This document shows positions 1-45,263 of a DNA stretch of 45,263 bases, in pieces (position 1 is the stretch's first letter; each line of letters opens with the position of its first letter). Source of the DNA: Candidatus Gastranaerophilales bacterium (lineage in GTDB: Bacteria > Cyanobacteriota > Vampirovibrionia > Gastranaerophilales > Gastranaerophilaceae); the NCBI GenBank assembly GCA_944323425.1, contig CALUSL010000018.1, forward strand, positions 1 to 45,263. Direction: 5' to 3'. The notes beneath the pieces were generated by a model, which was not told where the DNA came from, did no database searches, and was given only the letters and a program-made list of their open reading frames with translations. A program made the translations under genes and the position numbers.

Positions 1-261
1 TTTGTCGCTGACAAAGAGCTGCAAGAAGCTAAAGATAAAATACTAGGTAATTTTATACTTTCTCAAGAAACAAATGCAGAAAAAGCAGCAACAATCGGAT
101 GGTTTGAAGCTTCGGGAAGAGGTTTTGAGTTCATAAACAGCTACCCGCAAATAATAGAATCAATTACAGCCAGTGATATAATACGCGTAGCAAACAAATA
201 TTTTAACAACAAGTCTGTAATAACGATAGTTGCTCCGGATATTTATTTAAAACAATTTTGA
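1..261 (+). CDS. M16 (insulinase-like) peptidase, C-terminal end (partial)
   Basis: The reading frame is open from the first base and stops at TGA 259-261, giving the last 86 residues of a longer protein whose start lies outside the window. The piece reads like the end of a Peptidase_M16_C domain: the ELQEAKDKILGNF helix, a long helical stretch, then ITASDIIRVANKYF and VITIVAP, which match the family's closing 'dv..va.kyl....v.v.v.p' pattern. The zinc site (HxxEH) would be in the missing N-terminal half, so activity cannot be judged. The next gene, smpB, follows 21 bases later but appears to have its own promoter. Confidence 0.7.
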   Translation, partial: FVADKELQEAKDKILGNFILSQETNAEKAATIGWFEASGRGFEFINSYPQIIESITASDIIRVANKYFNNKSVITIVAPDIYLKQF

Positions 262-270
262 TTTCTAGTG

Positions 271-276
271 TATAAT
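271..276 (+). promoter_or_regulatory. -10 element of a probable leaderless smpB promoter
   Basis: A perfect TATAAT directly preceded by TG is followed by exactly six bases and then the smpB ATG. A start site 6-7 bases after a -10 box would fall on the ATG itself. No good -35 is visible (weak TTAAAA near 247) and there is no Shine-Dalgarno sequence. The same arrangement recurs at 13684 and 40186. Confidence 0.5.
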
Positions 277-282
277 TTCGAT

Positions 283-732
283 ATGGGAAAAAAAATCATA
301 GCAAACAACAAAAAAGCATTTCATGACTATATCATTTTTGAAAAATATAATGCAGGTATAGTCCTTACGGGTACAGAAATTAAATCAATCCGAAAAAATG
401 CAGTAAATTTAAAGGACAGTTTTGTCAAAATCGAAGATGGAGAAGCATGGCTATATAGCTGTCATATAAACCCTTATGAACAGGGTAACAGATTTAATCA
501 TGACCCGGACAGAAAAAGAAAACTTCTTCTTAACAAAAAAGAAATATTGAAAATGCTCGGCAAAGTAAAGAAAGAAAGCTATGCAATAATTCCACTCTCA
601 ATGTACCTTGAAAACGGGTGGGCAAAAACAGAAATTGCACTGGCAAAAGGCAAAAAGCTGCACGATAAACGTGAAGACATAGCCAAAAAAACAATGAACA
701 GAGATATCCAGAGAAATATAAAAATTAGGTAA
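283..732 (+). CDS. smpB: SsrA-binding protein SmpB
   Basis: SmpB binds tmRNA (SsrA), delivers it to stalled ribosomes and is required for trans-translation. The 149-residue protein starts MGKKIIANNKKAFHDY and carries the typical conserved stretches: ANNKKAFHDY, GIVLTGTEIKSIR, VNLKDSFVKI, NPYEQGNRFNHDP.R.RKLLL, IPLSMYLENGWAKTEIALAKGKKLHDKR and a basic, disordered tail. Length is normal. A GTG at 268 would add five residues, but that GTG lies in the promoter (TGTATAAT) and the family begins close to the ATG at 283, which I therefore choose. No ribosome-binding site is visible, consistent with a leaderless message. Confidence 0.95.
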   Translation: MGKKIIANNKKAFHDYIIFEKYNAGIVLTGTEIKSIRKNAVNLKDSFVKIEDGEAWLYSCHINPYEQGNRFNHDPDRKRKLLLNKKEILKMLGKVKKESYAIIPLSMYLENGWAKTEIALAKGKKLHDKREDIAKKTMNRDIQRNIKIR

Positions 733-741
733 TAAAATAAT

Positions 742-770
742 AAAAAAAGGCGCAAAAATCTTGCGCCATA
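742..770 (-). terminator. Bidirectional terminator between smpB and flgL
   Basis: GGCGCAA (749-755), loop AAATC, TTGCGCC (761-767). On the minus strand the hairpin is followed by seven T, making it a strong intrinsic terminator for the flagellar operon. In the plus direction only a weak ATATAATT tail follows, so it may also end smpB less efficiently. Confidence 0.85.
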
Positions 771-799
771 TAATTAAATGGTAAGATTTATTATAAAAT

Positions 800-1744
800 T
801 TACATATAATTCAACAAAGAATTATTGCTTAACATTGTAAATGTTTGCATTGATGCCTGGTATGCATAATTCTGATTGATTAATTCAGAAATAGCAGACG
901 GAATATCCAGTTCAACTATACTTTGTCTTTGTTCAGTTGCTGCAAGTTCTATATCCCCAAGTGTAGATTTTGTCATATCCAATCTGGAAACATAAGAACT
1001 ATAAACAGATTGAACTTCGGATACATGCTGAATTCCGCTTTGTATTCCATCCAGCTGACCTCTTATTGCATCATAATCTGGAGGGTCCTGTTCCAGCATC
1101 CTGCTTAAATCTCCCAAAGTTTTGAACAGACCCTCACCCGTGCTTGTATCAGTAGCTTCATCATAGCTGTATGAACCAAAAACAGTATCCCCCGGAGCAT
1201 TTACTGCAATTTTTACACCATCAGAAATTTCTACTTTTCTCTGGTATGTTGGATCAGTAGAGGGTGTGCCGTTATAAACAATATTTCCATCTTCATCTTT
1301 TGTATACGCAGGCGTCTCTATTTTTGCTCCTGAAAAAATATATTGACCGTTATATTGAGTGTTTGCTAAATCTATAACACTGTCTATCAGCTGATTTATT
1401 TCATCTTTTGCTGCATCAAGACTTGTTGTGCCACTGGCAGAGTTGGCAGCAAGAACTGTCAGCTCATTTATTCTGTTCAGTTTATCTATGACTGTAGAAA
1501 AAGTTGCGTCTTGAACATTGAGCTGTGTTTTTGTATTGTCTATTGTAGAATAATACGATTCTATCTTAGCCAGCTGACTGTTAAGACTTAATATAGCATT
1601 ATTGTCAATCGGACTGTCATAAATATTGTTTATTTTATTACCCGTACTTATTTGCTGCTGCAACTCCATCAATTTGTTCTGGCTTTGCATAATCTGGTTT
1701 ATCATTGTCTGACTGTTATTGAAAGTACCTGTTCTTACTATCAT
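800..1744 (-). CDS. flgL: Flagellar hook-filament junction protein FlgL (HAP3)
   Basis: FlgL forms the ring joining FlgK to the flagellin filament and is exported by the flagellar type III system. The 314-residue protein has the flagellin-type N-terminal helix (MIVRTGTFNNSQTMINQIMQ, then LQQQISTGNKINNIYDSP) and the matching C-terminal helix (LDIPSAISELINQNYAYQAS, ending MLSNNSLLNYM). Between them are the coiled-coil stretch and QYIFSGAK, characteristic of FlgL rather than flagellin. It is the last gene of the operon, 19 bases after flgK, and ends just before a strong terminator. Length is normal. Confidence 0.92.
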   Translation of the reverse strand: MIVRTGTFNNSQTMINQIMQSQNKLMELQQQISTGNKINNIYDSPIDNNAILSLNSQLAKIESYYSTIDNTKTQLNVQDATFSTVIDKLNRINELTVLAANSASGTTSLDAAKDEINQLIDSVIDLANTQYNGQYIFSGAKIETPAYTKDEDGNIVYNGTPSTDPTYQRKVEISDGVKIAVNAPGDTVFGSYSYDEATDTSTGEGLFKTLGDLSRMLEQDPPDYDAIRGQLDGIQSGIQHVSEVQSVYSSYVSRLDMTKSTLGDIELAATEQRQSIVELDIPSAISELINQNYAYQASMQTFTMLSNNSLLNYM

Positions 1745-1763
1745 ATAAACCTCAATTCATTAT

Positions 1764-3344
1764 TTATTGACCTAAAGTTGTCATCATCTGCATAACCTGA
1801 GACGCAACATTAAATACTCTGGCAGCAGCCTCATAAGCCCGCTGGTATTTAATCAAATCAGCCAGCTCTTCATCAAGGTTTACCCCAAACAAAGATGAAC
1901 GCTGAGCCTCTATTTGAGAAACTACATCATCCTGAGCCGCAATTTTATCATTTATATCACTTATTTTTGTACCAATATCGGTAATCATACTCCCCAAAAA
2001 ATCTTCCAGTGTCGCACCTATACCGGTACCAGCCTTATCAAGTAAATCAAGCTTTTGCGACTGCAAATCCAATAATCTTTGAGAATTCAAATTATTACCT
2101 ATACCAGCCTCATCATATCCAGGAGGAGCTGCATTCGGATCTATATTTACAGCTGCTGCCGCAATGTTTGCCGGATTATCTAATATCGCCTGATTAACTT
2201 TTATATTCGCAGCATCAAATGTATCCGGAGGTGTTGGAATTTCAAAAATCGGTTCCGTTGCCGGTACAAGTTTTCCATCCTGTAAAGCCATCGGCGTATA
2301 TTCAAGACCATCTTCACCAGTAAATGTCTGCGTTTGGATTTCGTTGACAGCTTCGGCAAAAGCTCGCGCAAGAGTATTCAAATCATTTAAGACACTTGTA
2401 TATGAAAGTGTCCCATTTTCACTTGTTTCACCTACAGCAGCCAGTGAACCGGAGGTAAGCAAATCATTGATATTTGAATCAAAAACAGAGCCATCCGCAT
2501 TTTCTATCCCGAAAATCACCGGTTCATCATACGAAGTGCCTTGAGTTGCAGTAAAACGCATTTTCATATCTCCGCCCTGTATGATATTTATATTCCCGAG
2601 ATAAATATTAGATGTACCGTTTTCGTTTTGGGTTATTGTAACCGGTATTATGGAAGAAATCTCATCAAGCAGTAAATCTTTTTGATCCAGCAATGAAGCA
2701 TTCGAACCTGTCTGAGATGAAGACTTTGCTATTTGTCCATTGATTTCCGCCAGTTGTTCAAATTTTTTGTTTAACTCTTCCATTTGTAAGTATGCTTTTG
2801 AGTTCTGGAAGCTATTCAAATCACCGAGCTCTCCAACACTTTCATTTCTCGCGTTGATTAACTGGTTTGCCATCTGATTAAACTGGTTCGCGATATCCTG
2901 TGCTTCCTGCGCAAAGCTTATTCTATATGCGTTATTAGTCGGGTCACCGTTAAGTTTTGCAACGACAGAGAAAAACTCAGAAAACGCAGATTGCAGTCCG
3001 CCTTCTCCTGATATTTCATTCATTATATTACCAATATTGCTTGCCATTGACCCGATCTGGTTATAAAAAGAGGCATCTGCACTTTGATCTCTATAATAGT
3101 TATCAAGAGCCTGATCTCTGTTTCTTGATATAGATGACAGCTCAGCACCATGCCCGAGCTTCAGGTTGTTTCCGCTTGAACACCAGTTGTAACAAGAATA
3201 CCCGTGTAGTGCAGTAAAAACAGCACTTTGTTTGGAATACCCTTCTGTATTCATATTTGCAATGTTATTACTTACAATATTCAATGCATACTGGCTGTTC
3301 TGCAAAGCCTGTTGTGCAATACTAAAAGAAGAACCGATTGTCAT
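1764..3344 (-). CDS. flgK: Flagellar hook-associated protein FlgK (HAP1)
   Basis: FlgK caps the hook and starts the hook-filament junction. The 526-residue protein opens with the rod/hook/HAP signature (SIAQQALQNSQYALNIVSNNIANMNTEGYSKQ) and ends with the matching helix (LADLIKYQRAYEAAARVFNVASQVMQMMTTLGQ). The middle holds the expected QLAEINGQIA and DQKDLLLDEIS pieces. Odd: a short insertion at residues 48-57 contains two cysteines (C51 and C55) in a protein class that is usually cysteine-free. It follows its likely chaperone FlgN by 16 bases. Start at the ATG beside the GGAAAA-like site is supported by the conserved N-terminus. Confidence 0.93.
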   Translation of the reverse strand: MTIGSSFSIAQQALQNSQYALNIVSNNIANMNTEGYSKQSAVFTALHGYSCYNWCSSGNNLKLGHGAELSSISRNRDQALDNYYRDQSADASFYNQIGSMASNIGNIMNEISGEGGLQSAFSEFFSVVAKLNGDPTNNAYRISFAQEAQDIANQFNQMANQLINARNESVGELGDLNSFQNSKAYLQMEELNKKFEQLAEINGQIAKSSSQTGSNASLLDQKDLLLDEISSIIPVTITQNENGTSNIYLGNINIIQGGDMKMRFTATQGTSYDEPVIFGIENADGSVFDSNINDLLTSGSLAAVGETSENGTLSYTSVLNDLNTLARAFAEAVNEIQTQTFTGEDGLEYTPMALQDGKLVPATEPIFEIPTPPDTFDAANIKVNQAILDNPANIAAAAVNIDPNAAPPGYDEAGIGNNLNSQRLLDLQSQKLDLLDKAGTGIGATLEDFLGSMITDIGTKISDINDKIAAQDDVVSQIEAQRSSLFGVNLDEELADLIKYQRAYEAAARVFNVASQVMQMMTTLGQ

Positions 3345-3360
3345 ATATTTTCCTTTATTT

Positions 3361-3855
3361 TTATGCTTCTTCTACTATAGAGGACATTTCCAAATGCTCT
3401 CCGGCAATGTTTTTTCCTCGTTTGTCATATTCATTTGTAGAAATAGTTACACTTCTCAAAATAGCCTCGAGTGTTTTGTTTGTCATATTTATACCGTGTT
3501 TGGTCAACTCAAGGTTCAATTTTTCCAATTTTGTGATACGTTTCGAAAGCTCATTTATATCTTTCTTTTTCTGTTCAAAACGCTCTACAGCCGAGGGTTC
3601 ATTTTGTTTTAAAAAATTTATAATTTCAGACATACTAGGTTTACTAATGTTCAATTTTGATAAAAGCCCGACTCTTTTTGTAACGGTATTATTAACACTT
3701 TTAAGGGTGTTAAGAATCAAAGTATCAATATTTAGAAGATCATCACTCTTTCCGTGAATTAGTATCTCTTTTTTATCTGTATAAAGTTTTTCTATTTCTT
3801 TATAACTATTTATTTCTTCATCAATATATTTTTCCAGTTCCTGTATATCCGTCAT
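3361..3855 (-). CDS. flgN: FlgN-like flagellar export chaperone
   Basis: A 164-residue, almost wholly alpha-helical protein with long charged coiled-coil stretches (about residues 1-45 and 88-125), no membrane segment and no signal peptide. FlgN proteins are small helical cytoplasmic chaperones that hold FlgK and FlgL for export; sequence conservation in the family is weak, but the N-terminal 'Y....LY..K++.L..GK.D.L' pattern (YKEIEKLYTDKKEILIHGKSDDLLNID) is typical. The gene lies immediately before flgK and flgL, the usual place. The assignment rests on position, size and helicity together. Confidence 0.75.
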   Translation of the reverse strand: MTDIQELEKYIDEEINSYKEIEKLYTDKKEILIHGKSDDLLNIDTLILNTLKSVNNTVTKRVGLLSKLNISKPSMSEIINFLKQNEPSAVERFEQKKKDINELSKRITKLEKLNLELTKHGINMTNKTLEAILRSVTISTNEYDKRGKNIAGEHLEMSSIVEEA

Positions 3856-3872
3856 TATTTTTCCTCTTATTT

Positions 3873-4148
3873 TTAAGCTGAGTATTCAACTATTACGCTT
3901 CTTCCGTATGATAAACCGTATTTTATATCCTCTTCTGAAAGATTAGCCTCACCCATCATCTGCGCATATTTTTTTATTTCTTCTATATTTTGTGATTTTA
4001 ATAAGGAATTATCTGCAATATTAACACCTGAACTGACTTCCGGTTCTGTTTTCTGTGGCTGAACAGGTGTAGATGCCGTATTTTTAAAAGCATTAACCGC
4101 ATTCAACAACTGTACTGCATTCACATTTGAGTTTATACCGCCTATCAT
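3873..4148 (-). CDS. Small flagellar-operon protein; FlgM candidate by position only
   Basis: 91 residues, no membrane segment. The N-terminal half is low-complexity and probably disordered (Asn, Ala, Gln, Pro rich); the C-terminal 40 residues look folded (NIEEIKKYAQMMGEANLSEEDIKYGLSYGRSVIVEYSA region). The position between flgJ and flgN-flgK is where many bacteria carry flgM, the anti-sigma-28 factor, and the size fits. However, the usual FlgM C-terminal helix motif (spaced Gly-x-Tyr then Ile-Ala) is not recognisable. It touches flgJ with no gap, implying translational coupling. Treat FlgM function as a hypothesis; the sigma-28 promoters elsewhere in the window make an anti-sigma factor likely somewhere. 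Confidence 0.4.
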   Translation of the reverse strand: MIGGINSNVNAVQLLNAVNAFKNTASTPVQPQKTEPEVSSGVNIADNSLLKSQNIEEIKKYAQMMGEANLSEEDIKYGLSYGRSVIVEYSA

Positions 4149-4562
4149 TTACCATATCTCCTTATCGACGTTTACTGATATTTTTGTATTTTTTTCAACC
4201 GGAGCTTTTTTAATGCTTACCACACCATTTTCATCCGGCACAAATTTTTCCATTTGTTCATAAATTTGTTTTGCAAACCCGAAACTAGTTGCCGGATTTT
4301 TTGCAATTTGACGACCCATTTCATCGAACATATACGACTTAAAAGTATCTAAATATTTTGATTCTTCACCAAAAATACCGCCCTCTTTATCTACAGTTTT
4401 ATCCATCAAAGTAAGCATCTGGGTAACAAAAATAGACTCAAATTCCTGAGATACTTTTTTCAACTGTTCTTTTGTCGATTTTTCAGCTTTGATATTGTTA
4501 AATATCTGTGCCTGGTCATTTACAAGATCCGGTGATAATATTGTTTGATGTTTAATATCCAT
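4149..4562 (-). CDS. flgJ: FlgJ-type rod-binding protein (no hydrolase domain)
   Basis: 137 residues consisting of the rod-binding (PF10135-type) domain only: QEFESIFVTQMLTLMDKTVDKEGGIFG followed by KYLDTFKSYMFDEMGRQIA and GFAKQIYEQM. In E. coli and Salmonella FlgJ this domain is fused to a peptidoglycan hydrolase; here the fusion partner is absent and a separate SLT-family enzyme opens the same operon at 9327. The protein probably caps the growing rod. No signal peptide, as expected for export through the flagellar apparatus. It lies 8 bases after flgI and directly abuts the next gene. Confidence 0.85.
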   Translation of the reverse strand: MDIKHQTILSPDLVNDQAQIFNNIKAEKSTKEQLKKVSQEFESIFVTQMLTLMDKTVDKEGGIFGEESKYLDTFKSYMFDEMGRQIAKNPATSFGFAKQIYEQMEKFVPDENGVVSIKKAPVEKNTKISVNVDKEIW

Positions 4563-4570
4563 TTTGCGTC

Positions 4571-5683
4571 CTAGATTACTTCAATTTCTGCCTGCAAGCT
4601 ACCTGCTTCTCTCAATGCCTGCATAATAGATATAAGGTCTATAGGAGCAACTCCTATTGCATTTAATGCTTTAACCAAATCATTTAAAGTACTGTTAGCC
4701 GGCATTGTAACAAGACTTCCAGCCTGTTTGTGTATGCCTATTGTACTGTTAGAGAAGTTCACAGTCGAACCACCCGAGAACATTTCGGGCTGTGAAACTT
4801 GATTTGTAGTTTGAACAGTTACAGTAATATTTCCATGAGCAACTGCAGCTGGCAAAAGCTTCACCTCACTGCCTATTACAACAGTTCCGGTTCTTTCATT
4901 TATAACAACTCTTGCCTTGTCTCTTGTTGCGTCCACCTGCATATTTTCGATAATAGAAAGAAACGTAATCCTGTCATCGAGAAATTTTGACGGGATATTT
5001 ACTCTTATGCAAGAGCCGTCAATAGCCTTTGCAGGGCTGACCGACTGACTTATTTCTTTTGCAACGCGTGAAGCCATTGTATAATCCGATTTGTCAAGAG
5101 TTAATGTCAAAGTCGTTTCTTCACCGATTTGTGTATTAATATCACGCTCAACGATACCTCCGTTAGGAATACGACCCGTTGTTGTGATTGCTGTTCTGGC
5201 ACTTGTTCCATTAGATTCTTTTGATACACCGCCGACTGTAACAGGTCCCTGACCTATAGCAACTATCTCACCGTTAGGCGCTCTCAATTGTGTTTGAACA
5301 AGAACACCACCCTCGAGACTCTTTGCGTCAGCAAGTGTACTAACAGTAAGGTCAATCTGGTCACCGTTTTTAGCAAAAGGAGGGACCGTTGCCGTAACCA
5401 TAACAGCTGCAGCCGAACCTTTTTGTATATAGTTAGACTGTTGAATAACCGTACCTAAATTTTGCAGCAACATCTGGTTTGTAATTTGAGTAGAACGGGA
5501 GTTATCACCTGTTCCCTGCAAACCTACAACAATACCATAGCCAACGAGCTGATTATTTCTTACACCTTTAACATGTGCTATATCTTTTATTCTCACTGCC
5601 GTAGCACAGGCAGCAAGCTGCGAAAGCAACATGCCCGCTATCATTATTGTTATTACTGCTAAATTTAAAATACGCTTTTTCAT
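4571..5683 (-). CDS. flgI: Flagellar P-ring protein FlgI
   Basis: FlgI forms the P-ring around the rod in the peptidoglycan layer, and its presence indicates a two-membrane envelope. The mature region has the family hallmarks RIKDIAHVKGVRNNQLVGYGIVVGLQGTGD, the NGDQID and TVSTLADAKSLEGGVLVQT stretches, and the C-terminal LVKALNAIGVAPIDLISIMQALREAGSLQAEIEVI. I choose the ATG at 5683 (370 residues): it gives a proper signal peptide (MKKRILNLAVITIM..), an AGGAAT site upstream, and a 22-base gap after flgH. A longer frame to 5803 would overlap flgH. Odd: the signal ends in LAAC (residues 23-26), a good lipobox, although FlgI is normally not a lipoprotein. Confidence 0.93.
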   Translation of the reverse strand: MKKRILNLAVITIMIAGMLLSQLAACATAVRIKDIAHVKGVRNNQLVGYGIVVGLQGTGDNSRSTQITNQMLLQNLGTVIQQSNYIQKGSAAAVMVTATVPPFAKNGDQIDLTVSTLADAKSLEGGVLVQTQLRAPNGEIVAIGQGPVTVGGVSKESNGTSARTAITTTGRIPNGGIVERDINTQIGEETTLTLTLDKSDYTMASRVAKEISQSVSPAKAIDGSCIRVNIPSKFLDDRITFLSIIENMQVDATRDKARVVINERTGTVVIGSEVKLLPAAVAHGNITVTVQTTNQVSQPEMFSGGSTVNFSNSTIGIHKQAGSLVTMPANSTLNDLVKALNAIGVAPIDLISIMQALREAGSLQAEIEVI

Positions 5684-5705
5684 TGTTAATGTTATTCCTT
5701 TATCC

Positions 5706-6344
5706 CTAGAACAGATATTTAATAAATCTGTTAATAATTCCTTCATTACCGCCTCTGGAAACAGAACCTTTACCGGCAAGTGCGAATTGAAGGTTTGCAA
5801 CATTTTGCGAGCTTACTTCACCTACATCATTAATCCATCTGGGATCAACAACGCCAGATATTAATAAATCCACACGTTCATTACCATTTACAAGTGTTTT
5901 TTTACCCTGAACCATCAGATTTCCGTTTGGCAAAAGCTGCACAACCTGTACAGTTACAGCATCTGTAACAGTCATACCTCTTTGATTTGCTGTAGAACTT
6001 GAAACTGTATTACTGCCTCCAAACTGATTAAATTGATCATTCAACGGCTTACCGGGTAAAATTTTGTTTAAAAAGCCGGTAAAACTATCTTCTGTAATAC
6101 TGCTTCTGTCTGAAGAATAAGATAATGAATCATTAAAATTTATTGTCTCATTAAGAATAATAGTAACTAAATCACCAACTGAACGAGCTCTTACACTTCC
6201 ATAAAGAGATTTCGGCTCAGCATAATACGACTGAGATGTACCGAGTACATACAGAGACTCTGCCTGAACTGCCGTCTGGCAGATCATCATGGCTGCCGTT
6301 AAAACTATTAAACCTTTTCCCCAATTTTTTACCCTGTTTTTCAT
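5706..6344 (-). CDS. flgH: Flagellar L-ring protein FlgH
   Basis: FlgH forms the outer-membrane L-ring. The 212-residue protein has a signal peptide (to about VQA-ES, residue 28), then the conserved SLYGSVRARSVGDLVTIILNETI, VTVQVVQLLPNGNLMVQGKKTLVNGNE and SGVVDPRWINDVGEVSSQNVANLQFALAGKGSV segments. Enterobacterial FlgH is a lipoprotein; here the signal region has a cysteine at residue 22 but it is preceded by MMI, not a lipobox, so cleavage by signal peptidase I is predicted. Lies 21 bases after flgA in the operon. Confidence 0.93.
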   Translation of the reverse strand: MKNRVKNWGKGLIVLTAAMMICQTAVQAESLYVLGTSQSYYAEPKSLYGSVRARSVGDLVTIILNETINFNDSLSYSSDRSSITEDSFTGFLNKILPGKPLNDQFNQFGGSNTVSSSTANQRGMTVTDAVTVQVVQLLPNGNLMVQGKKTLVNGNERVDLLISGVVDPRWINDVGEVSSQNVANLQFALAGKGSVSRGGNEGIINRFIKYLF

Positions 6345-6365
6345 TAAATATTTTTCCTTTGTTTT

Positions 6366-7079
6366 TTATATCTGAATTAGAACCTGATTTTCTCCTACAA
6401 CTTTTCCCGAGTATATTTTGTTGTATCTTTTATTTTTTACCTGAACCAGATCGCCCTTATAACCGGTCGTCATTGCGATGCCTTCTACAGAAACAGTCAA
6501 ATCGCTATTTGTTTTAAAATTTACTGTCACTGTGGAATTTTTTACTACCTCAGGTTTTGCTTTTGCAAATCTTTTAGACAAAATCTCTCCCGGATAAAAA
6601 ACTTTGCCAGCAACAAGACCCTTTGAAATATCATACATATTCAAAGTCGTATCCATGCAGGTAATAACATTTTCTTTTTTTAACTCAACTGACTGCATCG
6701 GAATAATTTTGTCTCTGGGTATGAGTTCCTTTGCAACAACAGCATATTTATATGCCTTTATCTCGGCCTGTACATAAAAAGTCTGCTGATATTTGTTGTT
6801 CACATAAACATCAATTTTTTTATATTCCCGCGGGACAAGATTTTTGGAATTCGATGTAACTTTTACAGAAACTTTTCCGTCTGGAAGAACCAATTTTTGA
6901 ACAGGAAGTCTGTTGACTGTTACTTCAAGTTCATCAAGTTCGTAATTTTTTAAATCTTCCTGAATTTGTTTAGACACAATTTTTTGGAACTGGGCAAGAG
7001 TAAGTTCCTGAGCAAAACATCCTGCACCGGTAGTGAAAATTAACAAACTTATTAAAATTGTTCTAAATATTTTTTTCAT
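6366..7079 (-). CDS. flgA: Flagellar P-ring assembly chaperone FlgA
   Basis: FlgA is a periplasmic chaperone for FlgI polymerisation. The 237-residue protein has a signal peptide (MKKIFRTILISLLIFTTGAG..FAQ), an N-terminal domain, then the SAF-type segment (ELIPRDKIIPMQSVELKKEN, GLVAGKVFYPGEILSKRFAK) and the C-terminal FlgA domain (NSTVTVNFKTNSDLTVSVEGIAMTTGYKGDLVQVKN, KIYSGKVVGENQVLI). These last motifs are typical of ChapFlgA proteins. It sits between flgG and flgH, directly before the ring genes it serves. Confidence 0.9.
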   Translation of the reverse strand: MKKIFRTILISLLIFTTGAGCFAQELTLAQFQKIVSKQIQEDLKNYELDELEVTVNRLPVQKLVLPDGKVSVKVTSNSKNLVPREYKKIDVYVNNKYQQTFYVQAEIKAYKYAVVAKELIPRDKIIPMQSVELKKENVITCMDTTLNMYDISKGLVAGKVFYPGEILSKRFAKAKPEVVKNSTVTVNFKTNSDLTVSVEGIAMTTGYKGDLVQVKNKRYNKIYSGKVVGENQVLIQI

Positions 7080-7085
7080 TATATC

Positions 7086-7871
7086 TTATACCATCTGATT
7101 TGTTTGTCTGAGAATGTCTGATGAAGCCGTGATTATCTTAGAGTTAGATTCAAAAGATCTTTGAGCTTTAATCAGGTTTATAAGCTCGTCCACAATTTGA
7201 ACGTTAGAGCCCTCGAGAAAGTTCTGCAAAATGGAGCCGTATCCGTCCTGTTCCGGTGTTCCTGGAACAGGAGTCCCGGAGGCCGGTGTTTCTACATACA
7301 GGTTATGTCCTATTGACATTAAACCTGACGGATTTTGAAACTTAACGAGTTGAATCTGCCCGACAATCTGCTGTGTCGGATCATTACCAACCTTTACAGA
7401 AACGTTTCCATCCGGTGTAATATTGATTTCAGTAGCATTCTGAGGAATAGTAATTTGCGGCTGGAGGAGTAAACCATCAGAAGTACATATTTGACCTACT
7501 GCATCAATTTGAAGAGAACCATCTCTGGTATATGCAATCGTACCATCAGGTCTAATAATCTGGAGAAAACCGTCACCTTCAATCGCTATATCCATCGGTC
7601 TTCCTGTTGCCTGCTGTACACCTTCTGTAAAAACTTTTGTTGTTGCAGAAGTTCTAACCCCGAGACCTATTTCTATACCGACCGGCTGATATGTACCCTG
7701 TGTAATCATAGCACCGGGAGTTCTCTGAGCAGTAGATATTAAATCTTGAAATTCTGCTCTGGATTTTTTAAAACCGGTAGTGTTGACGTTTGCAATATTG
7801 TTAGCAACAATATCAAGGTTCGTCTGTTGTGCTATCATACCGGTTGCAGCTGTAGTCAGTGCCTTTAACAT
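7086..7871 (-). CDS. flgG: Flagellar distal rod protein FlgG
   Basis: FlgG builds the distal rod that crosses the L- and P-rings. The 261-residue length matches the family (E. coli 260). The N-terminus MLKALTTAATGMIAQQTNLDIVANNIANVNTTGFKKSR and the C-terminus LEGSNVQIVDELINLIKAQRSFESNSKIITASSDIL are textbook FlgG, as is the internal VFTEGVQQATGRPMDIAIEGDGFLQI. No signal peptide, as expected for type III export. It follows the FlgF-like gene by 32 bases with a GGAG ribosome-binding site. Confidence 0.95.
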   Translation of the reverse strand: MLKALTTAATGMIAQQTNLDIVANNIANVNTTGFKKSRAEFQDLISTAQRTPGAMITQGTYQPVGIEIGLGVRTSATTKVFTEGVQQATGRPMDIAIEGDGFLQIIRPDGTIAYTRDGSLQIDAVGQICTSDGLLLQPQITIPQNATEINITPDGNVSVKVGNDPTQQIVGQIQLVKFQNPSGLMSIGHNLYVETPASGTPVPGTPEQDGYGSILQNFLEGSNVQIVDELINLIKAQRSFESNSKIITASSDILRQTNQMV

Positions 7872-7903
7872 TTTATTTTATCTCCTCCAAGTATTAATTA
7901 GTT

Positions 7904-8719
7904 TTATTGATTAAGTCTTCCTATATTGATAGCCGTTGAAAGCTGCGAAGACTCTTCTCGAACCAGCTGGCTCAATGTTTCATAATTTCTGGAAACATTA
8001 ATCGAATTTATCATTTCAGAAATAACATTCGAGTTTGAAAGTTCCAGTGCTCCCTGTTGTACAGAATATCTTTCAGCAACAAGTTCAGGGTTTGTTGCCG
8101 GATCTTTCGGAGCATATCTGGATGTACCCAGCGCCATCATGTCTTCTTTATTGCCAAAATCCCAGATACCAATAGTCTGTAATGCTGTAGATGTTTCATT
8201 CTTCGTAGCAACAAATGTTCCTTCTTCGTTTACCGTTAAATCGCGCTGCGAATTTATACCAAGTTCAGTTAGATTGATTCTTATTGGATTATTTAATCTG
8301 TCAAGTACATAATTCCCCTGTTCATCAACAAGCAAGTTTTCAGAATTTATCATAAAAGAACCGTTTCTTGTGTAAGCAATTTCACCCTGACGGCTTCTGA
8401 CTTTAAAAAAGCCGTCTCCCTCAATTGCCAAATCCAAAGGAGCCCCTGTTCTTGATAATGTTCCCTGAGAAAATTCATGCACAAGTTTATGAGTAACAGA
8501 CCCCATACTGATTTCTCCGACAAGTGTTCTATCTTTCATTTTCGGATTATTGTGATGAGCCGGCTCCTCCATAACGGCATTGTATACATTTCTAAAAGAT
8601 AAACCTTCTCTTTTATAACCTGATGTATTTACGTTCGCAAGGTTGTTCGCAATAGAGTCCTGAAAATCAAGAAGACTCATCATGCCTTTAGCTGCTATAT
8701 CAATTCCTCTTGAAATCAA
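7904..8719 (-). CDS. flgF: Flagellar proximal rod protein FlgF (FlgG paralogue)
   Basis: A 271-residue rod protein related to FlgG: N-terminal GIDIAAKGMMSLLDFQDSIANNLANVNTSGYKREGLSF, internal FSQGTLSRTGAPLDLAIEGDGFFKV, and C-terminal LELSNSNVISEMINSINVSRNYETLSQLVREE. The order flgF then flgG, and the poorer match to the FlgG C-terminus, make FlgF the better name, though the two can be confused. Its ATG overlaps the stop of the upstream transglycosylase gene by four bases, implying translational coupling. Confidence 0.85.
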   Translation of the reverse strand: MISRGIDIAAKGMMSLLDFQDSIANNLANVNTSGYKREGLSFRNVYNAVMEEPAHHNNPKMKDRTLVGEISMGSVTHKLVHEFSQGTLSRTGAPLDLAIEGDGFFKVRSRQGEIAYTRNGSFMINSENLLVDEQGNYVLDRLNNPIRINLTELGINSQRDLTVNEEGTFVATKNETSTALQTIGIWDFGNKEDMMALGTSRYAPKDPATNPELVAERYSVQQGALELSNSNVISEMINSINVSRNYETLSQLVREESSQLSTAINIGRLNQ

Positions 8720-9327
8720 TTTTGACCTCCTGCACTATATTTTTGATAATTGCTGAGTACATTTTTTACATAATTTTGTGTTTCTTTATACGGAGGAATG
8801 CCTCCGTATTTCTGCACCGCACCCGGACCTGCATTATATGCGGCAAGTGCCAGCTCCATATTTCCGTCAAATCTATCCATTAAACCTTTAAGGTATTTTG
8901 TACCGCCGGCGATATTTTGTTCCGCATCATAAGCATTTTTAACACCCAGAGAATCTGCCGTGGAAGGCATTAGCTGCATAAGCCCCATTGCCCCGCAATG
9001 AGATGTTGCATCTGTTTGAAAACCGGATTCCTGTTTAATAAGAGCTTTTACAAAATCCTTATCCAGATTATTTTTTGCGGAATATGTTGCAATCAATTCA
9101 TCTATCTCTTCGGGCGAGGTAGAACCGTATCTATTCAAACTGGAGAAAACCTTATCTTTAAAGGGTGTATCATTGGCTGAAGAAGCTTTTGACATACTGG
9201 CATCAAGCATTTTTTGAAAATCAGAATCAACACCTTGAAGTTGAGCACCAAAAGAAGACAGCTCGTTGAATCTGTTTTCTATAGCCTGCATTCGTCTTAG
9301 AGTTATGTCTAATCCTGTGATTTGCAC
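8716..9327 (-). CDS. SLT-family lytic transglycosylase at head of flagellar operon
   Basis: Probably cuts peptidoglycan to let the flagellar rod through. The C-terminal half is a lytic transglycosylase domain (SLT, GH23-like): ALIKQESGF with the catalytic Glu (residue 100 from the chosen start), GAMGLMQLMP, NIAGGTKYLKGLMDRF and LALAAYNAGPGAVQKYGG. The N-terminal 65 residues are a helical lead-in without a hydrophobic signal peptide. I choose the GTG at 9327 (203 residues), which has AGGGA nine bases upstream and places QITGLDITLRR near the start; an ATG at 9369 would add 14 residues but lacks a ribosome-binding site. Works with the hydrolase-less FlgJ of the same operon. Confidence 0.85.
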   Translation of the reverse strand: MQITGLDITLRRMQAIENRFNELSSFGAQLQGVDSDFQKMLDASMSKASSANDTPFKDKVFSSLNRYGSTSPEEIDELIATYSAKNNLDKDFVKALIKQESGFQTDATSHCGAMGLMQLMPSTADSLGVKNAYDAEQNIAGGTKYLKGLMDRFDGNMELALAAYNAGPGAVQKYGGIPPYKETQNYVKNVLSNYQKYSAGGQN

Positions 9328-9382
9328 TATTCTAATTCCCTGCCCAAGTTTTTTCTTACCATTCGGCACATAAAATTACTTA

Positions 9383-9410
9383 TATTATGCCTCATGTATA
9401 AATTACTTTA
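9383..9410 (-). promoter_or_regulatory. Possible sigma-28-like promoter of the flagellar operon
   Basis: On the minus strand TAAAGT (9410-9405) is followed after 14 bases by GCATAATA (9390-9383). This resembles the flagellar sigma-28 pattern TAAA-N15-GCCGATAA but matches the -10 part at only about half the positions and is one base longer; the -10 also contains CATAAT, so a vegetative promoter is equally possible. It is the only plausible promoter ahead of the eleven-gene operon. Confidence 0.3.
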
Positions 9411-9554
9411 TATGCTGTATTTTCTCATCGACCCGATGGTTGAAATTATAAAAAAAATTATTGACCACCTGGTCTATAAATTTTTTTATAAATTTACGTT
9501 GCTTTTTGAAAAATCGGCATTATAAATATCAATATAGAAAAATAAGAGGTTTGT

Positions 9555-9917
9555 ATGTTTTTTGGGAAAAAAATAGAATGTACGCATGACAGAGTTCATC
9601 CGGATACGGATGCACAATATTGTCCGGATTGTGGAAAATATATAGAAAATAAATGGTATCTTACCCGCTGCGCCTGCTGTAACATAAAAAGAAAAACAAT
9701 TATTAAACATGGAGAAATACAACCCTCCAGCCACTATTGTCCGAATTGCGGAGCAGAAACTTTTAGAGTAGAGCTCGTAAAAACAATTAATTTTATTGAT
9801 ATAAATTTTGCAGTGCTCGTAAAAGAAATAAATGAAGAAAAGTCTAAAAACAGATGCCAGTCATGGGTAGAAAGACAGCCCGAACCTATCAGGCTTCTCG
9901 GACTTAATTTAACTTGA
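9555..9917 (+). CDS. Zinc-ribbon protein of unknown function
   Basis: 120 residues with cysteine pairs CPDCG (about 23-27), CACC (about 39-42) and CPNCG (about 62-66), suggesting one or two zinc ribbons in the first 70 residues, followed by a short helical tail (DINFAVLVKEINEEKSKN) ending in an RQPEPIRLLGLNL stretch. I do not recognise the family. Start ATG has AAGAGG five bases upstream. It is transcribed divergently from the flagellar operon, from a 185-base gap that contains the palindrome GACCA-CC-TGGTC near 9462-9473, and lies upstream of tpiA. No membrane segment. Confidence 0.65.
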   Translation: MFFGKKIECTHDRVHPDTDAQYCPDCGKYIENKWYLTRCACCNIKRKTIIKHGEIQPSSHYCPNCGAETFRVELVKTINFIDINFAVLVKEINEEKSKNRCQSWVERQPEPIRLLGLNLT

Positions 9918-9980
9918 TAATTTGATTTGTTTCAACTACTATTCCAGTATACACAGGTACAAATAAGAGGAGACAAAATT

Positions 9981-10769
9981 ATGTCAAGAAGACCCGTTAT
10001 TGCTGGAAACTGGAAAATGCACAAACTTCAATCAGAATCTGCTGATTTAGCAAATGCTGTTATGAAAGAATTAAAAGAAATAGACAAAGCATTGCTTCCA
10101 GAAGTAGTTATTGCTCCGGTATTCACTTCTTTATACGCAGTTAATAAAGCATTAACAGACTGCGGCTGCGGAAAAGTAAAAATGGCTGCACAAAATGCTT
10201 ACTTCGAAACACAGGGTGCTTTTACCGGTGAAGTTTCTGTTGAAATGGTTAAAGACGCCGGTGCTGAATATGTTATCATCGGTCACTCAGAAAGAAGACA
10301 GTATTTCGGTGAAACAGATGAAATGATTAACAAAAAAGCTAAAAAAATCCTTGATTTAGGATTAGTTCCTATCATCTGCTGCGGTGAATCTCTTGAGCAA
10401 AGAGAATCAGGAGTTACCGATTCACATATAGAATCACAAATTAAAGCAGCTCTTAGCGGACTTTCTTCAGAAGAAGTTTCTAAATCAATAATTGCATACG
10501 AACCCATCTGGGCAATCGGAACAGGAAAAACTTGCGATTCTGATGAAGCAAACAGAGTAATAGCAATGATTAGAAATGTAGTGAAGAATATTGCCGGCGA
10601 AAATGCTGCTAATGCTATCAGAATTCTTTACGGCGGAAGTGTAAAACCGAATACAATTGAAGAACAAATGTCAAAATCTGATATTGACGGTGCTCTCGTC
10701 GGAGGCGCAAGCCTTACTGCTGAAAGTTTCGGTCAAATAGTCAAAGGCGCAATGAAACAGACAGTATAA
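9981..10769 (+). CDS. tpiA: Triosephosphate isomerase
   Basis: Interconverts dihydroxyacetone phosphate and glyceraldehyde 3-phosphate in glycolysis. The 262-residue TIM barrel shows the substrate-binding GNWKMHK, the catalytic His in IIGHSERR, the catalytic Glu in AYEPIWAIGTGKT (loop 6), and the phosphate-binding ILYGGSVKP and GALVGGASL motifs. I choose the ATG at 9981, which has AGGAG at the right distance; the frame extends to 9927 but those residues do not belong to the family. It is followed by a strong terminator. Confidence 0.97.
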   Translation: MSRRPVIAGNWKMHKLQSESADLANAVMKELKEIDKALLPEVVIAPVFTSLYAVNKALTDCGCGKVKMAAQNAYFETQGAFTGEVSVEMVKDAGAEYVIIGHSERRQYFGETDEMINKKAKKILDLGLVPIICCGESLEQRESGVTDSHIESQIKAALSGLSSEEVSKSIIAYEPIWAIGTGKTCDSDEANRVIAMIRNVVKNIAGENAANAIRILYGGSVKPNTIEEQMSKSDIDGALVGGASLTAESFGQIVKGAMKQTV

Positions 10770-10788
10770 ATCACACAACTATAGCATT

Positions 10789-10824
10789 AAAAACCACTTT
10801 TCTCATTAAAGAAAAGTGGTTTTT
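10789..10824 (+). terminator. Intrinsic terminator of tpiA
   Basis: A 15-bp perfect stem (AAAAACCACTTTTCT with AGAAAAGTGGTTTTT, loop CATTAA) starting 19 bases after the tpiA stop and ending in a run of T. The A-rich 5' arm makes it able to act in both directions. Confidence 0.9.
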
Positions 10825-10907
10825 AAGTTTTGTAAAAAAAACAAAAATAATAAGCAATAGAAAATTTTTACAAAATTTAAAATAAACAAATAAAAAAGGA
10901 GATAATT

Positions 10908-11714
10908 ATGCATATTCCGTCACTTCAAAACGCTAAAAAACTTACAAACAGATTCAACCTCGGCGGCTGGCAAAAACATGGATTCGTTCAACATCCAGAA
11001 GATACCAGAACTATTGAACAAATAAATGACAATCTCGAAATATATGCAAACAAAATTCCTGAAGTACAAAAATTTATAAAAGAAATTAGATCCCTTTCTC
11101 CACAAAACAAAGCTCTTATGTCCGATGTAATAGAAAGAGCAGAGTACAAACCTCTTTTGATGACAGATATTGATATGATGCAGAAAAATCAAGGAACAAG
11201 CATACTCGAAAGGCTAATATCAGATATTATTGAAGCGGCAAAATCTACCCCTGAATCTCTGGACTTTCTAAAAACAGTATTAAACAATACAGACAGTGTC
11301 GGAGCAAAATATGCTCTGACAGAAATGAGTGGTGGAATATTAAAAACAAAAGATGTCGCAAAACAATTTGAAGTATCCAAAGATTTAGTCCCCATGATAG
11401 CAAAACAAACACTGGATGGCGGATATCTTGGAACATTCGAAAAAGAAAAAAATTTTATGGATTTTATAAAAGTATTAATAAATCCTATGTCAAAACCTGA
11501 AAATATAAAACTATTGAAAGAAGTCCAAAAAACGGCAGACAATATAGAAAACGCAGAGCCCGTATACATTGACACTTTTGTCAGAACAAATACACCTGTC
11601 GAAAAAATTAAAGAAAATATAAAAACACTGCCAGATATAGCAAAACTATTTGAAAATGCAGGGAAAAAGCTGGACACAACAGAATATTTAACAAAAAATA
11701 CTAATATAAATTAG
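10908..11714 (+). CDS. Unknown alpha-helical protein
   Basis: 268 residues, no signal peptide or membrane segment, almost entirely predicted helix with repeated short amphipathic segments (for example NLEIYANKIPEVQKFIKEI, ILERLISDIIEAAKSTPESL, FMDFIKVLINPM), which might form a helical-repeat fold. I do not recognise it. It has its own strong AAGGAG site and lies alone between the tpiA terminator and gmk. Its stop codon interlocks with that of gmk on the other strand (TTAG at 11711-11714). Lysine- and asparagine-rich like its neighbours, so no sign of transfer. Confidence 0.75.
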   Translation: MHIPSLQNAKKLTNRFNLGGWQKHGFVQHPEDTRTIEQINDNLEIYANKIPEVQKFIKEIRSLSPQNKALMSDVIERAEYKPLLMTDIDMMQKNQGTSILERLISDIIEAAKSTPESLDFLKTVLNNTDSVGAKYALTEMSGGILKTKDVAKQFEVSKDLVPMIAKQTLDGGYLGTFEKEKNFMDFIKVLINPMSKPENIKLLKEVQKTADNIENAEPVYIDTFVRTNTPVEKIKENIKTLPDIAKLFENAGKKLDTTEYLTKNTNIN

Positions 11715-12274
11715 TTGCAAATAATTCGTTCTAATTCTCCAACAGCCTGCTCCAGATTGTCGTTAACTATTTTATAGTCATAATCCTTTGAACATTCCAG
11801 CTCTCTGTATGCCTCATGAAGCCTATTCTGGATAGCCGCTTCATCTTCGGTATTTCGACCTCGCAATCTGTGTTCCAATTCTTCTATTGAAGGAGGGAGA
11901 ATAAATATCAACACAGCATCCTTTTTTTTCTTTTTTATTTGGAAAGCACCGCGTGTTTCTATTTCAAGAATAATATTTTTTCCTCTATTCAGTGTTTTTT
12001 CGACATAGGTCTCTTTTGTTCCATAAAAATTACCGTTAAATTCAGCCCATTCCAAAAATTCATTATTTTTTACTGATTTTTCAAACTCTTCTTTTGAAAC
12101 AAAAAAGTAATTAACTCCGTCTACTTCTCCTGAACGTGGTTTTCTCGTAGTAACAGATATTGAAAGTTCGATTTGTGGATTTCTTTGCAAAAAGACGTTC
12201 AACAAAGTTCCCTTGCCTACGCCGGAACAACCTGAAATAATATAAAGTTTTCCTTTTGTTTTTTCTTTATCCAT
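11711..12274 (-). CDS. gmk: Guanylate kinase
   Basis: Phosphorylates GMP to GDP with ATP. The 187-residue protein has the P-loop GCSGVGKG at residues 15-22, the GMP-binding SISVTTRKPRSGEVDGVNYFFVS, the lid EWAEFNGNFYGT, then IILEIETRGAFQIKKKKKDAVLIFILPPSIEELEHRLRGR. I choose the ATG at 12274: it follows TATAAT by nine bases, and an in-frame start at 12301 would lie upstream of that promoter. It therefore probably has a two- or three-base leader. The 3' end overlaps the convergent unknown gene by four bases with no terminator between them. Confidence 0.95.
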   Translation of the reverse strand: MDKEKTKGKLYIISGCSGVGKGTLLNVFLQRNPQIELSISVTTRKPRSGEVDGVNYFFVSKEEFEKSVKNNEFLEWAEFNGNFYGTKETYVEKTLNRGKNIILEIETRGAFQIKKKKKDAVLIFILPPSIEELEHRLRGRNTEDEAAIQNRLHEAYRELECSKDYDYKIVNDNLEQAVGELERIICN

Positions 12275-12283
12275 AATGTAAAA

Positions 12284-12289
12284 ATTATA
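12284..12289 (-). promoter_or_regulatory. -10 element of gmk promoter
   Basis: TGTATAAT on the minus strand, nine bases before the gmk ATG at 12274. A normal start distance predicts a transcript with only 2-3 bases before the start codon and there is no Shine-Dalgarno sequence. Confidence 0.45.
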
Positions 12290-12482
12290 CATTAATAACA
12301 AAAATATCCAAAACGGAAAAAACTAAAAACAAAAAATAAGCAGTTTTAGTGTGTTTCTGCGTTTATAAATTTTATTAAAAAAAATAATTTATTTTATAAA
12401 AAAATAAACGGAAAAATTATTAATATATTCATAAAAATATTTTGTTATATTATAAATAATTTTAGTAGTAAAAAATAGAACA

Positions 12483-12935
12483 ATGAATAAATCACAAGCA
12501 ACTCAAATTAAACCAGCAATAAATATTGAAAATACAGATATAATCATTATTTTAGAAAAAATAATAAGAGAACAACAGGAAAATATAAAAAAGAATAAAA
12601 TACTCCTGAATACTTCTTTTTGTCACGATACATTTCAAAAGGCAACAATGAGTTCTAGTTTAATAAAGAAAGTGTGCAAAAATCTCTTATCGTTTATCAT
12701 ACAGTCTATGTCTGAAAATAGCCGGATAGTAATAGAAACATATATAGAAGAGAATAATTATCATATATCAATAAATATTACAAAAATAATAAAACAAAAA
12801 TTATTAACGTTTATCTCTCAGTTAAAAGAATTAAAAAATATCACACAACAACATGACGGTGATTTAAATATAACAAATACAGAAAAAGAATGCTGTTTTA
12901 TTGACTTTTTCTTTCCGGTTAGCTCTGATTCATAA
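12483..12935 (+). CDS. Unknown protein, possibly a degenerate HATPase-like domain
   Basis: 150 residues, no membrane segment. The middle (SSLIKKVCKNLLSFIIQSMSENSRIVIETYIEENNYHISINI) and end (QQHDGDLNITNTEKECCFIDFFFPV) follow the spacing of a histidine-kinase ATPase domain: N-box helix, two strands, then 'hgG.i.v.s....t.f.f.lP'. The N-box Asn, the DxGxG and the G2 loop are missing, so nucleotide binding is not expected. This resemblance is my reading of the pattern and is weak. The start ATG has no clear Shine-Dalgarno; TATAAA-like sequences lie about 30 bases upstream. It precedes the rpmI-rplT leader where infC is often found, but it does not resemble IF-3. Confidence 0.5.
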   Translation: MNKSQATQIKPAINIENTDIIIILEKIIREQQENIKKNKILLNTSFCHDTFQKATMSSSLIKKVCKNLLSFIIQSMSENSRIVIETYIEENNYHISINITKIIKQKLLTFISQLKELKNITQQHDGDLNITNTEKECCFIDFFFPVSSDS

Positions 12936-12941
12936 AAATTA

Positions 12942-13015
12942 ACATGCCTTGCATGTATTTATTCAGGGATGTACAATACATGTACAATGGACATACTATG
13001 GACGGCATGTCATAG
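12942..13015 (+). promoter_or_regulatory. Structured leader of rpmI-rplT (possible L20 autoregulatory RNA)
   Basis: The 119-base gap before rpmI is full of inverted repeats: ACATGC-CTT-GCATGT (12942-12956), TGTACA twice (12970-12975 and 12981-12986), GACAT/ATGTC (12990-12994 with 13007-13011) and CTATG/CATAG (12996-13000 with 13011-13015). Several pairings compete. In many bacteria L20 represses its own operon by binding such leaders. I cannot match it to a specific Rfam model by eye; the first hairpin could instead be a terminator for the upstream gene, but it lacks a T-run. Confidence 0.4.
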
Positions 13016-13054
13016 GTGTTCTTAAATTCTAACAAAGGAAAAGGAGAATAAACT

Positions 13055-13264
13055 ATGCCAAAAATGAAAACACACCGCGCAGCGGCTAAACGCTACAAAG
13101 TTACTGCCAGCGGAAAAATCATGCGCCAGAGCGCAGGCAAAAAACACTTGCTTCAACACAAGTCTATCAGTAGAAAAAGAAGACTTACTGGAACAACAGA
13201 AGTTTCTTCATGCAATTTAGATTTGATATCTAAAGAGTTACCTTACAAGAAGTATTCAAGATAG
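13055..13264 (+). CDS. rpmI: 50S ribosomal protein bL35
   Basis: Large-subunit protein L35. The 69-residue basic protein begins [22 protein letters not shown] and continues [20 protein letters not shown], both diagnostic; length is typical. Preceded by AAAAGGAG and followed 14 bases later by rplT, the universal pairing. The infC gene that commonly leads this operon is not present upstream. Confidence 0.97.
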
Positions 13265-13278
13265 GAAAGGGTTGAACA

Positions 13279-13635
13279 ATGAGAGTAAAACGCGGTAATG
13301 TCTTAAGAAAAAGACACAAAAAAATATTAAAATTAGCAAAAGGCTTTAAAGGCGCAAGAAGCAGAATATTCAAGGTTGCAAACACAGCCGTAATGAAAAA
13401 GCTGAAATATCAATACAGAGACAGACGTCATCTGAAAAGAAATATGAGACGTCTCTGGATTGTCAGAATAAATGCAGCTGTTAGACAACACGGTCTGAGC
13501 TATTCAAAATTTATGAATGCATTGAAAAAATCAGAAATTGCTGTTAACAGAAAAATGTTAGCAGAAATGGCAGTTAATGAACCTGAAGCATTCTCTGTTA
13601 TTGTAGAAACAGCTAAATCAAAAATTTCTGCATAA
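13279..13635 (+). CDS. rplT: 50S ribosomal protein bL20
   Basis: L20 binds 23S rRNA early in large-subunit assembly and usually represses its own operon. The 118-residue protein starts [29 protein letters not shown] and contains [37 protein letters not shown], both characteristic; the C-terminal domain is complete. GAAAGG precedes the ATG. Followed by a terminator 15 bases downstream. Confidence 0.97.
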
Positions 13636-13650
13636 CAACAGAAAATCAAT

Positions 13651-13682
13651 AAAAAGCCTCTGTTAAAAACGGGGGCTTTTTT
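13651..13682 (+). terminator. Intrinsic terminator of rpmI-rplT
   Basis: AAAAAGCCTC pairs with GGGGCTTTTT across an 11-base loop and runs into six T. The T-run merges directly with the TGTATAAT promoter element of the next gene. Confidence 0.85.
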
Positions 13683-13683
13683 G

Positions 13684-13689
13684 TATAAT
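13684..13689 (+). promoter_or_regulatory. -10 element of a probable leaderless promoter
   Basis: TATAAT preceded by TG, six bases (AAGTAT) and then the ATG at 13696. No Shine-Dalgarno is present; the upstream DNA is the rplT terminator. Same geometry as smpB and the gene at 40198. Confidence 0.5.
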
Positions 13690-13695
13690 AAGTAT

Positions 13696-14232
13696 ATGAA
13701 AAAAATTTTTTTATATGTTTTACTTACTTTACTTTTCGTTTTACCCGTTTCTTCAATGACTCTTACGGGAAGTGCGGAATATAATGTAGATAGTGCAAAG
13801 ACAGAAGCCTTTCAAGGAATAAAATATTCTATTGGAAGAAACTCAATATCTAATTATCTAAAAGATCCAAACTATATTCAAAATTACACCTATGTCCTAA
13901 GAGGAGCAACAAAAATACAGGACAGAACCCTTGCTTCTTTTTCTGACGGAACTTACGGTGTCAGATTTGATAATGATCCTTATCACAACTATTATTACGA
14001 CAAAAATGGAAATCTTTTTAAAGTAGATGTTCTGGATAAACCACAAAATGAATACCCTCATACTTCCGTTGCTTATGACAGCAAAGGAAATATAATAAAT
14101 TCTACATTTGTTGTTTCTAAAGATGAACAATATATTTTTAACCCGCAAAAAAAATTAGTAGGTCACTGGGTGGGACAATATTGTTATGACGCAAACAATC
14201 GTATTCAAATGAAAAGAGAATACTCCAGGTAA
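13696..14232 (+). CDS. Unknown secreted protein
   Basis: 178 residues with an N-terminal signal peptide (MKKIFLYVLLTLLFVLPVSS) and no lipobox. The mature part has tyrosine-rich short beta-like repeats resembling YD/MORN-type units: YYYDKNGNLFKVDV, VAYDSKGNIINSTFV, YIFNPQKKLVGHWVGQYCYDANNR. Function unknown; periplasmic or surface location is likely. A TTG at 13681 would add five residues but it overlaps the promoter, so I choose ATG 13696. Its stop overlaps the birA start (TAATG), so the two genes form an operon. Confidence 0.75.
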   Translation: MKKIFLYVLLTLLFVLPVSSMTLTGSAEYNVDSAKTEAFQGIKYSIGRNSISNYLKDPNYIQNYTYVLRGATKIQDRTLASFSDGTYGVRFDNDPYHNYYYDKNGNLFKVDVLDKPQNEYPHTSVAYDSKGNIINSTFVVSKDEQYIFNPQKKLVGHWVGQYCYDANNRIQMKREYSR

Positions 14233-14945
14233 TGTACACTCTAATAGAAATTGAGACTGTAAACTCAACAAATATTTTTGCTAAAGAAAATATAGAAAAA
14301 CTGAAAGACAAAACAGTCATTTCAGCTGAACAACAAACTCATGGTTACGGCAGATTCCAGAGAAAATGGATTTCTAATATTTCTGAAAATATTTACTGCT
14401 CTATTATTTTGAAACCCGAAAATAAAAAACATTTAATAAATTTAACCCAGTATCTCTGTGTTGTTCTCTGTAAAACAATGGAAGATTATAAAGTAAAATC
14501 CCAAATAAAATGGCCGAATGATGTTATTGTTTCGAACAGAAAAATTGCAGGTATTTTATGTGAAAAATCAGGTACAAACGGTTTCGTTCTCGGTATTGGT
14601 GTAAATTTGAACATACCGGCATCAGCATTAAAAGAAATAACACAACCTGCCACGTCTCTTAACCTTGAAACAGGTCAAAAAATTAATAAAAAACAATTCC
14701 AAGAAAAACTTTTGCATAATTTTTTCCAAAATTATGATGCCTTTATTGAAAAAGGATTTGGCTTTATAAAAGAGGATTATATTGCCAGAATTAAATTTAT
14801 CGGGAAGAAAATATATATTAGTAATGAAAAAAATAAAAAAATCGAATATATTGCCAAGTCAATAAACGATGACGGATCTCTGCTTGTTTTAAATCAAGAA
14901 AAAAAAGAACTAAAAATAATCACAGGCGACATTTCTCTTCAATAA
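14232..14945 (+). CDS. birA: Biotin--[acetyl-CoA-carboxylase] ligase, short form
   Basis: Attaches biotin to the carboxyl-carrier protein. The 237-residue protein has the catalytic-core motifs: NSTN near the start, the biotinyl-AMP loop as HGYGRFQRKW (variant of GRGRxxRxW), IKWPND, then KIAGILCE and GIGVNLN. There is no N-terminal helix-turn-helix, so it cannot repress biotin genes as E. coli BirA does. It is translationally coupled to the secreted protein upstream, and its 3' end overlaps the convergent oppD-type gene by seven bases. Confidence 0.93.
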   Translation: MYTLIEIETVNSTNIFAKENIEKLKDKTVISAEQQTHGYGRFQRKWISNISENIYCSIILKPENKKHLINLTQYLCVVLCKTMEDYKVKSQIKWPNDVIVSNRKIAGILCEKSGTNGFVLGIGVNLNIPASALKEITQPATSLNLETGQKINKKQFQEKLLHNFFQNYDAFIEKGFGFIKEDYIARIKFIGKKIYISNEKNKKIEYIAKSINDDGSLLVLNQEKKELKIITGDISLQ

Positions 14946-15892
14946 AGCCAGCAGTCCACGGTTGAGCCATCTATAAGTTTTTTTGTTTGCGGATACACTT
15001 TCTTGCAAATATCCATAGATTTTCTGCACCTCGGATAAAATGGACAACCAGGAATTTTTTCAGTGATGGATGGCGGCTGCCCGTCTATTGTTTCTATATG
15101 ATTAGAATTTATATCCAGAATAACTTTTAGCAAAGCCTGAGTATAAGGATGTTTCGGATTTTTGAAAAGAGTGTCCTTATCGGCAAATTCAGCAATATGA
15201 CCTGCATACATAACAGCTATTTTATCTGCATATTGGGAAACAACACCAAGATCATGTGTAATCAAAATCATGGACATATTATTTTTTTCTTTAATATCTT
15301 TCAATAAGTCCATAATCTGAGCCTGAACAGTAACATCCAGAGCTGTTGTAGGTTCATCGGCAATTATTATTTCAGCTCTGCAAGCAAGAGCCATTGCTAT
15401 AATAACTCGTTGCTTCATACCTCCCGAAAATTCATGGGGATAAGCGCTAAGTTTTTCTTTTGCGTCCGGAATTTTAACTCTTTCAAGTGCATCTATAGCA
15501 AGCTTTTCTGCTTCTTTGCCTTTTACTCCCTGGTGCAGTTCTATAATCTCCAAAAGTTGATTACCTATTGTATAAAGAGGATTTAGGGATGTCATGGGAT
15601 CTTGAGGAATAAGTGCTATTTTTCTTCCTCTAATTTTTTGCATTTCTTTTTCAGACAATTTAAGCAAATTTTGATTGTCATAAAAAATTTCCCCACCGGT
15701 TATTTTACTGTTTTCCGGCAAAAGTCTTAAAACAGACATTGTAGATATTGTCTTACCACAACCTGACTCACCAACAATAGCAAGAGTCTTTCCCTTTGAT
15801 AGTTCAAAAGAGACATTATGAATAGCCTCAACATAACCGTCAAGAAAATTAAAGCCAATATTTAAATTTTTTACTGATAATACGGGACTCAC
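14939..15892 (-). CDS. Oligopeptide/dipeptide ABC transporter ATP-binding protein (OppD/DppD type)
   Basis: Powers uptake of peptides or a similar solute at the inner membrane. 317 residues: Walker A GESGCGKT at 41-48, Q-loop LIPQDPMTSLNP, signature FSGGMKQR, Walker B IIIADEPTTALD and the switch His in ITHDLG. The C-terminal OppD/F tail carries the cysteine cluster GCPFYPRC....C..V...C typical of the family. The permease, second ATPase and binding protein are not in the window, so it is an orphan or part of a scattered transporter. The GTG start overlaps the dapF stop (TAGTG), implying translational coupling with dapF. Confidence 0.9.
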   Translation of the reverse strand: MSPVLSVKNLNIGFNFLDGYVEAIHNVSFELSKGKTLAIVGESGCGKTISTMSVLRLLPENSKITGGEIFYDNQNLLKLSEKEMQKIRGRKIALIPQDPMTSLNPLYTIGNQLLEIIELHQGVKGKEAEKLAIDALERVKIPDAKEKLSAYPHEFSGGMKQRVIIAMALACRAEIIIADEPTTALDVTVQAQIMDLLKDIKEKNNMSMILITHDLGVVSQYADKIAVMYAGHIAEFADKDTLFKNPKHPYTQALLKVILDINSNHIETIDGQPPSITEKIPGCPFYPRCRKSMDICKKVYPQTKKLIDGSTVDCWLY

Positions 15893-16737
15893 TAGATAGA
15901 AACCACGCCTTCAAATGAATAATCTGCACTACCTGTCATAAATACATCAAAGTTTGTGTTTTGTGAATTGCCCTCCCATTCAATTGTCAAAACTCCTCCG
16001 GGAAGATTAACTTTTACAATTTTGTCACAATATCCATTCAAAATGGCAGCAACAGCACTTGCGCAAGCTCCGGTACCGCAAGCCAACGTGATTCCGCATC
16101 CTCGCTCCCAGACATCAACAGTAATTTCATTTCTTGACAAAACTTTTACAAATTCAACATTTGTTTTTTCGGGAAAAAGCGGATGGTGTTCAAGAGCATA
16201 TCCATAGTTGAGAGCCTCAGATTTTGTATCCCCATCAGAAAAAACAACACAATGAGGATTGCCCATACTAACCGCATTAACAACAAAATCTTTATCTTTT
16301 ACAGAAAGCTTGCAATTTAAACTTTTTTCACCTTTAAAAGGAATTTTTGCAGGCTCCAGTATAGGCTTTGCCATATTCACCTTAACCTGTTCGTTATCAA
16401 GCAATTCAGGAACAATAATACCGGCTCCGGTTTTTACAGAAAATTTCTGTTTATCAACAAGTTTGTTATCATAAACAAACCTGGCAAAACATCTCATACC
16501 GTTTCCGCACATCTGAGCTGTAGAACCGTCAGACTGATAAAAAAGCCAGCCCAAATCAGCATCAGTTTCATTTAAGGTCGGAACAAAAATTCCGTCAGCA
16601 CCAATTCCAAAACGTCTGTCGCATAATTCAACAGAAACTTGAGGAAATTTGTCTTTAACTTTCTCAAATTCATCGGGCATTATCAAAATAAAATCATTTC
16701 CCAACCCCTGCATCTTAGTAAATTTTATTTTCTGCAT
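15892..16737 (-). CDS. dapF: Diaminopimelate epimerase
   Basis: Converts LL- to meso-diaminopimelate for lysine and peptidoglycan synthesis. The 281-residue protein shows KMQGLGNDF, the first catalytic cysteine in MCGNGMRC (Cys77 from my start), MGNPHCVVF, ERGCG and the second catalytic cysteine in ACGTGACAS. I choose the ATG at 16737, which has GAGG six bases upstream; a TTG at 16749 overlaps that site. Promoter element TGCTATAAT lies at 16763-16768. Coupled to the downstream ABC gene. Confidence 0.95.
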   Translation of the reverse strand: MQKIKFTKMQGLGNDFILIMPDEFEKVKDKFPQVSVELCDRRFGIGADGIFVPTLNETDADLGWLFYQSDGSTAQMCGNGMRCFARFVYDNKLVDKQKFSVKTGAGIIVPELLDNEQVKVNMAKPILEPAKIPFKGEKSLNCKLSVKDKDFVVNAVSMGNPHCVVFSDGDTKSEALNYGYALEHHPLFPEKTNVEFVKVLSRNEITVDVWERGCGITLACGTGACASAVAAILNGYCDKIVKVNLPGGVLTIEWEGNSQNTNFDVFMTGSADYSFEGVVSI

Positions 16738-16762
16738 ATAAAACCTCAAAAATTTTTATTTT

Positions 16763-16768
16763 ATTATA
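16763..16768 (-). promoter_or_regulatory. Extended -10 promoter of dapF
   Basis: TGCTATAAT on the minus strand is a perfect extended -10 (TGnTATAAT), 25 bases upstream of the dapF ATG. It sits at the foot of the glnA hairpin (16770-16800), so termination of glnA and initiation of dapF use adjoining DNA. No clear -35. Confidence 0.5.
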
Positions 16769-16769
16769 G

Positions 16770-16800
16770 CATAAAATCAGGCATAACGCCTGATTTTATG
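16770..16800 (-). terminator. Hairpin after glnA, probable terminator
   Basis: A 13-bp perfect stem CATAAAATCAGGC / GCCTGATTTTATG with loop ATAAC begins 19 bases after the glnA stop. The 3' arm on the minus strand ends TGATTTTATG, a poor T-run, so termination may be incomplete and some dapF expression could come from glnA read-through. Confidence 0.6.
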
Positions 16801-16818
16801 GATATTACAAAAAGAAGA

Positions 16819-18186
16819 TTAGTACCTTTCAAGATATCTGTCCAATTCCCATTGAGAAACAAAAATTCTAAAATCATCCCACTCTTTGTATTTTGATGTT
16901 AAAAATTCATGGAAAATATGTTCACCCAATGCTGATTTTACTACATCATTTTTTTCCATACACTGTAAAGCTTCGAGCAAACTTCCGGGAAGCGTATCTA
17001 TTTTGTTTCTTTTTCTTTCTTTATCTGTCATATCATAAATATTATGTTCAACAGGAAGCACCGGTTCTTTTCTGTTTTTTACGCCGTCAATAGCTGACTG
17101 AAGAATAACAGCAAGAGCAAGATAGGGATTGCAGCTCGGATCAGGAGAACGTAACTCAACTCTTGTTGCGTTTCCTCTTTTTGCCGGAACACGAATTAAG
17201 GCACTTCTGTTTGCGTTTGACCAGGCAAGATAAACAGGTGCCTCATAACCCGGAACAAGTCTTTTATAACTGTTAACAAGAGGGTTCGTAACAGCCGTAA
17301 AAGCTTTTACATTGTCCAGTAATCCGCCGATTACCCAAAGAGCCTCTTGAGACAACTGATAAGTTCTTGATTCATCAAAAAATACATTTTTTCCATCTTT
17401 AAAAAGAGAAATATTACAATGCATACCAGAACCGTTAATACCAAAAACAGGCTTAGGCATAAAAGTTGCATGCAATCCGTATTTTGCAGCAACAGCTTTG
17501 ACTGCATATCTGAAAGAAACAACATTGTCAGCAGTAGTCAAAGTATCAGCATATTTAAAATCAATTTCGTGCTGACCCTGAGCAACTTCATGGTGGCTTG
17601 CCTCAATTTCAAAGCCCATATTTTGCAAAGTATGCACAATATCACTTCTTATGTCTTCGCCCAAATCATCGGGACCTACGTCATAATATCCGGCTTTATC
17701 ATGAGTCAGTGTTGTTGCTTTGCTTTCTTCATCTCTTTTAAACAAGAAAAACTCTGCTTCAGGACCAACATTCATAACAAAACCTAAATCCTGAGCTTCT
17801 TTAATTACTCTTTTCAAGTTGCATCTGGGACACCCCTCAAAAGGAGAACCGTCAGCATTGTGAATATCACAAATTATTCTTGCTACATTGCTGCCATCAT
17901 CTTTACTACGCCATGGCAAAATTGAAAACGTTTTTCTATCCGGAAAGAAATACATGTCAGATGTTTCAATATTTCTAAACCCTTTAATAGATGACCCGTC
18001 AAGCATCAACTCATTATTCAAAACTTTATCAATCTGAACAGATGGTACAGCCATATTTTTTACCTGACCGTTTATATCTACAAATTGAAGTCTAATAAAC
18101 TGAACATTATTTTCTTTTACAAGCCTTTTTATTTCTTCTTTTGAAAGTTCTTTTGCATGTTCCGGAATGTAATTTACAGGGCTCAT
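16819..18186 (-). CDS. glnA: Glutamine synthetase, type I
   Basis: Makes glutamine from glutamate, ammonia and ATP. 455 residues with the GSI blocks: FVDINGQVKN, LDGSSIKGF, EAEFFLF, GYYDVGP, EASHHEVAQGQHEIDF, FGINGSGMHCNISLF, VPGYEAPVYLAWSNANRSALIRVP and the C-terminal RVELRSPDPSCNPYLALAVIL. The usual adenylylation-loop sequence around the enterobacterial Tyr397 is not present (the region reads NIYDMTDKERKRNKI), and the length is that of the GSI-alpha class, which is controlled by feedback rather than adenylylation. Start ATG follows GAGGA. A 263-base AT-rich gap upstream carries a 19-bp palindrome (18359-18377). Confidence 0.95.
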   Translation of the reverse strand: MSPVNYIPEHAKELSKEEIKRLVKENNVQFIRLQFVDINGQVKNMAVPSVQIDKVLNNELMLDGSSIKGFRNIETSDMYFFPDRKTFSILPWRSKDDGSNVARIICDIHNADGSPFEGCPRCNLKRVIKEAQDLGFVMNVGPEAEFFLFKRDEESKATTLTHDKAGYYDVGPDDLGEDIRSDIVHTLQNMGFEIEASHHEVAQGQHEIDFKYADTLTTADNVVSFRYAVKAVAAKYGLHATFMPKPVFGINGSGMHCNISLFKDGKNVFFDESRTYQLSQEALWVIGGLLDNVKAFTAVTNPLVNSYKRLVPGYEAPVYLAWSNANRSALIRVPAKRGNATRVELRSPDPSCNPYLALAVILQSAIDGVKNRKEPVLPVEHNIYDMTDKERKRNKIDTLPGSLLEALQCMEKNDVVKSALGEHIFHEFLTSKYKEWDDFRIFVSQWELDRYLERY

Positions 18187-18358
18187 TAAATCCTCGCTAT
18201 TCTTTTCTCTATCTATTGACTAACTAAACAACATAAAACTATTATCGAATTTTTAAAAACTAAAGTCAAACCTGTCACTTTTTGCATAAAAATACACTTC
18301 GAAAAATAAGAAACAAAAACAAAATCAAAAATACTTTTTACAAAAATTTCTTTTCATC

Positions 18359-18377
18359 AACAATAAAATTTATTGTT
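18359..18377. promoter_or_regulatory. 19-bp perfect palindrome upstream of glnA
   Basis: AACAATAAA-A-TTTATTGTT: 9-bp arms around one base, 172 bases upstream of the glnA start in an otherwise featureless AT-rich gap. It could be an operator for a dimeric regulator. It does not match the cyanobacterial NtcA pattern GTA-N8-TAC. In DNA this AT-rich, chance palindromes are not rare. Confidence 0.35.
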
Positions 18378-18449
18378 TAAATAAAAAATTTTTATAAAAA
18401 AATACAAAACTTTTATTTAAAAAACTTTTCTTTACAATCTTAATAATTT

Positions 18450-18731
18450 CTAGTTTTTATCCTTCCTCATATAACAAAAACATCTCAAAAACTCCAATTG
18501 AATAGAAATTGCCGGTATAAGAAAGAAAAACACAGCAATCATCTTTATAGTTACATAACTTTGAAAAATAACAAGTCTTGCCTGTTCAGGTGTAACTTTA
18601 AAGATAAGCTGGCATAAATCAGTTATAGCATCAGTGTTAAAATAATAAATAACATGACCTACAATCATAAATAAAAGTGTAAACAAAAAACATTTAAATA
18701 AAATATTACGCACACGTTTTGCAGGTTCCAT
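18450..18731 (-). CDS. Small membrane protein of unknown function
   Basis: 93 residues with two strongly hydrophobic helices (about 13-33, LFKCFLFTLLFMIVGHVIYYF, and 58-80, YVTIKMIAVFFFLIPAISIQL) separated by a short loop with KVTPEQARL; both ends are positively charged (MEPAKRVR.., YMRKDKN), placing the termini in the cytoplasm. I do not recognise the family. It lies between atpC and glnA. Its translation start is embedded in a 12-bp perfect inverted repeat with the Shine-Dalgarno in the loop, suggesting control at the RNA or operator level. Confidence 0.65.
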   Translation of the reverse strand: MEPAKRVRNILFKCFLFTLLFMIVGHVIYYFNTDAITDLCQLIFKVTPEQARLVIFQSYVTIKMIAVFFFLIPAISIQLEFLRCFCYMRKDKN

Positions 18732-18758
18732 AATAAAACTCCTTTTGTTTTATTATGG
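18728..18758 (-). promoter_or_regulatory. Start-site hairpin with Shine-Dalgarno in the loop
   Basis: 12-bp perfect arms (minus strand CCATAATAAAAC and GTTTTATTATGG) flank the 7-base loop AAAAGGA. The loop is the ribosome-binding site and the 3' arm contains the ATG of the small membrane protein. An AAGGA in a hairpin loop is also the core of CsrA sites. As DNA it is equally a 31-bp operator-like palindrome. Confidence 0.6.
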
Positions 18759-18791
18759 CAAAATTTAAACACAAAAAAATTATCCGAAATA

Positions 18792-19196
18792 CTAATGTTT
18801 CATTGCAGCTTTAAGTCTTGCAAGCGCTTTTGCAAGAGCTATTTGGGCACGGGCTGTATCTACTTCTACTTCATGAGAACCGAGTCTCGCTTCAGCTCTC
18901 TCTTTAGCAGCCTTCGCTCTGGTTACATCTATATCCGACCCTCTTTCTGCAAGATCTGTAAGAATAATTGCCTGATTATCTTTAAACTGAAAAATACCGC
19001 CTATTGTTGCAAAAAGTTCTGACTGACCATCTTTTTCTATTTTGGTAACACCTATATCAAGAGCACTCATGAATGGCTGGTGATCCGGCAAAATACCAAA
19101 TTCACCGTCAACACCTCTTGAATAAATAGCATCAACATCTTCATTCAGAACTTCTTTTTCATGTGTAATAATTTTCAAGTTTATTTTTTTAGACAT
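18792..19196 (-). CDS. atpC: ATP synthase F1 epsilon subunit
   Basis: Central-stalk subunit that couples rotation and inhibits ATP hydrolysis. 134 residues: N-terminal beta-sandwich (INLKIITHEKEVLNEDVDAIYSRGVDGEFGILPDHQPFMSALDIG, with the LPxH motif) and a C-terminal helical hairpin rich in Arg/Ala (RAKAAKERAEARLGS..., ALAKALARLKAAMK). Follows atpD by 22 bases. As in cyanobacteria and plastids, the beta-epsilon pair is separated from the other ATP synthase genes, none of which is in the window. Confidence 0.95.
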   Translation of the reverse strand: MSKKINLKIITHEKEVLNEDVDAIYSRGVDGEFGILPDHQPFMSALDIGVTKIEKDGQSELFATIGGIFQFKDNQAIILTDLAERGSDIDVTRAKAAKERAEARLGSHEVEVDTARAQIALAKALARLKAAMKH

Positions 19197-19218
19197 TCTT
19201 TATGTTTACTCCAAAACT

Positions 19219-20643
<1,425 letters not shown>

Positions 20644-20723
20644 CTATCTGAATAATAATTATTATTATACATTTGTAATAATTTTTATACAAACATAAAA
20701 TTTTTCAATGATACAAAAAGAGG

Positions 20724-20755
20724 AAAAATCCGATATATAAATATCGGATTTTTTT
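20724..20755 (-). terminator. Terminator after the repeat-containing unknown gene
   Basis: AAAAATCCGATAT pairs with ATATCGGATTTTT across the loop ATAA (20737-20740). Symmetrical A- and T-rich flanks mean it can act on both strands; on the minus strand it closes the gene ending at 20774. Confidence 0.88.
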
Positions 20756-20773
20756 ATTTTTTCTTTAAGACAA

Positions 20774-21790
20774 TTATGAATTTTCTTCTTCAAATTTTTT
20801 AATTAACTCATCTGCTTTTGATGTATCTAATCCGGAAACATCATAAACCATACTTTTCGGATTAATTTCATTTGCTGCGCGAACTGCTTGGTTATACAGA
20901 TTTTGTTCTGCAGGTGAAAGATTTGTTAAATCAATATATGTTGATCCGTCTTCTGCTTTTACTCTATGTTTATCATGGATGTAATCCATAATTTTATAAG
21001 CATCTGCTAAATTCAATCCATTTTCTGCTCTTTTTTCTGGTGCTTTTTGCGTCGCTATTTTTCCGTCAATAGCATCCAAAGGTTTAAGTTCTTCTGATTT
21101 TGGCGGTTCTATTTCAAACCCTGGATCGATCTTTTCACCAGGCATTGTTGGAAATTTCACATCCGGTGTTCCTTCTGGTAACTCATTACTGGGCATTGTT
21201 GGAAATTTTACCTCTGGTGTTCCTTCCGGTAATTCATTACTGGGCATTGTTGGAAACTTTATTTTTGGAGCTCCCTCTGGTGATTCTCCACCAGGTTTTT
21301 TCGAAATTTGTAACCATGGAAAAGTAATATTTAACTCTTTAATCTTTTCAAGAATAGTTGAAGGGTCTACATCTTTTCCAATAATATCTTTTATTTTATC
21401 GATAATTTTTTGAGCATTTGCATCTTCCGCATCTCTTTTCTTTTTCAACTCATCCAATTCTTTTTCTTTTTCTTTTATTTGTTCGTCAATTGATTTTGGT
21501 TGTAGTTTATTAAAAAAATCAGAAATATCATTTTTATCACCTGGCATTGTCACAGAAGGGATATTAAAATTATTATCACCACCATTAATAACATATTTTC
21601 CTCCAGGCATTTCGATACAGGCTACTGGTTTACCAAAATTTTCTTTATTTATTTTACCAGATTCATCGAATAACCCTGGGTTCTCTCTATATGGAACTAT
21701 TTCAGGTTTATCGTTCTTGTCATTCTTGTTAATCCAATTAATAGCAATTGTTGCATTTCCGTTTGCTTTTACTGCGTTAAAATTACCCAT
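20774..21790 (-). CDS. Unknown protein with 17-residue proline-rich repeats
   Basis: 338 residues, no signal peptide or membrane segment. In order: an N-terminal region with IEMPGGK and VTMPGDK motifs (to about 90); a charged coiled coil (IDEQIKEKEKELDELKKKRD); a proline-rich section with 17-residue repeats based on FPTMPSNELPEGTPEVK (two full units plus partial ones on each side, DNA 21137-21256); and a C-terminal helical part ending LDTSKADELIKKFEEENS. The recurring MPG/MPS-x-(E/K) motif links the N-terminal and repeat regions. I do not recognise it. Stands alone between two terminators with a strong AAGGAG site. Confidence 0.7.
   Translation of the reverse strand: MGNFNAVKANGNATIAINWINKNDKNDKPEIVPYRENPGLFDESGKINKENFGKPVACIEMPGGKYVINGGDNNFNIPSVTMPGDKNDISDFFNKLQPKSIDEQIKEKEKELDELKKKRDAEDANAQKIIDKIKDIIGKDVDPSTILEKIKELNITFPWLQISKKPGGESPEGAPKIKFPTMPSNELPEGTPEVKFPTMPSNELPEGTPDVKFPTMPGEKIDPGFEIEPPKSEELKPLDAIDGKIATQKAPEKRAENGLNLADAYKIMDYIHDKHRVKAEDGSTYIDLTNLSPAEQNLYNQAVRAANEINPKSMVYDVSGLDTSKADELIKKFEEENS
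21137..21256 (-). repeat. 51-bp tandem repeat inside the unknown gene
   Basis: The minus-strand coding repeat is marked on the plus strand by GGCATTGTTGGAAA starting at 21141, 21192 and 21243, an exact 51-bp period (17 codons). Units are nearly identical in DNA, so copy number probably varies between strains by slippage or recombination. Confidence 0.85.
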
Positions 21791-21857
21791 TCAGTTCTCC
21801 TTTTCTTTTTTTTTAGTAAATTCCTCTTGTTTTTATAAAAACAAACATACAGAAAAA

Positions 21858-21907
21858 ATTGCCTGTCTTTTTTTTAAATAAAAAAAAAGACAGTAAAAAT
21901 AGGCAAT
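21858..21907 (-). terminator. Terminator of thrB
   Basis: Nested hairpin: outer arms ATTGCC (21858-21863) and GGCAAT (21902-21907), and an inner long stem whose ends are CTGTC (21863-21867) and GACAG (21889-21893) continued by T8/A8 pairs. On the minus strand GGCAAT is followed by a T-run. Confidence 0.8.
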
Positions 21908-21945
21908 TTAAACCTATATAGCCCCTTTACATTTTTTAACAATTA

Positions 21946-22875
21946 CTAATCAATAACGACAGCGCCACTTTGTTCTACGTCTAGTGTATAGATCTCTGAT
22001 TTAACATTTAAGTCTAACCATGTTTTGGAAACAATATCTTTTATCTTATTTAAATTATTTCCATGAGATATAACAAGCAAAGAAGGACCTGCTCCACTAA
22101 GCACACAACCCAAAACATTCTCTTCATGCTTCAATGCTTCTTTAATCTCTTTCATACCAGGAACCAATTTTTCCCTATATGGTTGATGTAATCTATCGTT
22201 TAAAGCAAATTTCATTAGTTCTTGGTCTGCAGTATTAACAGCTTCAATGAGCATAGCAGAATGTTTTAAATTAAAAATAGCATCTTTTAATGGAATTTCT
22301 TTAGGAATGACAGAACGAGCAATATCTGTAGCAAGTTCGTAATCAGGAATACAAACAGTTATTTTCCAATCTTTTGGCCAGTTAATTTTTCTGTAAATAA
22401 CACTACCATCCTCTTCAAAAGAAGCAATAACAAATCCACCAACAATTGCCGGAGTAACATTATCAGGATGCCCTTCAATTTCAGACGCAATTGACAAAAG
22501 AGCTGCTTCATCAGCCGGTGACCCCAACAATTTATTTGCAGCAAGCAATCCGCCAACCACAACTGCAGCAGAACTACCTAAACCTCTGGCTATTGGTATA
22601 TGAGTATTTATTGTTATTTTTAATTCGTCAGGTGTTTGTCCGATAGAATTGTATAAAAGTTCAATTGCTTTATAAACAATATTATTTTCATCTGTTGGAA
22701 TTGAGATAATATCTTGTTCATTAGTCTCATCAATAATATTTATTTCAATTCCGGTTCCCGGCATAATTGTCTCTTCTACAGTAATTGTATTATATATAGG
22801 AAGAGCCAATCCCAAACAATCAAATCCAGGACCTAAATTTGCCGTTGTGGCAGGAACTTTCACGCTAACTTTCAT
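21946..22875 (-). CDS. thrB: Homoserine kinase
   Basis: Phosphorylates homoserine for threonine synthesis; GHMP kinase family. 309 residues: KVPATTANLGPGFDCLGLALPIYN at the N-terminus, the ATP-binding PIARGLGSSAAVVVGGLLAAN, EGHPDNVTPAIVGGFV, and the C-terminal CVLSGAGPSLLVIS. I choose ATG 22875, seven bases after AAGGA; a TTG at 22881 is too close to that site. Lies 24 bases after dnaN and is followed by a strong terminator, so dnaN-thrB are probably co-transcribed. Confidence 0.96.
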   Translation of the reverse strand: MKVSVKVPATTANLGPGFDCLGLALPIYNTITVEETIMPGTGIEINIIDETNEQDIISIPTDENNIVYKAIELLYNSIGQTPDELKITINTHIPIARGLGSSAAVVVGGLLAANKLLGSPADEAALLSIASEIEGHPDNVTPAIVGGFVIASFEEDGSVIYRKINWPKDWKITVCIPDYELATDIARSVIPKEIPLKDAIFNLKHSAMLIEAVNTADQELMKFALNDRLHQPYREKLVPGMKEIKEALKHEENVLGCVLSGAGPSLLVISHGNNLNKIKDIVSKTWLDLNVKSEIYTLDVEQSGAVVID

Positions 22876-22899
22876 ACTCAAATCCTTACAAATGTATTC

Positions 22900-24021
22900 C
22901 TATCTAATTTGAATCGGCATTATCAAACATAAATAGTCATCTTCGCTATCAGGTCTGAATAACGTAGCCGAAAGACTTCCACCTAAGCCTATTTTAATTT
23001 TTTCTGATTCCATTATTTTTAAAGAATCAAGAACATATCTGTAATTAAATGCAATGGTTAACTCTTCATCTGTATATTCAACAGAAATAGAATCTTCTCC
23101 GAGACCGGCATCAGGAGTATCCGCTTTCAAAAACAGATTATTTTCTGCAAAAATAAATTTTACAATATTCGTTCTTTCATTAACCATTACTGCAACACGT
23201 TCAAGAGCATTAATCATATCTTCTCTTGATACAATCGCATTTTTTTCACATGTTTGAGGTATAAGCTGTTTGTATGGAGGATATTCTCCTTCGAGAAGTC
23301 TGGAGGACATGATTAAATTTGATGTTTTAAAAGTAATTTTTGTTTTTTCTACAAATAATGAAATTTTTTCTTCGCCGAGATAAGGAGCTATTCTCAAAAA
23401 TTCCTGTAGAGTTTTTGAAGGAATTACACAACTTATATCTGTTTCTTTTTCGTTTTGTATTTTTTCAATAATTCTAGTCAATCTATTTCCATCAGTAGCA
23501 GCCATTTCAAGCGAATCTTTAGAAATAGAACAGAAAACACCGCTGATTATATTTCTATTTTCATAATTTGCTGCAGAAAAAGCTGTATATTTTATTGATT
23601 TAATAAACGGATTTAGTTCAATTTCAACAAATTCTTTTTCTTTTAATTCATCTTCAGTGATAACAGGAGGAAATTCATCAGCACTAATACCAATCAATTC
23701 AAATTTTGAGTTGCCGCATGTAATATTAACGACATTTGTTGTTTCATTTAAAGAAAAAACAACAGGTTTGTTGCTTAATTTTGATGCAATTTCTGATAAT
23801 TTTTTTGCAGGTAAAGTAATTTTTCCTTCTTTTTGAACAGAAGCAACAGTGCTTGATGATATATTTATATCCAAATCTGTTGCACTAAATTTTATGTGAT
23901 TATTTTCATCCGCTTCAATTAAAATATTCGAAAGTACGGGTTGAATACCTCTTGCAACTGTAGTTTTTTCTACAATTTTTAAATTTGTTGCTAAAAGTTC
24001 TTTTTCAATTGTGAATTCCAT
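22900..24021 (-). CDS. dnaN: DNA polymerase III beta subunit (sliding clamp)
   Basis: Ring clamp that holds the replicative polymerase on DNA. 373 residues with the three-domain clamp pattern: IEKELLATNLKIVEKTTVARGIQPVLSNILIEA, KLSEIASKLSN, YTAFSAANYENRNIISGVFCSI, AATDGNRLTRI, SLFVEKTKITFKTSNLIMSSRLLEGEYPPYKQLIP and the C-terminal PDSEDDYLCLIMPIQIR. SD GGAG precedes the ATG. Upstream lies the 349-base AT-rich gap that looks like oriC; dnaN reads away from it. dnaA is not in the window. Confidence 0.96.
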   Translation of the reverse strand: MEFTIEKELLATNLKIVEKTTVARGIQPVLSNILIEADENNHIKFSATDLDINISSSTVASVQKEGKITLPAKKLSEIASKLSNKPVVFSLNETTNVVNITCGNSKFELIGISADEFPPVITEDELKEKEFVEIELNPFIKSIKYTAFSAANYENRNIISGVFCSISKDSLEMAATDGNRLTRIIEKIQNEKETDISCVIPSKTLQEFLRIAPYLGEEKISLFVEKTKITFKTSNLIMSSRLLEGEYPPYKQLIPQTCEKNAIVSREDMINALERVAVMVNERTNIVKFIFAENNLFLKADTPDAGLGEDSISVEYTDEELTIAFNYRYVLDSLKIMESEKIKIGLGGSLSATLFRPDSEDDYLCLIMPIQIR

Positions 24022-24029
24022 TTTTTCTC

Positions 24030-24350
24030 CAGAGTTTTTTGTAAGTTCTTTTTGTTTTTTATTTTATTTATTTAAATAATAAAATAATATATTTAAATAA
24101 TAATATTTAGTAAAGAAATAAAAAACTGTATAAAACTATTATAAAGCAAACATATATTTGAAACAAAGTTGTTCAAAATTATGTAAAATTTTTGTGTAAA
24201 ACTAAAAATTATTTTGAACAATTTTGTTTTTAAATTTTTTATTTATTTTTTGTACAAAATTTTTCAAAGTTTTTTACAGTCAAAAAACATTTTTTCTACA
24301 GGTTTTCTACAACAAAAAAATGACATGATATTATAAATAAAAGTCATGGA
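24030..24350. other. Candidate chromosomal replication origin (oriC)
   Basis: Gene-free, about 85-90% AT, directly upstream of dnaN. Contents: a roughly 50-base pure A/T tract (24058-24109) with the 13-mer TATTTAAATAATA twice (24069-24081, 24090-24102), a DUE candidate; an 11-bp inverted repeat TTGTTCAAAAT / ATTTTGAACAA (24169-24179, 24211-24221); and DnaA-box-like 9-mers TTTTTTACA (24270), TTTTCTACA (24292) and TTTTCTACA (24303), spaced 22 and 11 bp, plus TGTGTAAAA (24193-24201, reverse complement TTTTACACA). The cyanobacterial-type box TTTTCCACA differs from TTTTCTACA at one base. Plus-strand G over C excess appears to the right of this point and not to the left. Confidence 0.6.
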
Positions 24351-24370
24351 AACATGCTCTATTCAAAAGT

Positions 24371-24670
24371 TTAACAATTTTTAAAATCATCAGGTTTTTT
24401 GTTATGAATCCATCTTGCCAGTTCTTGTTGTTCAAAACTCAATGCGAAATTATACAAACTTTTTATTAAATTTCTTCCTGATGGAGATTTTCCTATTAAC
24501 AAAAAATCACCAGCTTTATTTTTTGCAATGTAAATTTCTTTCTGAATTATTTTTTCTACATTATTTTTTGCAGGTGATTCTATTTTTGTTTTTAACCAGA
24601 AGAAAAGAAGAGAAACCGGAGGCTTCTCTTTATTTTCTTTTAAAAAATCTGAAAATTCTTTTATTATCAT
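24371..24670 (-). CDS. Unknown small protein
   Basis: 99 residues, no membrane segment: a lysine-rich helical N-terminal half (MIIKEFSDFLKENKEKPPVSLLFFWLKTKIESP) and a C-terminal part with NLIKSLYNFALSFEQQELARWIHNKK. I do not recognise it; it does not look like DciA. Its start overlaps the stop of the isochorismatase-like gene (TAATG), so it is translationally coupled to it. It ends at the edge of the putative origin with no visible terminator. Confidence 0.55.
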   Translation of the reverse strand: MIIKEFSDFLKENKEKPPVSLLFFWLKTKIESPAKNNVEKIIQKEIYIAKNKAGDFLLIGKSPSGRNLIKSLYNFALSFEQQELARWIHNKKPDDFKNC

Positions 24671-25200
24671 TATTTTATTAATGCCTGTACCAACTTGAAC
24701 TGAGGATGTTTCGATGTTTTTAATAATTCAAACAGTACAATTTCTGTTGTTGTAATCGTTGCACCAAGTTTTTCCATGAGGTTTATTCCTGCTTTAAATT
24801 CATCTGTTTCTCTTGATGCACATGCATCTTTTATTACATAAACATTGAAGCCTTTTTCTATAAGTGCTTTTACTGTTTGGTAAACACAAATATGTGTTTC
24901 TATTCCGCATACAAAAATATTTTCTTTTTCTTTTAATGCATCATAAACACCTTCTGTTTCTAATGCATTAAAAGCTGTTTTTTCAAATACTTTGTCCGTT
25001 TCTTTTTTTGAGATAGTATCTATTGTTGAGCCGAGACCTTTTGGATATTGTTCGGTAAATATTTTTTCAACTCCAAGTATATTCGCCATTTCTGATAAAA
25101 TATAAGCTTTTTTTGTTATTTTATCTTTTTTTAGCATTTGTACTAATTTTTCCTGTATATCAATAAAAAGAATTGCTGAATTTTTTTCATTTATTGTCAT
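24670..25200 (-). CDS. Isochorismatase-like cysteine hydrolase
   Basis: 176 residues of the isochorismatase-like fold, nearest in style to the YcaC-like hydrolases. The catalytic triad is visible: Asp14 in LFIDIQ, Lys74 in FEKTAF and Cys105 in GIETHICV, with the cis-peptide region just before the Cys. Substrate cannot be told from sequence; nothing nearby suggests siderophore or nicotinamide metabolism. Lies 13 bases after the TIM-barrel gene and is coupled to the small unknown gene downstream, so these three form an operon. Confidence 0.85.
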   Translation of the reverse strand: MTINEKNSAILFIDIQEKLVQMLKKDKITKKAYILSEMANILGVEKIFTEQYPKGLGSTIDTISKKETDKVFEKTAFNALETEGVYDALKEKENIFVCGIETHICVYQTVKALIEKGFNVYVIKDACASRETDEFKAGINLMEKLGATITTTEIVLFELLKTSKHPQFKLVQALIK

Positions 25201-25213
25201 TTTTTTATTTTCC

Positions 25214-26008
25214 TTATTTTATTGTTTGTATATCAAAGCATTTATCAAAAAATTGAACACTTTCTTCCAATTCTTTTTTTTCAAAAATTTCAAAAACCAT
25301 TTTGGGATTCAGTTTTAAATCTTTTATTGTATTGAAAACTTCCTGAACATTTATTGTTCCCTTTAGCAGTGTGTTATGAGAGTCGTCTTTACTATAATTG
25401 TTATGCAGGTGCATATGATAAAGATGTTTGTTGTATGTTTGAATCCATTCCACAACAGGCACTTTTGAATGTATATTTACATGTCCTATGTCCAAAGATA
25501 TTTTTAGATTAGGAGAATTAACTTCTTTTATTACATCGAGAATAAAATCCGGATTTTTTTCCTGAACATTTTCTATAACAGCTGTGATGCCGGTATATTC
25601 AAATTGTTTTACGAATGTTTTCCAAAAGGCAATAAATTTTTCCTTGAACATTAACTGATACATGCTGTGATTTAAAAAAGCATTGAAACCAGTATGATAT
25701 ACAACTGTTTTTGCGCCTAGATATTTGGCAGCATCAAGTGATTGTTGAAATCTTTTTATAGATACTTCCCTGATTAAAGGATCTAAACTCACTACAGATA
25801 AATCAAACAAAAAACCGTGCAGGCTTGTTTCTCCTTTAAAACTAAAAAGAGCTTTTTTCATTGTCTCTACTCTTTTTGTGAGAGTTGAATCAATGTCATC
25901 CAAATTCGGTGCAAACCTGCTTATTTCAAGGTTACAATTTAAATCTTTTGCTATATTTACGGCTTCTTCAAAATTCTTTGAAATAGATGATGATATAAAT
26001 TTTTGCAT
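25214..26008 (-). CDS. Sugar phosphate isomerase/epimerase-like TIM-barrel protein
   Basis: 264 residues of the AP endonuclease 2-like (xylose isomerase-like) barrel: TSLHGFLFDLSV, KYLGAKTVVYHTGF, GITAVIENVQEKNPDFI, LKISLDIGHVNIHSK, YHMHLHNN (metal His), and MVFEIFEKKELEESVQFF at the end. Metal-binding residues (Glu in VIEN, Asp-His in DIGH, His in HLH, Glu in FEIF) are present, so an active metal-dependent enzyme is likely; endonuclease IV and isomerases share this pattern. Start ATG is the first in frame, 36 bases after the upstream gene. Confidence 0.75.
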   Translation of the reverse strand: MQKFISSSISKNFEEAVNIAKDLNCNLEISRFAPNLDDIDSTLTKRVETMKKALFSFKGETSLHGFLFDLSVVSLDPLIREVSIKRFQQSLDAAKYLGAKTVVYHTGFNAFLNHSMYQLMFKEKFIAFWKTFVKQFEYTGITAVIENVQEKNPDFILDVIKEVNSPNLKISLDIGHVNIHSKVPVVEWIQTYNKHLYHMHLHNNYSKDDSHNTLLKGTINVQEVFNTIKDLKLNPKMVFEIFEKKELEESVQFFDKCFDIQTIK

Positions 26009-26044
26009 AGGTTATCTTCTTTGTTCTACAAAAATATAATAGCA

Positions 26045-27289
26045 TTAATAGGATTTATTTTGAAATTCGTTAATAAATTCTTCGAGAAGACTTCCCAGTT
26101 TTGATGTTGTAATTTCTGAGATATCAAGAGATAGTCTTTTATTGCTTATATTTTCAAATTCTTGTTCATGTGATATATCTATATTTATTTTTGTATAACC
26201 GGGATATGTTAGTTCGAATATACTCTTTCTTTCTTCGTTTTCGAGCATAAAATAGCAGTTATTTTCTTCTGTTTTATATTGAATATTTGTCTTGAAAAGT
26301 TTTTCCTCAATTCTTTTCTGTGTTTGATAAAACAAAGGAGCAACTATACATTCTATTTTTTTATGAAAAGCCTGTTTGAAAAGTTTAAAGTTTTTAATTT
26401 GAGGTTTCTGATGTTCAATACTTTTTATCTGTGTATTTGTTGAGCTTCTGGCAACAAGAAAAGAGTTACCCTTTAATAAAGCTTTTGCAAGGAATTTGTT
26501 TGCCTGTTTTTCTGCTTCTTCAAATGGTGTGTCGTTCATCTCTACTATACCTGCACTGATTGTGCAATTTTTCGGCAGCTCATTTTTTATTTTTGAAAAA
26601 ATTGTCGTTGTGTCTTTAGCTTTTGTTTTTTCAAACCATAAATAAAGTTTGAAGTCATTAGAAAAACCGACGATATCTGTTGCTCTTATATTCTTTTTTA
26701 TTATTGATGCCAGATGTGCTGGAGATAATATGTTTCTGGTATTTACATCCGGTGCTACAGCGGCAAATGCACCTTTTGTTTTTTCGCTTTTTGTTTTTAA
26801 AATTTTATTTATATAGTTTTTTGTATACAACCCGTTTTCGATATCAATTATATCAAGCTGCGCTAAGATATTTTTTTTCGTTTCTATATTTCTGAGCATT
26901 TCCTTTTTTTGAAGAGCCCAGATTACCCTTAATGTAAATTCTGTATCAGTAGATTTTACGTTTAGAAAGTCAGATATACCATGTTCAAAAGCAGTACAGA
27001 GCATGTCATCATTCTGTTTTGAGAAAACAGGGATAATCTGGCATTCTGCGAGATCAGAGTTCTGATGCATTTTGTTAATAAAATTAATAAAATCTGTTTC
27101 TCGTTTTTTGCCTTTGTCTAAATAATAAAAAATGATACATGGTTTTTCTTTTTTTATTATAGAAAAAGCTTTTTCATATTTTGCAGCAGAAAAATTGTCT
27201 ATATTTCTAAGCAGAAGAAGTTTATTTTTTATCAAATCAGAGACGATACTGTTGTCTGTTATCAATAAAATATTATTTTCTGTACTCAT
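26045..27289 (-). CDS. Pseudo-receiver plus degenerate GGDEF protein
   Basis: 414 residues, cytoplasmic. Residues about 5-115 follow a response-regulator receiver (NILLITDNSIVSDLI; KPCIIFYYLDKGK), but the phospho-acceptor Asp is replaced by Tyr. Residues about 130-290 follow a GGDEF domain: DIENGLYTKNYIN, then DIVGFSNDFKLYLWF where GGDEF should be, then CTISAGIVEMND and EKQANKFLAKALLKGNSFLVA. The active-site GGDEF is lost (SNDFK), so no cyclase activity is expected. A C-terminal 120-residue part is unknown. Start ATG 27289 preferred to TTG 27304. Divergent from flagellin, which suggests a motility role, but this is inference. Confidence 0.65.
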   Translation of the reverse strand: MSTENNILLITDNSIVSDLIKNKLLLLRNIDNFSAAKYEKAFSIIKKEKPCIIFYYLDKGKKRETDFINFINKMHQNSDLAECQIIPVFSKQNDDMLCTAFEHGISDFLNVKSTDTEFTLRVIWALQKKEMLRNIETKKNILAQLDIIDIENGLYTKNYINKILKTKSEKTKGAFAAVAPDVNTRNILSPAHLASIIKKNIRATDIVGFSNDFKLYLWFEKTKAKDTTTIFSKIKNELPKNCTISAGIVEMNDTPFEEAEKQANKFLAKALLKGNSFLVARSSTNTQIKSIEHQKPQIKNFKLFKQAFHKKIECIVAPLFYQTQKRIEEKLFKTNIQYKTEENNCYFMLENEERKSIFELTYPGYTKINIDISHEQEFENISNKRLSLDISEITTSKLGSLLEEFINEFQNKSY

Positions 27290-27359
27290 TTTTACTCTCA
27301 ACAATTTTTATAAACATTTTATCTCAAACTATAAATCCAGTAAATTTTTTTACTTTTTT

Positions 27360-27382
27360 CATGCCTTTTTGGCATGCTTTTT
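27360..27382 (+). terminator. Orphan terminator-like hairpin ahead of the flagellin promoter
   Basis: CATGCC-TTTTT-GGCATG followed by CTTTTTT reads as an intrinsic terminator in the plus direction, yet no plus-strand gene lies upstream (the neighbour is on the minus strand). It may shield the flagellin gene from antisense read-through or end a short RNA from the 27305-27359 gap. Confidence 0.5.
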
Positions 27383-27438
27383 TCTCTTTTTTGAAAAAGT
27401 TCATACTTTAGTTTAGAAATTTTCCAACTAAATAAGCA

Positions 27439-27465
27439 TAAAGAAGCTTTTAAAATGACCGTAAT
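27439..27465 (+). promoter_or_regulatory. Sigma-28 (FliA/SigD) promoter of flagellin
   Basis: TAAA (27439-27442), 15 bases, then ACCGTAAT (27458-27465). This matches the flagellar sigma-28 layout TAAA-N15-GCCGATAA with the exact spacing and the CCG core. Predicted start near 27472 gives a leader of about 135 bases, long enough to hold the CsrA-like hairpin. Confidence 0.75.
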
Positions 27466-27563
27466 ATAAGAATGTAAGAAACATAAGTCATCAAAAACTC
27501 AATAATTATAAGGCTAAGCGAGTAGTAGGGTTCTTAATACCCTTACCTGTCTTGCCTTTGAGA

Positions 27564-27577
27564 GTACAAGGAAGTAC
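27564..27577 (+). promoter_or_regulatory. CsrA-binding hairpin in the flagellin leader
   Basis: GTAC-AAGGAA-GTAC: a 4-bp stem presenting AAGGAA in the loop. GUACAAGGAAGU matches the CsrA SELEX consensus RUACARGGAUGU at 11 of 12 positions. A second AAGGA is the Shine-Dalgarno (27593-27599, AAAGGAG), 25 bases downstream, the two-site layout known for CsrA repression of B. subtilis hag. Confidence 0.7.
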
Positions 27578-27606
27578 AGAATTTTTCTCAAGAAAGGAGA
27601 ACAACT

Positions 27607-28488
27607 ATGCCTATTATTGTAAACACAAACATGTCAGCTTTAACTACACAAAGAAACTTAACGAATGCAACGAATGATTTGAACAAAGCATTGAACAGAA
27701 TGTCAACCGGTTTAAGAGTTAACTCTTCTGCTGATGATGCAGCGGGTATGTTCGTTGCCTCGACTCTTGATACACAGATAAGAGGCTCGAAGGTTGCACA
27801 GGACAACGTTGCTACCGGTATAAATGTATTGCAAACGGTTGAGGGGGATATATCAGTAATTGAGGATAACCTTCTTCGTATAAGAGACCTTGCAACTCAG
27901 GCAGCAAACGGAATATACAGTGATGAATCTATGCAGGCAATGCAAAACGAGGTAGATGCACGTATTGAAGAAATTAACAGAATAGCAAATGCTTCGAATT
28001 TTAACGGTTTGAATCTATTAAACGGTAATGATGCCTTTAAAAACGGTTTAAGACTTCAGGTCGGCGCAAATTCAGAAAAAGCAACAAACTGTGTTGTTGT
28101 ACCTGCGGAGGTATTTGCGAATGCCGAAGCTTCTTCTCTCGGACTTATTTCCAATGGCACTAATGATGCTCAATTTGCTTCAACAGAAGAAGTTTTCGCA
28201 AGTGCATCTAATGCCGCACTGTTTATCGCGGATGTTGATAAAGCTTTAACAAAAATGAATACACACAAAGCAACAATTGGTGCTATTCAAAATAGGCTTG
28301 AATCAGCTAACAACTCTCTAACAACAATGATAGAAAATGCTACAGCAGCAAAATCAACAATTATGGACGCAGATATAGCAGAGGAAAGTGCTAATTACAC
28401 GAGAGCAACAATACTGCAGCAAACAGCATCAACTCTTCTCGTTCAGGCAAACTCTCTGCCTCAGATAGCTTTAACTTTATTACAATAA
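27607..28488 (+). CDS. fliC: Flagellin
   Basis: Filament subunit, exported by the flagellar type III system. 293 residues, a short form with the D0/D1 core and almost no variable domain: IIVNTNMSALTTQRNLTNATNDLNKALNRMSTGLRVNSSADDAAGM at the N-terminus, IEEINRIANASNFNGLNLLNG, and the C-terminal helix AESANYTRATILQQTASTLLVQANSLPQIALTLL. Odd: Cys162, since flagellins seldom have cysteine. Expression is controlled by a sigma-28 promoter and a CsrA-like hairpin. A terminator follows 19 bases after the stop. Confidence 0.97.
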   Translation: MPIIVNTNMSALTTQRNLTNATNDLNKALNRMSTGLRVNSSADDAAGMFVASTLDTQIRGSKVAQDNVATGINVLQTVEGDISVIEDNLLRIRDLATQAANGIYSDESMQAMQNEVDARIEEINRIANASNFNGLNLLNGNDAFKNGLRLQVGANSEKATNCVVVPAEVFANAEASSLGLISNGTNDAQFASTEEVFASASNAALFIADVDKALTKMNTHKATIGAIQNRLESANNSLTTMIENATAAKSTIMDADIAEESANYTRATILQQTASTLLVQANSLPQIALTLLQ

Positions 28489-28507
28489 TAGATAGTTGAT
28501 GACAAAT

Positions 28508-28531
28508 GCCCGGGATTTTATAATTCCGGGC
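28508..28531 (+). terminator. Terminator of flagellin
   Basis: GCCCGG (28508-28513) pairs with CCGGGC (28526-28531) around an AT-rich loop that can partly pair further; a T-rich tail (TTTCTTTGTTTTTT) follows. It also lies between convergent flagellin and the flavoprotein gene. Confidence 0.85.
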
Positions 28532-28543
28532 TTTCTTTGTTTT

Positions 28544-29752
28544 TTAGATTAAAGAAGTTCCGCAAATATATCCTGTTGACCAGCAGTTTTGTAAATTAAA
28601 TCCTCCGGTTAATCCGTCTATATCAAGAACTTCTCCACAAAAATAAAGATTTTTTATTACTTTTGATTCCATTGTTTTGGGATTTACTTCGTTTAAATCA
28701 ATTCCCCCTGCTGTAACTATTTCTTCTCCTCCTTTTACACCGATAACATTCAAACTGAATTCAGTCAGATTTTTTATTATTTTTATTCTATCTTCTTTTT
28801 TTAGCTGACCGCTTTTTATCTCCGGTTGTATTTTATTTTTAATGAGTATTTTTTCTGCAAGTCTGTGAGGTATGTATGTATCAATAACATTTATTATATT
28901 TTTTTGAGGGTTTTTGTTTATTAACTCTGTTAGTGATTTTTCTAAGTTATCGTGTTCTGTCAATTTTATTTTTATGTTTAGCGGTATTTCGGGGGTAAAG
29001 TTTATATATGCACAATAAGAAGATATTTTGTAGCTTAAAGGTCCGGATATTCCAAAATGAGTGAATAAAATATCACCTGTTTGGGTTGTTATTTTTTTGT
29101 TGTTATAAAACACTGATGTACAAACATTTTTTAATGTAAGTCCTGATAAATCAAAAAAATCGGTTTCTTTTGTTAATAAAGAACAAAGTGCCGGTCTCAA
29201 CGGCACGATATTGTGTCCGAGTTTTTTGGCGAATTTTTGTCCCTGTCCTCTGCCGCCTGTTGCTATTACAAGTTTATCTACAACGAAATGATTTTTTTCT
29301 GTTCTTACAAGAAATTTGTCATTTTCTTTTTTTATATCTATGACTTTTTCTTTTATGTTTTTTATATTGTTTTTTCTTGTTTTGTCAATAAGTTTTTTTC
29401 TCACAAAAGATGACGAATTAGCCTCGGGGAAGAATCTGAAATCTTCTTGCATATAAGTTTTTACTCCTATTTGTTCAAAAAAAGCAAAAGTATCTGTTGT
29501 TGAGAATTTTGAAAAAACAGAAAGTAAAAATTTTTCGCCTCTGGGGTAGTTTTTCGCAAGTTCTTTAAAATCAAACTCTCCATAAGCAAGATTGCAACGA
29601 CCTCCTCCTGTTGGCAAGAGGGTTTTTAAAATATCTTGTTTATCAAAAATATAAATTTCGTTATCCTCTTTTTCTGATGCAAAAAGAGCACAAAAAATGC
29701 CGGCCGGTCCGCCCCCAATTATTCCTATTTTAATTTTTTTTTCATAGCTCAT
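28544..29752 (-). CDS. HI0933/YhiN-family flavoprotein (NAD(P)/FAD-dependent oxidoreductase)
   Basis: 402 residues. N-terminal dinucleotide-binding motif GIIGGGPAGIFCALFA (GxGxxG at residues 13-18), then DKLVIATGGRGQGQKFAKKLGHNIVPLRPALCSLLTK, an inserted beta-domain, and the C-terminal FAD motif VTAGGIDLNEVNPKTMESKVIKNLYFCGEVLDIDGLTGGFNLQNCWSTGYICG. These are diagnostic of the HI0933-like family (COG2081, sometimes named BaiN), whose natural substrate is generally unknown. Its start overlaps the end of folK by 11 bases, so the two are co-translated. Confidence 0.9.
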   Translation of the reverse strand: MSYEKKIKIGIIGGGPAGIFCALFASEKEDNEIYIFDKQDILKTLLPTGGGRCNLAYGEFDFKELAKNYPRGEKFLLSVFSKFSTTDTFAFFEQIGVKTYMQEDFRFFPEANSSSFVRKKLIDKTRKNNIKNIKEKVIDIKKENDKFLVRTEKNHFVVDKLVIATGGRGQGQKFAKKLGHNIVPLRPALCSLLTKETDFFDLSGLTLKNVCTSVFYNNKKITTQTGDILFTHFGISGPLSYKISSYCAYINFTPEIPLNIKIKLTEHDNLEKSLTELINKNPQKNIINVIDTYIPHRLAEKILIKNKIQPEIKSGQLKKEDRIKIIKNLTEFSLNVIGVKGGEEIVTAGGIDLNEVNPKTMESKVIKNLYFCGEVLDIDGLTGGFNLQNCWSTGYICGTSLI

Positions 29753-30251
29753 TTATTTTTGTTCCGAAAAGATAGACTTCTTCAACCTCATCCAATTCAT
29801 CATAAAGCTCAGTTATTGTTTTTTCAAGTTTTGGATGTACAAAATCAGGAATAAGTTCAAGAAGAGGAACCAGTACAAAAGCTCTTTTGTGTAAATATTT
29901 ATGAGGAACAATTAAAAAATCTTTTTCTATAATTCTGTTTTCGTAAAAAAGAATGTCTATATCTATAGGTCTTTCACCCCAGTGTTTTTTCTTTGTTCTA
30001 TCCAGTCCAAGAAGTTCTTCTATTTTCTGGCATCGTAAAAGCAAATCTTCGGGAGATAATTTTGTTTTTAATTCAACAACAATATTTAAAAACCAGTTTT
30101 GTTTTTTTTCTCCCCATGGTTCTGTTTCGTATATAGCAGATGTTCTGATTATTTTTGTGTCATCTGAAAGATTAAAAAGATTTACAGCCTGATTTATAAG
30201 CTGAAACCTGTCGCCCATATTTGATCCTAAACACAAATAAACAATCGCCAT
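29742..30251 (-). CDS. folK: 2-amino-4-hydroxy-6-hydroxymethyldihydropteridine pyrophosphokinase
   Basis: Transfers pyrophosphate from ATP to the pterin in folate synthesis. 169 residues: YLCLGSNMGDR, TSAIYETEPWG, FLNIVVELKTKLSPEDLL, WGERPIDIDILFYENRII (the Mg-binding D-x-D) and LIVPHKYLHKRAFVLVPLLEL. Other folate genes are not nearby. The ATG has no Shine-Dalgarno but lies six bases after a TACAAT promoter element, so the mRNA may be leaderless. Overlaps the flavoprotein gene downstream. Confidence 0.95.
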   Translation of the reverse strand: MAIVYLCLGSNMGDRFQLINQAVNLFNLSDDTKIIRTSAIYETEPWGEKKQNWFLNIVVELKTKLSPEDLLLRCQKIEELLGLDRTKKKHWGERPIDIDILFYENRIIEKDFLIVPHKYLHKRAFVLVPLLELIPDFVHPKLEKTITELYDELDEVEEVYLFGTKINEL

Positions 30252-30257
30252 AGAAAT

Positions 30258-30263
30258 ATTGTA
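30258..30263 (-). promoter_or_regulatory. -10 element of folK promoter
   Basis: TACAAT on the minus strand (within TATACAAT), six bases before the folK ATG, in the 115-base divergent gap between folK and the SpoIID-like gene. Same -10 to ATG distance as smpB, but the preceding TG is missing. Confidence 0.4.
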
Positions 30264-30366
30264 TATTTTTTTGTTAATTTTTACAAATATGGGGCTCTGT
30301 ACATGTTTAATTTGTTGTTTTTATCTGAACTTTGTTTTTATATAGAGAAAGAAAAAGAGTTTGAGT

Positions 30367-32025
30367 ATGTTGAAAAAATTTTTAATTTGTTTATTATTTG
30401 CTTTGATATTTGTTCAGCCTCAGGCTCAGGCAATAAAAGCAGATAACGGAAAACTGGTAAGGGTTGGAATTAGTGATAATTCTTTTGGGAATTATTATAT
30501 TTCCTGTACAAAAATATCGGCAAATGATGAATTTAAACTTACTGACAAAAAAACAGGTAAAGAATTAGGGGTTTTTCCGGCTGATAAGATAATCACTGTA
30601 TCAATTAAAGATAATCTTTTTGTTATTAGTGATGAAGAGAATATACTATTTGACGGGATAACCGGACCGGTTGTTGTTTCGTCGGATAAGGGTTTTGTTT
30701 ATATAGACGGATTAAAAAGAGCCGGTAAACAAGCACTTTATAGAGGTACTTTGGAACTTACCAGAGTGGAATCAAAAAATAATCTGTTCAGTATAATAAA
30801 TGTTCTTGATTTGTCTTCATATTTAAGAGGTGTCGTTCCTAATGAAATGCCTACATATTTTGGGCTTGAAGCATTAAAGGCTCAGACTGTAACGGCAAGA
30901 AACTATGTTTTAAGACCAAGGGATAAAAATTTCTACAATTTTGATGTATGTGATTCTGTTGCCTGTCAGGTATATTTTGGTGCTAATACAGAAGATGAAC
31001 TTGCTGATGAGGCAATTTTAGAAACAAATAATATAGTTGCACTTTATAATGGAGAACTTATTCTGGCTTTGTACAGTTCAACGGCCGGTGGTTATACGGA
31101 AAGTTATGAAAATGCCTTTTCTGAACCTGGCACGAAAAATTTTCCGGCTGTATCTTTACCTTATCTAAAAGGTGTTCCTGACAATAAAAGTTTTCTTCCG
31201 TTAACCAAAGAAGAAGATGCCGCAAAGTTTTATAAATCGGAACCTTCGACTTTTGACAACAAATCTTCTTATTTTAGATGGACAAGAGAATGGACACAGC
31301 AGGAGCTATCCGATTCATTAAAAATGAATATGAAAAAGCAATCATCAACAGGCTTTATTTTTCCTGCATTAACAAAAGAAGATGATTTTGGAACAATTCA
31401 GGATATAAAAGTATTAAAAAGAGGCGTATCCGGAAAAATAGTTTCCATGAATATTATTACGGACAAAAATACATTTAATGTTCAAAAAGAGCTTGTAATA
31501 CGCCGTAGTTTTTGTAAAGACGGAAAAGCCTTGCCATCAGCGAATATTGTTTTTGAAATGCAAAAAGATGACAAAGGGAATCTTGAAAAAATTATTGCTT
31601 ACGGCGGCGGATACGGACACGGGGTCGGAATGAGCCAATGGGGTGCTGGAATGATGAATACTCTTGGATATACTTATGATGAGATTTTGCAGCATTATTA
31701 TTCGGGTATTTCCATTGGTACATATCCAGTTACTTTGACTAATAATCCGAGTCAAGATACAGCTTCACAATCTTTTTACACAAAAGACAAAAAAGCCAGC
31801 CTTGTTGTTGAAAATAAATTTCAGTTTACAGATTTGATTGTTGTCATTAACGCACAGGAGCTCAAACTGGAAATATCTCCGCATTTGTTCAGTAATGTGA
31901 AGGTTGATTTAAGTCCGTATCTTGTGTCCGGGATAAACAACATAACATATATATTGCCATATACTGATACAAACAAAAAATCAGTAAAAATGTATGTCGA
32001 GTTGAAAGAGGCTGTTCATGAGTAA
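30367..32025 (+). CDS. SpoIID/LytB-domain protein (putative peptidoglycan transglycosylase)
   Basis: 552 residues with a signal peptide (MLKKFLICLLFALIFVQPQAQA) placing it in the periplasm. The SpoIID core is clear: YLRGVVPNEMPTYFGLEALKAQTVTARNYVL (with the Glu that is catalytic in SpoIID), SVACQVYFGANTEDELADEAILETNNIVALYNGELILALYSSTAGG, and GGGYGHGVGMSQWGAGMM, then a C-terminal beta-domain. SpoIID cuts glycan strands during sporulation, but homologues occur in non-sporulating bacteria. Adjacent murJ points to wall growth. ATG 30367 gives the proper signal peptide; a TTG at 30361 adds two residues. Overlaps murJ by 8 bases. Confidence 0.9.
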   Translation: MLKKFLICLLFALIFVQPQAQAIKADNGKLVRVGISDNSFGNYYISCTKISANDEFKLTDKKTGKELGVFPADKIITVSIKDNLFVISDEENILFDGITGPVVVSSDKGFVYIDGLKRAGKQALYRGTLELTRVESKNNLFSIINVLDLSSYLRGVVPNEMPTYFGLEALKAQTVTARNYVLRPRDKNFYNFDVCDSVACQVYFGANTEDELADEAILETNNIVALYNGELILALYSSTAGGYTESYENAFSEPGTKNFPAVSLPYLKGVPDNKSFLPLTKEEDAAKFYKSEPSTFDNKSSYFRWTREWTQQELSDSLKMNMKKQSSTGFIFPALTKEDDFGTIQDIKVLKRGVSGKIVSMNIITDKNTFNVQKELVIRRSFCKDGKALPSANIVFEMQKDDKGNLEKIIAYGGGYGHGVGMSQWGAGMMNTLGYTYDEILQHYYSGISIGTYPVTLTNNPSQDTASQSFYTKDKKASLVVENKFQFTDLIVVINAQELKLEISPHLFSNVKVDLSPYLVSGINNITYILPYTDTNKKSVKMYVELKEAVHE

Positions 32026-33586
32026 AACCCAAAGTCTTTTGAAGGCAGCATGGATTATCGCTTTTGTTACTGTTATCAGTAAATTAATAGGCTTTTTACG
32101 AGATGTTGTAATTGCAAATTATTATGGCGCCGGAATGGTTTCTGATGCTTATTTTTATGCATATCAAATACCGGCACTTGCTATAGTTTTGCTCGGGGGC
32201 ATAGGCGGACCATTCCACAGTGCTGTTGTTTCTGTTTTTTCAAAAATAATACCGAATCTTGATGAGAAAGCACCGCCCGCCGTAAACAAACTTTTTAATA
32301 CTTTTTTAACAACAACGTTTCTTTTCTTTCTTGTTCTTGCTGTTTTATGTTTTGTCTTTTCTGATGTGATAATGGGTATAATTATATCCAATGGAAGTCC
32401 GGAATTGATACATCTTGCGGGATTGCATTTAAAAATTATGTCTCCGGCTCTTGTTGTTGGTGGGGTTGTTGGGATTTATTACGGTATATTGATTACTTAT
32501 AAAGAGTTTTTAATCCCGAATATTTCACCAATGTTAATGAGTATTGCTATTATTGCCATCATTTCTCTTGTAAAAAATGACAATACAGGTATTGTTCTCG
32601 CTGCAGCAACAACAGTCGGTGCTTTGTGCCAGTTTGTTTATCAACTGCCAAAATTAAAATCTTTAGGTTTTTCTTTTAAACCAAATTTCGATATAAAACA
32701 AAATGAAAATTTTAAAAATTTATTGGAATTATTATTTCCTGCAATTTTAAGCTCTACAGTCGGACAAATCTATATCTATGTTGATATGTTTTTTGCTTCT
32801 CAACTTCAAGAAGGGGCATGGTCTGCTGTCGGGTATGCAAACAGACTTTTCCAGTTTCCGGTCGGAATCCTTGTTACTGCTTTTCTTGTGCCTTTATTTC
32901 CTATTTTTTCAAAACTTGTTGGTGAAAAAAATTATGATGATATAAGATATTATTTTAATAAGGGTGTAGGGCTGCTCAATTTTGTTGCTTTTCCAATACT
33001 TGTTTTGATTATACTACTGGCATCAAATGCGGTTCAGCTCGTCTTTCAAAGGGGTGCTTTTGATGCTACAGCGACAATGATGGTTTCAGAGGCATTATGC
33101 TATTTGTCAGTTGCGATAATTCCTTACGTTTTCAGAGATTCTATAACTCGTGTTTTTTATGCTTTTAATGATTCCAAAACACCATTTCTTGTTGCTTTAT
33201 CGTCTGTTATTATAAAATTTATTTTGAACTACTTTTTTGTAAAAGAACTTGGTATAGGCGGAATAACTCTATCAACTTCTTTTGTTACACTTATAAACGG
33301 ATTCTGGCTGGGTCTTTTAATAAAGAAAAAGATGTCAATGAATTATGGTTTATATTTTAAAAATATAATGAAAATGACTGTTATCTCTGTCTTTACTTAT
33401 TTTGTTTGTCTTGAGGTTTATAAACTCTGGGATAAATTCTTCTTGCCGTCAATGATTGCTTTAATATTCAAAATTATATTAATCACGTTAGTTTGTGCAA
33501 TAGTATACAGCCTTCTTGCTGCATTGTTTAGGATTCCGTATGTTTTTGAATTGTACGGCAGAGTGAAAGGAAAGATTATAAAATAA
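32018..33586 (+). CDS. murJ: Lipid II flippase MurJ
   Basis: Moves lipid II across the inner membrane for peptidoglycan synthesis. 522 residues with about 13-14 membrane helices, typical of the MVF/MATE-like family: the N-terminal SKLIGFLRDVVIANYYGAGMVSDAYFYAYQIPALA, the internal FSAVGYANRLFQFPVGILVTAFLVPLFPIFSKL (here WSAVGYANRLF..), and LSVAIIPYVFRDSITRVFYAFNDSKTP. Start overlaps the SpoIID-like gene and stop overlaps tsaC by one base (TAATG), so these three are a coupled operon. Confidence 0.95.
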   Translation: MSKTQSLLKAAWIIAFVTVISKLIGFLRDVVIANYYGAGMVSDAYFYAYQIPALAIVLLGGIGGPFHSAVVSVFSKIIPNLDEKAPPAVNKLFNTFLTTTFLFFLVLAVLCFVFSDVIMGIIISNGSPELIHLAGLHLKIMSPALVVGGVVGIYYGILITYKEFLIPNISPMLMSIAIIAIISLVKNDNTGIVLAAATTVGALCQFVYQLPKLKSLGFSFKPNFDIKQNENFKNLLELLFPAILSSTVGQIYIYVDMFFASQLQEGAWSAVGYANRLFQFPVGILVTAFLVPLFPIFSKLVGEKNYDDIRYYFNKGVGLLNFVAFPILVLIILLASNAVQLVFQRGAFDATATMMVSEALCYLSVAIIPYVFRDSITRVFYAFNDSKTPFLVALSSVIIKFILNYFFVKELGIGGITLSTSFVTLINGFWLGLLIKKKMSMNYGLYFKNIMKMTVISVFTYFVCLEVYKLWDKFFLPSMIALIFKIILITLVCAIVYSLLAALFRIPYVFELYGRVKGKIIK

Positions 33587-34182
33587 TGGATATTTTTGGT
33601 GATAAAGAATTTGTAAGAGAATTAAATGAAAAATTAAAAAGAGGCGGGGTTGTTTCTTTTGTTACAGATACTGTCTGGGGTGTTGGTTGTTTACCGGAGT
33701 CAGAAGCAGGCGTGAACAATATATATGAACTCAAAGGCAGAGATCGTTCAAAACCTCTTATTCTTATGTCAGATTCTGTAGAACATTTACTGCCTTATGT
33801 AAAAAATATACCCGGGAAAGCTAGAGAACTTATGAATAAATATTTTCCGGGTGCTTTGACTTTGATTTTTGAAAGAACAGAAAAGACACCTCTTTTTGTT
33901 ACTTCGCAAAAAAATACAGTAGGAATAAGAGTTCCTGATAATGCAGTTTTTAAAAGATTGTGTGAAGTTGTGGACGGACATGTTCTTGCCACAACAAGCG
34001 CAAATTTATCTAATCAGCCTTCTGCCAAGACTTATATTGAAGCTGAAAAAAATATCGGGAAATATGTAGATTATGTTTTTCAAGATTACGGATATATTGC
34101 CAGAGGTCTGGAATCTACTGTTGCACTCGCAATTAATGAAGAAATTAAGGTTTTAAGACAGGGCGAAATTAATATTTCATAA
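33586..34182 (+). CDS. tsaC: L-threonylcarbamoyladenylate synthase (TsaC/Sua5)
   Basis: Makes the activated intermediate for the t6A modification of ANN-decoding tRNAs. 198 residues, the short TsaC form: GGVVSFVTDTVWGVGC, YELKGRDRSKPLILM (the KxR..K motif), MNKYFPGALTLIF, VGIRVPDN and LATTSANLSNQPSAKT (SxN motif). No Sua5 C-terminal domain. Translationally coupled to murJ. mnmE, another tRNA-modification gene, lies two genes on. Confidence 0.95.
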   Translation: MDIFGDKEFVRELNEKLKRGGVVSFVTDTVWGVGCLPESEAGVNNIYELKGRDRSKPLILMSDSVEHLLPYVKNIPGKARELMNKYFPGALTLIFERTEKTPLFVTSQKNTVGIRVPDNAVFKRLCEVVDGHVLATTSANLSNQPSAKTYIEAEKNIGKYVDYVFQDYGYIARGLESTVALAINEEIKVLRQGEINIS

Positions 34183-34207
34183 TTTGTGCTTTTTGAATTG
34201 ACTATTA

Positions 34208-34213
34208 TATAAT
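34208..34213 (+). promoter_or_regulatory. -10 element of asnS promoter
   Basis: TATAAT in the 59-base gap between tsaC and asnS, with a possible -35 TTGTGC (34184-34189) 18 bases upstream. Unlike the leaderless genes, a GTGAGGG ribosome-binding site follows before the ATG at 34242. Confidence 0.5.
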
Positions 34214-34241
34214 AAGAATCAAATAGATAAGTGAGGGAAAT

Positions 34242-35522
34242 ATGAAAATTTACATTGAAGACATTGCAAAGTATGAAGGACAAACTATTACTCTTCAGGC
34301 CTGGCTTTATAATAAGCGTTCCAGCGGAAAACTTCACTTTTTACAGTTGAGAGACGGAACCGGTGAAATTCAGGCTGTTGTTTTTAAGGGCAATGTCTCT
34401 GATGATGTTTTTTCTCTTGCTGATAAAATAACACAGGAATCCTCAGTAGAAGTTACAGGAACAGTAAAAAAACATGACCGTTCAAGAATCGGTTATGAAA
34501 TTGATGCAACTGATGTTAAAGTAATTGGTGAATCAGTTGATTATCCTATTACACCCAAAGAACATGGTACTCATTTTCTTATGGAACACAGACATTTGTG
34601 GCTTCGTTCTTTAAGACAGAAAGCCATATTGAGAGTTCGTCACAGAATTATTAAATCTGTACGTGATTTCTTTGACAACAAAGGTTTTACTCTTGTAGAT
34701 GCTCCTATTTTTACACCAAATGCATGTGAAGGAACAACAAACCTTTTTAAAGTTGATTATTTTGATGAAAATGCATATCTTACCCAGAGCGGTCAGTTAT
34801 ATATGGAAGCAGCTGCAATGGCGGTGGGTAAAGCTTATTGCTTCGGACCAACTTTCCGTGCGGAAAAATCAAAAACAAGACGCCATTTAACTGAATTTTG
34901 GATGGTTGAACCGGAAGTCGCTTTCTTTGATATATATGATGATATGGATTTGGCAGAAGAATTTGTTGAATATATAGTGCAAGAAGTTGTAAAACACAAT
35001 AGAGAAGATTTGGAAGTTTTGGAAAGAGATATATCTAAACTCGAAAATATAAAACGTCCGTTCCCGAGAATTTCATATGATGAAGCAATTGAAATTCTGA
35101 AGAAAAAGGGCAATGACACTGAATGGGGTGCTGATTTTGGCGGTGATGAAGAAACACTTATTTCTGAAGAGTTTGACAAGCCTGTCATGATTCACCACTA
35201 CCCCATGGCAATAAAAGCATTTTATATGAAACAAGAAGGCGACAAGGCGGCTTGTGTTGATATGATTGCGCCTGAAGGCTACGGTGAAATTATTGGCGGC
35301 GGTCAGAGAGAAGAAGATATTGAAAAACTTAAGGAAAAAATCAAAGAACAGGGGTTGCCTGAAGAAGTCTTTAACTGGTATCTTGATGTAAGAAGATACG
35401 GAAGCTGCAAGCATGCTGGATTCGGTCTCGGTATTGAAAGAACAGTTGCATGGATATGCGGATTGCACCATGTACGTGAAACAATTCCGTTCCCGAGACT
35501 AATGGACAGATTAAAACCTTAA
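34242..35522 (+). CDS. asnS: Asparaginyl-tRNA synthetase
   Basis: Class II synthetase charging tRNA-Asn. 426 residues: OB-fold anticodon domain (about 1-100: [30 protein letters not shown]), then [21 protein letters not shown], the AsnRS-type [28 protein letters not shown], motif 2 ([26 protein letters not shown]), and motif 3 ([22 protein letters not shown]). The HLWLR and CEG features favour AsnRS over AspRS. The enzyme is on the short side for the bacterial family, and its inserted region is small. GAGGG site and ATG at 34242. Confidence 0.92.
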
Positions 35523-35534
35523 TGAATAGACCTG

Positions 35535-36872
35535 ATGAATATAAATTATGAATTTGAGACAATAGCTGCAATTGCTACTCCGCTTGGTATGGGCGGAGTG
35601 GGTATTGTGCGGGTATCCGGTGAAAAGGCTTTTGATATTGTTCAAAAAATTTTTAAAAGCGGTGAAATAAAGCCCGGCAGGATTTGTCATGGATGGATTT
35701 TTGATGAGTCCAGAAAAATAGATGAAGTTATTGTTTTGCCTTTTAAGAACCCGAATAGCTATACAGGAGAAGATGTCATAGAAATTCAAGGGCATGGCGG
35801 ACTCAAAGTCGTCGGAAAGATTCTTGAACTTGTTTTAAAAAACGGTGCCAGAATGGCGGAAAAGGGTGAATTCACAAAACGGGCTTTTCTTAATCACAAA
35901 TTGGACTTGTCTCAGGCTGAGGCTGTACTGGATTTAATCCATGCAAGGACTGATAATTTTGCTCAAAAAAGTGCGAATAATTTATCCGGTGCCCTAACTC
36001 TGGAAACAAACAGAATAAAACAAAATCTTTTTGATTTGATGTCCAGAATTATTGCAGCTGTTGATTTTCCGGAAGATGTTGAGGAACCATCTTATGGATA
36101 TTTGAAGGATCAACTTTCTGAAAATATACAACAGATTCAGAAAATACTTGATGGGGCTAAAAACTCTAATATAATGAGACAGGGTATAAAAATTGCCATA
36201 GCCGGTTGCCCAAATGCTGGTAAATCTTCGCTTTTTAATGTTCTTTTGAACCTGGAGAGGGCTATTGTCACGGATATACCAGGAACTACCCGTGATGTAA
36301 TTCAAGAAACTATTGATATAGATGGAATACCCGTCACATTAATAGACACTGCCGGCATTAGAGATGACGCAGATGTTGATAAAGTAGAGGCTATAGGTAT
36401 TGATTATACAAAAAAATGTGTGGCTGATTCTGATTTAATTCTTTTTCTTTACGACTCTTCTGTTGGCATGACAGAAAATGATAAAGAGATATTTGAGCTT
36501 GTGAAGAAAAAACCTGTTATAAAAATTGCATCAAAATCCGATATTGCTGAAAAACAGACGGACGATGCTTTGTATGTTTCCTCCAGAAACGGACATAATA
36601 TTGATGAATTAAAAAAACAAATAAAAAATATCGTTCTTGATAAAAATTCTGTTGAGTCTGAATTTACAACGAACAAGAGACAGGAAGAGTGTCTCATAGG
36701 GGCAAAACGTTCGCTGGAAAAAGCTCTAAAAGCTACAGAGGAAGGAGAGATTCAGGATTTAATTTCTATTGATATAAAATCGGCTCTTCTTGCTCTTGGC
36801 GAGGTTACCGGTGAAGTTATAAATGATGATATTTTGAATAATATTTTTGATAATTTCTGTATAGGTAAATAA
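35535..36872 (+). CDS. mnmE: tRNA uridine-34 modification GTPase MnmE
   Basis: With MnmG it installs the cmnm5 group at U34 of tRNAs. 445 residues: N-terminal tetrahydrofolate-binding domain ([67 protein letters not shown]), helical region, and an inserted G domain with P-loop GCPNAGKS (224-231), TTRDV and DTAG (271-274). The protein ends in the family's catalytic CIGK. Odd: the G4 motif reads SKSD (333-336) instead of NKxD. Ribosome-binding site before the ATG is weak. Follows asnS by 12 bases. Confidence 0.95.
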
Positions 36873-36901
36873 TTGCAATAGAATAAATAAAAAGTTATAA
36901 T
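36873..36901 (+). promoter_or_regulatory. Vegetative promoter of nfeD
   Basis: TTGCAA (36873-36878), 17-base spacer, TATAAT (36896-36901), placed right after the mnmE stop. Predicted start near 36908 gives a 28-base leader that includes the AGATGGAG ribosome-binding site. Confidence 0.65.
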
Positions 36902-36935
36902 CGATATGATTAGAAATTAGAAGATGGAGTTTATT

Positions 36936-37358
36936 ATGGAATACTGGCAGCTTTGGTGTCTTATAAGCATTATTTTCTTTATCGTTGAAATGTTTACACC
37001 CGTTAATTTTTTTCTTAATCTCGGTTTGGCATGCCTGATATCAGCTTTAGTTGCATATATTGGTGCATCTTTTACGGTACAGGTTATTCTTTTTGCGGTA
37101 TTCGGTGCTCTGTTTCTTATATTTTTACGTCCGTTTCTTGTGTACAAGAAAAAAGGTGAGCAGGACGATGAATTTGATGAAAAATATAAGGGTAAGACAG
37201 CAGTAGTGACAGAAAAAATCACTTCTGAGTCCGGAAGAATCGCTATTTATGGTGAAACATGGCAGGCAAAAACAGAAAATGGTGAAGAAATAGAAGAGGG
37301 TTCACAGGTCAAAATTGTAAAAATTGACAGCATTGTGATGTATGTAGAAAAAATATAG
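36936..37358 (+). CDS. NfeD-like membrane protein
   Basis: 140 residues: two or three membrane helices (about residues 5-65: LWCLISIIFFIVEMF, FFLNLGLACLISALVAYIGA, VQVILFAVFGALFLIFL), then a soluble NfeD/OB-fold domain (GKTAVVTEKITSE.GRIAIYGETWQAKTENGEEIEEGSQVKIVKIDSIVMYVEKI). NfeD proteins are partners of SPFH/stomatin proteins and probably organise membrane microdomains; the SPFH gene follows 9 bases later. I choose the ATG at 36936, six bases after GGAG; an ATG at 36924 lies inside the ribosome-binding site. Confidence 0.9.
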   Translation: MEYWQLWCLISIIFFIVEMFTPVNFFLNLGLACLISALVAYIGASFTVQVILFAVFGALFLIFLRPFLVYKKKGEQDDEFDEKYKGKTAVVTEKITSESGRIAIYGETWQAKTENGEEIEEGSQVKIVKIDSIVMYVEKI

Positions 37359-37367
37359 GAGAAAAAC

Positions 37368-38339
37368 ATGATTATTTTAATTGCGCTTGCAGTACTGGTA
37401 ATTATCTTTTTTGTTAAAGGTATCCAGATTGTACAACAACAGGAAGAGATGATTATTGAACGTCTCGGAAAATTTGATAGAGTGTTAGATTCAGGATTTC
37501 ATTATATTTTTCCGTTTTTGGAGGTTCCGAGAACTATTTCCTGGAAAGAAACCACAAAAGGTCCTGATGGACGTGCATATTCCTACTATACTCAAAAAAC
37601 AAGAATTGATATGCGAGAATCTGTTTACGATTTTCCACGCCAGAACGTGATTACAAAGGATAATGTTTCAATTGCAATTAATGCTCTGATATATTTCCAA
37701 ATTATGGATGCAAAAAGCGCTGTTTATCAGATTCAAAATTTGCCGGAGGCTATTGAAAAATTGACACAAACTACTCTGAGAAACATAATAGGTGAACTTG
37801 ATTTGGATGAAACACTTGTTTCCAGAGATACAATTAATGCAAAGTTGAGAACTATTCTTGATGAAGCATCTAATAAGTGGGGTGTTAAAGTCAATCGTGT
37901 TGAGCTTCAGGATATTATTCCCCCGACTGATATCCAGAATTCAATGGAAAAACAGATGAAAGCAGAGCGTGACAGACGTGCAGCAATTCTTGAGGCAGAA
38001 GGGTTGAAAAAATCCGCCATCCTGAAAGCTGAGGGTGAAAAAGAAGCCCAAATAAACAAAGCTGAAGGTGAAAAACAGGCAGCTATTCTAGTTGCTGAAG
38101 GTCTTGCTGCTGCAAGGATAAAACAGGCAGAAGCAGAGGCTGCTGCAATTCAAAAAACAATTGAGGCTATTCAGAATCATGGTGAACCGGATAAATACCT
38201 TATCGCTGTAAGATATCTTGATACTTTAAAACAAATGGTTGAGGGTAAAGATAATAAAGTTGTTTATATGCCTTTTGAAGCAACAGGTATATTAAGCTCT
38301 GTTGACGGTATAAAACAAATGCTCGATGCAAATAAATAG
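37368..38339 (+). CDS. SPFH/stomatin-like membrane protein (QmcA type)
   Basis: 323 residues: an N-terminal membrane helix (1-18, MIILIALAVLVIIFFVKG), SPFH/band-7 domain (IVQQQEEMIIERLGKFDRVLDSGFHYIFPFLEVPRTISW.., NVITKDNVSIAINALIYFQI, LRNIIGELDLDETLVSRDTINAKLRTILDEASNKWGVKVNRVELQDIIPP), then a coiled coil of repeated AEGEK-type units (EAEGLKKSAILKAEGEKEAQ..) and a conserved tail. The family forms large membrane cages, often with FtsH; QmcA is the E. coli relative. Operon with nfeD; ends at a strong terminator. AGGAG precedes the ATG. Confidence 0.93.
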   Translation: MIILIALAVLVIIFFVKGIQIVQQQEEMIIERLGKFDRVLDSGFHYIFPFLEVPRTISWKETTKGPDGRAYSYYTQKTRIDMRESVYDFPRQNVITKDNVSIAINALIYFQIMDAKSAVYQIQNLPEAIEKLTQTTLRNIIGELDLDETLVSRDTINAKLRTILDEASNKWGVKVNRVELQDIIPPTDIQNSMEKQMKAERDRRAAILEAEGLKKSAILKAEGEKEAQINKAEGEKQAAILVAEGLAAARIKQAEAEAAAIQKTIEAIQNHGEPDKYLIAVRYLDTLKQMVEGKDNKVVYMPFEATGILSSVDGIKQMLDANK

Positions 38340-38354
38340 TTTAAACTAATTGTA

Positions 38355-38388
38355 AAAAAAGCCCGATAGTTTTCTATCGGGCTTTTTT
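38355..38388 (+). terminator. Terminator of the nfeD-SPFH operon
   Basis: AAAAAAGCCCGATAG pairs with CTATCGGGCTTTTTT across a TTTT loop; 15-bp stem with a T-run, starting 16 bases after the stop. Confidence 0.93.
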
Positions 38389-38389
38389 G

Positions 38390-38645
38390 TATAAAGAAAA
38401 AGCTATAAACTAGGGGTTCATAGCTTGTTAGATTAGGGATATGCGTATCGTCGTCTTCTAAGGAGTATAGTGTTATTGTACATATACTTTAGTTGTAGAA
38501 AATCATACATTGTTATGAATAATTCTTTTTATGTTCATTCATTTATTTGATGAAGGCATGACTTTTTATAAAAAATCATTAAAAGGCATGATATATAAGG
38601 ATTTTTCGCAAGTTGGGTCAAACGGATGATTTTATGGTTTTTTAT
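38390..38645. other. Gene-free region upstream of the sigma-28 TPR gene
   Basis: About 255 bases with no credible gene. Visible structure: hairpin AAGCTAT..ATAGCTT (about 38400-38426), a weaker AGTATA..TATACT inverted repeat near 38465-38490, and the direct repeat AAGGCATGA at 38553-38561 and 38583-38591 (30-bp period), which could be regulator half-sites upstream of the promoter. A small RNA is possible but I see no clear promoter or terminator for one. Confidence 0.35.
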
Positions 38646-38672
38646 TAAACTCTGAAACTCTTATGCCGATAA
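38646..38672 (+). promoter_or_regulatory. Perfect sigma-28 (FliA/SigD) promoter
   Basis: TAAA (38646-38649), exactly 15 bases, GCCGATAA (38665-38672): identical to the enterobacterial sigma-28 consensus in both elements and spacing. Predicted start near 38679, giving a 36-base leader with AAAGGGTGA before the TTG start of the TPR gene. Confidence 0.85.
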
Positions 38673-38714
38673 ATCCGATAGGGCTTATTGTAAAGACTTT
38701 CAAAGGGTGACAAG

Positions 38715-40190
38715 TTGTACAACAGTATTTATCCTATAAATATAAAACCTTATGTTCCGCCGCAGAATAAAAATGCAGTGACAAACAATACCGATGAAGA
38801 ATCGGCTGGTTCTCATCTTCAAAGAGAGAATAGAGCCCTTCAGCAGTCTGACAAAAAAACACAGAACAGGGATACTTTTCAGAGACAACAATACCCTAAT
38901 GGTCAACATACGACAATTGATTATTCTAAGTCTCAGGTCAATATTGCCCAGATTATAACTGACTTTAAGAATACGTCTCTTGCTATAGGCACTCCGGATG
39001 ATATAGCGGAACGTGTAAATCAGTACTTATCTTTTGCTGAAATGCAGTCAAAAGAGGATGTTCCTGATAGGGAATTTATAAAAAACAGTCTCAGGTCTGC
39101 TTCAAAAATTTTAGACAACTACATAACCCAAACCCTTAACAAAGATTCGAAAGTCGTTGAGAACTGGGTGGAGGCGCTGTTTTTACAGCAAGTAAACTAT
39201 AAATCTGACCCTACGAGCATAAATCCTGATTTTCTTGTCAAACTTCCTGAAAAAACGCAAACACAAACTGTACAACAGGCACCGTCGACTGAACAGAAAA
39301 CTTCTGTTACCTTGCAGCCGCAGGTCGAAGAAGTTCCTGTAGTGCAGGAAGAGCAGGAGACTATAGCGGAAACTACAATAAAACAACAGCCTGTTGAGTA
39401 TCAGAAAGATTCGACTGTCAGAGTTTATGTTCCTCAGGATAGGGAGCTAAAAGAATATTTTATTGAGGGTAAAAAGTATCTTGAAAAAAATGATGCAAAA
39501 AGTGCTTTGAATTCTTTTATGGCTTCTTTGGATCGGGCAAAACTAACCGGAGATAAAGAGGCTGCAGGCATGATTTGTTATGAAATCGGTCAGATTTATG
39601 ACAAAGATGATATGCTTACAGAAGCTCTTAATTATTATCATGAAACTGTAGAATCTTCTACAAACAATAATTTAAAGGCAAAGGCATATTTTGCAATGGG
39701 TCAGATTTATGACGATGTTGTTTATTTTGATCCGGCTATGGAGCATTATTATTCGGCTGTTTCTTTTGCCGGTGAAGCTGAAAACCTGAAAGCCCAGACA
39801 AAAGCGCTTGGAAATATAGCAAATATGTATGCAGAGAGATATGATAAAGAAAATACATATACATATCTGGATGTAGCAAAGCAAATAGCTTCTGAAACAA
39901 AAGACAGTAAAACGATGGGCGCTGTCTGGTCAAAATCAGGAGATTCCCTCAGTATAATAAATGAAGATGTTAATGCTTTAAAAGATTACAAACAATCTGC
40001 AATGTTTTATCATGAAGCGGAGTCTCCTGCAAAGATGGCAAGAAACTTTGAAAAGGCTTCTGCAATCATGCTGAAGCTTGGCAATAAAACTAAAGCGAAA
40101 TCACTTCTGGAGAAGGCTTATTCTCTTTCTATTGATGCTGATGACAGAGAATATACAAAAATACTCTCAAAAAAACTTTTGAGTGTATAA
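38715..40190 (+). CDS. TPR protein expressed from a sigma-28 promoter
   Basis: 491 residues, no signal peptide or membrane helix. Residues 1-75 are polar and probably disordered (Asn/Gln rich); 75-165 are helical; 170-240 form a Gln/Glu/Val-rich linker; from about 245 to the end there are around six TPR-like helical hairpins (YFIEGKKYLEKNDAKSALNSF, AGMICYEIGQIYDKDDMLTEALNYY, AKAYFAMGQIYDDVVYFDPAMEHYY, TMGAVWSKSGDSLSIINEDVNALKDY, ASAIMLKLGNKTKAKSLLEKAY). The start is TTG at 38715, seven bases after AAAGGG. Function unknown; the perfect sigma-28 promoter marks it as a probable late flagellar or chemotaxis-class gene. Confidence 0.85.
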   Translation: MYNSIYPINIKPYVPPQNKNAVTNNTDEESAGSHLQRENRALQQSDKKTQNRDTFQRQQYPNGQHTTIDYSKSQVNIAQIITDFKNTSLAIGTPDDIAERVNQYLSFAEMQSKEDVPDREFIKNSLRSASKILDNYITQTLNKDSKVVENWVEALFLQQVNYKSDPTSINPDFLVKLPEKTQTQTVQQAPSTEQKTSVTLQPQVEEVPVVQEEQETIAETTIKQQPVEYQKDSTVRVYVPQDRELKEYFIEGKKYLEKNDAKSALNSFMASLDRAKLTGDKEAAGMICYEIGQIYDKDDMLTEALNYYHETVESSTNNNLKAKAYFAMGQIYDDVVYFDPAMEHYYSAVSFAGEAENLKAQTKALGNIANMYAERYDKENTYTYLDVAKQIASETKDSKTMGAVWSKSGDSLSIINEDVNALKDYKQSAMFYHEAESPAKMARNFEKASAIMLKLGNKTKAKSLLEKAYSLSIDADDREYTKILSKKLLSV

Positions 40191-40191
40191 T
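40186..40191 (+). promoter_or_regulatory. -10 element of a probable leaderless promoter
   Basis: TATAAT preceded by TG, six bases (TGATTT), then ATG 40198. The element overlaps the stop codon (GTA TAA) of the upstream TPR gene. An inverted repeat CTCAAAA-AAAC-TTTTGAG (40166-40183) lies just upstream and could be an operator or weak terminator. Confidence 0.5.
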
Positions 40192-40197
40192 TGATTT

Positions 40198-41652
40198 ATG
40201 TCGGATAGAGTAAAGAATATCACTTTTTATATTATCATTTCAGGTTTGATGATTTTAGGCGTATGTTTACGAGTTTTATTTTTTTCGTATGACAGACCTT
40301 TCTGGAATGATGAATCAGCACTTGCTTTGAATATCATTAACCGTTCATTTTTCGGTTTATTTTCTACTTTGGATTATGAACAGGTTTCTCCCCCGTTGTA
40401 TATAGTAATTGCAAAATTTTTCGGATTGTTTATTAGAAAGTATGAAATTGCATACAGGCTTCCTGCTTTAATCTGCTCAATTTTGTCAATACCGGTATTT
40501 TTTGTTTTTTGCAAAAAATTTTTGGAGAAAAAAATAAGTATCATTTTTGCTATGATGCTATTTGTTATAAATTATCAGCTTATCTATTACGGACAGGAAC
40601 TAAAGCAATATAGCGCGGATATTCTTGTTTTTCTTTTGATTTTACTTTCATATTTTTATATTGACTTTGAAAAAAATAAAATATGGATGCCGGTTTTGAC
40701 CGGAATTGTTTTTGCTGTTTCAATATGGTTTAGTTATACAGCTGTTTTTGGTATTTTTTGTATTGGCTGCGTAATGCTAATTAAAAACTATAAACAATGG
40801 AAGCAGTTACTGGCTTTATTTTTACCCTTTTGCTTGTCTTTTCTTTTGTTCTGGGTTTTCAGACATGAGATTAACTCCAGTGATTATTTGCATTTGTTCT
40901 GGGAAAGGGGTTTTATTGCAAAGAATTTTTCTAACTTTTTTAATATTATCAGTAATAATCTTCATTTTTATTTTTTAAACTTTACTCATAAGTTATTTCT
41001 TTATCTGTTGCTTCTTTGCGGTTTTATTTCTATTCTAAAAAATATAAAAGACAAAAAATATTTTCTTATAATTATTTCTTTTGTTCTTGCTTGTGTTTTG
41101 TCGTATTTTAATATTTATCCATTGTCTGACAGGGTTTCTATTTATTTGTCTTCTTTGTGGTTTGTAGTTCTTGCAAAGTCCTTTGATTTGTTCAATTTTA
41201 GCAATAAGTGTAAATGGATTTGTTCTTTTATATCGTTGTTTTTATTTCTACATATAGGTCTGAATTGCTTCTGGCTGATAAAGTCAGTAATTATTGATAA
41301 AGGTTATTATGTAGAAAGAACGCCTGAGTTTTTAAAAATGGCAGAGTCAAAAATGCAAAAGGATGATGTGCTTTATGTGGCGGCAATGACGCATATTAAC
41401 TATAAAATGTATAAGGATACTGTAAATATAAAAAATGTTATTGTCGAAACAGTTCCTGCTTATGATTTTATAGAATATTCTAAAGTTTTTGATAAACTCA
41501 AAAATGGAACTACGTATTATTTGTTGTTGACTCATTCCGGCGATAAATTTCTTGAATTTGAGAATTTAAAACGTATTATGCAACAACAGAAAGATGTTAT
41601 TTTTATGAGTGATGATAAATACAACCTGCTCATAAAATTCACAAAGAGATAA
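40198..41652 (+). CDS. GT39/ArnT-like membrane glycosyltransferase
   Basis: 484 residues with about 10-12 membrane helices. The first loop carries RPFWNDESALALNIINRSFFGLFSTLDYEQVSPPLYIV, the acidic (DE) catalytic-loop pattern of the PMT/ArnT (GT-C fold) family, followed by AYRLPALICSILSIPVFFVFCKKF and YGQELKQYSADILVFLLILLSYFY, also family-typical. A C-terminal soluble segment (about 375-484) follows the last helix. Such enzymes use polyprenyl-phosphate sugars on the outer face of the inner membrane; the acceptor (protein or lipid) is unknown. No ribosome-binding site; apparently leaderless. Confidence 0.8.
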   Translation: MSDRVKNITFYIIISGLMILGVCLRVLFFSYDRPFWNDESALALNIINRSFFGLFSTLDYEQVSPPLYIVIAKFFGLFIRKYEIAYRLPALICSILSIPVFFVFCKKFLEKKISIIFAMMLFVINYQLIYYGQELKQYSADILVFLLILLSYFYIDFEKNKIWMPVLTGIVFAVSIWFSYTAVFGIFCIGCVMLIKNYKQWKQLLALFLPFCLSFLLFWVFRHEINSSDYLHLFWERGFIAKNFSNFFNIISNNLHFYFLNFTHKLFLYLLLLCGFISILKNIKDKKYFLIIISFVLACVLSYFNIYPLSDRVSIYLSSLWFVVLAKSFDLFNFSNKCKWICSFISLFLFLHIGLNCFWLIKSVIIDKGYYVERTPEFLKMAESKMQKDDVLYVAAMTHINYKMYKDTVNIKNVIVETVPAYDFIEYSKVFDKLKNGTTYYLLLTHSGDKFLEFENLKRIMQQQKDVIFMSDDKYNLLIKFTKR

Positions 41653-41702
41653 CCTTCTTTTTATTTCATATATAATAAAAGAATCAAAAGAAAGGAAAAC
41701 TG

Positions 41703-42476
41703 ATGGAAGACAAAGTCAAAAAGGCTCTCTCTTTATTTAAAAACGGAAAATATGAAGAAGCTTTGAGTTTATTTATAGAAATGACAGAGGAAGATAAACT
41801 TAATCCTCATTTGTATAGTAATATAGGACTTTGTTATGCAAAGATGGGGAACGATGAAGAGGCTGAAAAAAATTATTTGAAAGCTTTGTCTATTGACGCA
41901 AATCTTCCTCAGACATATATAAATCTTGCAGATTTATATTATAAAGAAAGAAGAATTTCTGATGCTCTTCAATTATTGCAGCAGGGCGCATATGAATTGC
42001 CTGAAAATGTTGGCGTGTTGCATTATTTAGCCAGAATTTATATAGAGGACAAACGATATACCGAGGCGATAGATGTTCTCGATAAAGTTTTGGATTTGTC
42101 TCCGAAAAATCCTGATGCTCATTGGGATTTGGGTATGGTGTATTTTGAACTCGGGGATTGGAACAGCGCAATAGCCAATTTTGAGGAAGTGTTAGAAAAA
42201 CTGAATAATAATGAACTGGCTTATTTTCAAACAGCGCTGGCATACGAAGCCAATGATGAAATAGATAAAGCGATTTCAAACTTTTTGAAGGCAATTGCTG
42301 TGAACGATAAATTTCCGCATGCCTATAAAAAAGCTGCTACATTGTTTATGGCGAGAGGTGATATAGATGATGCCATAGAATATTTTGAAGATTATTTAAA
42401 ATTTGATTTACATCAAGAAGAAAGCGCCTCTGTCAAAAAAATTGTAGAATCTTTGAAAAAGAAGAAGATGAATTAG
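41703..42476 (+). CDS. TPR-repeat protein
   Basis: 257 residues, cytoplasmic, made almost wholly of about seven TPR units: KKALSLFKNGKYEEALSLF, PHLYSNIGLCYAKMGNDEEAEKNY, PQTYINLADLYYKERRISDALQLL, VGVLHYLARIYIEDKRYTEAIDVL, PDAHWDLGMVYFELGDWNSAIANF, ELAYFQTALAYEANDEIDKAISNF, PHAYKKAATLFMARGDIDDAIEYF. A protein-protein scaffold; partner unknown. GAAAGG site before the ATG and a TATAAT in the 50-base gap upstream. Its TAG stop interlocks with the mutS stop on the other strand. Confidence 0.9.
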   Translation: MEDKVKKALSLFKNGKYEEALSLFIEMTEEDKLNPHLYSNIGLCYAKMGNDEEAEKNYLKALSIDANLPQTYINLADLYYKERRISDALQLLQQGAYELPENVGVLHYLARIYIEDKRYTEAIDVLDKVLDLSPKNPDAHWDLGMVYFELGDWNSAIANFEEVLEKLNNNELAYFQTALAYEANDEIDKAISNFLKAIAVNDKFPHAYKKAATLFMARGDIDDAIEYFEDYLKFDLHQEESASVKKIVESLKKKKMN

Positions 42477-45067
42477 TCGTCTTTACTGAATATGAGTGAC
42501 AGCTGAGGCACATCTGCTTGAATCATTTTTTGTTTGCGTTTGCTTGCGGAAAGATCCTTTGAGTAATCTACTTGCATTTTTGTCATTAATTCTTCTGCTT
42601 TTTTTACAACAGATTGGGGCAGACCTGCCATTTTTGCAACCTGTATGCCGTAACTTTTGCTTGCTGAGCCTTCTATTACTTTTCTAAGGAAAATAATTTC
42701 CCCTTCATTTTCTGAGATTGTTACACGGTAATTTTTTATTTGAGGGAACATAGAGCTCATAACATTGAGTTCATGATAGTGTGTTGCAAAGATAGTACGT
42801 GCTTTTATGTTTGTTGCAATATACTCCGCAACGCTCCATGCTATAGCTACTCCGTCATAGGTGCTTGTACCTCTTCCTATTTCATCGAGAAGAATCAGGC
42901 TTCTTTCTGTTGCAGAGTTTAATATATAAGATGTTTCGTTCATTTCTACCATAAAAGTAGACTGTCCGAGAGACAAATCGTCAACTGCACCGACTCTTGT
43001 AAATATTTTGTCGACTATGCCTATTTGGGCATAATCACAAGGTACATAACTTCCTATCTGGGCCATGATTACAATCAATGCATTTTGCCGCATATAAGTA
43101 GATTTACCTGCCATATTCGGACCGGTTAGAATCATAAATTGGGGATATTGCGGATTGTCGTTGTTTCCTATTAATATTAAATCGTTGGATACGTATTGTC
43201 CCATTGGGAGAATTTTTTCAAGAACCGGATGTCTGCCTTCTCTAATATCAAGAGCGCAAGACTCTGTTATTTCTGGTTTTACATATTTATTTTCTATTGC
43301 ACATACTGCAAAAGAAACAAAGACATCCAGAGTTGCCAGAGCTTCTGCAATTTTTCTTACCGGTTCAACAAATTCTTTTGAGTACTCACGCAAATCTGTA
43401 AATATTTTATATTCAAGCTCCGTTGATTTTGATTGTGCTGAAAGTACTTCGGATTCGTGTTTTTTCAGTGATTCTGTTACAAATCTTTCTCCTGTTGTAA
43501 GAGTTTGTCGTCGTATGTAGTTGTCAGGAACCATTGAGAGGTTTGAGTTTGCGACTTCAATATAATACCCAAATGTTTTGCTGAATCCGACTTTTAAAAA
43601 TTTTATACCTGTTTTTGCTTTTTGTTGTGCTTCGAAATCTATCAGCCAATTTTTTCCGCCGTTTAATAAGTCTTTATAATGGTCAAGGTCATCAGAAACA
43701 CCTTTTTTTATAATGTTTCCTTCTTTAATTGTTATGGGCGCATCTTCACAGATTGTTCTATCAATTATATCTGCAAATTCAAGCAATGATGCATTTTCTT
43801 CTTTAAGTACAGAAAGATTGTTTGTTTTAAAAGTTTTTAATATCTGAGCAAATTCCGGCAACAGTTTTATTGTGTCTTTCAGGGCAAGAAAATCCCTCGG
43901 ATTTGCACTGTTGTTGCTGAGTTTTGTAGAAAGTCTTTGAATATCATAAATCTGTTCTAACAGGTTAATCAATGATATTCTTGAACTTGTATTTGTTATT
44001 AGTTCTTCAACTGCGTTCTGGCGTTCTTTTATGTCGTTTATATTTTTTAGAGGCTGGTGAATCCATTTTTTTAATAATCTAGCCCCCATATTTGATTTTG
44101 TACGGTCTATTGCCCATAGGAGACTACCGTATTTTGATTTGTCTCTGGATGTTTCTGTCAGTTCAAGATTGCGTCTTGTGTTGCTGTCCATAGAAACAAA
44201 TTCGGATATCTCATATGTGTCAATCGTTTCAAATTTTGGCAGATTGTCTTTTTGCGTTTTAAATAAGTAATCAATAATCGCCCCTGCTGCACAAAAACCT
44301 GTCTTGCAATTTTCAAAACCAAAGGCATCGAGTGATTTTATTTTAAAAATTTGTTTTAAATTTTCCTCGGCTCTGTTTATGTCAAAGGAATTGTAAGACA
44401 TTTTTGAACAGTTATAGTTGTTTGTTATTTCTTCTGGCAGATCTATTTTTTCATCAGGAACAATTTGAAATGGCAGAACTTTTTGTGTCAATTTTGGTAC
44501 AACTATTTCTGATGGTTTGATTCTTGCGAGTTCGCTGATTAATTGGTTAAAAGATGTTTGTGTAACTTTAAATTCTCCGGTTGATATATCTGTATATGCA
44601 AGTCCGAATAAATCAGATTTTTTGTCTTTTATAACAGCAGCGAGATAGTTATTGGAGTTTGATTGCAAGAGATTCGATTCGGTAATTGTACCGGCAGTAA
44701 TTGTTCTGATTATTTCTCTGTTAACAAGACCTTTGGCAAGCGCCGGATCTTCCATCTGTTCACATATAGAGACTTTGTGTCCTTTTTCAAGAAGTCTGGG
44801 CAGATAATTGTCGATAGCTTTTGCCGGAATGCCTGCCATAGGAATACGTCCCAGTGAACCGCCTTCGCGGCTGGTGAGGGTAATCTCCAAATCACGAGAC
44901 AGAGTAACAGCATCTTCAAAGAAAGTTTCATAAAAGTCACCCATTCTGTATAAAAGAAGAACATCGAGATTTTCTCGTTTTATTTCCAGAAATTGTCTAA
45001 GCATGGGAGTGGCTTCATTGAGATCAACATCTGTGCTGTTAATAAAGTTTATTTCTGTTTTGGACAT
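42473..45067 (-). CDS. mutS: DNA mismatch repair protein MutS
   Basis: Recognises mismatches and small loops and recruits MutL. About 864 residues: N-terminal mismatch domain with the Phe-x-Glu motif (GDFYETFFEDA), connector, lever and clamp (TGERFVTESLKKHESEVLSA), then ATPase with Walker A LTGPNMAGKSTYMRQ, FMVEMNETSYIL, Walker B LILLDEIGRGTSTYDG and TIFATHYHEL. The C-terminal dimerisation HTH (GLPQSVVKKAEELM) is present. The two adjacent ATGs at 45070 and 45067 cannot be separated firmly; the second has better spacing from AGGGTGA. The 3' end overlaps the TPR gene by four bases. Confidence 0.97.
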   Translation of the reverse strand: MSKTEINFINSTDVDLNEATPMLRQFLEIKRENLDVLLLYRMGDFYETFFEDAVTLSRDLEITLTSREGGSLGRIPMAGIPAKAIDNYLPRLLEKGHKVSICEQMEDPALAKGLVNREIIRTITAGTITESNLLQSNSNNYLAAVIKDKKSDLFGLAYTDISTGEFKVTQTSFNQLISELARIKPSEIVVPKLTQKVLPFQIVPDEKIDLPEEITNNYNCSKMSYNSFDINRAEENLKQIFKIKSLDAFGFENCKTGFCAAGAIIDYLFKTQKDNLPKFETIDTYEISEFVSMDSNTRRNLELTETSRDKSKYGSLLWAIDRTKSNMGARLLKKWIHQPLKNINDIKERQNAVEELITNTSSRISLINLLEQIYDIQRLSTKLSNNSANPRDFLALKDTIKLLPEFAQILKTFKTNNLSVLKEENASLLEFADIIDRTICEDAPITIKEGNIIKKGVSDDLDHYKDLLNGGKNWLIDFEAQQKAKTGIKFLKVGFSKTFGYYIEVANSNLSMVPDNYIRRQTLTTGERFVTESLKKHESEVLSAQSKSTELEYKIFTDLREYSKEFVEPVRKIAEALATLDVFVSFAVCAIENKYVKPEITESCALDIREGRHPVLEKILPMGQYVSNDLILIGNNDNPQYPQFMILTGPNMAGKSTYMRQNALIVIMAQIGSYVPCDYAQIGIVDKIFTRVGAVDDLSLGQSTFMVEMNETSYILNSATERSLILLDEIGRGTSTYDGVAIAWSVAEYIATNIKARTIFATHYHELNVMSSMFPQIKNYRVTISENEGEIIFLRKVIEGSASKSYGIQVAKMAGLPQSVVKKAEELMTKMQVDYSKDLSASKRKQKMIQADVPQLSLIFSKDD

Positions 45068-45133
45068 CATTCATCACCCTTTTTTTAAAATTTACTATAA
45101 ATAAGACTCTTTTTCAAATATAAAAATAATGAG

Positions 45134-45162
45134 TTGACATCGAATCATGCTTTAGATAATAT
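45134..45162 (+). promoter_or_regulatory. Promoter of tRNA-Glu
   Basis: A perfect TTGACA (45134-45139), 17-base spacer and TAATAT (45157-45162). Predicted start near 45169 gives a 5' leader of about 22 bases on the pre-tRNA. Confidence 0.75.
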
Positions 45163-45190
45163 TAATTCTACAGACGCAAGATATGAATAG

Positions 45191-45263
45191 GCTCCCATCG
45201 TCTAGAGGCCTAGGACACATCCCTTTCACGGATGCGACAGGGGTTCAAATCCCCTTGGGAGTA
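45191..45263 (+). tRNA. tRNA-Glu (anticodon UUC)
   Basis: A complete 73-base cloverleaf ending exactly at the window edge: acceptor GCTCCCA/TGGGAGT, D-arm GTCTAGAGGCCTAGGAC, anticodon stem CATCC/GGATG with loop CTTTCAC (anticodon TTC at 45225-45227), T-arm AGGGG/CCCCT with loop TTCAAAT, discriminator A73. CCA is not encoded within the visible sequence. The G1-U72 wobble at the end of the acceptor stem, with A73, is the form usual in cyanobacteria and plastids; most other bacteria have G1-C72 here. Confidence 0.97.

Follow-up and report, generated by a model that had tools for sequence, protein, structure and literature searches.

Is the intergenic gap upstream of dnaN in a bacterium of the Gastranaerophilales its chromosomal replication origin and, if so, which sequences does its initiator recognise there? 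We analysed the window, a 45,263-base contig (G000:C18) from a 2.03 Mb draft genome of 47 contigs, together with sampled relatives; all genomes analysed are drafts or MAGs. The source lineage is Gastranaerophilales, as judged from dnaN relatives at 92-95% protein identity, which are Candidatus Gastranaerophilales MAGs. A first-pass annotation had proposed an oriC in the 349-bp gap, from which dnaN does indeed point away. The literature library that we searched yielded no paper on origins of Melainabacteria, Gastranaerophilales or Vampirovibrio. The proposal is borne out by box clustering, by an array and DnaA-trios that are conserved across the order, and by skew switches in near-complete relatives; on these sequence-based grounds, we regard the gap as very probably the chromosomal replication origin of this bacterium. 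The type of origin is a known one; what is unusual is that initiator recognition has probably changed throughout the class.

At 84% A+T, the gap is expected to contain A/T tracts, short repeats and hairpins by chance, but not the 9-mers found within it (Table 1). Nine TTTTNNACA 9-mers lie in the 349 bp where 1.2 are expected, and 0 of 3000 dinucleotide shuffles reach nine; four words chosen from the upstream regions of relatives occur in five copies against 0.41 expected, again with 0 of 3000 shuffles reaching that number. Clustered DnaA-box-like 9-mers are therefore present in excess of chance, and the densest 350-bp box windows across the 45 kb all fall at 24.0-24.5 kb. In the genome as a whole, TTTTCTACA is not enriched (89 copies, versus 105 for the reversed control), and exactly one pair of copies is spaced by 30 bp or less, namely that in the gap. 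The window holds eight copies of TTTTCTACA, five of them within 1.2 kb around oriC and all on the plus strand; more TTTTCTACA or TTTTGAACA words lie within dnaN and the 99-aa ORF on the far flank, at 23345, 23831 and 23966 (+), 24429 (-) and 24552 (+). As for canonical boxes, the window contains no TTATCCACA and one copy of TTTTCCACA, at 9630. The first-pass annotation had listed TTTTTTACA, the two TTTTCTACA copies and, on the minus strand, TTTTACACA; all are where it placed them, but the list was too narrow, lacking both copies of TTTTGAACA, TTTTATACA and the overlapping TTTTGTACA pair. The other elements that it described are also present: an A/T tract of about 50 bp, two copies of a 13-mer, TATTTAAATAATA, that start 21 bp apart at 24069 and 24090, and an inverted repeat with 11-bp arms at 24068-24078 and 24090-24100. 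However, neither the 13-mer nor the inverted repeat is conserved in relatives, and the tract is conserved only as an A/T-rich stretch following the DnaA-trios.

Table 1. Features of the putative origin and its flanks, in window coordinates.
Feature	Position	Strand	Basis or remark
dnaN, beta sliding clamp of DNA polymerase III, beside the candidate origin	22900-24021	-	TIGR00663, E 5e-88, above cut-off
Candidate oriC, intergenic, dnaN upstream, 84% A+T	24022-24370	.	nine TTTTNNACA words; architecture kept in relatives
A/T-only tract, ~50 bp, probable unwinding element, contains both 13-mers	24054-24109	.	sequence
Degenerate DnaA-trio run TTACTAAATATTATTATT	24096-24113	-	relatives: TTATTACTATTATTATTT, CTACTACTACTA
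13-nt spacer GTTTTTTATTTCT, proximal box to DnaA-trios	24114-24126	-	12-14 nt in most relatives
Trio-proximal DnaA box TTTTATACA	24127-24135	-	relatives have box at same trio-adjacent place
DnaA-box-like TTTTGAACA, ~43 bp from proximal box	24170-24178	-	sequence
Box-like TTTTACACA, weak; word not enriched in relatives	24193-24201	-	sequence
DnaA-box-like TTTTGAACA	24212-24220	+	word enriched in relatives
TTTTGTACA overlapping pair, palindromic TTTTGTACAAAA	24248-24256 / 24251-24259 (24248-24259 overall)	+ / -	
TTTTTTACA, weak box-like; word not enriched in relatives	24270-24278	+	sequence
DnaA box TTTTCTACA, distal tandem array	24292-24300	+	word in relatives 89 vs 0.35 expected
DnaA box TTTTCTACA, 11 bp from 24292 copy	24303-24311	+	sole TTTTCTACA pair <=30 bp in genome
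99-aa ORF, far flank of oriC	24371-24670	-	order-conserved, 57 loci by tblastn

The same words recur upstream of dnaN in relatives. Across 46 dnaN-upstream regions of the lineage we counted 109 copies of TTTTGAACA (1.95 expected), 89 of TTTTCTACA (0.35 expected) and 78 of TTTTATACA (2.95 expected), and 0 of TTTTCCACA. When 39 whole genomes of the order were searched, 38 of 46 TTTTCTACA pairs fell upstream of dnaN at a distance of no more than 700 bp, and the reversed control pattern produced 1 match. Read toward dnaN, the design comprises a distal array, an oppositely pointing second array, a last box, a 12-14 bp spacer, trios and an A/T-rich stretch. The section from the box to the A/T-rich stretch is found in nearly every relative, in several families, with a fixed positional layout, and the box position at -45, to which the 24170-24178 copy of TTTTGAACA corresponds, is occupied in 19 out of the 22 close relatives that were anchored. 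Boxes on the same strand are most commonly spaced by 11 bp (74 cases), with 43 bp second (29 cases). This spacing, and a box that differs class-wide from TTTTCCACA, uphold the earlier suggestion of a lineage-specific box type with helical phasing. In two genomes the array is absent directly upstream of dnaN, and the TTTTCTACA pairs are some 5 kb distant (G004, C4:76007; G010, C2:53820); the array can thus be displaced, whether by a gene inserted between oriC and dnaN or by movement of the origin. We also considered DnaA-box control of dnaA, but a conserved box is absent from the 400 bp upstream of dnaA across the order, and a seeming TTTTCTACA box before dnaA is located inside the gene.

Since these boxes depart from the canonical form, the initiator itself is of interest. 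In the window's genome, dnaA lies on a different contig from dnaN and the gap. We aligned DnaA to chain 1J1V, domain IV of the E. coli protein, which anchors the residue numbering used here. The protein keeps Arg399, Pro423, His434 and Thr435, and has Lys at position 433 in place of the Asp of the canonical Asp-His pair. Among 100 genomes sampled overall, residue 433 is Lys in 34, Arg in 1 and Asn in 1 of the order, and Lys in 20, Thr in 6, Arg in 4, Gly in 4 and Gln in 2 of the rest of the class. Hence, Asp433 occurs in 0 of 72 sampled class members (Lys in 54), as against 28 of 28 phylum members outside the class. Sampled cyanobacteria read K-D-H-T-T, with Met438 and Tyr439, and the DnaA encoded with the window reads K-K-H-T-T, with Met and Tyr; among the listed base-contacting positions, only 433 separates the two. 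In a quick tree built from 99 DnaA proteins, a single branch with support of 88 separates the Asp group from the rest. One family (f32; L253-L256) has Gly433 and Asn434 (GRGNS), so that the Asp-His pair is wholly lost; its box type was not recognised, and clear boxes near dnaN were found neither in this family nor in f35. In a further genome (G014), the DnaA C-terminal domain was matched three times; two of these matches fall on short reading frames and may be fragments or reflect contamination (5%).

The box differs between the same groups. We counted the base x in TTWTNxACA words within 1 kb upstream of dnaN. In the order, x is C 7 times, T 163, A 82 and G 6 (expected 4, 13, 13 and 5), so the order does not keep the C6 of canonical TTWTNCACA (4.0 expected); in the rest of the class the counts are C 8, T 33, A 38 and G 13 (expected 4, 7, 7 and 3); and in Asp433 genomes they are C 100, T 1, A 5 and G 1 (expected 1.4-2.2). 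The sampled phylum members outside the class have TTTTCCACA or TTATCCACA boxes. Within the class, Gln, Asn and Thr cases are few and some box calls comprise two copies: a Gln433 genome (G091, 47% G+C) has six TTATCAACA around dnaN and zero TTATCCACA; an Asn433 genome of 1.5 Mb (G005, L314) has two copies of TTATAAACA, one of them separated by about 14 nt from a run resembling trios, and a short gap before dnaN that looks like an origin; and one Thr433 family has TTWCTTACA adjoining the trios. Arg433 members have mixed boxes. A TATCAACA pair in a Thr433 genome (G101) was rejected as an origin; it sits in coding sequence.

We propose that origins of this class probably work with a changed DnaA-box specificity, the near-invariant, DNA-contacting Asp433 having been replaced (by Lys here) and C6 having given way in step to T or A. 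The data tip slightly in favour of the class having rewired initiator-origin recognition, with loss of Asp433 accompanying loss of C6 and a pairing of Asp with C, Gln or Asn with A, Lys with T or A, and Thr with T in a further altered box. Whether the residue drove the change in the box is a separate matter; the association is a correlation that represents essentially one phylogenetic event, and we lean only a little towards the residue as the cause. C, through N4, and A, through N6, can both donate hydrogen bonds to an acidic side chain, and amides are frequent partners of A. Loss of Asp433 may free the box from needing C6. Against a simple form of this link, published work places the Asp433 contact at box base 7, beside base 6 (PMC8235120). 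Base 7 is still A in the boxes described here, and the effect at base 6 could thus either be a neighbour effect or have arisen separately.

An alternative possibility, which we consider unlikely but worth weighing, is that the boxes are TTTTCCACA that drifted towards AT, with no relation to residue 433. Class genomes are mostly AT-rich and, with the published contact at base 7 (PMC8235120), a switch at base 6 is no obvious consequence of losing Asp433. Nonetheless, class members whose loci have 47-54% G+C (G119, G123, G124, G127 and G145) have T6 or A6 boxes, and AT-rich Asp433 members with 37-39% G+C (G042, G054 and G057) retain C6, from which we conclude that base composition does not explain the change. 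The Gln433 genome described above, at 47% G+C with its TTATCAACA boxes beside dnaN, likewise argues against drift.

The arrangement around the proximal box, to return to the origin itself, resembles that of known unwinding systems. The opposite strand of the trio run reads 3'-GAT-5'/3'-AAT-5', the DnaA-trio motif. Runs of TTATTACTATTATTATTT are found near the window's genus, and TTACTACTACTATT or CTACTACTACTA in other families. Relatives clearly have a DnaA box within 0-16 bp of at least three DnaA-trios, across a spacer of 12-14 bp; the window's own run is degenerate, with an interrupted register, as it is in its genus. The commonest spacer in basal unwinding systems (BUS) is 13 bp (PMC8287927), which matches this locus. 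We suggest that DnaA would bind the TTTTNWACA boxes TTTTCTACA, TTTTGAACA and TTTTATACA through domain IV, with the 11-bp phasing setting protomers along one face of the helix. An ATP-DnaA filament would then grow from the proximal box across the spacer onto the trios and capture one strand, and the A/T tract would open so that the helicase can be loaded, in the manner of the B. subtilis BUS.

A different reading of the array is that its 9-mers are operators for a regulator of dnaN transcription; the array is upstream of dnaN and certain box words are partly palindromic with their neighbours. We consider this highly improbable, given that skew switches sign at the same place, that DnaA-trios stand at BUS spacing, that phylum members with Asp433 carry canonical DnaA boxes in the corresponding position upstream of dnaN, and that dnaN-adjacent TTTTCCACA origins have been published for cyanobacteria (PMC4674748).

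We computed GC skew for the window and for sampled stretches of relatives. In a relative of the same order assembled in 3 contigs (G034), skew is minus to the left of dnaN and plus to the right, with the sign switching at dnaN, 263.1 kb. The single-contig Gln433 genome, from the same class, has a single minus-to-plus change, at dnaN and its TTATCAACA cluster (1.737 Mb). A further relative (G062) has skew too weak to point either way. In the window, skew is negative to the left of 24 kb, flat from 24 to 30.5 kb and positive beyond, and the cumulative minimum is a broad, flat valley whose lowest point, 28823, is 4.5 kb from the array. This pattern fits an origin at 24 kb with leftward-reading genes beyond it (24371-27304), which flatten the skew there. 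An origin elsewhere in the neutral-skew stretch of 24.4-30.4 kb, for instance in the divergent gap before flagellin (27305-27606), would suit the flat valley and its minimum but is the least probable reading, given those leftward genes, the concentration of the contig's densest box windows at 24.0-24.5 kb and the sharp switches at dnaN in relatives. The first-pass annotation had named a distant skew minimum and unconserved 9-mers as grounds for doubt; as assessed partly on relatives, one of them with weak skew, its origin reading survives both. Two TTATCAACA clusters flank dnaN in the Gln433 genome with the sharp skew switch (L307; 1737347-1737492 and 1740422-1740475), possibly forming a bipartite origin.

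The origin proposed here shares features with several characterised systems. Those of the cyanobacteria Cyanothece, Anabaena and Synechococcus likewise have dnaN as neighbour with dnaA elsewhere, boxes starting with TTTT and an A/T-rich stretch, but they have TTTTCCACA boxes with C6 and Asp433 rather than T or A and Lys433 (PMC4674748). The lineage here is Gastranaerophilales and not Cyanobacteria proper, which corrects the earlier comparison with cyanobacteria. Origins with BUS and DnaA-trios, described for B. subtilis and H. pylori among many other bacteria, share the proximal DnaA box, the spacer (about 13 nt), the trios and the A/T-rich DNA (PMC8287927); here, the box is non-canonical and the trios of the genus are partly degenerate. 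Epsilonproteobacterial origins (core TTCAC) also combine a class-wide box shift with changes in the DnaA recognition helix, but their boxes have T as a fixed base 5 and their DnaA retains Asp433-His434, whereas in the present class Asp433 is missing and the box differs at base 6 (PMC5043019). In Thermotoga maritima, box-contacting residues are unconserved, the box is altered and trios are needed (PMC10316083; residues, PMC7561715); its box is longer, whereas the one described here has stayed a 9-mer and departs from the consensus at one or two bases.

A class with shifted boxes and without Asp433 is a natural experiment on change in an essential protein-DNA contact. If our proposal is correct, it provides a natural recognition series, with origins partly orthogonal to canonical DnaA. 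Origin finders that seek TTATCCACA or TTTTCCACA can miss such origins. TTTTCTACA and TTTTGAACA beside dnaN would allow growth-rate estimates from metagenomes for an abundant, hardly cultured gut lineage.

Two reading frames near the locus deserve mention. A 338-aa ORF between thrB and atpD (20774-21790, minus strand) has no family above cut-off. The 99-aa ORF likewise matched zero families above cut-off in Pfam and NCBIfam; its 57 tblastn loci have 40-97% identity, and in G034 it is on the opposite side of dnaN compared with the window.
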